A stretch of DNA of 64,000 nt. Origin: Sinomicrobium soli (GTDB lineage: Bacteria; Bacteroidota; Bacteroidia; Flavobacteriales; Flavobacteriaceae). The stretch covers positions 62,001-126,000 of the forward strand of contig NZ_QLNV01000007.1 in the NCBI RefSeq assembly GCF_003285545.1. Reading direction: 5' to 3'. Below the pieces are notes generated by a model. It was not told where the DNA came from, did no database searches, and was given only the letters and a program-made list of their open reading frames with translations. A program made the translations under genes and the position numbers. Of this stretch, positions 1-64,000 are shown one piece after another (positions within the stretch are counted from its first letter, which is position 1; each line of letters begins with the position of its first letter).

Positions 1-669
1 ATCTATGGCAATTAGCCAGTTCCGGTCCTGCACCGTATTTCTCCCGTGTGCCGCCAGTTCACCGCCAACTTCCACAACGTAGTCCCCGATCCCCCTGTCC
101 CTTAAAAAATCTCCAATGACATCCACGGTATATCCCTGGGCGATGGAATTAAAATCGAACGTGATCTCCTCCCTGTCCTTATATATCCTGTTTTCCGGGG
201 TAAGCCTTACCTTGTCGAAGCCGCAATACTGCAGGAGGCTGTCTACTTTTGTACTGTCCAGGGCCATGCGCTTGTGATCGGGGCCGAAACCCCAGGCACG
301 TACCAGTTTGCCTATGGTGGGATCAAAACTTCCATCCGATGCTTCCCATATGGTACGGGACATTTCAAAAACGTTCCGGAAGTTATCATCCACCACTACC
401 GTACTGTCTCCGGCATTGATCCTGGAAATATCAGAATCCGGCCGGTATGCCGACATCGACATGTCTATGGCCAGCAGTATGGAATCTACGGCCGGTTTCA
501 GGTCTTCACCACTGCCTGAAACATAGCGTACCGCATAGGTACTTCCCTGTGCCTCCCCGGTGATCACATGGAGCGATGGGGCTCCTTCCCCGTTCCGGCA
601 TCCCGGAAAAATTGTCATTACAAAGAACAATATTGTTGCGCCGCTAATCAATTTCCTGTATCCCGTCAT
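1..669 (-). CDS. apbE: FAD:protein FMN transferase (ApbE family), 3' part cut by window edge
   Basis: Attaches FMN covalently to threonines of target flavoproteins; NqrB and NqrC, encoded nearby, are the classic substrates. The reading frame is open from the ATG at 669 to the window edge (223 codons). Visible family motifs in order are GSTYAVRY, SAYRPDSDISRIN, GSFDPTIGKLVRAWGFG, DFNSIAQGYTVD and VVEVGGELAAHG. The N-terminus is hydrophobic and ends in a lipobox-like FFVMTIFPGC, so it is probably a lipoprotein acting outside the cytoplasm. It overlaps the end of the small upstream gene by 26 nt, so the two are probably co-transcribed. Identity is certain from the motifs; only the C-terminus is missing. 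Confidence 0.95.
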   Translation of the reverse strand, partial: MTGYRKLISGATILFFVMTIFPGCRNGEGAPSLHVITGEAQGSTYAVRYVSGSGEDLKPAVDSILLAIDMSMSAYRPDSDISRINAGDSTVVVDDNFRNVFEMSRTIWEASDGSFDPTIGKLVRAWGFGPDHKRMALDSTKVDSLLQYCGFDKVRLTPENRIYKDREEITFDFNSIAQGYTVDVIGDFLRDRGIGDYVVEVGGELAAHGRNTVQDRNWLIAID

Positions 670-1003
670 AATTTATAATATATTTTTCTCCTCTTATCAC
701 CGGTTTTTCATAGTCTTCGGCATTGGCAATGCCGACCCCGGCATAATATGTCCTGGCCTTAAACTTCAGTGCGTGTTCCCTGATGGTTTCCATAAATGAA
801 AGGTCGTATTTTACCGGGTTATCCGGGTACAGCACTGCCTTTACCACTATAAAGTGCAGTTTTTTATTCCTGAGGCAGACAAACTGGGGGTTCACCCCGA
901 GTTTACTGTTTACCCCCAGAAACTCGAAACCGTCGGATTCCAGCTGCTTGCCCACAATATTCATGGCCAGGCGATGTAATTCCTGTTCGTTTAGCATTTC
1001 CAT
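644..1003 (-). CDS. Small conserved flavobacterial protein next to apbE, unknown role
   Basis: A 119-residue soluble protein with no signal peptide or membrane segment. It is rich in charged residues and has a core around FIVVKAVLYPDNPVKYD and YYAGVGIANAEDYEKPV. From memory, homologues of this size lie between nqrF and apbE in many Flavobacteriia and are often mislabelled as Na+-NQR subunit F; it shows neither the ferredoxin cysteines nor flavin or NADH motifs, so it is not NqrF. Position and overlap with apbE suggest a part in Nqr flavinylation or assembly, but that is inference. A second in-frame ATG lies two codons downstream (997) and could be the real start. Confidence 0.7.
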   Translation of the reverse strand: MEMLNEQELHRLAMNIVGKQLESDGFEFLGVNSKLGVNPQFVCLRNKKLHFIVVKAVLYPDNPVKYDLSFMETIREHALKFKARTYYAGVGIANAEDYEKPVIRGEKYIINYDGIQEID

Positions 1004-1008
1004 AGCTG

Positions 1009-1016
1009 CAAAGATA
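1009..1016 (-). promoter_or_regulatory. Possible -7 element TATCTTTG
   Basis: Matches the Bacteroidota -7 consensus TAnnTTTG, 6 nt before the ATG at 1003. If used, the transcript would be almost leaderless. No TTTG -33 box is seen at the usual spacing, so this is tentative. Confidence 0.3.
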
Positions 1017-1134
1017 CTTAATTGTTGGGTTAAAGGGGGAATTAGGTTAATGGGTTATTGAGTATATGTTCCGGAATAATATCCTGACCATTCAATATGT
1101 AACCGCAGTTACAGAACGCTTTGAAAGATGTACG

Positions 1135-1142
1135 TACATTTG
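1135..1142 (+). promoter_or_regulatory. -7 promoter element TACATTTG before the YeeE gene
   Basis: Exact TAnnTTTG match 22 nt upstream of the ATG at 1164. A TTTG lies at 1120-1123, but only 11 nt upstream, too close for a standard -33 box. The rest of the 1004-1163 gap holds no other signal that I can see. Confidence 0.45.
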
Positions 1143-1163
1143 TTTTGAATAACCTGATGTATT

Positions 1164-1721
1164 ATGGATTTTATCTTCAAACCTTTTCCCTGGTATGTTT
1201 CCGGGGTACTGATAGGAGCAGTAATGCTGCTTCTTATTTACATGGGCAGGAATTTTGGCATGTCGTCCAACCTGCGCACCATGTGCGCTGTTCTGGGAAG
1301 CGGAAAATTTGCCGGATTTTTCCGTTTCGACTGGAAAGCCCAGCGCTGGAACCTGGCCGTGGTTCTGGGGGCCATGATCGGAGGGTTTATCACCGTTCAT
1401 TTCCTGTCTGACGGAAGCGGGGTAGATCTCAACCCGGATACCGTGGCCCAACTGGCCCGGATGAATATCGATGCGCCACAGGGCAGGTTATTGCCCGATG
1501 CCCTGTTCGGCATGGAACAGGCTTTAACCCCAAAAGGGTTGCTCATTCTCCTCGGAGGGGGCTTCCTGGTAGGTTTCGGGGCGAGATATGCAGGAGGTTG
1601 CACCTCCGGGCATGCCATCAGCGGGATCAGTAACCTGCAGCTCCCCTCGGTTATAGCGGTCATAGGTTTTTTTATCGGCGGACTGCTGATGTCACACCTG
1701 ATATTACCGCTTATCTTCTGA
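1164..1721 (+). CDS. YeeE/YedE family sulfur-compound importer, first half
   Basis: A 185-residue membrane protein with about five hydrophobic segments. The diagnostic motif GARYAGGCTSGHAISG near residues 139-154 carries the cysteine typical of YeeE/YedE (TsuA-like) thiosulfate permeases. Full-length TsuA is about twice this size, and here the second half is a separate gene 58 nt downstream (1780-2193), an arrangement common in this family. The two probably form one inner-membrane channel for thiosulfate or a related sulfur species. The pair stands on the opposite strand between apbE and the nqr operon and appears to be an independent unit. Confidence 0.88.
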   Translation: MDFIFKPFPWYVSGVLIGAVMLLLIYMGRNFGMSSNLRTMCAVLGSGKFAGFFRFDWKAQRWNLAVVLGAMIGGFITVHFLSDGSGVDLNPDTVAQLARMNIDAPQGRLLPDALFGMEQALTPKGLLILLGGGFLVGFGARYAGGCTSGHAISGISNLQLPSVIAVIGFFIGGLLMSHLILPLIF

Positions 1722-1779
1722 TCGTTATGATTCAAACCTGCAACCCGCTTATAAAATACCTTAATCTAAAATTATTCGC

Positions 1780-2193
1780 ATGAAATATTTCAAATTTCTC
1801 CTCACAGGCATATTTTTCGGGATCGTACTTACCAAATCTGAAGCTGTTTCCTGGTACCGGATCTATGAAATGTTCCACTTCCAGTCCTTTCACATGTACG
1901 GTATTATCACCGTTGCCATAATTACCGGGCTTATTGGCATTCAGTTTTTCAAACGCAGGAAAGTAAGGGACACTGACGGAAACATCATCGAGATACAGGA
2001 CAAAGACAAAGGCATTACCCGATATCTTGCCGGGGGTATGCTCTTCGGGTTGGGATGGGCTTTGGCAGGCGCCTGTCCGGGGCCCATGTTTATACTGTTT
2101 GGTGCCGGTTTCTGGAGTATGGGAATGGTCATTACAGGCGCCCTGGCCGGAACCTTTGTTTACGGCCTCCTGAAGGATAAATTACCTCATTAG
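1780..2193 (+). CDS. YeeE/YedE family (DUF6691) sulfur-compound importer, second half
   Basis: A 137-residue membrane protein with four hydrophobic segments and the motif GWALAGACPGPMFILFGAG (residues 92-110), where the cysteine is the expected substrate-relay residue of the second repeat. It belongs with the preceding gene; together they rebuild the two pseudo-symmetric halves of a TsuA-type permease. A hydrophilic loop (residues 57-79, KRRKVRDTDGNIIEIQDKDK) separates segments two and three. The substrate is inferred from the family, not shown by the sequence. Confidence 0.87.
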   Translation: MKYFKFLLTGIFFGIVLTKSEAVSWYRIYEMFHFQSFHMYGIITVAIITGLIGIQFFKRRKVRDTDGNIIEIQDKDKGITRYLAGGMLFGLGWALAGACPGPMFILFGAGFWSMGMVITGALAGTFVYGLLKDKLPH

Positions 2194-2329
2194 ACCGAAA
2201 CCAAACAGGTCCGTAAAGCATATATTCCATTCAAAAAACTTCAACTTCGGTTTACCATTATATTCCCGAAGCAGGTACCGGAGCAATTTAACTCTCATTT
2301 TGGTTTAGCAATCCGAAAGCTCCGGAAAA

Positions 2330-2350
2330 GGCCATCCCCTGCGGATGGCC
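2330..2350. repeat. 8-bp perfect hairpin after the YeeE pair
   Basis: GGCCATCC and GGATGGCC are separated by 5 nt. No T-run follows, so it is a stem-loop rather than a convincing intrinsic terminator. The rest of the 2194-2426 gap shows no gene. Confidence 0.4.
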
Positions 2351-2426
2351 CTGCTTTGTGGCTGATGAGACTGTAATGCCGTACGAAGCAGTACTAATGG
2401 TTCGGCAAGTGGATGCACGCCATTCC

Positions 2427-2462
2427 ACAAAAAAACCGGTAACACCAAGGGCATACCGGTTT
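2427..2462 (-). terminator. Intrinsic terminator of the nqr operon
   Basis: On the minus strand AAACCGGT (2462-2455) pairs with ACCGGTTT (2440-2433) around a 14-nt loop, and the descending arm runs into seven T residues. It lies 25 nt beyond the nqrF stop codon. Confidence 0.85.
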
Positions 2463-2486
2463 ATATCTTAAAATATATGATTCTAA

Positions 2487-3785
2487 TTATCCTCCAAAGT
2501 CATCGAAACGGACATTCTCCGCCGGCACTCCGAAATCATCACACATTTTTTCTACGGCCTTATTCATCAATGGCGGTCCGCAGAAATAGAATTCGATATC
2601 TTCAGGGGCTTCATGATGTTCCAGATATTTATCGATCACCGCCTGGTGTACAAATCCGAGAAAACCATCTCCTTCTTCATCGTCAACGCCTTTCTTTTCC
2701 TTCCAGTTATCTTCCGGAAGGGGTTCTGACAGTACTACATAGAACTTGAAGTTCTCGAATTCCTCTTCCAGTTCCCTGAAGTGTTCCAGGTAGAAAAGTT
2801 CTCTCTTAGAACGCCCTCCATACCAGTAACTCACTTTTCTCCCGGTTTTAAGTGTTTTAAAGAGGTGATACAAGTGCGAACGCATAGGGGCCATACCGGC
2901 ACCTCCACCTACATACAACATTTCAGCTTCCGAAGGGTTAATAAAGAATTCTCCGTAAGGTCCTGAAATCACCACCTTATCACCAGGTTTTTTAGAAAAA
3001 ATATAAGATGAGGCTATTCCGGGATTTACATCCATCCAGCCATTTTTGGCCCTGTCCCAGGGTGGTGTGGCAATACGGACATTAAGCATGATCTCCCTAC
3101 CTTCGGCAGGATAAGAGGCCATGGAATACGCCCTCTCCACGGTTTCATCATTCTTCATCACCAGCGGCCAGAGGTTGAACTTGTCCCATTCCATCTTAAA
3201 TTTCTCCGGTTCTCCCGGATGTTCCTTGGGGTGGGCCGTTATATCGATATCCTTGTATTCCACCAAACATTTGGGGATCTCTATCTGGATATATCCTCCG
3301 GGCTGATAGTCCATATCTTCAGGAATTTCAACCACGAATTCCTTGATAAAAGAGGCCACGTTATAATTACGTACCACTACCGCTTCCCATTTCTTTATAC
3401 CAAATACCTCCTCAGGCACCTCAATGGTCATATCCTGTTTTACCTTTACCTGGCATCCCAGTCGCCATCCTTCTGCAATTTCCCTACGGGTAAAATGAGG
3501 TTCTTCGGTAGGCAGAATATTTCCGCCCCCTTCCAGTACCCGGCACTTACACTGGATACAGGTACCCCCACCCCCGCAGGCAGAAGGTAAAAATATCTTA
3601 TTATTTCCAAGGGTAGACAACAAGCTATTACCCGACGATACTTCCACATCCTTTTCCCCGTTGATATGGAGGGTTACCGGCCCTGAAGGTACCAGTCTGG
3701 CCTTGGCCCCCAGAAGGATGGCCACAAGTACCAAGATCAACAGCAGAAATACTACAATACTCGCTATGATTACTGAATAATCCAT
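2487..3785 (-). CDS. nqrF: Na+-translocating NADH:quinone reductase subunit F
   Basis: Entry point of electrons into Na+-NQR: oxidises NADH and passes electrons through FAD and a 2Fe-2S cluster. The 432 residues start with one membrane helix (about 4-25), then a ferredoxin domain with ligands Cys70, Cys76, Cys79 and Cys111 in the pattern [10 protein letters not shown]...C. A ferredoxin-reductase module follows, with the flavin motif RAYSMASYP and the NADH-binding [15 protein letters not shown] and FYFCGPP motifs. Length and order are standard. It is the last gene of nqrABCDEF, 19 nt after nqrE, and is followed by a strong terminator. Confidence 0.98.
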
Positions 3786-3804
3786 ACTCTAAATATAAAA
3801 CAAT

Positions 3805-4419
3805 TTATAATGAAATTCCCATAAAACTCATAAACCCTATAGCCATAAGCCCCGTAATGATAAAGGTTATCCCTAATCCACGGAGCGGCGCGGGCACATT
3901 GGAGTATGTAATTTTCTCACGAATAGCGGCTATGGCCAATATGGCGAGGAACCAGCCGATCCCGGAACCAACACCGTATATGGCAGACTCTCCGACACCT
4001 CCGAAGTCTTTCTGTTGCATAAAGAGTGATCCTCCGAGAATAGCACAGTTTACGGCAATCAGGGGCAGAAATATACCCAGTGCGCCATACAGTGCCGGGG
4101 CAAATTTCTCCACGATCATTTCCACCAGCTGAACCATCGAAGCGATAACAGCGATAAACATGATAAAGCTCAAAAAGCTCAGGTCGACATTCTTATAGCT
4201 CTCGTCCAGCCAGGAAAGCGCTCCGGGCTTTAAGAGATAATTGTCCAGAAGATAGTTTACCGGAACGGTAATAGCCAGTACGAAAACAACAGCAGCCCCA
4301 AGACCAACAGCGGTTTTCACGGTTTTTGATACTGCAAGGTAAGAACACATACCCAGGAAGTAGGCAAAGATCATGTTCTCGATAAATATACTCCTTACAA
4401 AAAGATTTACGTAATCCAT
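3805..4419 (-). CDS. nqrE: Na+-translocating NADH:quinone reductase subunit E
   Basis: Inner-membrane subunit of Na+-NQR with six hydrophobic segments over 204 residues. NqrE and NqrD are inverted-topology homologues which between them hold an iron site; Cys26 in [12 protein letters not shown] and Cys119 in [12 protein letters not shown] are the expected ligands. Length and sequence are typical. It lies between nqrD (29 nt upstream) and nqrF. Confidence 0.97.
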
Positions 4420-4448
4420 TTCTACAGGTTTTTCAGAGGAGACCCTCC

Positions 4449-5162
4449 CTATTCTTTTTCTATTAGTTCTCTGTTCTTAGAGCGCTGTACCCAGATGATA
4501 ATCCCGACAACGATCAGGGCCATCGGCGGGAACAGCATAAATCCGTTGTTCTCATACCCCAGCGCATAAAGCCCGGTAGACTCGGCAAGGGTTACCCCCT
4601 TATGACCGAGCACCTCATAACCGAACAGTTTTCCCGAACCCAGTAATTCGCGGAAAAAAGCCACCAGTATCAGGATAAAACCATAACCTGCGGCATTCCC
4701 GATACCGTCGAGAAAAGATTTCCAGGGGCCGTTCCCCAGGGCAAAAGCCTCGAGGCGTCCCATCACGATACAGTTGGTAATGATAAGTCCGACAAAAACA
4801 GAAAGCTGTTTACTCACATCATAGGCATAAGCTTTCAGCACCTGGTCTACCAGGATTACCAGGGCAGCCACGATCACCAGTTGTACGATAATACGTATAC
4901 GGCTGGGAATAAAATTCCGGATCATGGATACGATAACGTTACTGAAAGCCAGTACCGCCATTACGGCGAGGCTCATCACTAATGCCGGCTTTAACTGCAC
5001 GGTAATAGCCAGGGCCGAACATATACCCAGTACCTGAACGGTAATGGGGTTGTCATCATTTAACGGATCGGTGATCAGTTTCCTGTTCTGTTTGGAAAAA
5101 AGAGGTTCCTTTTCCTCGGATACAAACAGGATGATCGGTGATTTTTTTGCTTTTTTACTCAT
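4449..5162 (-). CDS. nqrD: Na+-translocating NADH:quinone reductase subunit D, extended N-terminus
   Basis: Membrane partner of NqrE in the Na+-pumping complex. The conserved body starts around [26 protein letters not shown] and continues with six membrane segments; the iron-ligand cysteines sit in LGICSAL and [11 protein letters not shown]. At 237 residues it is about 25 longer than usual because of a lysine-rich N-terminal stretch ([20 protein letters not shown]). No in-frame ATG lies closer to the core, and this ATG is 12 nt past nqrC, so the extension looks real. Confidence 0.96.
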
Positions 5163-5174
5163 GGCATGCCATTA

Positions 5175-5879
5175 TTATTGCGTTCTTTCCTTTTTAAAAT
5201 ACGGCAGATAATGGGATAAGCGCTCTTTTATCATGGCTGTCACCCCATCTCCGGTAATGGTTGCGCCGGAAATAGCATCTACCGCGTTATCTCCCTTCGT
5301 ACCGCTGCCCTTGGCAACGGTAACTCCGACAAGTTCATCATTCTCATCAAAGATCTTCTTGCCTTCGAACTGTGCCTGGAACCACGAAGTGGTGATCTCC
5401 GCACCAAGCCCCGGTGTTTCACCGGCATGGTCAAAATTGACCCCTTCAATGGTATTGAGGTCTTCCTTAAGGGAAACATACCCCCAGATCGCATTCCACA
5501 ATCCGGCTCCCCGAAGCGGTACTATATAAAACTTCTCTCCTTCTACCTCCGCAATATATATCGGAAAATGCTGTTCCTCCACCGGTAATTTGAGCTCCCT
5601 GTTGAGATCTATCTCAAAGGCTTCCGAATTTTCATCGACACTCCCGTCGGCATTCAGTGAAAGTTCCTCCTTGATATAATCTCCGTACTTCTCTTTGGCA
5701 GCATCCCTCTCCACATCTACTCCGATGGTTTTGAGAATGTTCTGCATTTTTTCTTTCTCTACGTTCTCTCCCTGCCTGTCCTTAAGTGAAGTCGAAGCAA
5801 ATGCCAGCAAAAAGGCGACAATGACGACCATACCTATGGCAAAGATAAATGTATATGAATTGCTCTCTCTGTTCATCAT
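5175..5879 (-). CDS. nqrC: Na+-translocating NADH:quinone reductase subunit C
   Basis: Carries a covalently bound FMN on a threonine in the periplasmic domain. One N-terminal membrane helix (about 10-27) is followed by an FMN-binding domain. The flavinylation motif is SGATIT near residue 204 in DAISGATITGDGV, with the acceptor being the final threonine of the motif as in the family. ApbE, encoded at the left end of the window, is the expected modifying enzyme. The start codon overlaps the nqrB stop by 1 nt, indicating coupled translation. Met2 is an equally possible start. Confidence 0.97.
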   Translation of the reverse strand: MMNRESNSYTFIFAIGMVVIVAFLLAFASTSLKDRQGENVEKEKMQNILKTIGVDVERDAAKEKYGDYIKEELSLNADGSVDENSEAFEIDLNRELKLPVEEQHFPIYIAEVEGEKFYIVPLRGAGLWNAIWGYVSLKEDLNTIEGVNFDHAGETPGLGAEITTSWFQAQFEGKKIFDENDELVGVTVAKGSGTKGDNAVDAISGATITGDGVTAMIKERLSHYLPYFKKERTQ

Positions 5880-7042
5880 TAGGCAGTTTTAAGTTTTCTG
5901 GACGCAGTCAATCTTTTCTTTCTTCTTTTTATATTGGCCTCAATCACATAATGATCTATGGTAGGTGCAAATACGTTCATGAGCAATATGCCGAGCATCA
6001 CACCCTCCGGGTATGCAGGGTTGAACACCCTGATCATAATACACAGAAAACCGATAAGTATACCGTATATCCATTTCCCCCGGGTAGTCTGGGCCGCCGA
6101 AACCGGGTCGGTAGCCATAAACACGATACCAAAGGCAAAACCTCCGATCATCAGGTGTTGATACCAGGGAAAGCTCATCAGGGCATTGGCGCTCCACAGG
6201 TTGAACAGGAGCCCCATGATAGCCGCACCTATAACGCCTCCCAGCATGATCCTCCAGCTCCCCACACCCGTGAGTATGAGAATGCCGGCCCCTACCAGTA
6301 TCCACAGGACGGACGTTTCTCCTATAGATCCGGGAATGGCCCCGCTGAACATGTCAAACATACTGAAGTGAATATCGTGTCCGGCAGCCAGGCTTCCGAG
6401 GATGGTTTCTCCCGAAACCCCGTCGACATGGGAAGCTTCGGAAACCCATACCTTATTACCTGACATATATGTCGGATAGGCAAAAAAAGCAAAAGCCCTG
6501 GCCAGTAATGCGGGATTCAGTATATTCATCCCCGTTCCGCCAAAGGCTTCCTTTCCTATTAAAACTGCAAAAGCCACAGACAATCCCACCATCCAGAGCG
6601 GGATATCCACGGGCATGATCATGGGGACAAGCATTCCGGTAACCAGAAACCCCTCATTGACCTCGTGCCCCCTGTAAACCGCAAAGGCAAACTCTATGGC
6701 CAATCCTACCCCGTACGATACCACGATAATGGGCAGCACCTTCCACAACCCGTGCAGAAAGGCATCCATAAAGGCTACTTCTCCACCGCTTACCTGGTAC
6801 AGGTATTGATATCCCGTATTGTAGATTCCGTATATCAATGCCGGAAGGAGTGCGATCACCACCGTGATCATCGTTCTTTTCAGGTCTACCGCATCGCGTA
6901 TATGCGCTCCCTTCCTGGTCACGTGATCGGGCACATAGAGAAACGTATCGAGAGCATTGATCGCAGGAGCAAATTTCTCCCACTTTTCCCCTTTTCCAAA
7001 GGGCTTTTTCAGCTGGTCTATTTTCGTTCTTAAAAATTTCAT
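5879..7042 (-). CDS. nqrB: Na+-translocating NADH:quinone reductase subunit B
   Basis: Large membrane subunit (387 residues, about ten hydrophobic segments) that binds riboflavin and a covalent FMN and forms part of the sodium channel. The FMN attachment site is SGET at residues 210-213 in HVDGVSGETIL, with Thr213 the acceptor; it corresponds to the SGAT-type site of Vibrio NqrB. Other signatures are NEGFLVTGMLVPMIMP and NILNPALLARAF. It lies 10 nt after nqrA. Confidence 0.97.
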   Translation of the reverse strand: MKFLRTKIDQLKKPFGKGEKWEKFAPAINALDTFLYVPDHVTRKGAHIRDAVDLKRTMITVVIALLPALIYGIYNTGYQYLYQVSGGEVAFMDAFLHGLWKVLPIIVVSYGVGLAIEFAFAVYRGHEVNEGFLVTGMLVPMIMPVDIPLWMVGLSVAFAVLIGKEAFGGTGMNILNPALLARAFAFFAYPTYMSGNKVWVSEASHVDGVSGETILGSLAAGHDIHFSMFDMFSGAIPGSIGETSVLWILVGAGILILTGVGSWRIMLGGVIGAAIMGLLFNLWSANALMSFPWYQHLMIGGFAFGIVFMATDPVSAAQTTRGKWIYGILIGFLCIMIRVFNPAYPEGVMLGILLMNVFAPTIDHYVIEANIKRRKKRLTASRKLKTA

Positions 7043-7052
7043 ATCTTACCGA

Positions 7053-8396
7053 TTAACCTACTTCTTTAATCATTAAATCAAGTCCCTGCCTGATAATATC
7101 CTGCGCCTCGATCTTGGAGGTACACGCATAATCCACCAGGGCAAAGTCTTCCGGCGCCACTTCGTAGATCCCCAGATTCTCCATTTTCTCGATATCGTTT
7201 GCCATACAGGCTTTCAGCAATTGCATGGGATACACATCCATAGGCAGGACCTTCTCCATTTCCCCGGTAACCACCAGGGCCCTTTCTTCACCGTTCAGGT
7301 TGGTATTGACCACATATTTCTTTTTGGGGAACAGCCATGAAAAGGATGTATGGTGCATACTGGGTATGTTGTTGTCCTTAAAAGGCAGCCATCCGAACAT
7401 CCTGTATTCGTTCCCTTCCGGTATCACCGTTACGGTACTGGAATAAAACCCGATAAAACCACCGGCAGACACCCGGGTCCCGGTAAGTACATCGCCGCTT
7501 ATAATTCTCACATCAGCAGTAGCATCAGGTACAAGAGCACTTACCGCTGATCCTGTTTTCACCCTGTAATACTGCGGATTTGCAACTTCCGAACCGGTCA
7601 GGGCTACCGTACGTGTGACATCGAATTTACCGGTACGCAATACTTTTCCGATAATCGCCACATCTTCCGGGTTGATCACCCATACCCGTTCTCCGGAATT
7701 GATAGGGTCTATACGGTGTATCTGTACACCTACGTTCCCCGCAGGATGCGGACCGGAAACACGGTGAAGTTCCACGCCCTCTACAGTATTCAGAAAAGAA
7801 GACGATTGTTTGCCAACGGATAAGTGTACCTTACCCCCGGTCAACTTCGATATGGCGTCGATCCCGGCCTGAAAATCTTCTTCCTTTCCTTCCAGCAGAA
7901 CATCTGTATCTGCCGCCAGGGGTGCCGTGGCATAGGCCGAAATAAAAATAGCCTTGGGAGTATCCTCCGGATTGGCCACAATATCATAAGGACGCTGACG
8001 TATAAAAGGCCAGCATCCGCTTTCGAGCAGAAACTCCTTCACCTCTTCCGAAGAGAGCTCCTTCGGATCCCTGGAACCGAATTCCTTATAGGTATCCTGC
8101 CCGTCTGCCGCGATGACTACTTCGAGTATACGGCGTTTTGCTCCCCGCCGGATCTCGGAAACCGTACCGCTAACGGGAGACACAAAATTAACCTTCTCAC
8201 TGTACTTGGAATAAAAAAGCGGGTCGCCCGCTTTTACCTGCGCTCCTTCTTTTACTACCATTTTAGGAGTAACTCCATGAAAATCAGCGGGTTTTAATGC
8301 GAAGGTCCTGGAGCGGGGAGCATCGGAAATCTTCTTCTCCGCTTCCCCTTTCAAATTGATATTCAGACCTTTTCTGATGCGAATGTCATTGGACAT
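7053..8396 (-). CDS. nqrA: Na+-translocating NADH:quinone reductase subunit A
   Basis: Cytoplasmic subunit of Na+-NQR (447 residues) with no membrane segment. The N-terminal barrel-sandwich region contains VVKEGAQVKAGDPLFYSK and SGTVSEIRRGAKRR, and a typical C-terminus with QLLKACMANDIEKMENLGIYEVAPEDFALVDYACTSK. First gene of the six-gene operon nqrABCDEF, which reads without large gaps to 2487. A TAAATTTG box at 8453-8446 gives a leader of about 45 nt. Confidence 0.97.
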   Translation of the reverse strand: MSNDIRIRKGLNINLKGEAEKKISDAPRSRTFALKPADFHGVTPKMVVKEGAQVKAGDPLFYSKYSEKVNFVSPVSGTVSEIRRGAKRRILEVVIAADGQDTYKEFGSRDPKELSSEEVKEFLLESGCWPFIRQRPYDIVANPEDTPKAIFISAYATAPLAADTDVLLEGKEEDFQAGIDAISKLTGGKVHLSVGKQSSSFLNTVEGVELHRVSGPHPAGNVGVQIHRIDPINSGERVWVINPEDVAIIGKVLRTGKFDVTRTVALTGSEVANPQYYRVKTGSAVSALVPDATADVRIISGDVLTGTRVSAGGFIGFYSSTVTVIPEGNEYRMFGWLPFKDNNIPSMHHTSFSWLFPKKKYVVNTNLNGEERALVVTGEMEKVLPMDVYPMQLLKACMANDIEKMENLGIYEVAPEDFALVDYACTSKIEAQDIIRQGLDLMIKEVG

Positions 8397-8445
8397 GTTA
8401 CAATTGGATTGTTTTGAAAAATACTGCGTTATTCAAAAATTCACG

Positions 8446-8453
8446 CAAATTTA
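8446..8453 (-). promoter_or_regulatory. -7 element TAAATTTG of the nqr operon
   Basis: Exact TAnnTTTG match 50 nt upstream of the nqrA ATG, in an AT-rich stretch. No TTTG is visible at the -33 position. The rest of the 8397-8731 gap holds no gene. Confidence 0.5.
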
Positions 8454-8731
8454 TAAATTTATGGTGTATTTATTACGTTGGATGAAGGACTGTTTTATCT
8501 ATTTATATCCATTCTAAACAATGGAGAAATACCTGCTCTTATCCCGTAAAATCGGGCTACTTACCCCCTAAACCCGCCTCCTCATCTTTTCCTTAAACAA
8601 TCCGTTTTTGCCAATTCCGCCTTTTTTCCTGAAAACCATATCACATTCTGTTTATTTTAACGGAAACAGGCCGGGATATGCAAAAGTTCCCATACCCTTC
8701 CGTTTTTCTTTTTTATGTATATATTTACCTC

Positions 8732-10012
8732 ATGATTGCCATAAAAAACACAAACGGTATCTGCTTCCTGTTGCTGGGCATTTTTGCACTGGCATGCCCC
8801 GCAGCACACGCCCAGGTACTGACAGAAGAAAAGCCTCCCTCCCATATCCGGTCGATCGTTTTTAAAGGTGACGGAGAAAACGGGAATGGCCAGTTCCCGG
8901 TGATCCGGGCAGGGGATCTTTTTACGCTCTCGTTTGACGACCTCAATGCCAGTGAGAGCGACTATTATTACCGGATCGTTCACTGTAATTATGACTGGAC
9001 CCCGTCAGACCTGCTCCGGTCTCAATATCTCAAGGGTATGGACAATCAGCGTATTCTCAATTACAGGAATTCGGTGACCACCTTACAGCCGTATTCCCAT
9101 TACGAACTTACACTTCCCAATACCCGGACGGGACTAAAACTATCCGGCAATTATGTCCTGAGCATATACAACAACAGGGACGAACTGCAATTTTCAAGGA
9201 GGTTTGTGGTCTACAAAGAACAGGTACTGGTAGGAGCAGTGATCAAACGCTCCAGGGAATTGCCGGTTATCGATAAAAAGCAGGTTGTACAGTTCACCAT
9301 CAGGAACAACGGTACGCCACTGGTAAACCCCCGGCAGGAAGTGAAGGTGGTCATTCTCCAGAATTACAACTGGAACACTGCCATTACCGGGTTAAAACCA
9401 CAGTTCCATTCCGGCAATGAGCTCATATACAAATACGACAAGGAAACCACCTTTGACGGGGGCAACGAATACAATTACTTCGACAACAAGGAAATCCGGG
9501 CCTCTACCAACACCATAGCAGGCACCGAAATGCGCGACCTGTATCACACCCACCTCTTTACCCAGACCGTACAGGAGGGAAAACCTTATACCTACAACCC
9601 TGACATCAACGGTGATTTCCGGGTGAGGACCACAGACGGCAACGCGAGAGACAGTGATACCGAAGCCGATTATGCCGACGTTCACTTCAGCCTGGAATAC
9701 AGCAGCGAGATCGGTCTGAATGAAGTTTATGTTTACGGAAAATTCAACAACTACGAGCTGGATGAAGACAACAGGATGTCCCTGAATGACCGGAACGGCA
9801 GGCTCGAAGCAACCATCAGGCTGAAACAGGGGTTTTACAATTACAAGTACGTCATGAAGGGACCCGACGGGGTCGACTATACCTATATTAACGGAAATCA
9901 CTTCGAAACGGAAAACAACTATCTCATCCTGGTGTATTACCGCAATTTCGGCGATACGTACGACAGCCTGATCGGTATGGGCAGCGCTTCTTCGGTCAAT
10001 ATTTCCAATTAG
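8732..10012 (+). CDS. Type IX secretion system plug protein (DUF5103)
   Basis: A 426-residue exported protein of the DUF5103 family, which from memory was seen as the Plug subunit closing the SprA translocon of the T9SS in Flavobacterium. The sequence opens with a signal peptide ending near CPAAHAQ. The hallmark N-terminal domain (IRSIVFKGDG, FDDLNASESDYYYRIVHCNYDW, LSNYRNSVTTLQPYSHY-like) is followed by a C-terminal Ig-like domain (VYVYGKFNNYELDEDNRM). The ATG at 8732 is chosen over an in-frame ATG at 8678 because it puts the signal peptide at the N-terminus. The only promoter-like sequence, TATATTTA, lies immediately upstream, so the mRNA may be nearly leaderless. Confidence 0.88.
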   Translation: MIAIKNTNGICFLLLGIFALACPAAHAQVLTEEKPPSHIRSIVFKGDGENGNGQFPVIRAGDLFTLSFDDLNASESDYYYRIVHCNYDWTPSDLLRSQYLKGMDNQRILNYRNSVTTLQPYSHYELTLPNTRTGLKLSGNYVLSIYNNRDELQFSRRFVVYKEQVLVGAVIKRSRELPVIDKKQVVQFTIRNNGTPLVNPRQEVKVVILQNYNWNTAITGLKPQFHSGNELIYKYDKETTFDGGNEYNYFDNKEIRASTNTIAGTEMRDLYHTHLFTQTVQEGKPYTYNPDINGDFRVRTTDGNARDSDTEADYADVHFSLEYSSEIGLNEVYVYGKFNNYELDEDNRMSLNDRNGRLEATIRLKQGFYNYKYVMKGPDGVDYTYINGNHFETENNYLILVYYRNFGDTYDSLIGMGSASSVNISN

Positions 10013-10112
10013 CTTTGCACCAGGTACATCCCCGTATATAACGCCTTTGGCGATGCTTCTCCCGTGACCTTATTTTTTTATTCGCAAACTGAATATCATT
10101 AAATTAATTTTG

Positions 10113-10120
10113 TATCTTTG
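10113..10120 (+). promoter_or_regulatory. -7 element TATCTTTG before apaG
   Basis: Exact TAnnTTTG match in the 175-nt gap between the plug gene and apaG, about 68 nt before the apaG start. Confidence 0.5.
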
Positions 10121-10187
10121 TTTGCAGGGGGATTACACACAGTACACAACTGGTCCCTGATTATGGCTAAAAAATTTTAATTTTTCT

Positions 10188-10574
10188 ATGATCACACAAG
10201 TAACCAAAGGGATTAAAATTACGGTCATCACCAGTTTTGAAGGTACTTTCTTCAAGAACTACAGGGTGCATTTTGCTTTTGGTTACAGGATTACCATAGA
10301 AAACCAGAGCAACGACTCGGTACAGCTCACTTCAAGGCACTGGCAGATCATCGATTCCCTCAACCATCCGGAATATGTAGAAGGAGAAGGTGTTATAGGC
10401 AAGAAACCCGTTTTAAAACCCGGAGAGTCCCATACCTACAGTTCAGGATGCCTGCTGACCTCGCCCATTGGGGCCATGAGGGGGCATTACAATATGGTAA
10501 ACTTTACCACAACACGCAAGTTCCGGGTCTACATCCCTACCTTTAAACTCTGCGCTCCCTTTGCACTCAACTAA
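10188..10574 (+). CDS. apaG: ApaG domain protein
   Basis: A 128-residue single-domain protein matching the ApaG family throughout, including YRITIENQSNDSVQLTSRHWQI, GEGVIGKKPVLKPGESHTYSSGC, and MRGHYNM near the C-terminus. ApaG has a fibronectin-III-like fold; annotation as a Co2+/Mg2+ efflux protein is traditional but poorly supported, and no membrane segment is present. It has its own promoter-like box and follows the T9SS plug gene in the same direction. Confidence 0.93.
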   Translation: MITQVTKGIKITVITSFEGTFFKNYRVHFAFGYRITIENQSNDSVQLTSRHWQIIDSLNHPEYVEGEGVIGKKPVLKPGESHTYSSGCLLTSPIGAMRGHYNMVNFTTTRKFRVYIPTFKLCAPFALN

Positions 10575-10673
10575 ACCGCTACAGAAAACGACTTGAAATT
10601 TACAGGTTCCGGCAAGCAATGAAATTGCCATTTGGTTACTGGTTATCAGGTTATCAAGCTGTTCAGATAACAA

Positions 10674-10705
10674 CTCAATAACCCAATAACCCAATAACTC
10701 AATAA
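10674..10705. repeat. Four tandem 8-bp units CYCAATAA at the susD 3' end
   Basis: CTCAATAA, CCCAATAA, CCCAATAA, CTCAATAA in perfect 8-bp register. The stop codon of the minus-strand susD (10699-10701) lies inside the array. A single similar piece, GGTTATTGAG, occurs at about 1052-1061. Confidence 0.8.
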
Positions 10706-12576
10706 CCAGGATTCTGCACGAGTTTATCATTCCTGTTCATTTCATCCCTGTGAATGGAGATAAAATACATCTTGTCCTGCCAGTTACGATTCTCAATACC
10801 CGGGTCCAGTGTCTGCGGGGTATACTCATAATCGTAACTCTCCGGATCGTAGTGGTACAACCGCACATCGGCACCCGGTTTGAGTTTTCCGGACACCCTG
10901 ATGGTCCTTACCTGCTGCCCCAGGGTTTCGGGGGCTATCATCCATCTCCGGGCATCGTGAAAGCGATGTTCTTCGTAAGCGAGCTCTATCCTTCTTTCGT
11001 TCCTGTACCGCTCTTTCAGGTCCTCACCCGAATCAGACACGGCAGGCATCCCGGAACGGAAGCGTATCTTGTTAAGCCAGTTACGGGCTTCCTCTTCTTC
11101 CCCGAGCGCTATACAGGCTTCCACATAATTCAATACGGCTTCGGTATATTTCAGTACCGGCCAGGGAATCTGCTGCCTGGTGTTCTGGTCTACGATGGCC
11201 GGGTCGGGATCTATGAACTTACGCATGGTATACCCGGTATAACTCCCGTTCCAGTCTTCTATCGAACTGTTCCTGGTATCGAGTCCGTAATAAGTGATTT
11301 TCTGCCCGGATTCATTGAGGATCTCATAGCTTCCGGCCTGGATCTGGTTGAGTGAGTCTTTTTCCGCCACATCGTCCGTACGCGGTTTCCAGTCGGCCCC
11401 GTCGTGGAGTACAGTAGCGTAGAAACGCGGATCGCGGTCGGTATAGGGCGCTGCTGCATGAGCGGTATTATCCCAGTCGAAACGGCTCCCGTCTATCATC
11501 TCGTAATCATCTACCAGGTTCTGGGTAGGGGTATTCCCGGACCAGTTGTGGTAACCGTTCGGGCCATTGTTACGCCCTACCCAGGCTCCCCCCTCGTCCT
11601 TTTCATCCACAAAGAACCGGCCCATAAGCAATTCTGTTTTGGCAGCCGGGTCTGCCAGGGCACTTCCTCCCCCGAGGGACAGGGCTATATAGTTTTCTTT
11701 TCCTTCTTCGGGAGATACGGGCGCCGTAAGGTCCAGTTTATATCCGAGGTCCATATCGACCACCTCTTTTGCCGCAAGCCTGGCTTTTTCCCACCGTTCT
11801 GTCCTGCTCCCGGAGGTATACCCCAGGTATTCCGGGTTGGAGTACCCGGCGATCACGGAAGAACTGGCCGCTGCCGCAGCCATATCGTGCAGGTCGCTGG
11901 CCGCATAGACCAATACCCTGGCCTTGAGGGCCAGCGCTGCCGCCCTGGTTGCCCTTCCGTCTACCTCCGGATGCCCTTCCAGCAATTGTGCGGCCCTGTC
12001 ACAATCTGCAACGATAAAATCCACGCATTCTTCAAAGGTATTCCGGGGGATCGTATAATCGTCTTCCCTGAGTTCATAGACCCGGTCTACCAAAGGTACC
12101 GCCCCGTAATAGCGCAACAACTGCTGGTACAGGAAGGCTCTCATAAAATGAGCTTCTCCCTTGATCCGCTCTACCAGTTCCGGGTTGTCGAACATGGGTT
12201 CCTCCAGGTGCTCCAGCGCCACATTTGCCGCACGGATATACTTATACATATTTTCCCAGCTGTAACTACCGTTGATCCATCCCTGGTCGGAGGGGTTCGA
12301 ACGGGATTCGTTAATGGTATTGATCCCCCTTCCGGGATGGGTAAACAGGGCCTCATCCGTAAGCGAAGCCTGCATCTGCTCATCCAGTCCGCCCTGTCCG
12401 AAGCCGTTGTATATATCGAGGACAAAGCCTTCGGTAAGTGCCTCATCGGTCCAGACATCTTCATCCGGTACCTCATTCAGGGGTTTGGTATCCACAAAAT
12501 CATCACTGCACGATACCATGACCGACAGCGTGATGACAATATATCCATATATAGTATTTATACTTGTTCTTTTCAT
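10699..12576 (-). CDS. SusD/RagB family outer-membrane lipoprotein
   Basis: Surface lipoprotein lid of a SusCD nutrient importer, pairing with the TonB-dependent channel encoded immediately upstream (12588-15827). The 625 residues begin with a lipoprotein signal (VMVSCSDDFVDTKPLNEV, lipid-anchored Cys23), followed by the TPR-like helical region with MRAFLYQQLLRYYGAVPLV, and end in the SusD C-terminal signature RRIELAYEEHRFHDARRW. The substrate cannot be told from sequence. No enzyme gene follows it, so this is a stand-alone SusCD pair. The stop codon is embedded in an 8-bp tandem repeat. Confidence 0.96.
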   Translation of the reverse strand: MKRTSINTIYGYIVITLSVMVSCSDDFVDTKPLNEVPDEDVWTDEALTEGFVLDIYNGFGQGGLDEQMQASLTDEALFTHPGRGINTINESRSNPSDQGWINGSYSWENMYKYIRAANVALEHLEEPMFDNPELVERIKGEAHFMRAFLYQQLLRYYGAVPLVDRVYELREDDYTIPRNTFEECVDFIVADCDRAAQLLEGHPEVDGRATRAAALALKARVLVYAASDLHDMAAAAASSSVIAGYSNPEYLGYTSGSRTERWEKARLAAKEVVDMDLGYKLDLTAPVSPEEGKENYIALSLGGGSALADPAAKTELLMGRFFVDEKDEGGAWVGRNNGPNGYHNWSGNTPTQNLVDDYEMIDGSRFDWDNTAHAAAPYTDRDPRFYATVLHDGADWKPRTDDVAEKDSLNQIQAGSYEILNESGQKITYYGLDTRNSSIEDWNGSYTGYTMRKFIDPDPAIVDQNTRQQIPWPVLKYTEAVLNYVEACIALGEEEEARNWLNKIRFRSGMPAVSDSGEDLKERYRNERRIELAYEEHRFHDARRWMIAPETLGQQVRTIRVSGKLKPGADVRLYHYDPESYDYEYTPQTLDPGIENRNWQDKMYFISIHRDEMNRNDKLVQNPGY

Positions 12577-12587
12577 TGTGCAGAAAT

Positions 12588-15500
12588 TTAAAAGGTTACC
12601 GATACGCCCATGTTCACTATCCGGGATTGCGGATAATACTGTCCTGTGGAATTCAATGCTTCCGGGTCAAGCACCTTGATCTTGCTCCACGTAACCAGGT
12701 TGAGCCCGCTCAGATATACCCTGAGATGGGATATCCCGATCTTCTCTCCTATCGCCGAAGGCAGGTTATATCCCAGCTCCACGTTTTTCAGCCTTATATA
12801 ATTGGTACTTCTCAGCCAATAGGTATTGTCAAAGGAAAAATACTGGTCACTGCGATCGGTGATCCTGGGATGAACACTGCTCTGGTTGTCTACCGTCCAC
12901 CTGTTGTTATAGAAATCCAGCAGGTAGTTCCCTATGGCCCCCGATTCGTCTGTCCCCACCCGGAGTTCCCCGCCGGTAGCTCCCTGGAACAGTATGGAAA
13001 GATCAAAATCCTTGTACTGTGCCCCCAGGTTCAGCCCTCCCTGGAAAGTAGGCTGGTTGTTCCTGTCGCGCCTTATCCGGTCGTCCGGTGTGATCCGTCC
13101 GTCGCCGTCGTAATCCTTATACTTCATATCTCCCGGCCTGAGGGTATTGGTGATATCACTGTAATCCAGCGTATTTGCGGCAATATCCTCTTCATCGGCA
13201 AAGACCCCGTCGTACAGGTAATACAGTTCGGCATCTATCGGCTTGCCCGTAGAGCGCTGCCAGGCCGGGGCCCCCGGGGCCTCGTCCCAGAACTTTATCT
13301 TGTTCTTCGCATAACCGCCGTTCACGCCTATATTATACTGCACCTCCCCTATGGCACCGTTGTACCCTACGTTGAACTCCCAGCCCCGGTTCTCTACCTT
13401 ACCGATATTTTCTGCGGGCAGGGTCATCCCGGTAGACTGGGGCACCGAAGCATTCCTCCTCCAGAGGATACTGTTTCTCTTGTTCAGGAAAAAGTCCAGT
13501 TCGAAATTCACCCTCCCGTTGAACAACTGTCCGTCGAGCCCTATATTGTAGTTATTGGCTTCTTCCCAGGTGATCATGGTGTTCGGCACCCTGCTCTCCA
13601 GCAGGGTTTTCATCACTCCTCCGTTGGCGATATACGACCCGAAACCGTAGGTAGAGTAATACTGGTATTCCTGTAGCGTTTTCTCACCGTTTCCGTCGTG
13701 GTCGTAATAGATATTGTCGTTCCCCATCTGCCCCCAGGAAGCCCGGAGTTTGAGATAATTCACAAAAGACACATTATCTTTCCAGAAATTTTCTTCCGAG
13801 ATGCGCCATCCCAGCATTACCCCCGGGAAAAAACCGTAGCGGCTGTCTTTCGGGAACATATACGACCCGTCGTATCTCCAGAGGAATTCGGCCAGGTATT
13901 TTTCCTTGTAATTATACCCCACGCGCCCGAAATAGTTAAGGCGGGCACGCTCCCAGGCATCTCCCCCGTTGTCCTTTTCCGCATCTCCCCCGGCAAACAT
14001 CTGGTCGATCACCGCAGAGATAAAATAGCGGCGGAACGCAAAAAAATTGTCATTCCTGATCGTTTCCCTGTTTACCCCTGCCAGCAGGTTGATCTCGTGA
14101 TCCCCGAAAGTACGGTCGTAGGTAAGGGTTCCTCCCAGAAGTATATTCAGCTGGTCCTGGTTTTCCTGTCTCAGGTTGGGCTCCGCAGGACCGCGCTTTC
14201 CGGCCACCAGTTCAGGAGTGGTCCCGTCCTCTTCGTACTCCCCCTGCAAGGTATATAGAAACCAGGGTGTTTCCCAGCGTTTTTTCTGCTGGATATATTT
14301 ATCGACCGCTATGGTCCCGGTAAATTTCAGTCCCTCTACCCACGGTATCCTGATGTCCAGCTTGCCGTTGGTCTGGAAATAATACCTTCTGTCACGGTCG
14401 TACCCCGTCTGACTGGTAGTGATAACCACCGGGTTCTCCCCGTACTCTATATCAGGGCCGGGCATGCCGTTGGGCCAGAATGCGGGTTCCGTGGGATTAC
14501 CGCGCATCAGCATCCTGAAAATGGCACTGGCGGGTTTGGTAGGATAGTTACGGTCTTCCTGTCTTCCCAGTATCCCGATCTGGGCATCGATATACTCACT
14601 CACCTTGGCATCGAGGTTGACCCGTATATCGTATTGTTCGTATTTCGTGGCAGAATTTTTATAATAGGCATCCTGGTTCTGGTACCCTACGGAAGCCAGG
14701 AACTTCATGTTCTCATTTCCGCCATTGAGCTGGAAATTATGGCGCTCCTGTTTTGACCAGTCCTGGAAGGTAGCATCGAACCAGTCAGTATCCGGGTGCC
14801 CCCACGGGTCGGAGCCATCGCGGAATTTCTCGAAATCATCCGGCAGAAAGGGTGCAGTTAGCGTTCCTCCCGACGGGCGGGTATAGGTACCGTTTTCCCG
14901 AAAGGCCGCAGTGGCATTCCCCCATTCCGACACCGGAAGTTTATACACTTCCAGGTCGTTTCTCATTTCTGCATATTGTACGGCATTGGCCAGGTCGGGG
15001 ATTACCGTCGGCTGGGCAAAGCCCAGGTTATAGTTATAGGTGAATTTCGGTTTTCCACTGCTTCCCCGTCTGGTTGTGACCAGGATCACCCCGTTGGCTG
15101 CACGGGCACCGTAAATGGCTGCAGATGCATCTTTCAATACCGATATGTTCTCGATATCCGCGGGGTTTATCCGTGAAAACCCTCCTTCCCTGGCCGGGAT
15201 CCCGTCTACCACGACCAGCGGACTGCTATCCCCGAAAGAATTGGTCCCCCTGATCCGTATCTGCGAATCGTCTGCTCCCGGTTCACCGCTTTCCTGTGTG
15301 GCTATCACCCCAGGCATTCGCCCCGCGATAGCGTTTGATACGTTTACCGTCGGTGATTTCGCAAGGTCCTTGCTCTGAATGGTCGCTACCGAACCCGTTA
15401 CGGTTTCCCGCTTCTGCTCTCCGTACCCCACCACCACAACTTCGTCGAGCTGGGCGAGGTCTTCCTGCAGTACCACATTGACAACCTCCTGCCCTCCTAC

Positions 15501-15827
15501 AGCCACCTCCGTGGTTTTGAAGCCTACATACGATACTACCAATACCGCATCCGGCCCGGATACTTCTATGCTGAAATTTCCGTCAAAATCAGCAACGACA
15601 CCGTTATCCGTACCCTTTTCCTGAATACTCGCCCCTGCCAGGGGCATTCCGTCCGTATTTGCGGTAACCTGGCCCGTAACCTGCAGGAAGAGGTGCTCTC
15701 CGGTTATCACGTGTTCCCCGGGGCCCGCCGCACGGGCATACCCCAATGTTCCCATACCACCTAACAAAAAAAGATAGGCCATACTTCGAAATAATGCCCG
15801 AAAGGCAATAGATCCGTTTGTTTTCAT
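12588..15827 (-). CDS. SusC/RagA family TonB-dependent outer-membrane transporter
   Basis: About 1079 residues counted from the ATG at 15827, which puts the signal peptide (MKTNGSIAFRALFRSMAYLF) first; the frame is open 15 codons further. Domains in order: CarboxypepD_reg-like repeat (about 50-125), TonB box region, plug (DEVVVVGYGEQKRETVTGSVATI onward), and a 22-strand barrel with the standard SusC end region PEALNSTGQYYPQSRIVNMGVSVTF. Lacks an STN domain, so it is not expected to signal through an anti-sigma factor. Forms a pair with the SusD gene 11 nt downstream. Confidence 0.96.
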   Translation of the reverse strand: MKTNGSIAFRALFRSMAYLFLLGGMGTLGYARAAGPGEHVITGEHLFLQVTGQVTANTDGMPLAGASIQEKGTDNGVVADFDGNFSIEVSGPDAVLVVSYVGFKTTEVAVGGQEVVNVVLQEDLAQLDEVVVVGYGEQKRETVTGSVATIQSKDLAKSPTVNVSNAIAGRMPGVIATQESGEPGADDSQIRIRGTNSFGDSSPLVVVDGIPAREGGFSRINPADIENISVLKDASAAIYGARAANGVILVTTRRGSSGKPKFTYNYNLGFAQPTVIPDLANAVQYAEMRNDLEVYKLPVSEWGNATAAFRENGTYTRPSGGTLTAPFLPDDFEKFRDGSDPWGHPDTDWFDATFQDWSKQERHNFQLNGGNENMKFLASVGYQNQDAYYKNSATKYEQYDIRVNLDAKVSEYIDAQIGILGRQEDRNYPTKPASAIFRMLMRGNPTEPAFWPNGMPGPDIEYGENPVVITTSQTGYDRDRRYYFQTNGKLDIRIPWVEGLKFTGTIAVDKYIQQKKRWETPWFLYTLQGEYEEDGTTPELVAGKRGPAEPNLRQENQDQLNILLGGTLTYDRTFGDHEINLLAGVNRETIRNDNFFAFRRYFISAVIDQMFAGGDAEKDNGGDAWERARLNYFGRVGYNYKEKYLAEFLWRYDGSYMFPKDSRYGFFPGVMLGWRISEENFWKDNVSFVNYLKLRASWGQMGNDNIYYDHDGNGEKTLQEYQYYSTYGFGSYIANGGVMKTLLESRVPNTMITWEEANNYNIGLDGQLFNGRVNFELDFFLNKRNSILWRRNASVPQSTGMTLPAENIGKVENRGWEFNVGYNGAIGEVQYNIGVNGGYAKNKIKFWDEAPGAPAWQRSTGKPIDAELYYLYDGVFADEEDIAANTLDYSDITNTLRPGDMKYKDYDGDGRITPDDRIRRDRNNQPTFQGGLNLGAQYKDFDLSILFQGATGGELRVGTDESGAIGNYLLDFYNNRWTVDNQSSVHPRITDRSDQYFSFDNTYWLRSTNYIRLKNVELGYNLPSAIGEKIGISHLRVYLSGLNLVTWSKIKVLDPEALNSTGQYYPQSRIVNMGVSVTF

Positions 15828-16009
15828 AAGTTCATGTTTATTCGGGTTGATACATAAAAGGACCTCCGCCATACCATTGCGAAAATCCTTTTTAATACTA
15901 TATAACTGTAATATAAAAGCGCATATTCCTCCTTTTTTATGTTAAAATCAAATGAAATGTAATTAAAACACTAATATCCGAATTTAATTTTAAATAAAAA
16001 AAGGGTTAC

Positions 16010-16017
16010 CAAAATTA
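16010..16017 (-). promoter_or_regulatory. Possible -7 element TAATTTTG for the leftward susC
   Basis: Matches TAnnTTTG on the minus strand about 185 nt before the susC start. A second identical box lies at 16278-16271. Neither has a clear -33 partner. The 15828-16529 region is AT-rich and otherwise carries only the palindrome at 16061 and the leader hairpin at 16362. Confidence 0.3.
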
Positions 16018-16060
16018 AAATACAATAAAAAAATAAACATAAATACACTTAAAAAACAGC

Positions 16061-16072
16061 GTTGTCGACAAC
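16061..16072. promoter_or_regulatory. 12-bp palindrome GTTGTCGACAAC
   Basis: Perfect palindrome in the AT-rich gap between the divergent susC (-) and sigma-factor (+) genes, just upstream of the susC -7 candidate. Its position suits a regulator binding site. Confidence 0.3.
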
Positions 16073-16338
16073 ATTTTAAGATATATGAAATTCACATAAC
16101 ATTAAGAAACTTGTCTGGGTATCCCCCCTCGTGAAGTTCGGGGCATCATTTCCGGTTCCTTTGTACATTTAGCTTCCCTCACAGGAAATACGGGTTCCGT
16201 CCCGGACTAAATCCCGCCCCCCTTTCAGGCAGGCAGGGAGGCAGTTAACATTAAAATAACGGCATTTTTACAAAATTAAAATATCATCTACACCATATGT
16301 AAGAAATTATTCCTATATTTACGTAAGTGTTACAAGGT

Positions 16339-16346
16339 TAGTTTTG
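16339..16346 (+). promoter_or_regulatory. -7 element TAGTTTTG ahead of a terminated leader
   Basis: TAnnTTTG match 16 nt before the hairpin at 16362. The distance to the sigma-factor start is about 180 nt, so the leader would be long and interrupted by that hairpin. Confidence 0.4.
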
Positions 16347-16361
16347 GTTTTATTTAGCACG

Positions 16362-16381
16362 CCCCCGAAAGGGGGTTTTTT
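16362..16381 (+). terminator. GC hairpin with T-run, possible attenuator
   Basis: CCCCC, GAAA tetraloop, GGGGG, then six T residues. It stands between the -7 box at 16339 and the ECF sigma gene at 16530, so it would end most transcripts from that promoter prematurely. Confidence 0.65.
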
Positions 16382-16529
16382 CTTTATCATGTATTGTTTT
16401 GGCTATATCCTCCTGAAGATCATCTTTACATATTCTTTTCTCCAGATAAGCAGGGATGCTTCAAGGGTTAACTCATATATTAATTCCGCAAAATTGTTTA
16501 CCTTGTCCTGCACTAATCTTCAATAAAGT

Positions 16530-17108
16530 TTGCAGACAAACGGCATACATAATTCTTTTTTTATCCACCAGCTGAAAAAAGGAGAAACAGCAGCTTTCGA
16601 GGCATTATTTCATCTTTACTTCGAAAAGCTGCATCACTTTGCTGCCAGCTATATTGAAAATTCGGAAGATGCCCGCGAAATCGTACAGAATACATTCTAC
16701 AAACTGTGGAAGAAGAGAAGCAGGCTGGCGAGCGATACCAACCTGAATTCCTACCTGTTCTCCATAGTCAAGAACGAATGCCTGGACTATTTCAGGCATC
16801 AGAAAATAAAACGCCGGTACCGGGAAGAAGTGGAAAGGGAGCGGGCGGCCATACTCGAGCATTCCCTGCGGGACGACCCGAGCCTGCTGTGTATCGAGCA
16901 GGAACTTTCCCGGAAGGTAAACAGGCTTATCGACCAGCTTCCCCCGTCATGCCGGCAGATCTTTATCAAAAGCCGGTTTGAAGGGCTCAAATACGCCGAG
17001 ATCGCCCATGAGCTTAATATCTCTCCCAAAACCGTTGAAAACCAGATATCAAAAGCCCTCCGTTTTTTGAGGAATGAGCTCGGGGAATACCTCACTTCCC
17101 TGCTTTAA
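16530..17108 (+). CDS. ECF-type RNA polymerase sigma factor of a FecI/FecR system
   Basis: A 192-residue sigma factor with region 2 (about 25-90: FEALFHLYFEKLHHFAASYI, DAREIVQNTFYKLWKKR) and region 4 (about 130-185: LPPSCRQIFIKSRFEGLKYAEIA, SPKTVENQISKALRFLR). It should direct polymerase to the downstream STN-type susC when released by the FecR anti-sigma factor encoded next. No ATG occurs before the sigma-2 domain, so the TTG at 16530 is the likely start. It starts a rightward unit of sigma, fecR, susC, susD, epimerase and hydrolase-transporter. Confidence 0.93.
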   Translation: MQTNGIHNSFFIHQLKKGETAAFEALFHLYFEKLHHFAASYIENSEDAREIVQNTFYKLWKKRSRLASDTNLNSYLFSIVKNECLDYFRHQKIKRRYREEVERERAAILEHSLRDDPSLLCIEQELSRKVNRLIDQLPPSCRQIFIKSRFEGLKYAEIAHELNISPKTVENQISKALRFLRNELGEYLTSLL

Positions 17109-17161
17109 AACTGAAAAAACCACTCCACCAATGCGTAAAGGAAACCTGTACGCATAGAAAA

Positions 17162-17216
17162 TTTATCTTGTACACAAGACAATAATCAGTGTATTTTGTC
17201 TTGTGTACAAGATAAA
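17162..17216. repeat. Perfect 21-bp inverted repeat between sigma and fecR
   Basis: Arms 17162-17182 and 17196-17216 are exact reverse complements (TTTATCTTGTACACAAGACAA on the left, wholly mirrored on the right), with a 13-nt loop. As RNA it is a very stable hairpin in the 170-nt gap between the sigma stop and the fecR start. No T-run follows on the plus strand, so it is not a standard terminator. Confidence 0.9.
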
Positions 17217-17287
17217 AACAGTATCCATATAAAAAAAACAGTTATTTAACATAGGGGTAATTAAATTGTAAATCGTTCTTGATATGT

Positions 17288-18253
17288 ATGGACGAAAAAG
17301 AACTTTTACAATTCATAGCCGGGGAAGGCGACCGGGACTCCCGGCTGAAGGTCATTTCATGGATCAGGGACTCCCGGGAAAACCGGCTGTATTTTAACCG
17401 CCTGAAAGCGGAACAGGTCGCGCGTTTTCAATCGCAGGACAAAATCGATGTCCCTGTGGAATGGCGCAGGTTTGTGACCCGGACCAAAAGCCGGAAAAGG
17501 AGATATTACGGTATTTCGGCGGCGGCAATGATTGCCCTGTTACTGGGCATTACCGGCCTGCTGGTCACTTCAGGGCCGGAAGCAGGCAAACCGTATACCG
17601 CGTACAATGCGGGACAGACCGAACAAAAGAACTTCGTACTCCCCGACGGCAGTAAGGTGACCCTGAATTCCGAGAGCAGCCTGGAAATAGTCCCCGGTTT
17701 TAATGATGGCACACGTACCGTAAGACTGAACGGTGAGGCATTTTTCGACGTTACCCACGATAAAGACCGGCCGTTTATTGTGGAAACCGGCAAGGGGATC
17801 AGCATAAAGGTACTGGGAACGAGTTTTAACATAAAGGCCTACAAGGAGAACACCACGGTAAAGACCACCCTGGTCACCGGGAAAGTGGAACTCTACGAAA
17901 AGAACAGTACGGCCCCTTCGGCAGTACTCTCTCCTGAACAACAAGCCGTTTTTGATCCCGAAAACCGGAAAATAAGCGTGGAACAGGTTTCCACCTCCTC
18001 GGTAACCTCCTGGAAAGAAGGAGTACTTACCTTTGACAACAGCCCGCTGCGCAATGTTGCAGAAGACATCGGGAGGTGGTACGGGGTATCCGTCCGGATC
18101 GCCTCCCCGGAGCTCGAAGACTATTCCTTCTCCGGAAAATTTCTCAGGGAATACAGCATAGAGCAGGTTATGAACATACTGAAAACATCATCACCAATAC
18201 ATTATACTTATGACAAGGAAAAAAACATCATCAGCTTAGAACAACGCAGGTAG
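17288..18253 (+). CDS. FecR family anti-sigma factor
   Basis: A 321-residue inner-membrane regulator. The cytoplasmic N-terminus (about 1-75) should hold the sigma factor; one membrane helix follows (about 80-97, AAAMIALLLGITGLLVT), then a periplasmic FecR domain (YTAYNAGQTEQKNFVLPDGSKVTLN..., FIVETGKGISIKVLGTSFNIKAY) and a C-terminal DUF4974 domain (LTFDNSPLRNVAEDIGRWYGV, FSGKFLREYSIEQVMNIL). It is expected to sense the STN domain of the following SusC. The ATG at 17288 is preferred over a TTG three codons upstream. Confidence 0.94.
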   Translation: MDEKELLQFIAGEGDRDSRLKVISWIRDSRENRLYFNRLKAEQVARFQSQDKIDVPVEWRRFVTRTKSRKRRYYGISAAAMIALLLGITGLLVTSGPEAGKPYTAYNAGQTEQKNFVLPDGSKVTLNSESSLEIVPGFNDGTRTVRLNGEAFFDVTHDKDRPFIVETGKGISIKVLGTSFNIKAYKENTTVKTTLVTGKVELYEKNSTAPSAVLSPEQQAVFDPENRKISVEQVSTSSVTSWKEGVLTFDNSPLRNVAEDIGRWYGVSVRIASPELEDYSFSGKFLREYSIEQVMNILKTSSPIHYTYDKEKNIISLEQRR

Positions 18254-18344
18254 GATCTGAAAAAGGGAAGTGCGGCAACACCTCCCTTGAAATAAGGATC
18301 CAAATTGCTAAAGGGTATTTAACAATCAAAAATCGCTTAAAGTT

Positions 18345-21300
18345 ATGAAAAAAAAGCAACTCGTCGCACGGCGGGCCACTCCTTCGTGGTTCTGTTCACG
18401 CACACTTTTCCGCATTATGAAGATCTATTCCCTCCTTCTCTGTCTCACCATCGTCCGGATATCGGCATGGGCCCCGTCGGCTTACGGGCAACACGTACAA
18501 CTCGACCACAAGAATATTTCGCTTAAAGAAGTATTGAGTACTATAGAAAAGCAAACGGATTATATCTTTTTCTACAACAACAAGATAGTCGACGAACAAC
18601 TCAAAATAAATGTTTCTGTCAACAGTGAGGATATCACAAAAGTGCTTCAAACGGTGCTCCACAATACGGATATCAAATTCCGTATTCTCAGCCGGAACAT
18701 CGTGCTGTACAGGGATATTACGGCAGTTCAGGGTAAAAAAGACGGGCTACCATACAACGACCCCGGCCTGCCGGAAACCGCGCTTGCCGAAACATCCGGG
18801 CAGGACCAGCTTACCATTACCGGAACCGTACTGGACGATACGGGTACGCCCCTCCCGGGGGTCAATATCCTTATCCGGGGGACCACCTCGGGGACACAGA
18901 CCGATTTTGACGGTAATTTCAGTATCAGTGCCGGTGAAGGCGACGTGCTGGAACTCACGTATATCGGTTTTAAAAAAGAAGTCATCGCCATCGACGGGAG
19001 CCAGACCGATTTTACCATTCACCTGGAATCCGAAGCCGACCAGCTCAGCGAGGTCATCGTAGTGGCTTACGACAGCCAGAGCAAAGCCTCTTACACCGGG
19101 GCCGCGGTAAATGTGGATATCAAAAAACTGGAAGAGTCTCCCCTCCCCTCCTTTCAGGAAAGCCTTCAGGGCAATGTGGCCGGGGTGCAGATGTCTACGC
19201 AAAGCGGGCAGCCGGGTGCCGCCCCCAATATCCGTATCCGGGGAATAGGCTCCATAAATGCCGGGTCCGACCCCCTGTATGTCATCGACGGGATCCCGGT
19301 AATATCCGGCAACATTGCCGAGATCGCCACCAGTTCCAATACCATTGCAGGGCTCAACCCCAAGGATATCGCTTCAGTAACGGTACTGAAAGATGCTTCG
19401 GCCACGGCCATCTATGGTTCACGGGGGGCAAACGGGGTGATCCTGATCACCACCAAAAAAGGCCGGTCGGGAAAGACCACCTTCGATTTCAGCACCCAGT
19501 ACGGGATCAGCAGCATGATCCTGCCCGACAGGTTAAGGCCCCTGGCCACCGACCAGTTGTCGGAGTTGCTGGTGGAGGCCCGTGTCAATTCCGGCGAAAG
19601 CCTGGCCAATGCTGAAGACTATATCTACAGCCGGATCAACAGGGATGTCAATACCGACTGGGTTGATGTCATCACCAGGAACGGGCAGTATAAACAGTAC
19701 AACCTCAGTGCCACCGGGGGAAACGAAAAAACCACTTTTTACTCCTCCCTCGGCCTGTTTGAACAGGAAGGGGTCATTATCGGCATCGATTATAAAAAAC
19801 TCAATGCCAAACTCAATGTGACCCACCAGGCGACCGACAAGCTGAAAATCGACTTCGGCGTATCGGCCAGTCATCAGAAACTCCACACCAACAGCGACGC
19901 AGGAAGTGCTGCCAACCCGGTAAGGGCGTTGTTCAGGGTCGTACCCTGGGAACCTGTTTACAACGAAGACGGTACGTACAACACCGATATCCTACTTACC
20001 TATAACCCGGTGGGAATGGTAAAAGAGAATATCCGCGAGACCAAACTATACGGTATTATCGGGAACCTCGGGCTCACCTACAACTTTACCGACAACCTCA
20101 GTTTCGAAAGCAAGGGAAACATCGACTTTAACCTCGCCGACGAATTCCAGTACGACAATCCGTATTTCGGAGCAGGACGGAACGACGGCGGGCGGGGCCA
20201 GGCTTACGACAACAAGATCCTCAATTACAATATTACCAACCTGCTCAAGTACCGGTGGCAGATCGACGGAGATCACAACCTGAACTTTATTCTCGGGCAG
20301 GAAGCACAGAAAATAACCCGGAGTTCGGTATATGCCTATGCCAGCAATTACGGTGCCCCCGGGCTTACTACACTGGAAAACGCCTCGGTGTACCGGGAAG
20401 CCTCCAGCAGTAAGACCGCTTCTTCCATTGCTTCCTATTTTTTCAATATAAACTACGGCTACAAAAACAAGTACATTTTTAATGTCACCGCCCGGAGAGA
20501 CGGTTCGTCCAGGTTCGGGTCAGACGTGCGCTATGCCAATTTCGGTTCCGTAGGGGTGGCCTGGAACATCAGTTCGGAAGATTTTATGGATGATGTGAGT
20601 TTTGTAAACAGCCTCAAGTTCAGGAGCAGCTACGGGATAAACGGCAACCAGGAGATCGGGGATTTCGCTTCCCGGGGCCTCTATGCCACCGGCGAGGATT
20701 ACGACGGGCAACCCGGCTATGCCTACAGCCAGCAGTCTAACCCCCTGCTCACCTGGGAAAAGAACAAACCCTTTAATATTGGGCTCGATTTCGGCCTGTT
20801 CAACCGCCTGAGCGGTACCGTGGAATACTATACCCGTACCACTACCGACCTTCTTTTTGAAGTGCCCATCTCAGCCACCAACGGGCTTACCAGTTACCTG
20901 GCGAATATCGGGGAGATGAAAAATTCGGGATGGGAAGTTTCGCTGAACTCCGTCAATATCGAGAACCCGGAAGGTTTCGGGTGGAACACCAATCTCAATT
21001 TCACCTCCAACAACAACGAAATCACCAAACTGCAGGACGACAGTGCCATAGTAGACGGGCAGTATATCAGGGAAATCGGCGACGATTTCTACACCTTCTA
21101 CATGCCCGGATATGCCGGTGTTGATCCTGATAACGGCGATGCCCTGTGGTATATAGACGAGACCAAAACCGCTACCACAAACCGGTATGCCGAAGCACAG
21201 CCCTTTAAACAGGGAAGCGCACTCCCGAAATTCTATGCGGGGCTTACCAACAGCTTTACCTATAAGAACTTCGGCCTTTCTTTCCTGCTCTACCTGAATT

Positions 21301-21734
21301 ACGGGAACAAGGTCTATGACAGCTGGGGAAGATACACCAACAGCGACGGTAGTGCAGGCCTGAACGACAGGGGAAACATGACGCAGAACATTTACGACAA
21401 CAGGTGGCAGCAGCCCGGCGACATTACCGATGTTCCCAAAATGATGTGGGGAAATACCCAGTCGGGAACCTCTACCCAGCACTCTACCCGTTTTCTTTAC
21501 GACGGTACCTATATGAGGCTGAGAGATGTAACCCTCTCTTACAGCCTTCCGGAAAGTGTTACCCAGACCCTGTCGATCAGCAGCCTCCGGTTTTATATCA
21601 AAACCACCAATATGCTCACCTGGGTCAGGGACGATAAAATAGAAATAGATCCCGAGGTAGGTATCGACGGCCAGTCGGATCTCCGCATCCCGATATCCAA
21701 ACAGTTCCTTTTCGGACTCGATCTCTCATTCTAA
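18345..21734 (+). CDS. SusC/RagA TonB-dependent transporter with STN signalling domain
   Basis: At 1129 residues this is a transducing SusC. Order: signal peptide ending near SAYGQ; STN domain (about 50-125: LDHKNISLKEVLSTIEKQ, IFFYNNKIVDEQL), which should contact FecR in the periplasm; CarboxypepD_reg-like repeat (about 145-230: TITGTVLDDTGTPLPGVN); plug (SEVIVVAYDSQSKASYTGAAV); and barrel ending in LRIPISKQFLFGLDLSF. A second Met at codon 25 (MKIYSLLL) is a plausible start. Works with the SusD 14 nt downstream. Transport of a peptide or cell-wall fragment is inferred from the epimerase and hydrolase genes that follow. Confidence 0.96.
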   Translation: MKKKQLVARRATPSWFCSRTLFRIMKIYSLLLCLTIVRISAWAPSAYGQHVQLDHKNISLKEVLSTIEKQTDYIFFYNNKIVDEQLKINVSVNSEDITKVLQTVLHNTDIKFRILSRNIVLYRDITAVQGKKDGLPYNDPGLPETALAETSGQDQLTITGTVLDDTGTPLPGVNILIRGTTSGTQTDFDGNFSISAGEGDVLELTYIGFKKEVIAIDGSQTDFTIHLESEADQLSEVIVVAYDSQSKASYTGAAVNVDIKKLEESPLPSFQESLQGNVAGVQMSTQSGQPGAAPNIRIRGIGSINAGSDPLYVIDGIPVISGNIAEIATSSNTIAGLNPKDIASVTVLKDASATAIYGSRGANGVILITTKKGRSGKTTFDFSTQYGISSMILPDRLRPLATDQLSELLVEARVNSGESLANAEDYIYSRINRDVNTDWVDVITRNGQYKQYNLSATGGNEKTTFYSSLGLFEQEGVIIGIDYKKLNAKLNVTHQATDKLKIDFGVSASHQKLHTNSDAGSAANPVRALFRVVPWEPVYNEDGTYNTDILLTYNPVGMVKENIRETKLYGIIGNLGLTYNFTDNLSFESKGNIDFNLADEFQYDNPYFGAGRNDGGRGQAYDNKILNYNITNLLKYRWQIDGDHNLNFILGQEAQKITRSSVYAYASNYGAPGLTTLENASVYREASSSKTASSIASYFFNINYGYKNKYIFNVTARRDGSSRFGSDVRYANFGSVGVAWNISSEDFMDDVSFVNSLKFRSSYGINGNQEIGDFASRGLYATGEDYDGQPGYAYSQQSNPLLTWEKNKPFNIGLDFGLFNRLSGTVEYYTRTTTDLLFEVPISATNGLTSYLANIGEMKNSGWEVSLNSVNIENPEGFGWNTNLNFTSNNNEITKLQDDSAIVDGQYIREIGDDFYTFYMPGYAGVDPDNGDALWYIDETKTATTNRYAEAQPFKQGSALPKFYAGLTNSFTYKNFGLSFLLYLNYGNKVYDSWGRYTNSDGSAGLNDRGNMTQNIYDNRWQQPGDITDVPKMMWGNTQSGTSTQHSTRFLYDGTYMRLRDVTLSYSLPESVTQTLSISSLRFYIKTTNMLTWVRDDKIEIDPEVGIDGQSDLRIPISKQFLFGLDLSF

Positions 21735-21747
21735 AAACTGAAAAACT

Positions 21748-23163
21748 ATGATCTCATATATAAAAAATACCATCTGTTCACTGCTCATCGTACTGGCGGC
21801 CAGCTCCTGCGGCAGTGATTTTCTGGACATAGAACCCGAGCAAAATGTTTCGTCGGAACAGGCAATCACCGATATCAACACCCTCCGGACAGCCATTAAC
21901 GGGGTATACAGCAAGCTGCAGAGCAGTGATTATTACGGACGTAGCATGTACGTTATCCCCGAACTGATGGCGGACAATCTCTACCTGAGTTCCAGGAATA
22001 CCGGGAGATACCTCGATCACGAAAGTTTTGCGGTCACCGAGGAAGACTCCTATTCGGACGGGTTGTGGAACCTGATGTACGAAGTCATCGTAAATGCCAC
22101 CAAGGCCATAGACGGGGGAGAAAGCCTGGAAGCCGTGACCGACGGCCAGCAACAGGAAATAGACCAGCTCGTAGGAGAAGCCTATGCACTCCGGGCGCTG
22201 GCGCATTTCGACCTGGTCCGTCTCTTCGCACAGCCCTATAACTTCACCGCAGATGCCGGCCATGACGGGGTTCCCGTGATCGCCCGTTCCGAAGACAATG
22301 AGATAGCCCCCTCCCGCAATACGGTAAAAGAGGTCTACGACCAGGTAAACAGCGACCTGGAGACCGCAATCCATAAAATGACGGAAGAGCGGAAGAACGG
22401 CAGGTTTACCATATACGCGGCAAAAGCACTGGCCGCAAGGGCATATCTCTACCAGGAAAATTACGAAATGGCCATTACCCTCAGTACCGATGTCCTGGAA
22501 AACGGGGGGTACACCCTCGTTCCGAACGGCAGCTATCCCGAACTGTGGAGTGAGGCGTTCAATTCCGAATCGATCTTTGAGGTCGTCAATACCGTTGCCG
22601 ACAATGCCGGGACCAACAGCATAGGGCACTTCTTTGATCCGGCGGGTTATGCCGATGCGCTGGTACCCGAAGAGCTGTATGAACTGTACGACAGTGGCGA
22701 TGCCCGGCTGGAAGCCATAAACCGGGGGTCCAAGACCGGGGCCGAAGACGATGCGCTTTTTGTCTATAAATTTCCGAACGGAACGTCATGGGACGACAAT
22801 ATGAAGGTCCTCCGCCTGGCAGAACAATACCTTATCAGGGCAGAAGCGTATGCCAAAACCGATAAACCGGACCTGGCGCGGGACGACCTGATGGCCGTGG
22901 TCAACCGGGCCGATCCCGGTGCCGCCGGGGTCACCGGAAGCGGACAGGGCCTGGTAGACCGTATCCTCGAGGAACGGAGGAAAGAACTGGCCTTCGAAGG
23001 GCACCGGCTGTTCGACCTCAACCGCAATAAAAAAGACGTGCGTATCATACAGAGCGAGAACGTGCTGGAAGTGGCCTATCCCAATGACAAGTTTATCCTG
23101 CCGATCCCGCTGAACGAGATCAATGCCAATCCGAACATCAAACCGCAAAACCCGGGGTATTAA
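21748..23163 (+). CDS. SusD/RagB family lipoprotein
   Basis: A 471-residue surface lipoprotein; signal ends at the lipobox LAASSC. It shows the SusD pattern SEQAITDINTLRTAINGVYSKLQ, ALRALAHFDLVRLFAQPY and RILEERRKELAFEGHRLFDLNR. At this length it is a short SusD of the RagB type. Its stop codon shares one base with the start of the epimerase gene (TAATG), so the enzymes downstream are tied to this transporter. Confidence 0.96.
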   Translation: MISYIKNTICSLLIVLAASSCGSDFLDIEPEQNVSSEQAITDINTLRTAINGVYSKLQSSDYYGRSMYVIPELMADNLYLSSRNTGRYLDHESFAVTEEDSYSDGLWNLMYEVIVNATKAIDGGESLEAVTDGQQQEIDQLVGEAYALRALAHFDLVRLFAQPYNFTADAGHDGVPVIARSEDNEIAPSRNTVKEVYDQVNSDLETAIHKMTEERKNGRFTIYAAKALAARAYLYQENYEMAITLSTDVLENGGYTLVPNGSYPELWSEAFNSESIFEVVNTVADNAGTNSIGHFFDPAGYADALVPEELYELYDSGDARLEAINRGSKTGAEDDALFVYKFPNGTSWDDNMKVLRLAEQYLIRAEAYAKTDKPDLARDDLMAVVNRADPGAAGVTGSGQGLVDRILEERRKELAFEGHRLFDLNRNKKDVRIIQSENVLEVAYPNDKFILPIPLNEINANPNIKPQNPGY

Positions 23164-24215
23164 TGATACAGTTATCATATAAACCCTACACCCTTCTTAA
23201 AAAACACGTATTCCGCATTGCCGGCGGAGCCAGGACCAGCACCCCTGCTGTCCTGGTCCGGCTGCGGTTTGAAGGAGCGGAGGGTTTCGGAGAAGCGTCC
23301 ATGCCCCCGCTTTACGGGGAAAGTATAGCTTCGGCCACCGGTTTTCTCTCGCAGGTCGACCTTTCGGTTTTTAAGGACCCGCTCCGCACGGAAGATATCC
23401 TCGGTTATATAGATGATATCGCTCCCGGAAATCCCGCGGTAAAAGCTGCTGTGGACATCGCCCTGCACGACCTTGTCGGAAAGCTGCTCGGGATGCCCGT
23501 ACACCGGTATTTCGGCCTTTCGGAAAGATCACTGCCCACCAGCAAAACCATCGGGATAGACCGCCCGGACATCATACGGGAAAGGGTCAGGGAAGCTTCC
23601 GGGTTCAGGTACCTCAAGATAAAACTGGGCGGGGATAACGACCGCGGGATCATCGAGGCCGTCCGCCGGGAAACGGACAAACCCCTGTATATCGACGCCA
23701 ACCAGGGCTGGAAGGACCGTGGGGAAGCGCTCGAAAAAATACTGTGGCTCCGGGAAGAGGGAGCCGTTTTCATAGAGCAGCCCATGCCGAAAACAGCCTT
23801 TTCGGATATGGAATGGCTGGCCCCGCAATCTCCCCTTCCCCTCGTCGGGGATGAAGGGATACAGCGGATTCCGGATGTAATGACCGCAAAGAATTTTTAC
23901 CACGGCATCAATATCAAGCTCATGAAATCCACAGGGCTGAGGGAGGCCTTCATCATGGCAATGACTGCCAGAAAAGCCGGGCTCAGGGTCATGCTGGGAT
24001 GCATGTCGGAAACCTCCTGTGCCATAGCCGCCGCTTCCCAGCTCGGCGCCCTGGCCGACTGGACCGATCTGGACGGTAATCTCGGGATTACCAACGACCC
24101 TTTTGACGGGCACCTGCTCAGAGACGGCCTTATCACCCAGAACAAGCGTCCGGGCATAGGCCTGAAAACCCCCGAATGGGAAAAAATCAAAGCTGATGAA
24201 CAGAAGACTTCTTAA
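23163..24215 (+). CDS. Dipeptide epimerase (L-Ala-D/L-Glu epimerase type, enolase superfamily)
   Basis: 350 residues. The muconate-lactonizing subgroup signature is complete: acid/base lysines K152 and K154 in YLKIKLGG, metal ligands D178 (IDANQGW), E205 (FIEQPMP) and D230 (VGDEGIQ), and K252 (NIKLMKSTG) on the opposite face. Family members epimerise L-Ala-D-Glu released from peptidoglycan, or other dipeptides; specificity varies and cannot be fixed from sequence. No signal peptide, so cytoplasmic. It overlaps susD by 1 nt and the next gene by 20 nt. Confidence 0.92.
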   Translation: MIQLSYKPYTLLKKHVFRIAGGARTSTPAVLVRLRFEGAEGFGEASMPPLYGESIASATGFLSQVDLSVFKDPLRTEDILGYIDDIAPGNPAVKAAVDIALHDLVGKLLGMPVHRYFGLSERSLPTSKTIGIDRPDIIRERVREASGFRYLKIKLGGDNDRGIIEAVRRETDKPLYIDANQGWKDRGEALEKILWLREEGAVFIEQPMPKTAFSDMEWLAPQSPLPLVGDEGIQRIPDVMTAKNFYHGINIKLMKSTGLREAFIMAMTARKAGLRVMLGCMSETSCAIAAASQLGALADWTDLDGNLGITNDPFDGHLLRDGLITQNKRPGIGLKTPEWEKIKADEQKTS

Positions 24216-26793
24216 CCCAATTGGCAGTATTTGCAGCCTGGTACTGCTCGTTTTCGCCTGTACTCCTGCCCCAAAAGAGAAACCGGCGGCAGCCACAACG
24301 GCATACGAACAGCAACTGGACCGTTTTTTTACGACCCTTTATAACCAAAAGATGTTCAACGGCGCAGTTGCCGTTAAAAAAGAGGGCAAGCTCATTTTCA
24401 AAAAAGGATACGGTTTCGCCAACCTCAAACAGCAAACACCCTTTACTCCCGGGACAGCGATGGAAATTGCCTCGGTCTCCAAACAGTTTACGGCTGCCGC
24501 GGTAATGCTGTTACAACAGCGGCAGCTGCTCGATATCAACCAGCCTGTTCAGGCCTACCTCGGAGAGGATTTTCCGTATCCCGGCATCACGGTTCGCCAC
24601 CTGCTTACACATACTTCGGGGCTTCCGGACTACGAACCGTATTTCCGGCAGCACTGGGATACCACCCGTATCGCATATAATGCCGATATCACCGCTTATT
24701 TCAGCACACAGAAACCACACCTGGAAAGTACTCCCGGTACCCGGTACCACTATTCCAACTCGGGGTATATGTTCCTGGCCGAAGTGGTACACCGGGTGAG
24801 CGGGCAGCCCCTGGACCAGTTTCTCAGGGAGCATGTCTTTGAGCGGACCGGAATGGATTCCAGCGGTTTTTACGAACGTGACAGTATCTGGCACCTGGAC
24901 CATTATGCGCCCGGATACCGGCTGGATACGGAAAACTGCAGCCTTGTAAACCCCGAAACCCTTCCGGGAAAATTCTATTACCATTTTCTCAGTGGCCGCC
25001 TGGGGCCCGGAAGACTGTCTTCCAGCGTAGACGACCTTATCAGATGGGACAGTATACTGTATACCGACAAGCTGCTGAATGCGGAAAGCAAAGCCCTGGC
25101 ATTTACTCCGCATCCCCCCTCCGGAGACGATTCCGACTACGGCTTCGGATGGCATGTGCAAGAGAACGACAGCCTGGGAAAAATCGTATACCACACCGGG
25201 AGCTGGGCCGGGAACCTGTCTTATATAAAGCGGTTTACCGCCTCCCGAAGCCTTGTCGTATTGCTCAACAATACCCATGAAACCGCCTATATGAAAGCGG
25301 TGCGCACTGCGCTGGACCGGTTTGTAAGCGGAAGCCCCCTGGTACTCCCCAGACCTGAAATATCCGATCTGCTGCAAAAGGAGATCTGTACCCTTAACAG
25401 CGATAATATCACCGGGTGGGCAAACCGGCACAGGGATGCGGAATGGGATATGGAAGCGCTTTCCGCGCTGGAAAAAAAATACAGGGATAAAGGGGAAACC
25501 TCAAAAGCAGACCTGGTAAAACAGTTACTGCAGCACCGGGAGGAAGCTTCCTCCCCATTGATCACCAACGATGCCGTCACTTTTGGCCTCCTGGTCATTG
25601 CACTCGGGCTGATCTTCGTCACATCGTCCAGTGCAAACCCTTACCTGAAGCGGTTTTACAGGATCATTCCCTCCGTACTGCTGTGCTATTTTATCCCGGC
25701 ACTGATGAACACCTTCGGCCTTATCGACGGGTCGCACAGCAGCCTGTATTTCGTGGCCTCGCGTTACCTGCTCCCGGCCAGCCTGGTACTGCTTACCATC
25801 AGTATCAATTTCGGGGAACTCCGCAAGCTGGGAAACAAGGCCATTATCATGTTCCTCGCCGGAACGGCAGGGATTATTATCGGTGCCCCCTTAGCCCTGT
25901 TCCTTACGGGAAGCATATTTCCCGATGTGCTCTACAGCAACGGCGAAGAGGTATGGCGCGGGCTCACTACCGTTGCGGGAAGCTGGATCGGTGGCGGGGC
26001 CAACCAGACGGCAATGTACGAGATATTCGGGGCCAGTTCGGACCTCTTTGCGCAGATGATTGCTGTAGATGTCCTGGTAGCCAACCTGTGGATGGGGTTT
26101 TTACTGTACTGGTCGCAGCGCCCGCAGGTCATAGACCAATGGCTGAAGGCCGATAGCCGCCCCATCTACGAACTCGAAAAAAGGCTGGAACACCAACAGG
26201 CCGGGCAGTGGTTGCCGGTAACGGCCAACAGGCTTATGGTGCTCGCAGCCATCGCCTTCGGAATTACCGGGCTGGCGCATTTCCTGGCCGATATCATAGC
26301 ACCCTTTTTCACAAAGCATTACCCCCAACTGGAAAAATACTCCCTGACCAGCAGTTTTTTCTGGCTTATCGTTCTCGCCACCACTTTCGGGCTGGTATTA
26401 TCCTTTACAAAAGTGCGGCAGGCAGAGCGGTACGGCGCCTCCAGAACAGGGACGGTATTCCTGTATATCCTCGTGGCAACCATCGGGATGCACATGGACC
26501 TCGGTGCGGTACTGGACAACCCGAAATTTTTTCTTATCGGCATCGTATGGATACTGATCCACATTGTGATCATGCTTACCGTAGCCCGGCTGATCAGGGC
26601 CCCGTTCTTTTTTATCGCCGTGGGCAGTCAGGCCAATATCGGGGGGGCGGCGTCCGCACCCATCGTGGCAGCTGCGTTCAGCCCCTATCTCGCTCCCGTA
26701 GGAGTACTGCTGGCCGTACTCGGTTATGCCGTGGGAACTTACGGAGCATACCTGTGTGGCATTATCCTGTCTGATATATTCGGTATGATGTAA
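24196..26793 (+). CDS. Periplasmic serine hydrolase (beta-lactamase/DD-peptidase fold) fused to DUF819 membrane transporter
   Basis: One 865-residue chain with two parts. N-terminal: lipoprotein-like signal (LVLLVFAC, Cys22) and a class-C beta-lactamase/penicillin-binding fold with nucleophile motif S93-V-S-K96, Y186-S-N188 and H333-T-G. C-terminal, from about residue 457: at least ten hydrophobic segments matching the DUF819 (YjcL-like) family, including GSWIGGGANQTAMYEIFG and GSQANIGGAASAPIVAAAF. The hydrolase should face the periplasm directly beside the transporter. With the upstream epimerase and SusCD this suggests trimming and uptake of D-amino-acid-containing peptides; that is inference. 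No frameshift is needed, so the fusion is real. Confidence 0.88.
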   Translation: MNRRLLNPIGSICSLVLLVFACTPAPKEKPAAATTAYEQQLDRFFTTLYNQKMFNGAVAVKKEGKLIFKKGYGFANLKQQTPFTPGTAMEIASVSKQFTAAAVMLLQQRQLLDINQPVQAYLGEDFPYPGITVRHLLTHTSGLPDYEPYFRQHWDTTRIAYNADITAYFSTQKPHLESTPGTRYHYSNSGYMFLAEVVHRVSGQPLDQFLREHVFERTGMDSSGFYERDSIWHLDHYAPGYRLDTENCSLVNPETLPGKFYYHFLSGRLGPGRLSSSVDDLIRWDSILYTDKLLNAESKALAFTPHPPSGDDSDYGFGWHVQENDSLGKIVYHTGSWAGNLSYIKRFTASRSLVVLLNNTHETAYMKAVRTALDRFVSGSPLVLPRPEISDLLQKEICTLNSDNITGWANRHRDAEWDMEALSALEKKYRDKGETSKADLVKQLLQHREEASSPLITNDAVTFGLLVIALGLIFVTSSSANPYLKRFYRIIPSVLLCYFIPALMNTFGLIDGSHSSLYFVASRYLLPASLVLLTISINFGELRKLGNKAIIMFLAGTAGIIIGAPLALFLTGSIFPDVLYSNGEEVWRGLTTVAGSWIGGGANQTAMYEIFGASSDLFAQMIAVDVLVANLWMGFLLYWSQRPQVIDQWLKADSRPIYELEKRLEHQQAGQWLPVTANRLMVLAAIAFGITGLAHFLADIIAPFFTKHYPQLEKYSLTSSFFWLIVLATTFGLVLSFTKVRQAERYGASRTGTVFLYILVATIGMHMDLGAVLDNPKFFLIGIVWILIHIVIMLTVARLIRAPFFFIAVGSQANIGGAASAPIVAAAFSPYLAPVGVLLAVLGYAVGTYGAYLCGIILSDIFGMM

Positions 26794-26846
26794 CCGGTAT
26801 ACGGTAAAATCTTTGTATTATTGACCGTATTTTATACCGTAACAGT

Positions 26847-27842
26847 ATGCATCCCGGTTTTACCCGTATTGTCCTTATCAGCTGTGCTTTCCTGTTCCTG
26901 TCCTGCCGGAAGGATATTCCGCATTCAGTACAGTTCTATTACTGGAAAAGCCATGTGCAGATCGAAGATACCGAAAAAGACTATTTCAGCGCATTGGGGG
27001 CAGACCGGCTCTATATGCGTTTCTTCGATGTGGACCTCGTTCAGGGAGCCCCCGCACCGGTATCTGTTGTTGGTGATTTCAACCCGGAGATACTACAGGC
27101 TGCCTATATCCCCGTAGTTTTCATAACCAACCGGGTGATGAAAAGTGCCGGGCATCCGGGAGGGAAGTCACTGGCAGAGGATATTAACAGCCTTATCAGG
27201 CAGATCGCGGGCGACCACGGACTGGAGGCCTCCGACGAAATACAGATCGATTGCGACTGGACGGAAAGCACCCGGGACACTTATTTCGCTTTCCTGGAGC
27301 AGCTCAAAAAGATATCCGGAAAAAAAATAAGCTGTACACTGCGGCTGCATCAGGTAAAATACCGCGACCGTACCGGTATTCCCCCGGCAGACAAGGTGTA
27401 CCTGATGGCCTACGCCACATCCAGCCCCGTAGAAGATAACGGGAAAAATTCCATTCTCGATACCGGGTTGCTCAAAGACTATCTCAGGACCATTGACACC
27501 TACCCCATAAAAATGGATATAGCCCTTCCGCTCTATTCATGGGCCGTGGTAACCAATCACCTCGGCAGGTCGAAACTGATCAACGGCGTTGCCGAAAGCG
27601 AACTGCAATCTCCTGACTTCCGCCGAACGGCTCCCCATACCTACGAAGTAACCGAAGATGTTTTCCTGAAAGGGATATACCTCAACAAGGGGTTCCATAT
27701 GAGAGTAGAAGAAATATCTCCGGAGCTGCTAAAAGAGACAAGACTTTTCCTCGAAGCCAAACTGCAACGCCCCTACGATTATGTGTATTATCACCTGGAC
27801 AGTCTTTTCCTGCAACGCTTTTCACCGGAGGATCTCCGGTAA
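26847..27842 (+). CDS. Lipoprotein of unknown function, possible TIM-barrel (DUF3142-like)
   Basis: A 331-residue lipoprotein (signal and lipobox LFLSC, Cys20). It opens with FYYWKSHVQIEDTEKDYF and has an alternating strand/helix layout: LYMRFFDVD, EIQIDCDWTESTRDTYFAFL, KVYLMAYATSSP, KMDIALPLYSWAVV, typical of glycoside-hydrolase-like barrels such as DUF3142. No catalytic acid pair can be named with certainty. It follows the transporter fusion after 53 nt, with ATACGGT/ACCGTAT able to pair at 26799-26830, so it may be separately transcribed. It is followed by a large secreted protein and the two look like a pair. Confidence 0.6.
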   Translation: MHPGFTRIVLISCAFLFLSCRKDIPHSVQFYYWKSHVQIEDTEKDYFSALGADRLYMRFFDVDLVQGAPAPVSVVGDFNPEILQAAYIPVVFITNRVMKSAGHPGGKSLAEDINSLIRQIAGDHGLEASDEIQIDCDWTESTRDTYFAFLEQLKKISGKKISCTLRLHQVKYRDRTGIPPADKVYLMAYATSSPVEDNGKNSILDTGLLKDYLRTIDTYPIKMDIALPLYSWAVVTNHLGRSKLINGVAESELQSPDFRRTAPHTYEVTEDVFLKGIYLNKGFHMRVEEISPELLKETRLFLEAKLQRPYDYVYYHLDSLFLQRFSPEDLR

Positions 27843-27966
27843 AAAGCATAAAATAGTGGAAAGCCGGTATTTTTATTTCCCGATGTTATAGTATCTTTAC
27901 TCTGCCTTCCCTAAAAAACGAGGCACACCGCATATCCTGTCATTGTCATATTTCAATCGTATCACT

Positions 27967-30477
27967 ATGATCTTCAAACCATACCGGTATTTCACGGCTT
28001 GTATAATTTCCTGGATTTTCTGTGTAACCCTTCAAGCCGGCAATCCGCATCAACCCGAAATATCCTTCTGTGCCGGCGGATGGGGCGACGACTACATGTA
28101 CTACAACCTTTTTGCCCAGGAAAACATGGAAGAACCCCAATACAAGGCTTTCCTGCTGTCTTATGACAACCGGTTCTACGACAGTGAAAAAGACCTTCTG
28201 CCCCGGACCGATGAAAATATCGAAGACTGGGAAGATTACCTGCAACTCTCCTACGAAGAAACGGAATACCTGGTACTGAAGGCCGATCGCCAGGACCTGA
28301 GGGCACTGGCAAAAGGAAATAGCGTGGAAGACGACAGGCTCGCTTTTGCCGACGGGAATTTTACCAAAAAACACAAGCAGGCCCTGCTTTACCTCGCCTA
28401 TGCCAAATACCTCGCTCCCTATATGGCGGTAAAGGGAGACCGCAGGTATTCCTGGGGCAATGCTCCCGAACATCATGCGGGCGAACTGGATTACGACGAG
28501 GTGATCAACGTACTGGAGAAAAGCTGGCACGCAGAAACCGACAAAAACCTCAGGATACGTTACGGTTATCAACTGGTACGGTTTGCACACTACAGCGGGC
28601 ACTACCCCGAAGCCATCGGGTATTTTAACGATTATGTGGAGTCGCTGCACCACAAACCTATTATGTACTACTACGCCCTCGACCAGAAAGGCGGGGCCGA
28701 AAGGGCACTCGGGAATTTTATGCAGGCACACCATGATTTTTTCCGCTTCTTCACCCATACCAGGAACCGCAAGGAACAGGCATATACCTCCATGCTGGTA
28801 ACCCGCGACCTCGATTTTGAGAAACTGCTGACAGAGGCCGGGACCACGAACGAAAAAAACGATCTCTATATGCTATTGGGTTATCGCGATTTTAACAATC
28901 CCCTCTCCTCCATACGCAAGATCCTGGAAAATGATCCCAATGCCCCGCAGGCCAAGGTGCTTATGGTCCGGGCCGTGAATCAGCTCGAAAGGAACTATTT
29001 TCCCGTAAGCTACAACTGCCCGTACAACCATCCGGACTGCCTGAAAGACCGGGATAATTACCGTATTCCCCTGAACAGATACCACAACGACAACACCTTC
29101 CTGGAAGAAACGCTACGCATCTCGGAGAGCCAGTCGAAAAACCCGGAGATCAAGGAACAGGAGTTCTGGAAACTCACCACGGCCTGGCTCTATTTTATAC
29201 AGGGGGATTACGACAGGGCCGGGCTCACCCTCGAAAGTATCACTCCCGGGAATAAGAGGTTTGATGCACAGAAAGACAAACTCTCCATGCTGATCACCAT
29301 AAGCGAACAGGAAACCATAACACCCGGCTTCGAAAAGCAGCTGATGAAAAGGTTCGGCCATATTTTCCGGGAAGATCCCGAAAAAGATCCCTATAGCCCG
29401 GATATGGGCAGTACCGGGAATTTTGTGATCGACATTCTGGCCAACCGCTATTTTCTGCAGGAGGATTATGCCAAGGCTTTTCTGTTGCAGAACGATATCA
29501 GTGAACTGGAAGCCTACCCGCAACTTCAGCTGCTGGAAGCGATAGAGAAATTCTATCACAAAAAGAACAAGAATGAGTTCGAACATTTCCTGGCGGAAAA
29601 CCTGGCCCCGGAGGTCTATGACGACAGCCTGAGAAAAATGGTAAGACAGCGGGATTTTGATATAAAAAGCTATATCGCCAATATGAAAGGGAATATTTAC
29701 CTGAGGCAGGGGGAACCGGAAAAGGCCGCTCCCTTTTTCGACGAAGTAGACCGTGACTTTTATGGCTTTAAGGGCTTCTCGGGTATCCCGTCGGACGTTT
29801 TCGGATATAACCGTATGGAGTGTTTCGAATGCCCCGACAACATGGTGATGCAAACAGATTACCTCGGGGATTTCGATATGATCGGGCCCTCCATGAACAA
29901 AAAAGAGCTCAGCCGGGCGCTGATCCGGCTCGAACAAGAAGCCGCAGGCCGGGGCGACAAGGCCGCCAGGGCGGGTTACCTGCTGGGCAATTTCTATTTT
30001 AACACCTCCCTGATCGGCTATTACCGGCAGTTCCTTACCTTCAGTAACAGCAATGGCAAGAGCTATAAATTCCATAACTATTTCAGCTGGAACGAACAGT
30101 TCGACAGGACAGCCCCTGAATACCTGCTTTATTTCAAGAATTACGGCTGGACATCCTGGTACTACGACGATTTTGAGATTGCGCTGTCTTACCTGGACCG
30201 GGCCCTGGAACAGACCGCTGACGAGGAGCTCAAAGCGAGGATTCTCTTTGCCGCTTCCAAATGTGAACAGGGTATTTTTTACAGTACCCGGACCGACAAG
30301 GAGCTGAACAACCTGAAAAACGTGGATTACAACAAAAGAAAAGCTGCCAGGATAGACATAAAGACGTCCCGGTACCGGTCTTATTTTAAAAAGCTAAAGG
30401 CGTATGAGCATACCGGTTTTTACAGGGAGGTAAAAACGTATTGCAAGTACTTTGATTACTACGTGACCCATTATTAG
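27967..30477 (+). CDS. Large secreted helical-repeat protein, unknown function
   Basis: 836 residues from the ATG at 27967, chosen because it opens with a signal peptide (IISWIFCVTLQAGNP); the frame is open to a TTG at 27943. After ISFCAGGWGDDYMYYNLFAQEN the protein is rich in aromatic and charged residues with TPR-like helical pairs, such as LRIRYGYQLVRFAHYSGHYP, EQEFWKLTTAWLYFIQGDYD and RKMVRQRDFDIKSYIANMKG. No enzymatic motif is recognised. It probably acts with the preceding lipoprotein (gap 124 nt, containing a TATCTTTA box). Similar pairs are, from memory, found in other Bacteroidota, but I cannot name a function. Confidence 0.6.
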   Translation: MIFKPYRYFTACIISWIFCVTLQAGNPHQPEISFCAGGWGDDYMYYNLFAQENMEEPQYKAFLLSYDNRFYDSEKDLLPRTDENIEDWEDYLQLSYEETEYLVLKADRQDLRALAKGNSVEDDRLAFADGNFTKKHKQALLYLAYAKYLAPYMAVKGDRRYSWGNAPEHHAGELDYDEVINVLEKSWHAETDKNLRIRYGYQLVRFAHYSGHYPEAIGYFNDYVESLHHKPIMYYYALDQKGGAERALGNFMQAHHDFFRFFTHTRNRKEQAYTSMLVTRDLDFEKLLTEAGTTNEKNDLYMLLGYRDFNNPLSSIRKILENDPNAPQAKVLMVRAVNQLERNYFPVSYNCPYNHPDCLKDRDNYRIPLNRYHNDNTFLEETLRISESQSKNPEIKEQEFWKLTTAWLYFIQGDYDRAGLTLESITPGNKRFDAQKDKLSMLITISEQETITPGFEKQLMKRFGHIFREDPEKDPYSPDMGSTGNFVIDILANRYFLQEDYAKAFLLQNDISELEAYPQLQLLEAIEKFYHKKNKNEFEHFLAENLAPEVYDDSLRKMVRQRDFDIKSYIANMKGNIYLRQGEPEKAAPFFDEVDRDFYGFKGFSGIPSDVFGYNRMECFECPDNMVMQTDYLGDFDMIGPSMNKKELSRALIRLEQEAAGRGDKAARAGYLLGNFYFNTSLIGYYRQFLTFSNSNGKSYKFHNYFSWNEQFDRTAPEYLLYFKNYGWTSWYYDDFEIALSYLDRALEQTADEELKARILFAASKCEQGIFYSTRTDKELNNLKNVDYNKRKAARIDIKTSRYRSYFKKLKAYEHTGFYREVKTYCKYFDYYVTHY

Positions 30478-30517
30478 GGGGCATTTCGGGAACCGGGCGG
30501 TTAAAACAGGAAGCTTC

Positions 30518-30970
30518 CTATTTTACTTTTACGGTCCATTCAAAATTAAAGACAGAAACAATATCTCCCTGCTCATCCTTCCCTACGGACCGCATCCGGA
30601 AGGTCTGTCCCTCCCCGGTCTCTACGGTACGTTGCAGGGCATTGCCGATCAGCTTTCCGCCGTTACAGGTAAAGGTGATACGCCCTCTTGCCTTTTTGGT
30701 AAAACTTGCGTTGTTATTGGCTACAAGCATGGAGATGCGTTTACCGCTTTTCCGGATCGCGGCCATGACCAGGGCGCCGGTTGAAAGTTCGGCAGCCATA
30801 CCCTGTACCGCCCAGAACATGGAATTAAAGGGATTCTGGTTGATCCACCTGTGGCGAACGGTTACTATACAGCTTTCCGCATCGAGATGCCTTACCCTTA
30901 CCCCGCATAACCAGGCTGAAGGCAATTTAAGCATCGTGAAAGTATTCAGTTTCCGGGGCGTTATTTCCAT
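30518..30970 (-). CDS. DUF4442 domain protein (hotdog-fold, thioesterase-like)
   Basis: 150 residues with the DUF4442 pattern: WLCGVRVRHLDAESCIVTVRHRWINQNPFNSMFWAVQGMAAELSTG split over the central helix, then VANNNASFTKKARGRITFTC. The family has a hotdog fold related to acyl-CoA thioesterases, but its substrate is unknown. Cytoplasmic, single gene, convergent with the large secreted protein upstream. Confidence 0.8.
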   Translation of the reverse strand: MEITPRKLNTFTMLKLPSAWLCGVRVRHLDAESCIVTVRHRWINQNPFNSMFWAVQGMAAELSTGALVMAAIRKSGKRISMLVANNNASFTKKARGRITFTCNGGKLIGNALQRTVETGEGQTFRMRSVGKDEQGDIVSVFNFEWTVKVK

Positions 30971-31046
30971 AATCTGAAAATTGATACCACAAGGTATTAA
31001 ATTATCCGGAACCGGAAGCCCATCCGGTCAAATACTTTCAGGCAGT

Positions 31047-32267
31047 TCACCTGCCCCTGCCCCATAAAAAACGGTAGAAACACAAGACGATCAGCAAGGC
31101 TGTTATTCCCTGTATCAGTAAACTTGCAGGAGCCCCTATATGTTCAGACAGGGTCCCTACGAGCAATCCGCCGAGCGGCATCATACCGAAAGCGGCCATC
31201 GCCTGGTAGCTCATGGCCCTGCCGCGCATTTCCGGTTTCGATTTGGTCTGCACCAATATATTGCACACAGTGGTCTGTGCCATGGCCCCGAAACCGATAA
31301 GCACGGCAAAGAACAATACAACACTGAGATTATCGATCCGGGAAAACAGTACCAGGGATACGCCGAGGATCACCGTATTTACGGCCAGTATCCTCTTTAG
31401 CCTGCTCCCTTCCCTCAGTGATGCCAGGAAAAATGCCCCGGAAATTGCCCCCAATCCTATAAAGCCCATAATATAGCCATAGGTCGTAGCATCGCCCTCA
31501 AAGATCACTTTTGCAAATACCGGCAGCAGGGTACTGTATGGCAACACCAGGAGACTTACCAGGGTAAGCATCAGCAGGGGCAATCCTATTTCGGGAGTTT
31601 TACAGAGATACCGAAACCCGTCCCGGAGCTCTTTTCCTACCTTCTGCTTCTGAGGCCGTGGCGGTTGCGGCGGGAGTTTCATCAGTGAAAGACAGACAAT
31701 AATAGCTATAAAACTGACGGTATTTACCAGGAAACAGGTCCCTGCCCCCCATTCAGACAGTACGATCCCTGCCAGTGCAGGTCCGACCATCTTTGCGAGA
31801 TTGGTCAGCGAGGAATTCAGGGAAAGCGCATTGGGAAGGTCTTCCGGCTCGTTCACCATCTCATGTACCAGGGGCTGCCGGGCCGGAACGTCAAAGGCAT
31901 TGATGGTGCCCAATACAGCACTGAGCACAAGCAACACCCATACCGAATCGTGCCCCGTATAGGTGACCACCGTAAGGATTACCGCCTGTACCATGGAAAG
32001 CGACTGGGTGAGCAGTATCAGCTTATACCGGTCATAACGGTCTGATACTATTCCGCCCAGAGCCGAAAAAAGAAAAGAGGGGAACTGCTCGGCAAAGAGG
32101 GTAAGCCCCAGCATGAAAGAGGAATGCGTCATACTGTATACGACCCATATCACCGCCGTACGCTGCATCCACATGCCCATCCGGGAAATGGATTGCCCTG
32201 TAAAGAACAAGGCATAATTACGGTTCCGGAAAGCGCGGAATGTAGTGCTCTTTAAAAGCAAGGGCAT
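31047..32267 (-). CDS. MFS transporter, EntS/MFS_3-type exporter
   Basis: A 406-residue twelve-helix transporter, counted from the ATG at 32267 because the preceding 54 codons are not family-like. It shows FRAFRNRNYALFFTGQSISRMGMWMQ, typical of the MFS_3/EntS group, the motif-A-type loop GGIVSDRYDRYKLIL, and FDVPARQPLVHEMV. Such proteins export siderophores, antibiotics or other small molecules; the substrate is unknown. Stands alone on the minus strand. Confidence 0.9.
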   Translation of the reverse strand: MPLLLKSTTFRAFRNRNYALFFTGQSISRMGMWMQRTAVIWVVYSMTHSSFMLGLTLFAEQFPSFLFSALGGIVSDRYDRYKLILLTQSLSMVQAVILTVVTYTGHDSVWVLLVLSAVLGTINAFDVPARQPLVHEMVNEPEDLPNALSLNSSLTNLAKMVGPALAGIVLSEWGAGTCFLVNTVSFIAIIVCLSLMKLPPQPPRPQKQKVGKELRDGFRYLCKTPEIGLPLLMLTLVSLLVLPYSTLLPVFAKVIFEGDATTYGYIMGFIGLGAISGAFFLASLREGSRLKRILAVNTVILGVSLVLFSRIDNLSVVLFFAVLIGFGAMAQTTVCNILVQTKSKPEMRGRAMSYQAMAAFGMMPLGGLLVGTLSEHIGAPASLLIQGITALLIVLCFYRFLWGRGR

Positions 32268-32472
32268 GATTTCGGATTTACATATTTCATAGCAATCATA
32301 ACTCCGGGTAGTTACACCACTGCCGGTTCTTTCCTGCCTCCTGCCCTTTTTGAATAATTCCAGGAAATGCAGAACAAGCCTGTAACGACCGGAAAACACT
32401 GGCAAAGTTAGGCATATCACGTTAAACAATCCTTTTAAAAAGTTAAAATAAAGTTAATAAACAGTACTATGT

Positions 32473-32505
32473 TTTGCATAATACCTGTTTTTAGATATAT
32501 ATTTG
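32473..32505 (+). promoter_or_regulatory. Full promoter TTTG-N21-TATATTTG before padR
   Basis: -33 box TTTG at 32473-32476 and -7 box TATATTTG at 32498-32505, spaced 21 nt, the best two-part Bacteroidota promoter in the window. Leader to the padR ATG is about 85 nt. Confidence 0.7.
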
Positions 32506-32595
32506 CATAAGAAAATATCAGGCTATAAAAAAATATCCATCATCATATCATCCATCCATCAAAAAACGAACAGTTAATTAAAGCATTATGAACTC

Positions 32596-32940
32596 ATGAA
32601 GATCGAAAACACCAAGGCACAGATGCGTAAGGGAGTTCTGGAATACTGCATTTTGTCCATTCTCAGGGACAAGGACAAATATGCTTCGGAAATCCTGGAA
32701 ACGCTGAAAGATGCAAAAATGCTTGTGGTAGAGGGTACGATCTATCCTTTGCTCACCAGGCTGAAAAATGCGGGGCTGCTGCAATACCGCTGGGAAGAGT
32801 CCACTTCCGGGCCGCCCCGGAAATACTACGCCCTTACCGACACGGGGAAACTGTTTTTAAACGAACTCTCTTCCACCTGGGAAGAACTGCACAACGCTGT
32901 AACCATCGTAACACGCCAAAAATCATCAGATCATGAATAA
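32596..32940 (+). CDS. PadR family transcriptional regulator
   Basis: A 114-residue winged-helix regulator: MRKGVLEYCILSILRDKDKYASEIL, then VVEGTIYPLLTRLKNAGLLQYRWEES and GPPRKYYALTDTGKLFL, all standard PadR. The short C-terminal helix (LNELSSTWEEL) would form the dimer. It overlaps the following PspC gene by 8 nt, so it probably controls its own operon in response to envelope stress; in flavobacteria this PadR-PspC-DUF2807 order is usual. Confidence 0.93.
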   Translation: MKIENTKAQMRKGVLEYCILSILRDKDKYASEILETLKDAKMLVVEGTIYPLLTRLKNAGLLQYRWEESTSGPPRKYYALTDTGKLFLNELSSTWEELHNAVTIVTRQKSSDHE

Positions 32941-34663
32941 GACAACCAACATAAACCTGGGCGGACTCTTCTTTCACATCGACGAGGATGCCTATACCAG
33001 GCTCCGGGACTATCTCGAGGCCATAAAGCGTTCGTTTACCGACTCCCAGGGCCGGGACGAGATCATTGCCGATATCGAGGCCCGGATCGCCGAACTTTTC
33101 AGTGAAAAGGTTAATAACGACCGGCAGGTTATCGGGATGACCGAGGTAGACGAGGTGATCGCCATCATGGGAGAGCCGGAAGACTACCTGGTAGACGAAG
33201 AGATCTTTGAGGACGAACCGCAAACGCAGGCACCTCCGAAAGACCATCATCAAACCCGGAAACCGCCCAAGAAACTGTTCCGCGATCCGGACGACAAATA
33301 TATCGGCGGGGTATCTTCCGGGCTCGGGCACTATCTCGGGGTCGATGCCCTGTGGATACGCCTGCTGTGGATATTACTGGTCGTAGCCGGGGTCGGATCG
33401 GGGATCATTATCTATATCCTGCTATGGATACTGATCCCGGAAGCTTCCACCACTTCCCAGAAACTGTCCATGAAAGGAGAACCGGTAAACATCAGTAACA
33501 TAGAAAAGAAGGTGCGCGAAGGCTTCGGCGAGGTATCTGAAAAAGTCAGGAATGTCGATTACCAAAAGGTGGGCAGCAAGGTAAAGTCGGGGACCAGCAG
33601 TTTTTTTGACTTTCTCGGCAGGGTCATGACCGCCCTGTTCAATGTCTTTGGCAAGTTTATAGGCCTCCTGCTCGTCTTTATAGCAGGCAGTACCCTTATT
33701 GCCCTGTTTACGGGACTTATCGCCGCATGTGTGTCGGCTTTTTCAGACAGCGAATGGGCACACCATATCGAAGTGAGCAATATCTCCGGGATACCGGTGT
33801 GGGCAATAGCGCTCATGATACTGTTTGCCGCAGGCATTCCGTTTTTCCTGTTGTTCCGTCTCGGAATGAAGATACTGGTAGACGACCTGAGGCCGATAGG
33901 CAGCACGACAAAGTACGTCCTGCTGGGGCTCTGGATACTTTCTACCGTAGCGCTGATCACTTTTGGGGTCCGCCAGGGCACGGCACAGATCTACGAGGGG
34001 AGCATTTCCGAAAAACAGGTACTCTCGGCCACCGTACCGGATACCCTGTACTTTAAAAACGAGATCTCCGGGATTCCCGACAATCGCTACTACAACGACC
34101 GTATCGACAAGATTGTCCTCGACGGCAGCCGGAAACTCTATATAGAGGATGTGGTTTACGACTTTGTCCCTTCGGAAGATTCCCTCGCTTTTCTCGATAT
34201 CGAAAAAAAGGCCGAAAGCAGCAGCTTTCGCAAGGCAAGGGAGGAAGCATCCAGGATAGACTACGGTTTCAGTACCTCGGGGAATACCGTTTTCCTCCGC
34301 AATTACGTACTTACCGACTACGGGAACAAATACCGGGACCAGGAGGCCTATGTACGCGTATCCCTGCCGGAGGGCACGGTATTCTTTATAGACCATCACT
34401 CCGACATCCGCATCGGGCACAGTACCCATGAACAGGCCAGGCTTTACCATGCCGACCTCAAAGGGCACTTCTGGAAAATGGAAGAGGGAAAACTCCGGTG
34501 CCTGGACTGTGAGGAGCGCATGGATGCCGATACCGAAACAGTGGAACCGCACGACGTAAAGATCGATTCGGAAGGTATCGATATCGACGTACAGGATGAG
34601 AACGGCGAAAATGTAAAAGTAGAGATCAACAGAAACGGGATCCGGGTAAAAACCGGGTCCTGA
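32933..34663 (+). CDS. PspC domain membrane protein
   Basis: 576 residues. The N-terminal cytoplasmic part (1-110) is acidic with LRDYLEAIKRSFTDSQGRDEIIADIEARIAELF. A PspC domain follows at about 120-175 (FRDPDDKYIGGVSSGLGHYLGVDALWIRLLWILLV), then three further membrane segments at about 235-330, and a long C-terminal domain facing outside, ending in a charged tail. Such proteins act in envelope-stress responses. Co-transcribed with padR. The third gene usually present (a DUF2807 lipoprotein) is here only a fragment. Confidence 0.9.
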   Translation: MNKTTNINLGGLFFHIDEDAYTRLRDYLEAIKRSFTDSQGRDEIIADIEARIAELFSEKVNNDRQVIGMTEVDEVIAIMGEPEDYLVDEEIFEDEPQTQAPPKDHHQTRKPPKKLFRDPDDKYIGGVSSGLGHYLGVDALWIRLLWILLVVAGVGSGIIIYILLWILIPEASTTSQKLSMKGEPVNISNIEKKVREGFGEVSEKVRNVDYQKVGSKVKSGTSSFFDFLGRVMTALFNVFGKFIGLLLVFIAGSTLIALFTGLIAACVSAFSDSEWAHHIEVSNISGIPVWAIALMILFAAGIPFFLLFRLGMKILVDDLRPIGSTTKYVLLGLWILSTVALITFGVRQGTAQIYEGSISEKQVLSATVPDTLYFKNEISGIPDNRYYNDRIDKIVLDGSRKLYIEDVVYDFVPSEDSLAFLDIEKKAESSSFRKAREEASRIDYGFSTSGNTVFLRNYVLTDYGNKYRDQEAYVRVSLPEGTVFFIDHHSDIRIGHSTHEQARLYHADLKGHFWKMEEGKLRCLDCEERMDADTETVEPHDVKIDSEGIDIDVQDENGENVKVEINRNGIRVKTGS

Positions 34664-34810
34664 CCCTGCGTTTCATCCGTCTAAAACAACAATCCGGTCA
34701 CAAATTATGTGACCGTAACATCAAATCTTACAACTTTGCTGCACTACTTCGACAACAGTATTGGCGAAGTCATTAACAAACCATCATCCATCAAAAAAAA
34801 CACTACTGTT

Positions 34811-35119
34811 ATGACAACCCTGGTAAAACTACTCGTTACCGCCATTTTATCTGCCCTGCTATCCTCCTGCGATTTCGGGGATATTCCGCAGTCTCCGGCA
34901 ATACATGCCGGCAGTGACCACAGCAGGAGCGCCCAGACACTTTTTTTAGTTCAGAGTCCGGAGTTCAGAATTCAGAATTCGGGAGTTGTCATTCAGAACA
35001 AAGTGAACCTGCCTGCCGGCCAGGATCAAAGGAATTTCAACAGCATAACGGAAGCCCCGGAGATTCCTCCCCGACTAAAGGTCGGGACAGGCACTATCGT
35101 CGGAATGACACACCTATGA
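34811..35119 (+). pseudogene. Truncated DUF2807-type (head GIN) lipoprotein: signal peptide only
   Basis: MTTLVKLLVTAILSALLSSC followed by DFG is a typical lipoprotein signal of the DUF2807 protein that normally follows PadR-PspC in flavobacteria. After about 25 codons the frame runs into low-complexity and repeat DNA (HSRSAQTLFLVQSPEFRIQN) with no protein-like composition, ending at 35119 inside a MITE-like repeat. The open frame is therefore a remnant whose body was replaced. That the missing part was DUF2807 is inferred from gene order and the leader. Confidence 0.6.
34988..35109. repeat. 122-bp MITE-like element with GTCATTC/GAATGAC ends
   Basis: Starts with TGTCATTCAGAACAAAGTGA and ends with GGAATGACA; the terminal 8 bp are reverse complements. 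An inner CCCCGAC/GTCGGG hairpin lies near 35070. It resembles the widespread GTCATTC-TGA-type dispersed repeat seen in many bacterial genomes (recalled, not searched). It lies in the debris of the broken lipoprotein gene. Confidence 0.55.
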
Positions 35120-35147
35120 ACTAACAACTAAGAACTAAACAACTAAA
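35118..35147. repeat. AACTAA-rich intergenic repeat
   Basis: Degenerate direct repeats of AACTAACAACTAAGAACTAA between the lipoprotein remnant and lnt. The same sequence recurs at 36892-36920, before pssA, so lnt is bracketed by copies. Confidence 0.6.
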
Positions 35148-36726
35148 CCCCTTTTTTCCTCCCGATACCGTACAACACCAACAGGCCGGCCACCAGGACG
35201 GAGATACGGGCAATCAGGTCGCCATAGCGTACATAAAAGGTCTGTTCCTCATTCAATACTACCTTGCCCTTAAGTGCCCCTTCCGAAGCATACGCCAGGG
35301 TCTGCAACACATCTCCCCTGGGGTTGATAAAGGCCGATATCCCCGTATTGGCAGACCGCGCCACACTTCTCCTGGTTTCTATGGCGCGCAGGCGGGCGTA
35401 ACTGAGATGCTGTTTATGTCCCTGCGAATTGCTCCACCAGCCGTCGTTGGTGATCACCGTCAGAAAATCGGCCCCTTTTCGCACATACCCGGCAACGTAT
35501 TCCCCGTAAATCGACTCATAACAGATAATGGGGGCCGCTTTCCCCGCCTTCCCGGTAAACACCGAAGGCTCCGGTTGTGTGGCACGGGAAACTACGGTGC
35601 CCCCCAGGTCGATCATGATATTTCCCAGGAGGGGTTCCAGTACAGCCTTAAAAGGAAGGTTCTCGACTCCCACCACCAGTTTTGATTTGATATAGAACTG
35701 CAAATTATCGGTATTGTCGATCTGTACCGCTGCATTATAAGCATCATACCATCCTCCCCCGATCCTGTTTGCCGTAGGGGTCGGCTTTCCGGGTCCGGGA
35801 TATTTCCTGTAAAAATCGCCCCCCACAATAACATCCAGTCCCGGATACCTCCTGGGCAGTTCCTGCAACAGGTACCTGGCCCTCGACCGGGCAAACCCAT
35901 CGATATCCGCCCCCGACGACAGGGCTGTTTCCGGCGCTATCACGTAGTCCGTATGCCCATCGGCATATCCCGAAGCCAGTTCGACCAGCCTGGCGGCCAT
36001 TGCGGCATTGTCGATCTCATATTTTTCACTGTACGGGTCTATATTGGGTTGCAGTACCACCACTTCCATGCTCTTTTCCGGCATTTCGTAGCGGTGATAC
36101 ATCAACAGCGAAACGATGACGGGAAGTGCCACCAGGAGCACATTTTTACCTACTCCCCTCGCCAGGCGGCTTTTATGACCGCTTTCCCGGAACGACCATA
36201 CCGCCGCAAACAACCCGATATTTACCATCCATATCCACAGACTGCCCCCGAAAGTGCCGGTATATTCGTACCACTGTATCCAGGCGGGGTATTCCGAAAA
36301 GGCATTTCCCAGGTTCAGCCAGGGCCAGGAAAAATCCCAGTTGAGGTGAAATTTCTCAAAAGAAATCCACAGTGCCGGCAGGAAGACGAGGTGAATTTTG
36401 GGCGGCAGCTTACGGGCCAGCAGGTGATATCCCCAGAAGACCAGGGTCATCAGCAGGGTATTGACCAGTATGGCAAAAAACATCCCGAAAGCCGTGGAAT
36501 ACCATATCCACCAGGTGGTTACCGCGTTCCATATAAGGAATGTGAGATAGGCATGCCCGAAGACCTTAAGCCCCTTTCTCCCGGTACCGGACAGCCGTAT
36601 GTTCCGCTCTGCCAGCAGCAGCGGTACAAAGGCTACAAAGAGTAAAAGGGGAATACCGTACACCGGCCACCCGGCCGCAAGTAACAGCCCCGAGGACAGG
36701 GCCAGGATTAAATTGTTTCTTGTCAT
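35143..36726 (-). CDS. lnt: Apolipoprotein N-acyltransferase
   Basis: Adds the third acyl chain to lipoproteins at the inner membrane. 527 residues: six N-terminal membrane helices, a CN-hydrolase domain from about 215 to 490, and one C-terminal helix. The catalytic triad is visible as Glu in VIAPETALSSG, Lys in IKSKLVVGVENLP and Cys in PIICYESIYGE. Length and layout are standard. Confidence 0.95.
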   Translation of the reverse strand: MTRNNLILALSSGLLLAAGWPVYGIPLLLFVAFVPLLLAERNIRLSGTGRKGLKVFGHAYLTFLIWNAVTTWWIWYSTAFGMFFAILVNTLLMTLVFWGYHLLARKLPPKIHLVFLPALWISFEKFHLNWDFSWPWLNLGNAFSEYPAWIQWYEYTGTFGGSLWIWMVNIGLFAAVWSFRESGHKSRLARGVGKNVLLVALPVIVSLLMYHRYEMPEKSMEVVVLQPNIDPYSEKYEIDNAAMAARLVELASGYADGHTDYVIAPETALSSGADIDGFARSRARYLLQELPRRYPGLDVIVGGDFYRKYPGPGKPTPTANRIGGGWYDAYNAAVQIDNTDNLQFYIKSKLVVGVENLPFKAVLEPLLGNIMIDLGGTVVSRATQPEPSVFTGKAGKAAPIICYESIYGEYVAGYVRKGADFLTVITNDGWWSNSQGHKQHLSYARLRAIETRRSVARSANTGISAFINPRGDVLQTLAYASEGALKGKVVLNEEQTFYVRYGDLIARISVLVAGLLVLYGIGRKKGV

Positions 36727-36858
36727 TCTTACCGTATTTCCGACCTGCTACGGGTCGTTTGCTATCGTATACCAACGGGCAAGTTACCAAAGTTTGGTGA
36801 AATTTATACTAAAGTACCATTAATCTTGTATTTTTACCGGGACTTAGTTTATTAGTTG

Positions 36859-36899
36859 GTTAGTTCGTAGTTATTAGTTTGCCCAGACTACGAACTAAC
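36859..36899. repeat. 13-bp inverted repeat upstream of pssA
   Basis: GTTAGTTCGTAGT (36859-36871) and ACTACGAACTAAC (36887-36899) are perfect reverse complements around 15 nt. Part of the AACTAA repeat family; ends 26 nt before the pssA start. Confidence 0.75.
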
Positions 36900-36925
36900 A
36901 ACTAAGAACTAACAACTAAAACACC

Positions 36926-37660
36926 ATGAAAAAATATATTCCCAATATCCTCACGCTTCTCAACCTGTTCTGCGGTACTGTTGCCGTATTATATGCCGTT
37001 CTCGGACATCACCAGGTCGCGGCATTTTTTGTTTTCGCAGGGATCTTTTTCGATTTTTTCGACGGTTTTGCCGCCAGGAAGCTGAACGTACAGAGTGAGA
37101 TCGGGCTTCAGCTGGATTCCCTGGCCGACATGGTTACCAGCGGTGTGGTTCCCGGCATGGTCATGTATCACCTGTTACAGCTCAGCCTGAACCCGGGATC
37201 GTGGGATACCGGTATCCGCATCGACCTGTCGCAGCCACAGGGGCTTATCCCGTTTACCGGACTGCTTATCCCCCTGGCATCGGCCTACCGCCTGGCCAAA
37301 TTCAATGTAGACGACGACCAGCAGACTTCCTTTACCGGGCTCCCCACCCCCGCCAATGCCCTGTTTATACTATCCCTGCCGCTTATTCTCAGCTACCAGG
37401 ACAGTGAGCTGGCTGTTTCCGTGATCGGGAACACCTGGTTCCTGGTCGCCGTTACCCTGGCCAGCAGCTATATACTCAATTCCCGCATAAAGCTCTTTGC
37501 CCTTAAATTCAAAACCTGGGGATTGCGGGAAAATGCCGTAAAATACGGTTTCCTGCTGTTGTGCCTGGCCTTACTGGCTGTGCTGAAATTTGCGGCGGTT
37601 CCGCTGATCATCGTCCTCTACATTCTCATTTCGGTGGTGACCCCGCAAAAGTATCTCTGA
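36926..37660 (+). CDS. pssA: CDP-diacylglycerol--serine O-phosphatidyltransferase
   Basis: Makes phosphatidylserine, the precursor of phosphatidylethanolamine, in the inner membrane. 244 residues, about seven membrane segments. The CDP-alcohol phosphotransferase motif D-G-x2-A-R-x8-G-x3-D-x3-D is complete in DGFAARKLNVQSEIGLQLDSLAD split after residue 20, at about residues 49-71. Its stop codon directly abuts the stop of gldG on the other strand. Confidence 0.96.
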   Translation: MKKYIPNILTLLNLFCGTVAVLYAVLGHHQVAAFFVFAGIFFDFFDGFAARKLNVQSEIGLQLDSLADMVTSGVVPGMVMYHLLQLSLNPGSWDTGIRIDLSQPQGLIPFTGLLIPLASAYRLAKFNVDDDQQTSFTGLPTPANALFILSLPLILSYQDSELAVSVIGNTWFLVAVTLASSYILNSRIKLFALKFKTWGLRENAVKYGFLLLCLALLAVLKFAAVPLIIVLYILISVVTPQKYL

Positions 37661-39340
37661 TCAGCGGGCATAACGGCGTTTTCTCAGCAAAGAGAACAGC
37701 AGCCCGAATACCGCAAGCAATACCAGGGGTACTGCAAGATTGACCACCTTCCACAATGCCTGCCCGGCAGCCACTTTTTCCTTGTCGAGGAAAGGAATGG
37801 AGACTTCCTTGCTCCTGATATAGATCAGTCCGTTCCGGTCCAGCAGGTAATTGACACAGTTCCTGAGAAACTCCTTATTGCCGTAGAAATTATTGGTCCA
37901 TTTATCGTACCCCAGTTCCAGGGGGCTCCCCTGGTTCAGCTGGTTCTTAATCAGGTCGCCATCGGAGACCACGATCATTCCGGAAGGTGCCCCTACCTCC
38001 TTATTATCGTCGAGGTCCAAAGGTTTTACCCGGTTGCGGTATACCGAATTAAAGCGTCCTTCGAGCAACACCGCCAGGGGCTGATTGCCGTTGTTATAGG
38101 TTTCCCGGTCGGGTTCTTCCCCGATAATGTCCAGGCTGATCTCTACCGGGGTCCCTACCGTTTTTGACAGGGGGGAGCTGCGCAGCAATACGGTCTTCCG
38201 CACCGTATTCTTCAGCGTGTCCATAGCCCCGGCAAAATCGAACCGGAGGGCTTCCAGGTTATTGGTTACGGGATGATCGTTCTTCGAAAACACCATAGGC
38301 GCATAAAACCACGGATAAGGTTCGTAGCGGGAAGCATTCCCCTCTCCCGTAGCCAGGACGATCTGGGTAAAGTACAGGTCATTGACCAGCACCGGGTTGA
38401 TACGCACCCCGTATGAAAAGAACATATCGTTGAGATTGAGGTCTCTCGGCATGGCATACGTCTTTCCCGCCTCGTTGTAGAGGCTGTCCCTTTCCGCATG
38501 TACGGGATCTACCAGCCACAGCGATTTCCCGCCGTGCATCACATACTGGTCGAGCACCGCTTTTTCCCCGTCGGTAAAAGGCTCCGTAGGTTTGGCCACC
38601 AGTATCATATCGAACTTCCGGAGTTCGTCCAGGGTACGCTGCGGGGCGGTAGCCACCGAGTCCATTGTAAAAGGGGCCAGGTTGTAATAATCGCGCAATG
38701 TGCCCAGGAAATCGGCAATGTAGATATCGTCCAGTTCACCATTGCCCTTGAGCACGGCTATATTCTGCTTATCGGTTATCGCCAGCCTGGCAAAGGCATC
38801 GGCAAAGACGTATTCCAGTTGTTGAATGGAATTATTCACCCTTTCTTCATCGCTCGCCCCCAGCTTGTTTTTGAGCAGGGATATCCTTACACTCTTCTCC
38901 CCCGAGTTGGCCATAGCCCACGGAAAGATCATCTCCTGCGAGGTTTTCCCGCCTTCTTCCACCGAATACCGGAGCGGGGTAAGTCCGACAGACTGCATCT
39001 CCCGGATGATGTTTTCCGAATGTCCGCTTTCTTCAAGCGGATCGATAAAATTAAAGCTAATACGATTGTTGCGCGCGGCAAACTCTTCCAGCATCTGCCG
39101 GGTTTCCTCCCTCAGTTTGCGGAATTCGGCCGGTAGCTGCCCGCCCAGGAACACATCTACAAAAACAGGTTCGTCTACGTTTTCCAGTGGCTTGAGGGAG
39201 GCTTCGGAGAGGGTGTACCTCTTATCCCGGGTAAGGTCGAACCGCCCGTAGAAATTTTCGGAAAGGATGTTGCAGATCACGAGCAGTACCAAAACGCCCG
39301 CCACGCCGAACAGGGGATGTCTTTTCAGTTTATCTGCCAT
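37661..39340 (-). CDS. gldG: Gliding motility ABC transporter auxiliary protein GldG
   Basis: 559 residues: an N-terminal helix (about 12-30), a large extracytoplasmic domain (YTLSEASLKPLENVDEPVFVDVFLGGQLPAEFRKLREETRQ in pieces), and a C-terminal helix (VVNLAVPLVLLAVFGLLFSLL) with a basic tail. The sequence matches the GldG/ABC-2 substrate-like family, including AVLKGNGELDD and WLVDPVH. With GldF and the ATPase GldA (not in this window) it forms an ABC transporter needed for gliding in some flavobacteria. Overlaps gldF by 11 nt. Confidence 0.93.
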   Translation of the reverse strand: MADKLKRHPLFGVAGVLVLLVICNILSENFYGRFDLTRDKRYTLSEASLKPLENVDEPVFVDVFLGGQLPAEFRKLREETRQMLEEFAARNNRISFNFIDPLEESGHSENIIREMQSVGLTPLRYSVEEGGKTSQEMIFPWAMANSGEKSVRISLLKNKLGASDEERVNNSIQQLEYVFADAFARLAITDKQNIAVLKGNGELDDIYIADFLGTLRDYYNLAPFTMDSVATAPQRTLDELRKFDMILVAKPTEPFTDGEKAVLDQYVMHGGKSLWLVDPVHAERDSLYNEAGKTYAMPRDLNLNDMFFSYGVRINPVLVNDLYFTQIVLATGEGNASRYEPYPWFYAPMVFSKNDHPVTNNLEALRFDFAGAMDTLKNTVRKTVLLRSSPLSKTVGTPVEISLDIIGEEPDRETYNNGNQPLAVLLEGRFNSVYRNRVKPLDLDDNKEVGAPSGMIVVSDGDLIKNQLNQGSPLELGYDKWTNNFYGNKEFLRNCVNYLLDRNGLIYIRSKEVSIPFLDKEKVAAGQALWKVVNLAVPLVLLAVFGLLFSLLRKRRYAR

Positions 39341-40055
39341 CGGGTCTGTTTTTGAGCCTGACCACGGTCAGGTAAAGGAAAAAGAAGGCCACGGAGAGAA
39401 AATAGACGATATCCCGGGTATCCAGCACCCCCCGGCCTACACTGTCGAAATGCGCCTTCATGCCCAGTGCGGAGATCCAGGCCGTATTGCCCAGCAGGGA
39501 AAGTCCTTCAAAACCGTAATAAAAAAAGAAACATATCAGCACCGATATGAGGAAGGCCACGATCTGGTTGTCTGACCATATCGAGGTAAAGACCCCTATG
39601 GCCGAATACGAAAGTACCAGGAAGCACAAACCGAAGTACGATCCCAGGGTACTGCCTGTATCCAGGTTTCCTTCGGGGTTCCCGAGTTTCCATACGGTAA
39701 GTACGTACAACAGGGTAGGCAACAGGGCCATGAGTACGAGGACAAAAGCGGCGGCGTATTTTCCCAGAACGATCTGCCAGTAACTTACCGGGCGTGTAAG
39801 GAGCAGTTCGAGGGTTCCCAGTTTCCTTTCGTCGGAAAAGCTTTTCATGGTCACCGCCGGGATAAGGAACAGGAGTATCCAGGGCGCCAACCTGAAAAAG
39901 GCAGTGAGATCGGCAAAGCCCGATTGCAGTATGTTGTATTCCCCGTCAAAAACCCACAGGAAAAGTCCGTTGAGCACCAGGAAAACAGCGATCACCAGGT
40001 ATCCTACCGGGGAGGCAAAAAAGGCATTTATTTCTTTTTTCAGTATTGCAAGCAT
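39330..40055 (-). CDS. gldF: Gliding motility ABC transporter permease GldF
   Basis: A 241-residue ABC-2 type permease with six hydrophobic segments. MLAILKKEINAFFASPVGYLVIAVFL and KSFSDERKLGTLELLLTRPVS are characteristic of the GldF/NosY group. Partner of gldG, which it overlaps by 11 nt. The SAM hydrolase gene upstream (30 nt) is probably in the same transcript. Confidence 0.94.
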   Translation of the reverse strand: MLAILKKEINAFFASPVGYLVIAVFLVLNGLFLWVFDGEYNILQSGFADLTAFFRLAPWILLFLIPAVTMKSFSDERKLGTLELLLTRPVSYWQIVLGKYAAAFVLVLMALLPTLLYVLTVWKLGNPEGNLDTGSTLGSYFGLCFLVLSYSAIGVFTSIWSDNQIVAFLISVLICFFFYYGFEGLSLLGNTAWISALGMKAHFDSVGRGVLDTRDIVYFLSVAFFFLYLTVVRLKNRPDGR

Positions 40056-40085
40056 ATATAACTTCTCACTCTCTGCAGATTATCA

Positions 40086-40916
40086 TTATAAAAACCTGAC
40101 CGTAACGACATCCCTATAACTGAGCCCGAGCAGGCTGGAAGCCCCTCCGACGGTATCGCGGTTGCTGCGGTACATGGCCAGTTCTATATACCCTGCCGAA
40201 TTAAAAACGGCAAGCCGTTTTCCGTCGTCGTCCCGCAGCGGTTTTTCTATGGAAAAATTGACGATATCACTGTATTTGGCATGTATTTTCTCAAACCTGT
40301 AATTGCGGGCATAGAGCTCGAACTTTCTCCCTCTCCGCACGTTCTCGAAAAGCTGCCGCGATATATTGGTCACCACATTGCCGTAATTATCCACATACAC
40401 CACATGACCCGTCACCGTATCCTGCTCGGTGTTGAGCAGGGGGGTAAATGCCTTCAGGGATTTCAGTTCCCCTATCGGTTTTCCGACGACTTCCAGTTTC
40501 CCTCCCCTTGCGATATGGCAGGCCACCCTGACAAAAACGTCTTTACAGGGAAAAATCGTATCCATATCGTTGTAAAGATTGATCTCTACCATTTTTTCGG
40601 GGGTCCCCTCACCTATGATAAGCGACATTACGCCATTGTCGGCCCCTACAAAATAATGCCCGTCGAAACAAACCGCTATATGCCGTGTATCCGGGTTGCG
40701 TTCGGAGTCTACACCGTACACATGAATACTGCCTTCGGGGAAGTCCCTGTAGGCATTTCCGAGAATATAGGCCGCCTCCTCTACGTTAAACGGGCTTACC
40801 TGGTGCGATATATCCACGATACGCACCTCTTCTGCCTCCCGGTACACCGCCCCCTTGACCGCCCCTACAAAGTGGTCTTTCTCTCCGAAATCCGTAGTTA
40901 AACTTATTATAGCCAT
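40086..40916 (-). CDS. SAM hydroxide adenosyltransferase (DUF62 family)
   Basis: 276 residues. It belongs to the fluorinase/chlorinase superfamily but is of the common hydrolytic type that splits S-adenosylmethionine into adenosine and methionine. Visible: N-terminal IISLTTDFGEKDHFVGAVKGAV, then VDISHQVSPFNVEEAAYILGNAYRDFPEGSIHVYGVD in pieces, YFVGADNGVMSLI, and in the C-terminal domain GHVVYVDNYGNVVTNI. Cytoplasmic. First gene of a likely unit with gldF and gldG. Confidence 0.92.
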   Translation of the reverse strand: MAIISLTTDFGEKDHFVGAVKGAVYREAEEVRIVDISHQVSPFNVEEAAYILGNAYRDFPEGSIHVYGVDSERNPDTRHIAVCFDGHYFVGADNGVMSLIIGEGTPEKMVEINLYNDMDTIFPCKDVFVRVACHIARGGKLEVVGKPIGELKSLKAFTPLLNTEQDTVTGHVVYVDNYGNVVTNISRQLFENVRRGRKFELYARNYRFEKIHAKYSDIVNFSIEKPLRDDDGKRLAVFNSAGYIELAMYRSNRDTVGGASSLLGLSYRDVVTVRFL

Positions 40917-41173
40917 AAAACAGTACCGAAGCTTTTTTTGTGTAAATTAGCCAGAAAATACAATCCTTCTGTTTATTTCCTTCAGGGGTATACAAACCAC
41001 AAACGTACTAAAAAACGAGGGGATAAACTATAGGAAAAAGTACAGTTTTTTATCGTACTTTTAATGAAGAGTTAATGACCGTGTCCGCCGAAGGTCCGCT
41101 GACTTTTTCCCCTGCTGCGGGGTGTGAGACCGGTGCGGGAACGGGTAATAGGAATAAACAAACCCGATAGCTT

Positions 41174-42136
41174 TTGAACGAGATAGTAGTAGAACTTACC
41201 GAGATCAGCCCGCGAGAATTTTTCGGCGAGCAGAACATCAACATCGAACTCCTTAAAAAATATTTCCCGAAACTGAAGATCGTAGCGCGGGGCAACAAGA
41301 TAAAGGCCTATGGAGACGAAGAGATCCTGGAAGAATTTGACAAGCGTATGGACAAGCTGGTCATGTATTTCGGGAAGTATAACAAACTGGACGAAAACAC
41401 CATAGAACGCATTCTTACGAGCGACGCTGACGAGGCCTTTGAAACCCCGGCCCTGGCCAATGCCCGGGTATTGCTTCACGGGGTCAACGGCAGGCTGATC
41501 AAGGCCCAGACGGCCAACCAGCAGCTACTGGTAGACATGATGATGAAAAACGACATGGTCTTTGCCATAGGCCCGGCTGGTACCGGGAAAACCTATACGG
41601 GAGTGGCCCTGGCGGTAAAAGCCCTGAAAGAAAAACAGGTAAAACGCATTATCCTGACCCGCCCCGCCGTGGAAGCCGGGGAAAATCTCGGGTTCCTTCC
41701 CGGCGACCTCAAGGAAAAGCTGGACCCGTATATGCAACCGCTTTACGACGCCCTTCGCGACATGATCCCTGCAGAAAAACTTCAGAATTATATCGAAACC
41801 GGCATCATACAAATTGCCCCCATGGCCTTTATGCGGGGACGTACGCTGGACAATGCCTTTGTAATTCTCGACGAAGCCCAGAACACCACCCACGCCCAGA
41901 TGAAAATGTTCCTGACCCGTATGGGGAAAAACGCCAAATTCATGATCACCGGCGACCCCGGGCAGATCGATCTCCCGCGAAGGGTGATCTCCGGGCTGAA
42001 AGAAGCCCTGCTGGTACTCAAGGACGTTAAGGGTATCGGGATGGTATACCTCAACGACAAGGATGTGATACGCCACCGGCTGGTAAAAAGTATAATCGAT
42101 GCTTATAAGGATATCGAGCACAACAGCAACTCATAA
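41174..42136 (+). CDS. PhoH family ATPase
   Basis: 320 residues; N-terminal KH-like region, then a helicase-type P-loop AIGPAGTGKTYTGVALAVKAL (about residues 133-152), Walker B FVILDEAQNTTHAQMK, and MITGDPGQIDLP, all PhoH signatures. PhoH proteins are linked to RNA metabolism and phosphate starvation. No ATG precedes the conserved start, so the TTG at 41174 (LNEIVVELTEI) is used. The 257-nt gap before it holds a TACTTTTA box near 41056 and nothing else clear. Confidence 0.93.
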   Translation: MNEIVVELTEISPREFFGEQNINIELLKKYFPKLKIVARGNKIKAYGDEEILEEFDKRMDKLVMYFGKYNKLDENTIERILTSDADEAFETPALANARVLLHGVNGRLIKAQTANQQLLVDMMMKNDMVFAIGPAGTGKTYTGVALAVKALKEKQVKRIILTRPAVEAGENLGFLPGDLKEKLDPYMQPLYDALRDMIPAEKLQNYIETGIIQIAPMAFMRGRTLDNAFVILDEAQNTTHAQMKMFLTRMGKNAKFMITGDPGQIDLPRRVISGLKEALLVLKDVKGIGMVYLNDKDVIRHRLVKSIIDAYKDIEHNSNS

Positions 42137-42146
42137 GCTTTTCCCG

Positions 42147-42154
42147 TATATTTG
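42147..42154 (+). promoter_or_regulatory. -7 element TATATTTG of purC
   Basis: Exact consensus in the 42-nt gap between phoH and purC; leader about 19 nt. Confidence 0.6.
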
Positions 42155-42178
42155 CGACAAAATCACGATGTTCATCAC

Positions 42179-43135
42179 ATGAGTAATACAATAACAGCTA
42201 CCAATTACAATTTTCCCGGACAGAAAACAGTCTATAAAGGCAAGGTCCGTGAAGTTTATACCTTAGACAACGACCTGCTGGTCATGATCGCTACCGACAG
42301 GCTTTCGGCTTTCGACGTGGTCATGCCCAGGGGAATACCTTACAAGGGGCAGATCCTGAACCAGATCGCTACCAAAATGATGAAGGCTACCGAAGATATC
42401 GTGCCCAACTGGCTGATCGCTACCCCCGACCCGAATGTGGCTGTGGGGCACCGGTGTACGCCCTTTAAGGTGGAAATGGTAATACGGGGATACCTGTCCG
42501 GCCATGCCGCAAGGGAATACCATGCCGGGAAACGGCTGTTATGCGGTGTGCCCATGCCGGAAGGGATGAAGGAAAATGACAGATTCCCCGAGCCGGTCAT
42601 CACCCCGTCCACAAAAGCCGACAACGGCGAACACGATGAAGATATTTCCAGGGAAGACATCCTGAAAAAAGGGATTGTTTCCGAAGAAGATTATACACAG
42701 CTGGAAGCCTATACCCGGGCTCTTTTTCAGCGCGGAACGGAAATTGCCGCCAGACAGGGACTTATTCTTGTCGACACCAAATACGAATTCGGGAAAACGG
42801 CAGACGGTAAGATCGTGCTTATCGATGAGATCCATACGCCGGACTCTTCACGCTATTTCTATGCCAGCGGGTACCAGGAACGCCAGGACAAGGGAAAAAA
42901 GCAAAAACAATTGTCCAAGGAGTTTGTTCGCCAATGGCTGATCGAAAACGGGTTCCAGGGAAAAGAAGGACAACAGATCCCGGAGATGACCGATGCCTAT
43001 ATCCATTCCGTATCCGAACGCTATATCGAACTCTATGAGCAGATTACCGGGGAAACTTTCCAGCGTGCCAATATCAGTAATATCGAAACGCGTATCGAGA
43101 AAAACGTACTGGATTACTTGAATACGGCCGGTTAA
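42179..43135 (+). CDS. purC: Phosphoribosylaminoimidazole-succinocarboxamide synthase
   Basis: Purine biosynthesis: joins CAIR and aspartate to give SAICAR with ATP. 318 residues of the long (yeast-like) SAICAR synthetase type. Visible: [40 protein letters not shown] in pieces, [39 protein letters not shown] and [21 protein letters not shown] at 42179 is chosen because the nine upstream codons overlap the promoter. Confidence 0.97.
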
Positions 43136-43163
43136 TCTACTGTTAAAGAACACAATACTTTCA

Positions 43164-43206
43164 AAAAGCGTCCCGGCTGTCTATCCTCGACAACCGGGAC
43201 GCTTTT
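43164..43206. terminator. Bidirectional terminator between purC and an MFS gene
   Basis: A 13-bp perfect stem, AAAAGCGTCCCGG against CCGGGACGCTTTT, with a 17-nt loop. A-runs and T-runs on either side serve both convergent genes. Confidence 0.88.
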
Positions 43207-43232
43207 ATATTGATATATGGTTTTATGATTTC

Positions 43233-44462
43233 CTACATCTCTGCCCTTTTCCTTTTCTCCGAAGGCAGGAATACGGTAAGTAATCCCAGCAAAGGCAGGA
43301 AAGAGCACATTTTAAATACGTACTCTATACTCGTGGCGTCTGCAATATCGCCGAGTATGGCGGAACCAATGCCTGCTATCCCGAAAGCAAAGCCGAAAAA
43401 CAGCCCGGATACCATCCCTACTTTTCCCGGGATCAGCTCCTGGGCATATACCAGGATAGCGGAGAAAGCCGAGGATAATATCAGTCCGATAAGCACGGTC
43501 AGTGTCCCCGTCCAGAACAGGTTTACATAAGGCAGGATAAGGGTAAAAGGTGCGATACCCAGGATACTGAACCAGATTACATACTTACGCCCGAAACGGT
43601 CGCCCAAAGGTCCGCCGAAAAACGTACCGGCCGCTATGGCAAACAGGAATACGAAAAGATAGACCTGCGATGCCTGTACGGATACGTCAAATTTGTCCAT
43701 CAGGTAAAAGGTATAATAACTGGTAAGGCTGGTCATGTAGATATACTTGGAGAAAATCAGAAAAAGCAGTACGACAATAGACCAGATTACCTGTGTCCGG
43801 GACAAGCGATGCCCCAGGGCATGGTCGTACGTCTTTTTCTTTCTGGCCGGTGCGCGGTGCAGGTTGTTCTTATACCATTGTCCTACGCGCGACAGTACGA
43901 TAATGGCCAGTAAAGCCGCCAGTGAGAACCAGATCACCGAAAACTGCCCGAACGGCACAATGATCATGGCTGCCAGCAACGGCCCCATAGAACTACCGGC
44001 ATTCCCTCCTACCTGGAAAAGAGACTGGGCCATACCATGTCGTCCTCCCGAGGCCATATGAGCAATACGTGAGGCTTCCGGATGAAACACAGACGATCCC
44101 ATCCCGATCAGCCCTACGGAAAACAGGACCATCCCGAAATCAGGTGCCATGGATAAAACCACCAGCCCTATCAGCGTAAATCCCATGCCGATCGCCAGGG
44201 AATACGGTTTGGGATATTTGTCCGTATACAACCCGACCAGGGGCTGTAACAGTGAAGCGGTAAGCTGAAAGGTCAGGGTTATAAGCCCTACCTGCGCAAA
44301 ACTCAGCTTAAAGGATTCCTTCACCAGGGGATAGATCGAAGGGATAAGTGATTGTAAGGTGTCGTTCATCATATGAGAAAAACTCAGCGCGAACAATACC
44401 GGGAAAACCGTCTTCTCTGCCGTGATACCCGATCCGGCGGAAACCGATGTATTTTTGTGCAT
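43233..44462 (-). CDS. MFS transporter, fosmidomycin-resistance (Fsr) type
   Basis: 409 residues and twelve membrane helices. LFALSFSHMMNDTLQSLIPSIYPLVKESF at the N-terminus and GSSVFHPEASRIAHMASGGRHGMAQSLFQVGGNAGSSMGP (in pieces) are typical of the Fsr group of drug exporters. The actual substrate is unknown. Single gene, divergent from mnmE. Confidence 0.9.
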   Translation of the reverse strand: MHKNTSVSAGSGITAEKTVFPVLFALSFSHMMNDTLQSLIPSIYPLVKESFKLSFAQVGLITLTFQLTASLLQPLVGLYTDKYPKPYSLAIGMGFTLIGLVVLSMAPDFGMVLFSVGLIGMGSSVFHPEASRIAHMASGGRHGMAQSLFQVGGNAGSSMGPLLAAMIIVPFGQFSVIWFSLAALLAIIVLSRVGQWYKNNLHRAPARKKKTYDHALGHRLSRTQVIWSIVVLLFLIFSKYIYMTSLTSYYTFYLMDKFDVSVQASQVYLFVFLFAIAAGTFFGGPLGDRFGRKYVIWFSILGIAPFTLILPYVNLFWTGTLTVLIGLILSSAFSAILVYAQELIPGKVGMVSGLFFGFAFGIAGIGSAILGDIADATSIEYVFKMCSFLPLLGLLTVFLPSEKRKRAEM

Positions 44463-44585
44463 GGTAAAAGGATTTTAATACCCTGCAAATTTAAAGTGCC
44501 CTCCGTTATCTCATACACAATAGTCATCCTTTTTACGATGCCCAGATCACAAAAAACACACGCTGGCCATTTGCCCGATTTTAAA

Positions 44586-44593
44586 TACTTTTG
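44586..44593 (+). promoter_or_regulatory. -7 element TACTTTTG of mnmE
   Basis: Exact TAnnTTTG, 17 nt before the mnmE ATG. TTTG at 44570-44573 is too close (12 nt) for a standard -33. Confidence 0.5.
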
Positions 44594-44609
44594 CATCAAA
44601 GAAAAAGTC

Positions 44610-45995
44610 ATGCTGCCAAACGATACGATCATAGCCTTAGCCACTCCGAGCGGCGCAGGAGCCATTGCCGTTATCCGGCTGTCCGGAAAAGAGGCCATCC
44701 GCATTGCAGGAGAAAAGTTCCGTTCGGTCAAAGGAAAAGAACTGTCGGCACAAAAAAGCCATACCATTCACCTGGGGCATATCGTCGACGGTCCGAAAGT
44801 CCTGGACGAGGTTCTGATCAGTATTTTTAAAAATCCGCATTCCTATACCGGGGAAGATGTTATCGAAATTTCCTGCCACGGTTCCCCTTATATTCAACGC
44901 GAAATACTTCAGCTTTTTTTGCGTAACGGCTGCCGCATGGCCAACGCCGGCGAGTTTACCCTTCGTGCCTTTCTCAACGGCAAGCTCGACCTCAGCCAGG
45001 CCGAAGCCGTGGCCGACCTTATCGCTTCCGACAACGAGGCTTCACACCAGGTAGCCATTCAGCAAATGCGGGGTGGTTTCTCCGGAGAGATCGAAAAACT
45101 ACGGCAGGAACTGCTCGACTTCGCTTCACTTATCGAACTCGAACTCGACTTTGCCGAGGAAGATGTCGAATTTGCCGACCGCAGCCGCTTCGAAGAACTC
45201 CTGCAACGCATAGAGCTTGTGCTCAAACGCCTTATCGATTCGTTTGCTGTGGGTAATGTGATCAAAAACGGTATTCCCGTAGCCATTGTCGGAGCGCCCA
45301 ATGTAGGCAAGTCTACCCTGCTCAATGCCCTGCTCAACGAAGAACGGGCTATCGTAAGCGATATCGCCGGAACCACCCGCGATACTATCGAAGACGAAAT
45401 CGTGATTAACGGTATCGCCTTCCGCTTTATAGACACTGCCGGGATCCGGGAAACCGAAGATGTCGTAGAGAGTATCGGGATTAAAAAGACTTTCGAAAAA
45501 ATCACCCAGGCACAGGTAGTCATTTACCTTTTCGACGCCTCCCATTTTGCAGCGAACAGCGAAACGATTACCGTTGAAATCGAAAAAATAAAAAACCGGT
45601 TCCCGCAAAAACCACTGCTTATCCTCGCCAATAAAACCGACCTGGCCGATAAAGAAGAAATTGCAAAAGGACTGGAATACGACAACCTCCTGTTTATCTC
45701 CGCCAGGCAAAACGAAGGCATAGAAACACTCAAGGAAAAACTGCTCGAATTCGTCAACACCGGCGCCCTGCGTAACAACGAAACCATCGTCACCAACAGC
45801 CGTCATTACGATGCCCTGCTCAAAGCCCTGGAAGAAATTCAGAAGGTGCAGCACGGCCTTCAAACGGGTATCTCCGGAGACCTCCTCGCCATCGACATCC
45901 GCGAAGCCCTGTACCACTTCGGGGAAATCACCGGTCAGGTAACCAATGATGAATTGCTGGGGAATATTTTTGCTAATTTTTGTATCGGTAAATAA
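44610..45995 (+). CDS. mnmE: tRNA modification GTPase MnmE
   Basis: With MnmG forms 5-carboxymethylaminomethyl-uridine at the tRNA wobble position. 461 residues from the ATG at 44610. N-terminal folate-binding domain (DTIIALATPSGAGAIAVIRLSG), helical domain, G domain with GAPNVGKSTLLNALL, DIAGTTRD, DTAGIRE and NKTD, and the C-terminal CIGK motif containing the catalytic cysteine. The final codons (ANFCIGK-stop) are intact. The accessory island begins right after this stop codon, so this is the probable integration target. Confidence 0.98.
   Translation: MLPNDTIIALATPSGAGAIAVIRLSGKEAIRIAGEKFRSVKGKELSAQKSHTIHLGHIVDGPKVLDEVLISIFKNPHSYTGEDVIEISCHGSPYIQREILQLFLRNGCRMANAGEFTLRAFLNGKLDLSQAEAVADLIASDNEASHQVAIQQMRGGFSGEIEKLRQELLDFASLIELELDFAEEDVEFADRSRFEELLQRIELVLKRLIDSFAVGNVIKNGIPVAIVGAPNVGKSTLLNALLNEERAIVSDIAGTTRDTIEDEIVINGIAFRFIDTAGIRETEDVVESIGIKKTFEKITQAQVVIYLFDASHFAANSETITVEIEKIKNRFPQKPLLILANKTDLADKEEIAKGLEYDNLLFISARQNEGIETLKEKLLEFVNTGALRNNETIVTNSRHYDALLKALEEIQKVQHGLQTGISGDLLAIDIREALYHFGEITGQVTNDELLGNIFANFCIGK
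45972..45995. other. Putative attachment site at the mnmE 3' end
   Basis: The last codons of mnmE read TTTTGTATCGGTAAATAA. From memory, SGI1-type islands of gamma-proteobacteria recombine at the equivalent 18 bp at the 3' end of mnmE (thdF/trmE), and the two sequences are clearly similar because they encode the same CIGK end. The integrase gene here starts 177 bp away and points away from mnmE. I did not find a convincing second copy at the far end of the island. Confidence 0.45.
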
Positions 45996-46093
45996 ATTTA
46001 TCAAACAACACCAAAAAACATATAACCAAAACAAACAAAATCAATACATTACAAAAAATATTTTGGGTTTAGGTTTCTTTTATAAAGTTAATT

Positions 46094-46164
46094 TTTGTAC
46101 CTTTTTTGCACCAAATTTACACCTCTACGATAATTTTTGATAACGGGGTGTAAAAATTTACACC
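46094..46164. promoter_or_regulatory. Phased TTTnnACC repeats upstream of the integrase
   Basis: TTTGTACC (46094), TTTGCACC (46105) and TTTACACC (46116) start exactly 11 bp apart, followed by an inverted pair GGTGTAAA (46147-46154) and TTTACACC (46157-46164), 7 bp before the integrase ATG. The helical phasing and position suggest integrase arm sites or an autoregulatory operator. Confidence 0.65.
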
Positions 46165-46171
46165 TTGCAAT

Positions 46172-47299
46172 ATGAAAATTACTTTAAAAAGGAAAAAACT
46201 CAAGAGTGGTAAAATCAGCTTGTATCTGGAATATTACAAAGGCTATTTTATCGACAAAGACGGTATTCAGAAAAACAATCGTGATTTTGAATATCTCAAA
46301 CTTTATCTACATCAAGACCCAAAAACTCCCGGAGAAAAAAGACACAATCAGGAAACCCTTGATCTGGCCAATCAGATTCTTACGCTTAGAAAGGCAGATT
46401 ATATCCAGGGCAAATTCAACATTAAAAACACCAAGAAGTCTAAGACCAACTTCCTGGAATATTATGACAGATTAAAGGAGGAACGATACGAAAGCAAGGG
46501 GAACTACGATAATTGGGATGCAGCTCTAAAGCATATCGAAAAATACTGCCCTCCAGCTATCACCTTTGAGGATATAGACGAAAATTTTGTCAAAGGTTTT
46601 AAAAAGTATTTAAACACCAAAGCCAAAACAAAAGGCGGCACTCCCCTATCGCAGAATTCCAAATACACTTATTTCAATAAGTTCAAAGCCTGCCTGCGTA
46701 CTGCTTTTGAAGAAGATTATCTCGATAAAAATATCATCAAGAGCGTTAAAGGTTTTGAGCAGGGAGAATCTCAGAGGGAATACCTTACCTATTCCGAATT
46801 ACAGGCTTTAACCAGGGCAAAATGTAAATACCCTGTTTTGAAATCAGCATTTATTTTTAGCTGCCTTACCGGGCTAAGGTGGAGTGACATCAATAAATTA
46901 ACCTGGTCCGAAATCCGGGATGAAGATGACAGCTCCCGAATTGTGTTCAGGCAGAAAAAAACCGAAGGTTTGGAGTATCTTTATATCTCCGACCAGGCAA
47001 GAGACCTGCTCGGTAAGCGTGGAAATGGAAGTGAGCGGGTATTTACAGGCCTTAAATACGGTGCTCATTTTAATGCGGAAATATTACGCTGGTGTATGCG
47101 GGCCGGTATTACCAAACATATTACTTTCCATAGCGCCCGGCATACCTGTGCCGTACTGCTCCTGGAACACGGTGCAGACATATACACCGTATCCAAAATT
47201 CTCGGTCACCGGGAATTGAGAACTACAGAAATCTACGCCAAGATTGTTGACACCAAAATGAAGGAGGCGGCGAATATTATACCTGAACTTAAAATTTAA
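46172..47299 (+). CDS. Tyrosine-type site-specific recombinase (island integrase)
   Basis: 375 residues of the Bacteroidota phage/transposon integrase type: N-terminal arm-binding domain, SAM-like core-binding domain (about 93-185), and catalytic domain with R236 (LTGLRWSD), H320-x-x-R323 (HSARH), H346 (ILGHREL) and nucleophile Y355 (EIYAKI). All active-site residues are present, so it is likely functional. It lies just after mnmE and is preceded by phased repeats. Confidence 0.96.
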   Translation: MKITLKRKKLKSGKISLYLEYYKGYFIDKDGIQKNNRDFEYLKLYLHQDPKTPGEKRHNQETLDLANQILTLRKADYIQGKFNIKNTKKSKTNFLEYYDRLKEERYESKGNYDNWDAALKHIEKYCPPAITFEDIDENFVKGFKKYLNTKAKTKGGTPLSQNSKYTYFNKFKACLRTAFEEDYLDKNIIKSVKGFEQGESQREYLTYSELQALTRAKCKYPVLKSAFIFSCLTGLRWSDINKLTWSEIRDEDDSSRIVFRQKKTEGLEYLYISDQARDLLGKRGNGSERVFTGLKYGAHFNAEILRWCMRAGITKHITFHSARHTCAVLLLEHGADIYTVSKILGHRELRTTEIYAKIVDTKMKEAANIIPELKI

Positions 47300-47303
47300 T
47301 AGT

Positions 47304-47978
47304 GTGTTTAATTCCTTTTATGAAAAAATACACCGGATAGAGAAAAGGATGAATTCCGTTTCAGGCAGAAGGGCTAAACAGTTCGTAGTTATTTGGATTA
47401 TATCAGCTCTAATTCTTCTGGGTTATAGTGTTTTTAACCTGGATTTTATGTCTGTTTGGTTAAGAACTATTGTTTTACTTGTCTTATTGCTTTTCGTCTT
47501 TAGCTATTTTATCATATTAGGCTATAAGCAATACAAAAGGAAACACGCTAAAGAAGCAGTAAACCTCCCCGATACCTCCGATACTACTTTGAATATAAAC
47601 CAGACGGAAATCCTGATAAACTTCCTCAAAAAATGGTTTAGTTCACCAAAGGGTTCTGATGCCCTGGAAAACGACCTGAAAAATCTTTTAGAATTAAACC
47701 TGGCGAATATAGAAGACGGCGGCCTGATCTCCGAGGCCAACAAGAAAATAGACATCGGGAGAATTCTTTTTCAAATTGCCCATATCGGGATTTGGGATGA
47801 AGAAGACATAAAAAAGATTTACAGCAAGAGTATCATTTCCCATAACCGGAGCATCAATGCTTTTAAGGACAATACTTTCAACGATCATAAAAACAGCTTA
47901 AAAGAGAAGAAAAAGCTCTATACTAAAGATAGTATTGATATTCCCAAAATATTAAGTATCGAGAGGCCCCCGCTTTGA
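47304..47978 (+). CDS. Hypothetical protein with two membrane helices
   Basis: 224 residues from a GTG start 4 nt after the integrase stop; an ATG 16 codons later is an alternative. Two adjacent membrane helices (about 30-75: FVVIWIISALILLGYSVF and TIVLLVLLLFVFSYFIILGY) are followed by a soluble, highly charged domain. Tail residues 90-224 include TEILINFLKKWFSSPKG. Probably co-transcribed with the integrase. No family recognised. Confidence 0.65.
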   Translation: MFNSFYEKIHRIEKRMNSVSGRRAKQFVVIWIISALILLGYSVFNLDFMSVWLRTIVLLVLLLFVFSYFIILGYKQYKRKHAKEAVNLPDTSDTTLNINQTEILINFLKKWFSSPKGSDALENDLKNLLELNLANIEDGGLISEANKKIDIGRILFQIAHIGIWDEEDIKKIYSKSIISHNRSINAFKDNTFNDHKNSLKEKKKLYTKDSIDIPKILSIERPPL

Positions 47979-48109
47979 TCTAATTGTTTTTACTTGTTTA
48001 TTTTGGTTTTTGATCCTCCCTGTTATTTCATGCTATAATTTTGTTTTCAGGAATTCTACGAAAAGAAAACAAAGGCCTTTGTTCATTAGTAATTTAAAAC
48101 TTTACGATA

Positions 48110-48397
48110 ATGAACAATCTCGAATTAGAAGAGCGCCTGGAAAGAATTGAAAAACTTCTTGCGTTCAACAAACGTGTCCTGACTTTCGATGAAGCCTGTG
48201 ACTATACAGGCATTTCAAAAAGCTATCTCTATAAGCTAACTTCAGAGAACAGAATCCCTTTTTCCAAACCCAATGGTAAAGTGATTTTCTTTGAAAGGGA
48301 AAAGCTCGAAAACTGGCTGTTGAGAAACCACAGGAGATCCCGACAGGAAACAAAGGATGAAGCACTGTCCCATGTCCTGAAGAACAAAAAAGTCTGA
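48110..48397 (+). CDS. Helix-turn-helix (excisionase-like) DNA-binding protein
   Basis: 95 residues with a winged-helix HTH_17/MerR-type fold: VLTFDEACDYTGISKSYLYKLTSENRIPFSKPNGKVIFFEREKLENWL in pieces, preceded by a short coiled coil (LEERLERIEKLLAF). This is the small HTH protein that usually lies between integrase and replication genes in Bacteroidota mobilizable elements and may act as recombination directionality factor or regulator. Confidence 0.88.
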   Translation: MNNLELEERLERIEKLLAFNKRVLTFDEACDYTGISKSYLYKLTSENRIPFSKPNGKVIFFEREKLENWLLRNHRRSRQETKDEALSHVLKNKKV

Positions 48398-48484
48398 AAT
48401 CCACTCCCTACCCTCTTAGACTTTATTATTCAATTTTTAGCTTGAACCAAAACTGTAAAAAATACGGTTTTTAAATCCACTGAT

Positions 48485-49690
48485 ATGGATAAGATACCCT
48501 ATAGACGCATCGGCACTACCTATTGGAAGGATATTGAACGTCCCCTCATTTCAGGGGACTTCATATCCATCATGGTTCGGTGGAACAAGGAAACAATTAT
48601 TGCAGATCACGGGAAAACCTATCTATCAAAGGTTCCGAAGTTTGACGGGTTTTGTTGCATTCCTGAACACATTAATCATCGACAGATCATTGGCAATTCA
48701 TATAATACCTATCACGAATTACCGGTACAGCCCCAACAGGGGAAATGCCCGGTATCGTTGAGTTTTATAGCACATATTTTCGGGGAACAGGCCGAACTGG
48801 GACTGGACTATCTAAAGATCATCTACGAGAAGCCTTCACAGATACTCCCGATCCTATGCCTGGTAAGCAAAGAACGAGGTACAGGGAAAAGCACCTTTAT
48901 CAAATGGCTTAAAGCCATATTCGGTCAGAATATGACCTACATCAAGGGAGATAGTTTTTCATCCCAGTTCAATGCTGATTGGGTTTCGAAAGTCATTGTA
49001 GCAGTTGACGAGGTTTTCTTTGATAAAAAGGAGATCACGGAACGATTAAAATATTTGAGTACGACCGACAAGGACAAAATAGAAGCCAAAGGTAAGGATC
49101 GCGAGGAAATTGAGTTTTTTGGCAAGTTTATCCTTTGCAGCAACAACGAAGACACCTTTATTCTCATTGATTCCGACGAAATACGCTTTTGGGTACGGAA
49201 AGTTCCACCTTTTGAAACGGAAGACACCGAATATTTACACAAACTCATCAAAGAAATACCGGCTTTTTTGCAACACCTTATCGACCGGCCCTATGCTACT
49301 AAAAAGAAAACCCGAATGTGGTTTACCCCGGAACAGATCAAGACCAGGGCACTTCAAAAACTGGTTTGGTTAAACAACAATGCGATAGAAAGGGAAATGG
49401 TGCTCCTACTCTATGAAATGTTTGAGGCCACCGGGACTGACGAACTGAAAATCACGCCAAGGGAGATCGTGTCAAACCTGAGTAAAGTCAGGCGTAAAAA
49501 CTTTGAACCCAACGACATCAGGAAAATCCTGAAAAACAAATGGGAACTGACACCTTCGGACAACTCAAATTCCTACCCGGGGTATGAGTTTACCAGTTAC
49601 GGTGAGTTCGCCCAAATCAGTCGTGTGGGCCGATATTTTACTGTTGAAAGAAAAAAGATTTACAGAATTTTTGATGAAATGATGAATTAA
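48485..49690 (+). CDS. Primase-associated helicase/ATPase of a mobile element (DUF5906-like)
   Basis: 401 residues. A P-loop is at about residues 120-140 (CLVSKERGTGKSTFIKWLKAIFG in pieces) and a Walker B at about 172-178 (VIVAVDEVFF), followed by the sensor-like KFILCSNNEDTFILID. This fits the superfamily-3-type helicases of phage and plasmid replication (DUF5906/D5-like). The C-terminal region (ITPREIVSNLSKVRRKNFEPNDIRKIL) looks like a winged helix. It precedes the Toprim primase, with iteron-like repeats between. Confidence 0.82.
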   Translation: MDKIPYRRIGTTYWKDIERPLISGDFISIMVRWNKETIIADHGKTYLSKVPKFDGFCCIPEHINHRQIIGNSYNTYHELPVQPQQGKCPVSLSFIAHIFGEQAELGLDYLKIIYEKPSQILPILCLVSKERGTGKSTFIKWLKAIFGQNMTYIKGDSFSSQFNADWVSKVIVAVDEVFFDKKEITERLKYLSTTDKDKIEAKGKDREEIEFFGKFILCSNNEDTFILIDSDEIRFWVRKVPPFETEDTEYLHKLIKEIPAFLQHLIDRPYATKKKTRMWFTPEQIKTRALQKLVWLNNNAIEREMVLLLYEMFEATGTDELKITPREIVSNLSKVRRKNFEPNDIRKILKNKWELTPSDNSNSYPGYEFTSYGEFAQISRVGRYFTVERKKIYRIFDEMMN

Positions 49691-49878
49691 AGACTTAACA
49701 AAATGAAAATCAGAAAAATAACTCTTCATCAAAGTTTCATCAAACGTTCATCAAAATGGAAACCCGATCAAAAATGATGAAGATTTAAAATTGAGTTTGA
49801 TGAATGATGAAAAAATGATAAAGCCTGAAACACCTGTAAAATCAACAGCTCCGAAAGGATTTTCATCATTTCATCAAA
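49670..49878. repeat. Iteron-like cluster of TTCATCAAA (possible replication origin)
   Basis: TTCATCAAA occurs at 49725, 49736 and 49747, an exact 11-bp period. A further direct copy lies at 49870-49878, and inverted copies TTTGATGAA at 49670-49678 and 49796-49804. The gap between helicase and primase genes is AT-rich, as expected for an iteron origin. Confidence 0.6.
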
Positions 49879-49903
49879 ATTTTCACCACATAAAACCCGA
49901 CAC

Positions 49904-50764
49904 ATGAAAAAGCAACAATTAACCTGTGAAAGCGCCCGGAATTTTTCCTGTCTGGAAGCCTTGCGCAATCTCGGGCACTTTCCCGTACGGAAAACGGAGA
50001 AAGAAGCCTGGTTCCTGAGTCCGCTCAGGTCAGAAACCCAGGCCTCTTTAAAAGTGTCTCTACCATTAAACAGATGGTACGATCACGGTGCCGGTATTGG
50101 CGGTAACGTGATCGATCTCGTTTGCCTTATCAACCAATGTTCAGTCAAGGAAGCTCTGGCCATACTGGATCGGGAGAATATTTCTTTTTCTTTTCAGCAA
50201 CCGGCATCTCCGGAAAAAGATCACGGAATTGCAATTATCCAAACCAAACGTATTAGCCATCCTGCTTTACTTCAATATCTGAAATCAAGGAGTATTAAGT
50301 ACCAAACAGCTCACCATTATTGTGACGAAGTACATTACGCCCTTAACGGAAAAAGGTATTTTGCTATGGGCCTTAAAAATATTTCCGGCGGTTATGAGCT
50401 GAGAAATAAGTTCTATAAAAACAGTTCTTCACCAAAAGACATCACCCTAATCAAGTATAATCAAACAAACCTGGTCATTTGTGAAGGTATGTTTGATATG
50501 CTTTCCCTATTAAGTTACAATCCTTCTATCCGGGAAAAAGCTAATGTGTTGGTTTTAAATTCTATTTCATTTGCCGGAAAAATTGAAAAATACCTGCAAT
50601 CCTACACCTGTATTGAACTTTATTTGGATCGTGATGCCGCAGGTATAAAAACGACTGAATTTTTATTAAAACAAAATCCAAAGTGTATTGATATGTCCCT
50701 GTTGTATAAAGGATTTACTGATGTCAACGAATGGTGGGTGACTCAACAGCAACTATCCGGCTGA
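49904..50764 (+). CDS. Toprim-domain DNA primase of a mobile element
   Basis: 286 residues. N-terminal part resembles the CHC2-type zinc-finger primase domain (FLSPLRSETQASLKVSLPLNRWYDHGAGIGGNVIDLVCL in pieces) though the zinc ligands are mostly absent. The C-terminal Toprim domain shows LVICEGMFDMLSLL with the catalytic Glu and IELYLDRDAAG with the metal-binding D-x-D. Typical of mobilizable Bacteroidota elements, and probably starts replication at the nearby iteron cluster. Confidence 0.85.
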   Translation: MKKQQLTCESARNFSCLEALRNLGHFPVRKTEKEAWFLSPLRSETQASLKVSLPLNRWYDHGAGIGGNVIDLVCLINQCSVKEALAILDRENISFSFQQPASPEKDHGIAIIQTKRISHPALLQYLKSRSIKYQTAHHYCDEVHYALNGKRYFAMGLKNISGGYELRNKFYKNSSSPKDITLIKYNQTNLVICEGMFDMLSLLSYNPSIREKANVLVLNSISFAGKIEKYLQSYTCIELYLDRDAAGIKTTEFLLKQNPKCIDMSLLYKGFTDVNEWWVTQQQLSG

Positions 50765-50774
50765 GTAGGAATTT

Positions 50775-50832
50775 CGAGATGTGTTTTTGTTGCCACAAAA
50801 ACAATCTCGCTTTGCTCCCGAAGGTCGCAAAG
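50775..50832. other. Two adjacent hairpins upstream of mob genes, candidate oriT
   Basis: First hairpin: CGAGAT plus TGTTTTTGT pair with ACAAAAACA plus ATCTCG around a TGCC loop (50775-50809; one bulged G). Second: CTTTGC and GCAAAG (50810-50832). They lie in the 145-nt gap between primase and mobilization genes, where relaxase nick sites are commonly found. A nic site cannot be identified from sequence alone. Confidence 0.45.
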
Positions 50833-50909
50833 AGGGTTTCTGCCTGCGGCATTCCGTTTGCAAAAATGTTTAAAGCCCGAATTTCATTTCGACAGGATTA
50901 TACTTAAAG

Positions 50910-51227
50910 GTGAAAAGAAAAAGCAAACATAATAAAACCACCTATATTAAATTTCGCTGCACACAGTACGAAAAAAAGCTGCTGCGTATCAAAGCCAAAA
51001 GAGCCGGTTTGAGTATAAGTGCTTATTGCCGTATGGCCGTTATGGAAGACCGGATTGTGGAACGATTAACCGAAGAACAACTGGAGGCCTATAAAATGCT
51101 GGTACAGTACCACAACAATTTTAAACGCATTAGTAATATGTTCCGCAAACGAAACCCCAGACTGGCCGATGAAGTGCTCCGGTTGGCCCAGGAGATAAAA
51201 ACACACCTCTATAATTTTAAAAAATGA
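50910..51227 (+). CDS. MobC-like relaxosome accessory protein
   Basis: 105 residues from a GTG start. Ribbon-helix-helix-like N-terminus (YIKFRCTQYEKKLLRIKAKRAGLSISAYCRMAVM in pieces) followed by a helical tail (YHNNFKRISNMFRKRNPRLADEVL) matching the MobC family that binds oriT beside the relaxase. Its stop codon overlaps the relaxase start (ATGA). Confidence 0.85.
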   Translation: MKRKSKHNKTTYIKFRCTQYEKKLLRIKAKRAGLSISAYCRMAVMEDRIVERLTEEQLEAYKMLVQYHNNFKRISNMFRKRNPRLADEVLRLAQEIKTHLYNFKK

Positions 51228-52099
51228 TCGGTAAAGGACAGGCCATAGCACATACGCAGGCTTCCATACAATACGGATGGAACCAGGAAAAGAATGCCGA
51301 AATCGTCTATACCCAAAACCTTTGTGGAGATAACCCAAAGGAGGTGACCAAAGAATTTCAAATGATACAGCAGATGAATGTACGTTGTGAAAAAAACACC
51401 CTGAGTTTTGTGCTTAGTCCTACTATTGAAGATGGCCAAACGTTAAGCCGGGAAGATCTGGAAGAACTTACCGATACTTTTATGAAAGAAATGGAATTAG
51501 GCGAACGGCAGGCTATTGCCTTTGTGCACCGGGATAAAGCCCATACCCATATTCATTTATATGTGAATCGAATTGATTTCCAGGGCAAGGCTTATAAGGA
51601 TAATTATATCGGCAAGCGAAGCCAGCAGGCCGCCGAACGAACAGCCCGACAATTACAACTCACCACGGTGCGGGAAGTACAGGAAGAAAAGACCATGGCT
51701 TTAAAACCTATCCGACAGGAGATCAAAACCATCCATGAAATGGTAATGCGGGAACAGCGTCCCCGGGACTTTGACCAGTATATCCAACTCATGCAACAAA
51801 ACCGGGTCAAAGTAACCCCTTATATCAATAAATCCGACCAGTTACAGGGGTTCCGATTTCAGTACAAATCTTATAACCTGAAGGGAAGCGAAGTGCACCG
51901 GGATATGTCCGGAGGAAAACTGGCCATGGCCATTTCCCAGAACCAACGGTTCGGCCAAAAACTGATACAGAACAACCAGGTAAAACTCATGGGTAAAGCT
52001 GTGGAACTAAGCAGTAATATTACGGTCAAAATTGCTAAAGAGCTGGCAAAACAAGTCGCCAAAAGGGCTATGGATACAGGTTTCGGAATGGGATATTAA
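51224..52099 (+). CDS. Relaxase/mobilization nuclease (MobA/VirD2 type)
   Basis: 291 residues. The metal-binding histidine triad is in HTHIHLYVNR at about residues 107-116 (His107, His109, His111); the N-terminal region TQASIQYGW contains the conserved relaxase start, where Tyr17 may be the nicking residue. A short C-terminal helical region lacks a primase or helicase domain, so the element depends on a conjugative helper. Overlaps mobC by 4 nt. Confidence 0.92.
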   Translation: MIGKGQAIAHTQASIQYGWNQEKNAEIVYTQNLCGDNPKEVTKEFQMIQQMNVRCEKNTLSFVLSPTIEDGQTLSREDLEELTDTFMKEMELGERQAIAFVHRDKAHTHIHLYVNRIDFQGKAYKDNYIGKRSQQAAERTARQLQLTTVREVQEEKTMALKPIRQEIKTIHEMVMREQRPRDFDQYIQLMQQNRVKVTPYINKSDQLQGFRFQYKSYNLKGSEVHRDMSGGKLAMAISQNQRFGQKLIQNNQVKLMGKAVELSSNITVKIAKELAKQVAKRAMDTGFGMGY

Positions 52100-52110
52100 A
52101 AACAAACGTT

Positions 52111-52545
52111 ATGGGAAAATTAGAAGAAATCGCAGAACTATTAACCGAAGAAATCCACGGGTTTAATGTGTCCATTGATCGACTGGAAGAGCTGTCGGAA
52201 TATCTCGGAGATATCAAAGTCAAGGCGGATGCTACGGAAGTGGAACACCTATTAAAAGAGCACCTCAATAAACACCAAGAATTACAATCGCGTCATGACG
52301 AGAATTTAACCGAGGTGTATAAAGCGGTAAAGGGTACTTACCGGCTTCCCCGTTGGCTGGTGATTTCTTTTATTGTAGTACATGCACTTACGTTAGCCTC
52401 TATAATTTATAGTGTACATCTTCATAACAAAAAAAAGTACTGGGAGGAAAAATATGAAGGTATCAGAGGGCATTATCATTATTTTATGGAAGACAACCCG
52501 GAAGTGAGAACACAGTATGAAAAATGGATACGAGAAGAAAAATAA
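52111..52545 (+). CDS. Small membrane protein of the mobilization region, unknown
   Basis: 144 residues: acidic coiled-coil-like N-terminus (residues 1-75, IAELLTEEIHGFNVSIDRLEEL), one membrane helix (about 91-110, WLVISFIVVHALTLASIIYSV) and a short basic and aromatic tail. It starts 11 nt after the relaxase stop and is probably in the mob operon. Similar small proteins accompany MobA in Bacteroidota elements; no function is known to me. Confidence 0.65.
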   Translation: MGKLEEIAELLTEEIHGFNVSIDRLEELSEYLGDIKVKADATEVEHLLKEHLNKHQELQSRHDENLTEVYKAVKGTYRLPRWLVISFIVVHALTLASIIYSVHLHNKKKYWEEKYEGIRGHYHYFMEDNPEVRTQYEKWIREEK

Positions 52546-52644
52546 CCGCGCAACATAGGTTAGTTCGGTAAGGATTTGGGGGCTTTTTGGATAGGGCCTT
52601 CCCTATGACCTGGGCAAAAAAGCTATCTATGGGACATTCCCTTT

Positions 52645-52652
52645 GTTTATCG
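52645..52652 (+). repeat. Target-site duplication copy TGTTTATC, left of IS256
   Basis: Directly abuts the IS left end at 52653. The partner copy is not at 53992 but in reverse complement (GATAAACA) at 56770-56777, beside the isolated IS right end. Confidence 0.6.
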
Positions 52653-52714
52653 AGGGTGTAAACTGAACTCTGTCTGAATAGATTTTAATTGTTAATTTTA
52701 TTCAGACAATAATT

Positions 52715-53980
52715 ATGAGCAACAAAGCACAATCAGATTTAGAGAAAAAGATCCTTGAACAGTTTATGTCGGGGAAGAACCTCTTCGGGGAAGGCGGCGC
52801 CTTAGCCCCGATGTTAAAGAACGTGATCGAGAAGGCCCTGGAAGCCGAGATGGATGCCCATCTTGATGATCAGGAGCGCACCAAAGGCAATAAGCGCAAT
52901 GGTAAGGGTAAAAAGACCCTTAAGAGCCGTTTTGGTAGTTTTGATATTGATACCCCCGAAGATCGGCAAAGTAGCTTTGAGCCTGTCCTTGTGAAGAAGC
53001 GTCAGACCATTCTTGCCGATCAGCTCTCCGATAAGATCATCGGGCTTTACGGCCTCGGAATGAGTTACCGGGACATCTCTGCCCACATCAAAGAGATGTA
53101 CGATACCGATATCTCTCATACGGTATTAAGCCAAATTACCGATAGGATCATACCGGAGGTTAAAGCCTGGCAAAACCGCCCTTTAGAGCCCCTGTATTGC
53201 ATCGTATGGTTAGATGCCATGCACTACAAGGTTAAGGTAGATGGACGCATCGAGCACAAGGCATTATACAATATCCTTGGAGTCAACAAAGAAGGTTATA
53301 AAGAAGTGCTGGGGATGTATATCTCCGAGAGTGAAGGGGCCAACTTCTGGCTTCAGGTACTCACGGATTTACAACAGCGTGGATTGGAAGATATCCTGAT
53401 CGCCTGCACGGATAACCTTAAAGGCTTTACAGAAGCGATTTTGAGCGTTTTCCCCAAGACCCAGGTGCAAAAGTGTATTGTACACCAGATCCGTAATTCC
53501 TTGAAGTATATCGCTTCCAAAGATCAAAAGGAATTTTTAAAAGACTTAAAGCGGGTTTACCGGGCCACCAATAAACAGGTGGCCGAAGACGAACTGTTGA
53601 ACCTGGAAGAAAAATGGGGTCAAAAATATCCTGTAGTGATCGAGAGCTGGCAACGTAATTGGGAAGAACTTTCACAGTATTTTGAGTACACCGAACCGAT
53701 TCGCAAGATCATTTACACCACCAATGCCGTAGAGGGCTTCCACCGCCAGGTGCGTAAGGTGACCAAGACCAAAGGAGCCTTTACCAACGATATGGCTCTG
53801 CTAAAGCTGGTGTATCTGGCCACCAAAAATATCGAGAAGAAATGGACCAGCCCCTTGCAAAATTGGAGTTTGACCATCCAGCAATTATACATTAAATTTG
53901 GGAACCGGATTCCCCTGGATTTAGCGGCCTCCCCTTCGGGGGGTACCCCCCGAAGGGGAGAACAATCAGACAGAGTTTAA
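52715..53980 (+). CDS. IS256 (Mutator) family transposase
   Basis: 421 residues. Catalytic region LYCIVWLDAMHYKVKVDGR with the first Asp, IACTDNLKGFTEAI with the second, and CIVHQIRNSLKYI plus TTNAVEGFHRQVRKVTKTKGAF with the Glu: the DDE set is complete. The usual end (YIKFGNRIPLDL) is followed by an unusual tail (AASPSGGTPRRGEQSDRV) encoded by the palindromic IS right end, so the normal stop has been read past or lost. Likely active or recently active. Confidence 0.95.
   Translation: MSNKAQSDLEKKILEQFMSGKNLFGEGGALAPMLKNVIEKALEAEMDAHLDDQERTKGNKRNGKGKKTLKSRFGSFDIDTPEDRQSSFEPVLVKKRQTILADQLSDKIIGLYGLGMSYRDISAHIKEMYDTDISHTVLSQITDRIIPEVKAWQNRPLEPLYCIVWLDAMHYKVKVDGRIEHKALYNILGVNKEGYKEVLGMYISESEGANFWLQVLTDLQQRGLEDILIACTDNLKGFTEAILSVFPKTQVQKCIVHQIRNSLKYIASKDQKEFLKDLKRVYRATNKQVAEDELLNLEEKWGQKYPVVIESWQRNWEELSQYFEYTEPIRKIIYTTNAVEGFHRQVRKVTKTKGAFTNDMALLKLVYLATKNIEKKWTSPLQNWSLTIQQLYIKFGNRIPLDLAASPSGGTPRRGEQSDRV
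53929..53960. repeat. 32-bp perfect palindrome in the IS256 right end
   Basis: CTCCCCTTCGGGGGGT followed by its exact mirror ACCCCCCGAAGGGGAG. A second copy with the stem pair changed on both sides is at 56809-56840. Confidence 0.9.
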
Positions 53981-54045
53981 TTTACAGACCCCGGAAGAGA
54001 TACTTATTTCCGTTTTACACCCTCTTAGACGAGCGTCAGCGAGGT

Positions 54046-54321
54046 TTATTTCGTCTTTAATTCTTTGATGTACTTATCTACATTAATTTCTAACTCAAGT
54101 AGAGTTATTGTCTTTAAATCCAATGCCTTGGCCAAAAGGATTAATTTATCTAAGGTAGGGTTTGCTTCTCCTCTTTCAACAGTCCCTATGAAGAATTTGG
54201 TTAAACCAGTATTACTGTCAGCGAGTTCTTGTTGAGAAATATGTTCTTTATCATACTCTTTACTTGGTATTTTTTCCCTAAGTTCTAATAAATACTTCCC
54301 AAGTTTTTCCTTTTCAGTCAC
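54046..54321 (-). CDS. XRE-family helix-turn-helix regulator
   Basis: 91 residues from a GTG start. Helix-turn-helix core: ISQQELADSNTGLTKFFIGTVERGEANPTLDKLILLAKAL in pieces, with a short C-terminal extension that may dimerise. Divergent from the structured leader and sigma-dCas12f operon; a near-palindrome (54371-54392) lies between the two promoters, so this is a candidate repressor of the module. A C-terminal tail from LKTITLLELEINVDKYI onward has no known domain. Confidence 0.8.
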   Translation of the reverse strand: MTEKEKLGKYLLELREKIPSKEYDKEHISQQELADSNTGLTKFFIGTVERGEANPTLDKLILLAKALDLKTITLLELEINVDKYIKELKTK

Positions 54322-54370
54322 GCCTTTTTTTATTTGGAATCTTTAAATTTCTTACTTATCTCAAGAAATA

Positions 54371-54392
54371 ATGGTATGATATATCTTACCAT
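54371..54392. promoter_or_regulatory. Near-perfect 22-bp palindrome, candidate operator
   Basis: ATGGTATGATATATCTTACC continuing AT: arms ATGGTA and TACCAT and core GATATATC, symmetric except for one opposed T-T pair. Located between the divergent XRE gene and the TAAATTTG promoter. Confidence 0.55.
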
Positions 54393-54426
54393 TTATGATT
54401 TTTTATTATATTTGTATGGATTAATA

Positions 54427-54434
54427 TAAATTTG
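54427..54434 (+). promoter_or_regulatory. -7 element TAAATTTG of the sigma-dCas12f leader
   Basis: Exact TAnnTTTG match 35 nt right of the palindrome. Predicted transcript would start near 54440, giving a leader of about 310 nt before the sigma ATG. Confidence 0.5.
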
Positions 54435-54439
54435 CAATT

Positions 54440-54620
54440 CTTCAAATAGAAAATATTGGAAGCAATTGCTTTGAATCTCGAACAGAAAACTGGCACTTTT
54501 CATTTACAGCGAGAGGATAAGTAAGATTGCTCACGACCCGGGCGTGGGCTCTTTTATCGCTGTAAGGTATGCCAGTACCCCTGTTCGATAAGTAGAGTTC
54601 CACGCCCATCCATTTTCTAT
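54440..54620 (+). ncRNA. Highly structured leader or RNA upstream of the sigma gene
   Basis: Two long stems can form. Stem A: CGAACAG (54479-54485) with CTGTTCG (54581-54587), ACTGGCA (54489-54495) with TGCCAGT (54570-54576), TTACAGCGA (54504-54512) with TCGCTGTAA (54557-54565). Stem B: GGGCGTGG (54540-54547) with CCACGCCC (54600-54607), CTCT with AGAG (54594-54597), TTATCG with CGATAA (54586-54591). They share bases and so either exclude each other or form a pseudoknot. TCGCTGTAAGGTATGCC recalls the Cas12f tracrRNA core as I remember it. Either a tracr-like RNA or a regulatory leader; it contains the guide match at 54542. The remaining 54621-54751 has no clear signal. Confidence 0.6.
54542..54557 (+). 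other. Putative self-target of the guide (15/16 match)
   Basis: GCGTGGGCTCT followed by TTTAT here, and GCGTGGGCTCT followed by CTTAT at 56734-56749: one mismatch at position 12. The perfect 11 nt is the TAM-proximal end, where Cas12 enzymes need the best match. It lies 210 bp before the sigma start; the base just 5' is G. Confidence 0.6.
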
Positions 54621-54751
54621 CATGGGCTTTCTCAATAACTCTTCTTTTCTAAAGCAAAGGTTTCTGCATAAAATCACTATGAAGTCTTGCAAGGGAATTT
54701 GTTGCCCTAAGTATTCCAAAAGCAAAATCCATCTGTAAAACTTTATACCCT

Positions 54752-55558
54752 ATGAAAAGTATACACAATCCCTTGGCAAAGTATTTTGAGTTATTAAAAA
54801 GTGGGGAACCTTCTGCTTTAGAATACGTTCATGCTCAATATCGTGGTATCATATTTTGGGTCGGTAAAAGAATGCTAAATGATCATTTCGTCATAGAATC
54901 TTTGGTTCAGGATACTTTTTTAAAGTTATGGGTTCACAAGGATAGGATAGAAAGACCTGAGCACATTCTCTATTTCTTAAAGTTTGTGATGAAAAGGGAA
55001 TGTATTTCATACTATACCAAACCCAGGAATAAATTTTTCAGGAAAATCAATTCCTTAGAGGATTACGACAATTACCAGGACTATATGGCAGGGTACGACC
55101 CGGCAAGTATGTCTGAAAACCTGGAAGACCAGGAGTCGGAGCAAAAGGCCTTCGACCGGATCAAAAGCGTATTACCCCTTCTCAATGCAGAAAGAAGGCA
55201 TTTAATTGAACTCTGTTTAAAATACGGCTTTCGGTATAAAGCCATTGCCGAGGTTATAGGAAAGGGTATCACCGAAACCAGCAACGAGGTAAAAATGGCT
55301 ATTCAGGACATTAAAACTATCGTCCATCATGGAAATACACCCACATACAGGCAAAAGTCTCCTGGTAGCGATATAAAGGTTTCGGACGTGATGAGCGAGG
55401 AACAGGAAAGGATATTGGAACTCAGATGCGACAAGAAATATTCCTTTGCGCTGATTGCCGAAACGCTGAACTTATCCCAAAAGCAAATTCACAAAGAATT
55501 TGTAACCGCGTATAAGTTCATCCAGGAGAAGCATAATCTACAATTAGAATCCGCTTAG
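54752..55558 (+). CDS. ECF-like sigma factor with extra C-terminal helix-turn-helix, paired with dCas12f
   Basis: 268 residues. Region 2 at about 24-90 ([36 protein letters not shown]); region 4 at about 133-192 ([31 protein letters not shown]-like). After a linker (193-213) an additional HTH-like unit appears at 214-260 ([40 protein letters not shown]), absent from ordinary ECF sigma factors. It is followed after 1 nt by the Cas12f-like gene, so the two are translated together. The probable role is to bring RNA polymerase to sites picked by the RNA-guided partner; the pairing is inferred from gene order and from recalled work on dCas12f-sigma systems. No anti-sigma gene is present. Confidence 0.82.
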
Positions 55559-55559
55559 T

Positions 55560-56657
55560 ATGGAAAAATCTACCCTAAAATTGACCCGAAAAATCCAGTT
55601 ACTGATTGATTTACCTACTAAAGAAGAACGGAAGGAAAAACTGGATAAACTCTACCAGTGGCAGAACAGATGCTTTAGAGCAGCTAACCTTATTGTTTCC
55701 CATTTGTATGTACAGGAAATGGTCAAGGAATTCTTCTATCTATCAGAAGGGATAAAGTATAAACTGGCCGATGAAAAAAAAGATGAGCAAGGAATCTTGC
55801 AACGCTCCCGTATCAATACGACCTATCGCGTGGTATCAGATCGCTTTAAAGGGGACATCCCTACAAACATATTGTCCAACCTGAACAGGACCTTGATCGC
55901 CTCCTTTAACAAAAATAAGTCCGAATACTGGAAAGGCGAACGCTCGCTGAAGAATTTCAGGAGGGACATGGCTTTTCCTTTTGGTCCCGAGTGCCTCAGC
56001 GGATTATCCTTTAACACGGAGAAACAGGTCTTTTGCTTTCGTTTGTTTCAAATCCCTTTTCGTACTTACCTGGGAAAAGATCACACCGATAAACGAAGAC
56101 TATTGGAGCGAGTGATAAAAGGGGAAACCAAACTTTGTACTTCCCATATCAAACTAAAGGATGGTAAAATCTTCTGGCTGCCTGTTTTTGAAGTCGAAAA
56201 AGAAAAACATGGGCTAAGACCGGAAGTGATAGCGGAGGCTTCTTTGTCTCTTGAATATCCCATTGTAGTGAAGACTGTTAACGCCAGGCTCACCATTGGC
56301 ACCAAGGAAGAGTTCCTGTACAGGAGATTGGCCATACAGGCAGCCCTTAAAAGGGCACAGATCGGGGCGACCTATTCCAGATCGGGCAAAGGGGTTGAAA
56401 GAAAATTAAAGGCGGTGAACAAACTCCGCAGTGCGGAAAGCAATTATCTACACCATCGTATACACGTATACAGCAGGAGATTGATCGATTTTTGCATTAA
56501 ACATCAGGCAGGAACGCTCATTTTATTAAATCAGGAGGACAAGATCGGGATCGCTAAGGAGGAAGAATTTGTATTGCGGAACTGGAGTTATTATGAACTC
56601 ATGACAAAAATAAAGTACAAAGCCGAGAAAGCAGGTATTGAACTCATCATAGATTAA
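55560..56657 (+). CDS. Nuclease-dead Cas12f/TnpB-like RNA-guided protein (truncated RuvC)
   Basis: 365 residues. The C-terminal half has the TnpB/Cas12f RuvC layout: bridge-like helices with RRLAIQAALKRAQIGATYSR, GKGVERKLKAVNKLR, LHHRIHVYSRRLIDFCIKH, and the late WSYYELMTKIKYKAEKAGIEL signature. The catalytic residues are missing: RuvC-I, normally GIDLG, reads SLSLE (Ser230 in place of Asp), RuvC-II reads LILLNQ (Leu323/Asn324 in place of Glu), and the protein ends at ELIID, before the zinc ribbon and third catalytic Asp. Hence it should bind but not cut. The N-terminal half (1-220) fits WED/REC. Starts 1 nt after the sigma stop. A guide-like RNA follows directly. Confidence 0.85.
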   Translation: MEKSTLKLTRKIQLLIDLPTKEERKEKLDKLYQWQNRCFRAANLIVSHLYVQEMVKEFFYLSEGIKYKLADEKKDEQGILQRSRINTTYRVVSDRFKGDIPTNILSNLNRTLIASFNKNKSEYWKGERSLKNFRRDMAFPFGPECLSGLSFNTEKQVFCFRLFQIPFRTYLGKDHTDKRRLLERVIKGETKLCTSHIKLKDGKIFWLPVFEVEKEKHGLRPEVIAEASLSLEYPIVVKTVNARLTIGTKEEFLYRRLAIQAALKRAQIGATYSRSGKGVERKLKAVNKLRSAESNYLHHRIHVYSRRLIDFCIKHQAGTLILLNQEDKIGIAKEEEFVLRNWSYYELMTKIKYKAEKAGIELIID

Positions 56658-56659
56658 GA

Positions 56660-56760
56660 AGTCTATCGAGGGTGCTTGTACACCCGTAAGGTGAGGTCAA
56701 TGACACTCACTAAATACGAACAGTATATACAACGCGTGGGCTCTCTTATTTTACAGACCT
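56660..56760 (+). ncRNA. Putative guide RNA: scaffold and guide after dCas12f
   Basis: Directly after the dCas12f stop. Hairpin GGGTG-CTTGTA-CACCC (56670-56685), then GTAAGGT (56686-56692), hairpin GTGAG/CTCAC with inner GTC/GAC (56691-56710), and a linker ending TATATACAAC at 56733; Cas12f repeats as I remember them also end in AAC. The guide would begin at 56734 (GCGTGGGCTCTCTTAT). GTAAGGT is also found in the upstream structured leader. TTTACAGACC at 56751 can pair with GGTCTGTAAA in the IS end, possibly terminating the RNA. Borders are estimated from structure only. Confidence 0.6.
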
Positions 56761-56769
56761 AAATTTTCG

Positions 56770-56777
56770 GATAAACA
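56770..56777 (-). repeat. Reverse-complement copy of the IS256 target duplication (GATAAACA)
   Basis: Exactly adjoins the isolated IS right end and is the reverse complement of TGTTTATC at 52645-52652. Confidence 0.6.
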
Positions 56778-56845
56778 GGGTCTGTAAATTAAACTCTGTC
56801 TGATTGTTCTCCCCTGCGGGGGGTACCCCCCGCAGGGGAGGCCGC
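56778..56845 (-). mobile_element. Isolated right end of IS256, inverted
   Basis: 68 bp matching the right end of the complete IS (53922-53991) in the opposite orientation, including GGGTCTGTAAATTAAACTCT and the 32-bp palindrome. No transposase sequence is attached. It borders the sigma-dCas12f module on the right. Confidence 0.85.
56809..56840. repeat. Second 32-bp perfect palindrome, covarying
   Basis: CTCCCCTGCGGGGGGT and its exact mirror ACCCCCCGCAGGGGAG. Compared with 53929-53960 the T is G on one arm and the A is C on the other, so the symmetry was kept. Confidence 0.9.
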
Positions 56846-56854
56846 CATTCCATT

Positions 56855-57718
56855 TTAATTCAACTCCATGGCTTTTAAAATTCTGCCATCACTTAATTTC
56901 CATTCCGTAAGCCCATTAGCACTTCTTCCCATAACAATAGCTGCGGCAGCCGACGGACTGGTAAATAAATAATCCTCTTTAAAAATATATTTACCATTGT
57001 TAAAAACAACCATCCCCTCTTCTAATAACCTTTCCCTAAGACGTAACCAATTTTTAGGAAATGATTTTGTGACAGATTTGGCTATTTCAGAATCTTTCAA
57101 AACCACAAATCCCTCAGTAGTACTTTGTCCTCGTGCATTGGCACCTCTGGCAGCTTCAATAAAAAAAGTATTATTGATTTGCTCTTCAACCGACTGATTA
57201 TCTGGTCTTAGTTCCTCAAAGATTTTAAAACCAAGAGCATTAACAAGAAGCTTAATATTTTCAATAAATTCTTCCATTTCAGCTTCATCAGATTCAGCGA
57301 TACTAGGCCGGGGAGGGATATTACCATTGTTTAAAGAATACCTGTTCACTTTAAGGGCAATTTCATAAAGGCGACTTTCAAGGTATTTAATATGGGCCTT
57401 GTTAAGGTTTTCATCTTTGCTAACAAAGACCAATGCTTCGGTCCAAAAATCTTTAGCAGATAGGTGCTGTGTAAGCCTTTTATAGATACCTTCGGCTTCT
57501 CCAATGTAGGCAAGATCCTTTTCATCAGGATCTTCGGATTTTCCAAATAAAATATATACCCCGGTGTTCTCTAGTTCTGGACGATCAAAAGAATCTTTTA
57601 CCTTTTTTCGTGGTATCTTAAATGCTTTACCCGTCCAGTTAGATAATTCACATGTCATCCTACCATTGGGATGCCCATCAACAAGAAATATTTTAATGGT
57701 TTTGCCAAAGTTCTTCAT
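56855..57718 (-). CDS. GIY-YIG nuclease-type protein with DUF4357 domain
   Basis: 287 residues. GIY-YIG motif at about residues 53-90 (GVYILFGKSEDPDEKDLAYIGEAEGIYKRL in pieces) with the downstream LESRLYEIA glutamate; a C-terminal DUF4357 domain (about 230-285: LFTSPSAAAAIVMGRSANGLTEWKL). Such proteins are common on mobile islands and defence loci, but the target is unknown. It starts the accessory segment right of the IS remnant; its 3' end lies 9 nt from that remnant. Confidence 0.9.
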   Translation of the reverse strand: MKNFGKTIKIFLVDGHPNGRMTCELSNWTGKAFKIPRKKVKDSFDRPELENTGVYILFGKSEDPDEKDLAYIGEAEGIYKRLTQHLSAKDFWTEALVFVSKDENLNKAHIKYLESRLYEIALKVNRYSLNNGNIPPRPSIAESDEAEMEEFIENIKLLVNALGFKIFEELRPDNQSVEEQINNTFFIEAARGANARGQSTTEGFVVLKDSEIAKSVTKSFPKNWLRLRERLLEEGMVVFNNGKYIFKEDYLFTSPSAAAAIVMGRSANGLTEWKLSDGRILKAMELN

Positions 57719-57903
57719 TGATCAAAAATTCGAAAAATTAAATGTGGCACTTAAATATATAGCAAATTAATTAAACTGTCCTTTGTGTGTTTTTAAGTAA
57801 TTAATTTTTAATTTCATACCATTAATATGATTGACAAATATTATGAAAAACATAATAACCTCCCATTCAGGACTCAACAAACAATAATCCACAATAGTAT
57901 TCT

Positions 57904-57930
57904 GTCACAAATATTTACTAAATTTGTGAC
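57904..57930. promoter_or_regulatory. Inverted repeat operator of the AbiE pair
   Basis: GTCACAAAT (57904-57912) and ATTTGTGAC (57922-57930), perfect mirror, 9-nt spacer. It overlaps the -7 box TAAATTTG at 57919-57926. Typical of AbiEi-type antitoxin autoregulation. The rest of the 57719-57956 gap is AT-rich with no gene. Confidence 0.7.
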
Positions 57931-57956
57931 AAAACAAACATAACAAATATCCTTAA

Positions 57957-58565
57957 GTGACTAAAAAAGATATAGAAACAAAAATATTAAAATCTTCGAG
58001 AGGATCATTATTCTTCGCTGATAATTTTAGCACCTATGCCTCTCCGGATAACATACGTCAAGTCTTGTCTCGTTTAGAAAAAGAAGGTTTATTGGTACGT
58101 TTAGCCCACGGCATTTACCTCAAACCCAAAACAGACGAGATCCTTGGTGTCATTTACCCGGATACTGAAGAAATTGCCCGGCAAATTGCCAAACGGGACA
58201 AGGCACGAATCGCACCTACAGGTGTACTGGCATTATATCTCCTGGGCCTTACCACCCAGGTCCCTCTAAAAACCGTGTACCTTACTGACGGTTCGCAGCG
58301 AGAAATAAAAATCGGCAACCGCACCATAAAATTCAAAAAAACTGCTCCCAAAACGTTTGCCATTAAAGACGAACTGCTACAGCTTATTGTTCAGGCTTTT
58401 AAAGAAAAAGGGCAAAAAGAAGCAGTCGAAGATTTTTTGGTAAAAATACAACCTGCTATACAACAGCTCGAACCCAAAGTCATTGAAAAACAACTGCCAT
58501 ACGCCCCGGTATGGATTCAGAAAGCAGTCCGTAAACTTTATAAACCTGACAACGATGTGGAGTAA
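57957..58565 (+). CDS. AbiEi-type (DUF6088) antitoxin
   Basis: 202 residues from a GTG start. N-terminal winged helix (ILKSSRGSLFFADNFSTYASPDNIRQVLSRLEKEGLLVRLAHGIYLKP in pieces) and a C-terminal domain of the AbiEi/DUF6088 type (ARIAPTGVLALYLLGLTTQVP, VYLTDGSQREIKIG). It should repress its own promoter through the inverted repeat at 57904 and counter the AbiEii toxin. Overlaps the toxin gene by 11 nt. Confidence 0.9.
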   Translation: MTKKDIETKILKSSRGSLFFADNFSTYASPDNIRQVLSRLEKEGLLVRLAHGIYLKPKTDEILGVIYPDTEEIARQIAKRDKARIAPTGVLALYLLGLTTQVPLKTVYLTDGSQREIKIGNRTIKFKKTAPKTFAIKDELLQLIVQAFKEKGQKEAVEDFLVKIQPAIQQLEPKVIEKQLPYAPVWIQKAVRKLYKPDNDVE

Positions 58566-59550
58566 TCTCAACGCGGAACAAAGGCAACAAATATTACAGC
58601 AGGTAAGTGCAAAAACCGGCTTACCTACCTATGTGATAGAAAAAGACTGGTGGGTTTGCCTGGTGTTAAGAGCAGTTTTTAAAACTCGATATGCCGGTTC
58701 CATTTTTTTCAAAGGGGGTACTTCGTTAAGTAAAGCCTATCAGCTTATCGAACGCTTTTCTGAAGACATTGATTTAATTATTGACAGGCATTTACTGGGT
58801 TTTGATGAATTAGACTCAAAAACCAAAATCAAGAAACTGAGAAAAGCTTCCGGTAGATTTATTATTACGGAATTTCAGAAAGCATTAACAGAGCAAATTA
58901 GCCTATTGGGAATAAAAGATCATCAATACGAAATACGATATAACGATCATGTAGATGATACAAGCGACCCTAATACCCTGGAAATAATATACGAGTCCCT
59001 TACCTCCAACCGGAATACCTATATTCAACCACGTGTTTTGTTGGAAATGGGTGCACGCTCGTTAACCGAACCTTCTGAAGACCGTTCTATTAACTCTTAT
59101 ATAGATGAGCAATACAAAGATCTGCCTTTTGCATTGCCAGCTTTTGATGTCCAGGTTGTAATTCCAGCAAAAACTTTTCTTGAAAAAACCCTGTTACTGC
59201 ATGAAGAGTTTTCCAAACCAACGGAAAAAATAAGAACCGATAGGCTTACCAGGCATTTGTATGATTTGGAAAAATTAATGAACACTCCTCATGGTAAATT
59301 AGCTATAGAGGATGATGAGCTGTTTGCAACCATAGTAGCACATCGAAAAAAAGTAACTCCTTTGCGTGGTCTGGATTATTCCCGTCACAAAAAGGGAAAA
59401 TTAAGCATTATTCCACCAGATACGGTTATCAAAGATTGGGAGCAGGATTACAAAACCATGCAGGAAAATATGATTGTGGGCGAAAGTCTGCCGTGGAGAA
59501 AACTCATGGAAAGAATGAAAGAAATAGAAAATAAATTGAACCAATTATAA
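58555..59550 (+). CDS. AbiEii-type nucleotidyltransferase toxin
   Basis: 331 residues from the ATG at 58555. Nucleotidyltransferase motifs: FFKGGTSLSKAY at about residues 51-62 and FSEDIDLII with Asp71 and Asp73. The C-terminal region (TRHLYDLEKLM) fits AbiEii. In type IV AbiE systems the toxin modifies tRNA and blocks growth on phage infection. The 345-nt gap after it holds GACCGATTA repeats (about 59600-59660) and an 11-bp tandem array. Confidence 0.93.
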   Translation: MWSNLNAEQRQQILQQVSAKTGLPTYVIEKDWWVCLVLRAVFKTRYAGSIFFKGGTSLSKAYQLIERFSEDIDLIIDRHLLGFDELDSKTKIKKLRKASGRFIITEFQKALTEQISLLGIKDHQYEIRYNDHVDDTSDPNTLEIIYESLTSNRNTYIQPRVLLEMGARSLTEPSEDRSINSYIDEQYKDLPFALPAFDVQVVIPAKTFLEKTLLLHEEFSKPTEKIRTDRLTRHLYDLEKLMNTPHGKLAIEDDELFATIVAHRKKVTPLRGLDYSRHKKGKLSIIPPDTVIKDWEQDYKTMQENMIVGESLPWRKLMERMKEIENKLNQL

Positions 59551-59699
59551 AATTCAGAGATATTAAACTGTAGACTTCCCTTTTTAGGTGAGCCCATAAA
59601 TTCCCTGACCGATTACAACCATTAAGAGGTCAGTCGCGACCGATTACGACCGATTAAACCCGTAAGGAGAAGAGCTATTTTACATACACTCCCCCAAGC

Positions 59700-59755
59700 A
59701 CCACGCAAGTTACCCCGCATGTACCCCGCATGTACCCCGCATGTACCCCGCAAGT
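59700..59755. repeat. 11-bp tandem repeat ACCCCGCATGT, four copies plus one degenerate
   Basis: ACCCCGCATGT starts at 59712, 59723, 59734 and 59745 (last as ACCCCGCAAGT), exactly 11 bp apart. A degenerate copy ACCACGCAAGT lies at 59700-59710, one base out of phase. Downstream of abiEii and 140 bp before the Coa1 gene; no coding role. Confidence 0.85.
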
Positions 59756-59896
59756 TCAATAATCTATATATTCAGTGGTAATGAAAAGCTAAAATATTCT
59801 CATTCAAGACGTAACAAAATCTATATATAATCGTCTTTCTATAAAATTTGGTTATAACAAAGGTTTTTACCATATCAACCCTAAGTCAAACAAAAA

Positions 59897-60343
59897 ATGG
59901 ATAACCAATTAATCGAACATAAAAGTTGGTGGAAACAAAACCGGAAATGGTTTGTCCCGGTTTGCGGAATGTTCCTGATTGCAGTTTATATCTTTTTCTC
60001 GTCCGGGGCACCCGGAGTTACCTCTGATATCGTACAAGCCTACAACGACACTGATCTTTATGAGAATGCGCTTAAAAAAGCAGCTTCAGACCCCAGGGTA
60101 AAAGATTTGTTAGGGGAAATAGAACCCATTGATAAAATGGCCATCATAGAAGGACAAGTTCAATATAGCAATAACAACATGACAGTAAATTCCACCATAC
60201 GGATAAACGGGACTAAAGGTAAAGCCCGTATGGATATTTCGGCAAACAAGGTAAGGAATGCGTGGAATTACTCTAAAATAAACATCCGCATTAAAAATCC
60301 ACCCGAAAAAAGACAAACTATTGAAATTAAAACAACGGATTAA
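59897..60343 (+). CDS. Coa1-family (cytochrome oxidase assembly factor-like) membrane protein
   Basis: 148 residues: one membrane helix (about 19-37) followed by an extracytoplasmic domain with the Coa1 pattern SDIVQAYNDTDLYENALKKAASDPRVKDLLG, IIEGQVQYSNNNMTVNSTIRINGTKGKARM in pieces. Family members in Bacteroidota are common and uncharacterised; a true role in oxidase assembly is not established. It lies alone, perhaps at the edge of the island. Confidence 0.75.
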   Translation: MDNQLIEHKSWWKQNRKWFVPVCGMFLIAVYIFFSSGAPGVTSDIVQAYNDTDLYENALKKAASDPRVKDLLGEIEPIDKMAIIEGQVQYSNNNMTVNSTIRINGTKGKARMDISANKVRNAWNYSKINIRIKNPPEKRQTIEIKTTD

Positions 60344-60489
60344 AAAGCCATGTATATGACCCTTAAATCTGCACTTTTCAAAAGATTACACATACAGATT
60401 ACTTTATCGGCTATCGGCTAAAAACAAACAAATATGAGCCGATTAAAAAGTTTAATTGGTTCAACACCGGAAATTTTCTACACCCATTC

Positions 60490-60660
60490 AGATATAATAT
60501 CATCAAAAATAAAAGAAAGCAACTCAACCTGACACAACCTGAATTGGCCAAACACGCCAGTGTCGGGCTTCGCTTTATAAGGGAATTGAGACAGGGAAAA
60601 AACATCGGTTCGCCTGGATAAAGTGAATCAGGTTTTACCTTTATTCTCTATGATTTTTAT
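60490..60660 (+). pseudogene. Broken Y4mF/HipB-like antitoxin gene
   Basis: In frame from about 60490: IIKNKRKQLNLTQPELAKHA, SVGLRFIRELRQGK, then a frameshift near 60600, after which VRLDKVNQVLPLF continues in another frame. This is the family pattern of Y4mF-type antitoxins. No intact start is visible in the same frame and no HipA-like toxin follows. The rest of the 60344-60768 gap carries an ATCGGCT/AGCCGAT hairpin near 60414-60440. Confidence 0.65.
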
Positions 60661-60768
60661 TGTGCATCCTCATAATTCAAAAAATCTTTTTTCAGCCAGA
60701 TGATATTCATCATGTCACAATTCGGTTTTACCGTTTAACTTCATCGTGAAATTTTAAAAACCGGAAAA

Positions 60769-61353
60769 ATGAAAAGATTTGTTATATGGGCATTGTTACT
60801 GTGGGGAATCTCTCCCTATGCCCAGCATATTTCGGACATAACGAAAATAGGTCGCTGCTCCGAAGGACTTATTTCCGTGGAAAAGGACGGGAAATGGGGT
60901 TTTGTAGATACCGAAGGTACCCTGGTGATCAACTTCCGGGACGATATCGTAGCAAAGGAAAATTCCCCTTTTTACAGTGAAGGCCTTTGCCGGATCAGCG
61001 AGGTCAGGAACGGGATAGTATTTTACGGGTATATGGACCGGACCGGACAAACGGTCATTCCTGCACAATTTCTCAATGCCACTCCCTTTCACAATGGGTT
61101 TGCCATAGCTATTGTTACCTCAAAAAATATCAGGGGGAAAAATGAATACCTGAATATGGATATCGTAGTCAATGAATTCGACGAAGTAGTAATCAATACA
61201 CAGGGCGAAATTGTCACCTACCTCAGGGAACTTAAGGGTATTTTATTATCCGGGAAGCGATATGAACAACCCAGGATAGCATCGGAAATGCTGTCAAACC
61301 ATCTTGTGGCCATAAAAAACGAGGACGGAAAATGGAGTATTCATAAAATATAA
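60769..61353 (+). CDS. Exported WG-repeat (KWG) protein
   Basis: 194 residues with signal peptide (LLLWGISPYAQ). WG repeats: EGLISVEKDGKWGFVDTEGTLVIN and EGLCRISEVRNGIVFYGYMDRTGQTVIPAQF in pieces, a later partial repeat LVAIKNEDGKWSIH. Such repeats are found in secreted bacterial proteins of unknown function. Stands alone between the island and the stress protein. Confidence 0.78.
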   Translation: MKRFVIWALLLWGISPYAQHISDITKIGRCSEGLISVEKDGKWGFVDTEGTLVINFRDDIVAKENSPFYSEGLCRISEVRNGIVFYGYMDRTGQTVIPAQFLNATPFHNGFAIAIVTSKNIRGKNEYLNMDIVVNEFDEVVINTQGEIVTYLRELKGILLSGKRYEQPRIASEMLSNHLVAIKNEDGKWSIHKI

Positions 61354-61472
61354 TATATCACGATCTGGAAGGCCGTTTTGTTCAACAGCCTTTTTCTTTC
61401 GGAAAAGTCGGTACAGGGTCTCAGAAAAGTTTACCCCCTAAAACAACTCAATAACCACTTCTCCTGAAACAA

Positions 61473-62309
61473 TCAGTACATTTTAAACGTCATTACGGGA
61501 AACCGGGCGCGGTTGGCCACATCTTCGGCCAGACTGCCAATGAAAAAATGCGATAATCCTTTTCTCCCGTGGGTCGGGATCGCAATCAGGTCGGCCCCGG
61601 TCTTTTCGGCAAAGGCATAAATACCTTCTTCCTTGGTAAAAGCATTCCGGGAATATACTCTTTCCAGGTTCTTTAAACTTCCTTCGGCATGGTATAAAAA
61701 ATGCTCGACTTTTTTATCGAATTGTACCGAATCCCGGAATTCTTCTCCCGGGAGGTTCACATAAAGCAGGCTGACCTCACTGTGAAAAGTGTCAAAAAAG
61801 CGCATGGCTCTCCGGTATACCTGGATACTTTCCAGTTCAAAATTGCAGGCGAAGACTACTTTCTTCATTTTAAACTTTTCCGCCGGTTTTTTAACCACCA
61901 GTACCGGGATGTCCGAGCTCCGCACTACTTTTTCCGTATTAGACCCGACAAACAGTCCGGATATCCCCCCCGTACCGTGAGACCCCATGACGATGAGATC
62001 TACTCCTTTTTCTTTGCCTACATCGTTTATTTCCGAAAAATCCTTGTAATTCTGTACCACTTCCTCCACACTTATCCCTTTTAAATAGTCTTTGGCCAGG
62101 AACCTGTCAAATTTTTTCCGGGCCAGTTTCATATAGTATATGGCTTCCGCGTATTCCTGTGATTCATCCTTGGTCAGGACTGCTTCAGAGACCCCTACCA
62201 TATGGAACAGGACAATTCCTGCTCCTTTTTCCCTGGCGATATCCGCCGCAGTCTTTAATGCATATCCGGAACATTCCGAAAAATCCGTAGGGACGATAAT
62301 TTTCTTCAT
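61473..62309 (-). CDS. Universal stress protein, tandem UspA domains
   Basis: 278 residues from the ATG at 62309 (MKKIIVPTDFSECSGYALKTA). Two Usp domains; the first ends with VMGSHGTGGISGLFVGSNTEKVVRSSDIPVLVVK in pieces (ATP-binding GxxG-9x-GS(T/N) type motif), the second with IAIPTHGRKGLSHFFIGSLAEDVANRARFPVMTFK in pieces. Cytoplasmic stress response. Divergent from the GH130 remnant. Confidence 0.92.
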   Translation of the reverse strand: MKKIIVPTDFSECSGYALKTAADIAREKGAGIVLFHMVGVSEAVLTKDESQEYAEAIYYMKLARKKFDRFLAKDYLKGISVEEVVQNYKDFSEINDVGKEKGVDLIVMGSHGTGGISGLFVGSNTEKVVRSSDIPVLVVKKPAEKFKMKKVVFACNFELESIQVYRRAMRFFDTFHSEVSLLYVNLPGEEFRDSVQFDKKVEHFLYHAEGSLKNLERVYSRNAFTKEEGIYAFAEKTGADLIAIPTHGRKGLSHFFIGSLAEDVANRARFPVMTFKMY

Positions 62310-62471
62310 GGTTTGTCGAATTTTTTGTTGTTTCTGAATTTCCGAAAGATAGTTAATGCTGTTCCGGATTTCCATGATAAATATCAATCGCTTCCTGTCC
62401 TGCTCATAATTTTTATGATTTTAGTCATTTTATACCTTAATTAGTACACCGTATTTTAGTTATAAGCAACA

Positions 62472-62591
62472 ATGTATCAGACAAAAGGGATGACTTTAGT
62501 AAACAAACACGGGATCTTACTGGAAAAAACCGACAACAGTTTTGAGAACGAAGGAGTTTTCAACCCGGCTGTTGTGAAAGAAGGGAATTAA
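62472..62591 (+). pseudogene. N-terminal remnant of a GH130 glycosidase/phosphorylase
   Basis: 39 codons: MYQTKGMTLVNKHGILLEK then TDNSFENEGVFNPAVVKEGN and a stop. The ending matches the start of GH130 beta-mannoside phosphorylase-like proteins, which continue with VHLFYRAV-type sequence; here the frame stops and only non-coding sequence follows to 62634. Genes of this family are often next to universal stress proteins in flavobacteria (recalled). Confidence 0.5.
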
Positions 62592-62634
62592 GTTAACCCG
62601 CTATTTTTTAATTGCGGGATAGACCGGACTCGCG

Positions 62635-63609
62635 TTATTCCGCCTTCTTTTCCCGCTGTCTTTCCAGTTTTCTGAAATACCCCCGGAACAAAAAGTTGTG
62701 TTTCAGGGCTTCCATGTTCTCGTTAAAACGGCCTGTTCCTTCTTCTATATGCTGCATGGTTTGTTCCAGTTGCCGGACGAGAACCGTATCGGTGGCCAGG
62801 TAATGCAGTGCGCCCTCGCCGTACCTGATCTCCGTGACCAGGGTATTCAGCTCTTTAACCGTTTGGCTGATCGTGATCGCCGAACTCTCCAGGTGTTCCA
62901 GGGTACTTTTCATTTTTCCTGTGGCCTGGGTATCACTGAGCAATACCCCCGCAACACTCTCTTCAAAACTTACCTCCTCCAGTATACGGTCCAGTTTGCC
63001 CACCACGCTATTGGCACGCATCCCGGCGTATTTCAGACCGGCTATGGTCTGCCGGAGGTCGGCGGCCATCACGGTATCGTTCAACAATCTTCCCAGTGTT
63101 CCTTTTCCCTGGGTAAGCGAACGGGTTACCTTTAAAAGATCGGCGGTAAGCAATGCTGCATTTTCGTTGGTAACACTCAGTGTATTCAGTATATCATCCG
63201 TTCCTATCCTGCTGTAAGACGGTATTTCATCTCCGTCCTTCACGTGCTCCGACGCATTCTTCCCCGGGATAATATTGACGATCATATTTCCTACAAGTCC
63301 GTCAGAACTTATAGTGGCCACCGCGTCTTTTTTAATATACCCCTGCATTTTTTCACTGATGGCCATGCTTACGCAGATGGCGGTATCATTCTCCATTTCG
63401 ATGGCTTTTACGGTCCCTGCATCAATCCCGGAAAAGCGTACGTTATTGCCCTTCTGCAACCCGTTGACATTGGAGAAAACAGCTGTAACGGTAAAAGTCT
63501 TGCCGAACAGGTTCCGGTTATTACCGATCAGGTAGGCTGCTACCAGCAGGAAAAAAATGCCTGCTGTTACAAAAATACCCAGTTTTATGTTCTCTGAAGA
63601 TTTTGTCAT
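62635..63609 (-). CDS. MlaD/MCE family lipid transport protein
   Basis: 324 residues: N-terminal membrane helix (about 8-26, LGIFVTAGIFFLLVAAYLI), an MCE domain (about 38-115: FTVTAVFSNVNGLQKGNNVRFSGIDAGTVKAI, ISSDGLVGNMIVNIIPG in pieces), and a long helical C-terminal region. Anchored in the inner membrane and binding phospholipids for outer-membrane lipid asymmetry. It follows the ATPase gene mlaF with 8 nt between. Confidence 0.93.
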   Translation of the reverse strand: MTKSSENIKLGIFVTAGIFFLLVAAYLIGNNRNLFGKTFTVTAVFSNVNGLQKGNNVRFSGIDAGTVKAIEMENDTAICVSMAISEKMQGYIKKDAVATISSDGLVGNMIVNIIPGKNASEHVKDGDEIPSYSRIGTDDILNTLSVTNENAALLTADLLKVTRSLTQGKGTLGRLLNDTVMAADLRQTIAGLKYAGMRANSVVGKLDRILEEVSFEESVAGVLLSDTQATGKMKSTLEHLESSAITISQTVKELNTLVTEIRYGEGALHYLATDTVLVRQLEQTMQHIEEGTGRFNENMEALKHNFLFRGYFRKLERQREKKAE

Positions 63610-63617
63610 GATTCTGT

Positions 63618-64000
63618 TTATTTAAAAAAGGCTTTTACCTGAGGATCAGCTGACCGCTGTAATTCGCGGTAAGTCCCCTCCGCATAATTAATACCGTCTA
63701 CCAGGAGTATCATACGGTCTGATATGACCCGGGCGCAATCTACATCGTGTGTAATGATGAGCGCAGAAGTACGGTACCTGGCCTGTATGATTCGCATCAG
63801 CTCAATAATTTCTTTGGCTGTTATGGGATCGAGACCACTGGTAGGTTCGTCATACAGGATGATCCTGGGATTCATAATTAATGTCCTCGCCAGTGCTACG
63901 CGGCGTTTCATTCCCCCGGAAAGTTCAGCCGGCATCAATGCTGTGGCATGCGAAAGCCCTACGCTCTTCAGGGCCTCCAGTACCAGGGTTTCGGTATCCG
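63618..64000 (-). CDS. ABC transporter ATP-binding protein MlaF, 5' end beyond window
   Basis: The frame is open to the window edge, giving about 127 codons of the C-terminal half. Signature motif [17 protein letters not shown], Walker [14 protein letters not shown], and the H-loop IITHDVD are present, typical of the MlaF/Ttg2A-like ATPase that drives MCE systems. The Walker A part lies outside. First visible gene of the mlaF-mlaD pair. Confidence 0.93.

What the first reader, a model, noticed from the sequence alone, without database searches (positions are those of the whole stretch)
54752..56760. A sigma factor fused by operon to a nuclease-dead Cas12f-like protein: RNA-guided transcription module
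An ECF-like sigma gene is followed after 1 nt by a TnpB/Cas12f-like gene and a guide-like RNA. A dead RNA-guided DNA binder coupled to a sigma factor makes sense only as a targeted promoter-delivery device. As I recall, dCas12f-sigma systems of this kind have been reported from Flavobacteriia; this copy sits on a mobilizable island with features not in that description as I remember it (apparent self-target, structured leader, divergent XRE).
Basis: partly seen in the sequence, partly recalled or inferred. Interest (0 to 1): 0.95.

Follow-up and report, generated by a model that had tools for sequence, protein, structure and literature searches.

The report
RNA-guided sigma aimed at leader RNAs
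A bacterial transcription factor steered by a small guide RNA, of a kind already solved in a relative, appears in this genome to be aimed at a family of folded leader sequences in front of its own genes and of nutrient-uptake genes, which would make it an RNA-guided override switch for a whole set of genes.

Summary
Window 54752-56657 encodes an ECF sigma factor and, 1 nt later, a 365-aa nuclease-dead Cas12f, followed by a guide RNA. The Cas12f matches PDB 'Nuclease-deactivated Cas12f' at full length and the sigma factor matches the 'RpoE' chain of one of those entries. The module is therefore of a known kind: dCas12f-sigmaE RNA-guided transcription.

What is new here is the target. In this genome the guide 16-mer matches (at most 2 mismatches, G in front) inside six copies of one structured element, among them the leaders of all three dCas12f-sigma copies. 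The element's stems covary. The Rfam scan of this stretch found no such family. In 36 relatives' copies a small divergent helix-turn-helix-type gene precedes it and SusC, sigma or other genes follow. It occurs in 50 of 295 class genomes, also where no dCas12f was found.

Its central strand, identical to the guide, can pair upstream or with a downstream arm followed by a T-run. Most likely the guided sigma starts transcription beyond that strand and overrides the leader. That step is inferred, not shown.

The parts
54046..54321 (-). Divergent small HTH (XRE-type) regulator gene, 91 aa
   Evidence: HTH_3 E 8e-6; a divergent small ORF in this position at 35 of 36 related elements by script, HTH_3 in 26 of 34 distinct ones, and at the 36th
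54370..54393 (.). Operator-like inverted repeat between the HTH gene and the leader
   Evidence: 0 of 60 mononucleotide shuffles score as high here; 28 of 53 loci at p 0.05 or less, with a different sequence at each
54406..54414 (+). TAnnTTTG-type box (recalled Bacteroidetes -7 motif), candidate leader promoter; a second one at about 54427
   Evidence: TAnnTTTG in 55 of 57 upstream regions, 9 of 57 when read backwards (positions printed there are 60 too small in absolute value); coordinates
54471..54613 (+). Structured leader element (P1-P4 and an alternative hairpin)
   Evidence: covariance-model match 156 bits; covariation; folding
54541..54541 (+). Target-adjacent G in front of the guide match
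54542..54557 (+). Guide match in own leader (15 of 16), the central strand of the element
54595..54607 (+). 3' arm of the alternative hairpin (GAG..CCACGCCC), followed by T-rich sequence
54752..55558 (+). ECF-type sigma factor, 268 aa
55560..56657 (+). Nuclease-dead Cas12f, 365 aa; ends before the RuvC-III/zinc part of nucleases
56668..56733 (+). Guide-RNA scaffold
56734..56749 (+). Guide (16 nt that match the elements); real 3' end unknown
50910..52099 (+). Neighbouring mobilization genes (NikA-like, relaxase)
   Evidence: such genes lie near 6 of 36 elements

Best explanation
This is a dCas12f-sigmaE RNA-guided transcription module. In this genome (three copies) the guides of two copies are aimed at one family of structured leader elements. 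Each leader lies downstream of a divergent HTH regulator gene and probably has a bistable RNA: its central strand pairs either upstream (P4) or with a downstream arm followed by a T-run, which looks like an attenuator. Shown by sequence: the two proteins, the scaffold, the guide match with a G in front, the covarying leader, both alternative helices, and the presence of the element without dCas12f. Inferred: the dCas12f-guide complex binds the leader DNA at the central strand and places sigma and RNA polymerase so that transcription starts downstream of it (about 46 bp past the G in the published system, recalled and not seen). The transcript then lacks the central strand, cannot form the attenuator hairpin and no longer depends on the HTH-controlled promoter. 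The module would so switch on itself (positive feedback), its sister copies and other element-led genes such as SusC and a HEPN-domain gene.
For: Full-length match to solved nuclease-deactivated Cas12f and its RpoE partner. Own genome: of 20 sites with at most 3 mismatches the 8 with at most 2 are 2 guide-RNA genes and 6 leader elements. 13 genomes with the same guide: 45 sites at up to 2 mismatches; of the 30 read, 13 are guide-RNA genes (C in front, 13 of 13) and 17 elements (G in front, 17 of 17), none else. A rare guide in Salegentibacter sp. 24 matches a rare element of the same genome at 16 of its first 17 nt, G in front. Structure: 95.3% of cells paired against at most 44.4% when slid; 175 double-change cells against 52 in shuffles. 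Alternative helix 99-100% paired, with double changes. Two folds within 2.5 kcal/mol. T-run after the 3' arm: TTTT within 10 nt in 51 of 55, control windows 60 of 440. Distance from G to the 3' arm 54-59 nt in 55 of 55.
Against: No binding, transcription or RNA data. Own-genome hits at 3 mismatches are no more than the reversed-pattern control (20 sites against 24). Copy 3 and Flagellimonas taeanensis, the presumed source of the PDB system, carry guides unlike the element; no convincing target was found for them. Most unusual guides in 15 further genomes match their own elements only in part. 32 of 80 named loci with enough upstream sequence lack an own element. Many elements live in genomes without dCas12f, so the element's conservation is not due to targeting. 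P4 has only 1 of 7 pairs with a double change; GATAAG arms are nearly invariant and so not tested by covariation. In the window the tail is CATCCATTTT, a weak T-run.
Confidence: 0.68

Rival explanations
1. The guide segment is not a guide but an RNA mimic: the 3' end of the guide RNA has the sequence of the leader's central strand and pairs in trans with the leader RNA's downstream arm, acting as an anti-attenuator or decoy.
For: The guide equals the whole 5' arm of the alternative hairpin; many guides, for instance in Chryseobacterium, match only the part that pairs (GGCGTGGGYTC) and then run into T.
Against: Related complexes are solved as dCas12f with RpoE, so the partner machinery is for DNA and RNA polymerase. 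A G in front of 17 of 17 element sites and C in front of 13 of 13 guide genes fits DNA recognition, although part of this is fixed by the element's own conservation. A short mimic would not need dCas12f or sigma.
Confidence: 0.12
2. GCGTGGGCTC is a conserved part of the guide-RNA scaffold, and its identity to the leader is inheritance from a common ancestor sequence, not targeting.
For: 61 of 80 named loci carry at least one guide of this type by a loose rule, which is unusual for a programmable guide.
Against: At the same scaffold position 32 of 112 parsed guides are of another type, including copy 3 of this genome. Multi-guide loci vary right after GCGTG. The identity goes on to 16 nt in the 13 genomes.
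Confidence: 0.1
3. The module represses: the complex on the leader blocks transcription coming from the HTH-controlled promoter, and sigma has another role.
For: The guide site lies downstream of the candidate promoter, and nuclease-dead TnpB relatives (TldR) are repressors (recalled; PMC13418256 seen only as listing, abstract start and passages).
Against: Every one of the 7 full-length copies in relatives keeps the sigma gene next door, and the sigma is a chain in the solved complex.
Confidence: 0.1

Closest known systems
dCas12f-sigmaE RNA-guided transcription system of Flagellimonas (Allomuricauda) taeanensis, PDB 9n9c, 9n9m, 9n9o, 9n9q (the species and the paper by Hoffmann and co-workers are recalled; the entries come)
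   Same: Same two proteins at full length, same gene order, same scaffold type, a G in front of the predicted targets (the published G motif is recalled)
   Different: The F. taeanensis guide is unlike the element and had no convincing match to an element in its genome, although its own operon is led by an element. Here the guide is aimed at the element family itself
TldR, nuclease-dead TnpB repressors (recalled; PMC13418256 seen as listing and passages)
   Same: Nuclease-dead, RNA-guided, regulates surface-protein genes
   Different: Repressor without a sigma partner; not the same branch by best match
Attenuators and riboswitches with mutually exclusive helices
   Same: Covarying stems, competing helices sharing a strand, T-run
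   Different: No Rfam family matched in the searched stretch; no ligand known; also used as a guided DNA target

Membership tests
dCas12f-sigmaE RNA-guided transcription | Homology to the solved nuclease-deactivated Cas12f | tested here: met
   E 4.2e-195, residues 1-364
dCas12f-sigmaE RNA-guided transcription | Catalytic RuvC residues lost | tested here: met
   In the alignment to 9nzr the D of VDLG is S and the E of QMER is L; the S is in all 7 copies aligned; the protein ends about where RuvC-III would follow (which residues are catalytic is recalled)
dCas12f-sigmaE RNA-guided transcription | Adjacent ECF sigma gene of the matching type | tested here: met
   1 nt apart; 9n9q_C E 6.2e-111
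dCas12f-sigmaE RNA-guided transcription | Guide RNA with conserved scaffold next to the gene | tested here: met
dCas12f-sigmaE RNA-guided transcription | G next to the target | tested here: met
   6 of 6 own-genome elements, 17 of 17 in 12 other genomes
dCas12f-sigmaE RNA-guided transcription | Binds guide RNA and starts transcription at a fixed distance | not testable with these tools
   needs RIP-seq, ChIP-seq and start-site mapping
Active Cas12f or TnpB nuclease | Intact RuvC site and zinc/TNB domain | tested here: not met
Attenuator or riboswitch-type leader | Covarying RNA structure | tested here: met
Attenuator or riboswitch-type leader | Mutually exclusive helices and terminator-like T-run | tested here: met
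   function untested
Attenuator or riboswitch-type leader | Ligand or signal that moves the switch | not testable with these tools
   none known
Known Rfam families | Match to a covariance model | tested here: not met
   54320-56860 at E up to 5: only two chance-like matches, MIR6224 and SNORD31

The most novel reading that the evidence does not exclude
The leader is an undescribed bistable regulatory RNA family of the class Bacteroidia, found beside divergent HTH genes and upstream of SusC/SusD and other operons. The dCas12f-sigmaE modules whose guide equals its central switching strand are a trans-acting RNA-guided override of the whole family: they move the transcription start past the switch strand, activate themselves through the same leader, and in genomes such as this one sit on top of sister modules that have their own leaders but other guides, giving a cascade of RNA-guided transcription.
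Probability: 0.42. Interest if true: 0.93.

Novelty: new variant of a known kind. Interest (0 to 1): 0.8.

Why it matters
RNA-guided transcription by dCas12f and sigma is known as a mechanism, but what such systems are for in nature is, as far as I recall, largely open. Here the natural target can be read from the sequence: a conserved leader family, including the system's own. That predicts a regulon, an autoregulatory loop and a start-site shift that can be tested directly. It also points to a structured RNA family in Bacteroidia that I did not find in Rfam for this stretch.

Tried and rejected
Structure prediction of the Cas12f from 7 sequences gave mean pLDDT 43 and was not used for a fold search. 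Targets for the two guides of copy 3 were sought at up to 2 mismatches: 12 scattered sites besides the guide itself for one and 8 for the other, none convincing. The F. taeanensis guide had two sites with 2 mismatches besides its own gene, both inside coding sequence and not in elements. Guides of 15 further genomes compared with their elements gave partial matches only. The element's 23-mer was not found in viral contigs (exact match only). Literature on the element: one search, listing only, nothing to the point. Operator-like repeats: the other 25 of 53 loci were not better than shuffles at 0.05. Some distal elements were not checked for context; the seventh own-genome element (C42:247841-247986) does not match the guide at up to 3 mismatches and has no divergent HTH gene in the ORF list read.

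Full report
Check of the observation. The two ORFs, their 1-nt spacing and strands are as stated. The first is an ECF-type sigma factor. The second is a full-length relative of the solved 'Nuclease-deactivated Cas12f' (PDB 9n9c and three more entries), and the sigma gene matches the 'RpoE' chain of one of those entries, 9n9q. Opposite the RuvC aspartate and glutamate of the Cas12f nuclease 9nzr stand S and L (that these are the catalytic positions is recalled), and the S is kept in 7 of 7 copies aligned. The protein ends about where the third catalytic part would follow.

Copies. The window lies in a 4.61-Mb genome with three copies: this one, one 94% identical and one 80% identical. Copy 3 has a second scaffold between the sigma and dCas12f genes.

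Where the guide points. The 3' scaffold ends ACAAC and the next 16 nt are GCGTGGGCTCTCTTAT; copies 1 and 2 share them, copy 3 does not. In the own genome 20 sites have at most 3 mismatches, against 24 for the reversed pattern, so counts at 3 mismatches mean nothing. The 8 sites with at most 2 mismatches are the two guide-RNA genes and six places that share one long conserved element: the leaders of the three dCas12f-sigma operons, and leaders near a HEPN-domain gene, a SusC gene and an ECF sigma gene. All six have G in front. In 13 other genomes with the same guide, 45 sites have at most 2 mismatches (reversed control: 10). Of the 30 whose DNA I read, 13 are the guide-RNA genes, each with C in front, and 17 are elements, each with G in front. 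12 of the 13 genomes have at least one element site; the thirteenth, a MAG, has only the guide gene. The 15 unread sites include two with changes in the first bases that look like chance.

How general this is. Of 80 named dCas12f loci kept from 140, all have at least one scaffold match (122 in all, 10 not parsed). 80 of the 112 parsed guides begin with (G)GCGTG allowing one change, 62 under a stricter rule, and 61 of 80 loci have at least one. Three of the loci not counted (L140, L153, L161) look element-like by eye. An element stands upstream in 44 of 80 loci (E 1e-27 or better); 23 of those 44 were rows of the model itself, so 21 at most are independent, and at least L110 and L175 were also represented through other loci of the same place. 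31 other loci gave nothing better than E 0.5, L120 a weak match only, and 4 (L111, L124, L131, L151) have too little upstream DNA. 32 of the 61 element-guide loci and 12 of the 19 others have an element. Loci with clearly other guides, such as L126 (F. taeanensis), L127, L132, L134, L154, L156, L162, L181 and L182, do have it.

Evidence that guide and element change together is mixed. For: in Salegentibacter sp. 24 a rare guide matches a rare element of the same genome at 16 of the first 17 nt, G in front. Against: in 15 further genomes the unusual guides match their own elements only partly, and in Leeuwenhoekiella with four to six guides per locus I found no full match.

The element. 36 copies in 13 of 80 relatives' genomes were found with a 23-mer at up to 3 mismatches; the reversed pattern gave 0 in the genomes listed. 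Five of the 13 genomes have a full-length dCas12f, one has only a 52-residue fragment, and seven have none at E 1e-10. Next to 35 of 36 a small divergent ORF ends upstream (the 36th, L076, has one). Of 34 distinct such proteins 26 match HTH_3 at E 0.01. Downstream on the same strand within 2.5 kb: SusC at 11 of 36, ECF sigma at 10, dCas12f at 7, HEPN-type at 6, an unknown small family at 7, FecR at 2; within 6 kb SusC at 16 and SusD at 10. Representatives were confirmed by Pfam for SusC, SusD, sigma, HEPN, NikA, relaxase and FecR; the unknown family had no match. With the covariance model, 50 of 295 genomes of the class, own genome included, have a match at E 1e-6, in 32 of 156 genera.

Structure. 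On 55 non-identical copies (rows differing by fewer than 8 bases were dropped) the structure P1-P4 pairs in 95.3% of cells; slid versions reach at most 44.4%. Double-change cells number 175 against a shuffle mean of 52; further pair types exceed shuffles less clearly (6 of 500 reach the value). P1 has double changes in 7 of 7 pairs, P3 in 5 of 5 (85.8% paired), P2 in 2 of 6, P4 in 1 of 7. The alternative helix between the central strand and the downstream arm has double changes in 2 of 7 and 1 of 3 pairs, 100% and 99.4% paired. In two sequences the shared strand, the P4 arm and the downstream arm change together. Energies for the window copy are -46.7 for the free fold and -44.2 kcal/mol with the alternative forced; in that fold the guide-match region is the 5' arm. 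An upstream and a downstream GATAAG both face the same CTTATC; these are nearly invariant and so not tested by covariation. After the 3' arm 51 of 55 copies have TTTT within 10 nt and 55 of 55 at least 5 T of 10; windows further downstream give 60 and 130 of 440. Rfam at E up to 5 gave only two chance-like matches.

Mechanism. The G lies 54-59 nt before the 3' arm in 55 of 55 copies, with G at that column in all (copies were picked with a core containing it, so the G is partly by choice). In the published system, as I recall, transcription starts at a fixed distance past the R-loop, about 46 bp from the G. Any start between the end of the guide match and the 3' arm gives an RNA without the central strand, which cannot form the alternative hairpin. 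So the most economical reading is an override: the RNA-guided sigma provides a start site beyond the switch, independent of the HTH-controlled promoter. The operator-like repeats (28 of 53 loci at 0.05, each of a different sequence) and the TAnnTTTG boxes (55 of 57 against 9 of 57 reversed) support a separately controlled leader promoter. The steps from binding to transcription are inference.

What is known and what is new. Protein pair, gene order and scaffold belong to a solved system, so the module is not new. That the guide is aimed at a conserved structured leader, including its own, is not something I could find in print: searches for the system and 60 for the leader, in an open-licence library without bioRxiv, returned no paper on either. 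The system's paper itself was not seen; what I say of it is recalled. I therefore call it a new variant of a known kind.

Noticed in passing
L305, L318 (Flavivirga algicola genome G405); a third site G405:C6:1333 listed only: Two elements are cut inside the P4 loop by the same flanking sequence, and L318 carries an IS110-family transposase beside it (Pfam Transposase_20 E 2.8e-23, DEDD_Tnp_IS110 E 5.8e-16). An IS110-type element may use the leader as its insertion site.
   Followed up: partly
L004:3072-3136 (own genome C41, copy 3): A second guide-RNA scaffold lies between the sigma and dCas12f genes, with a different guide; no target found.
   Followed up: partly
L258:5842-5987 (own genome C42:247841-247986): A seventh, more divergent element (100 bits) with tandem small ORFs upstream on the same strand and no divergent HTH gene in the list read.
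   Followed up: partly
window 57957-59550: DUF6088/AbiEi-like and AbiEii genes, an AbiE-type toxin-antitoxin pair, next to the island.
   Followed up: no
L152, L157, L160, L164 (Leeuwenhoekiella): Arrays of four to six guide RNAs behind one dCas12f gene, with guides that begin alike and then differ.
   Followed up: partly
window 56809-56840: Perfect GC-rich inverted repeat shortly after the guide RNA, possibly a terminator.
   Followed up: no
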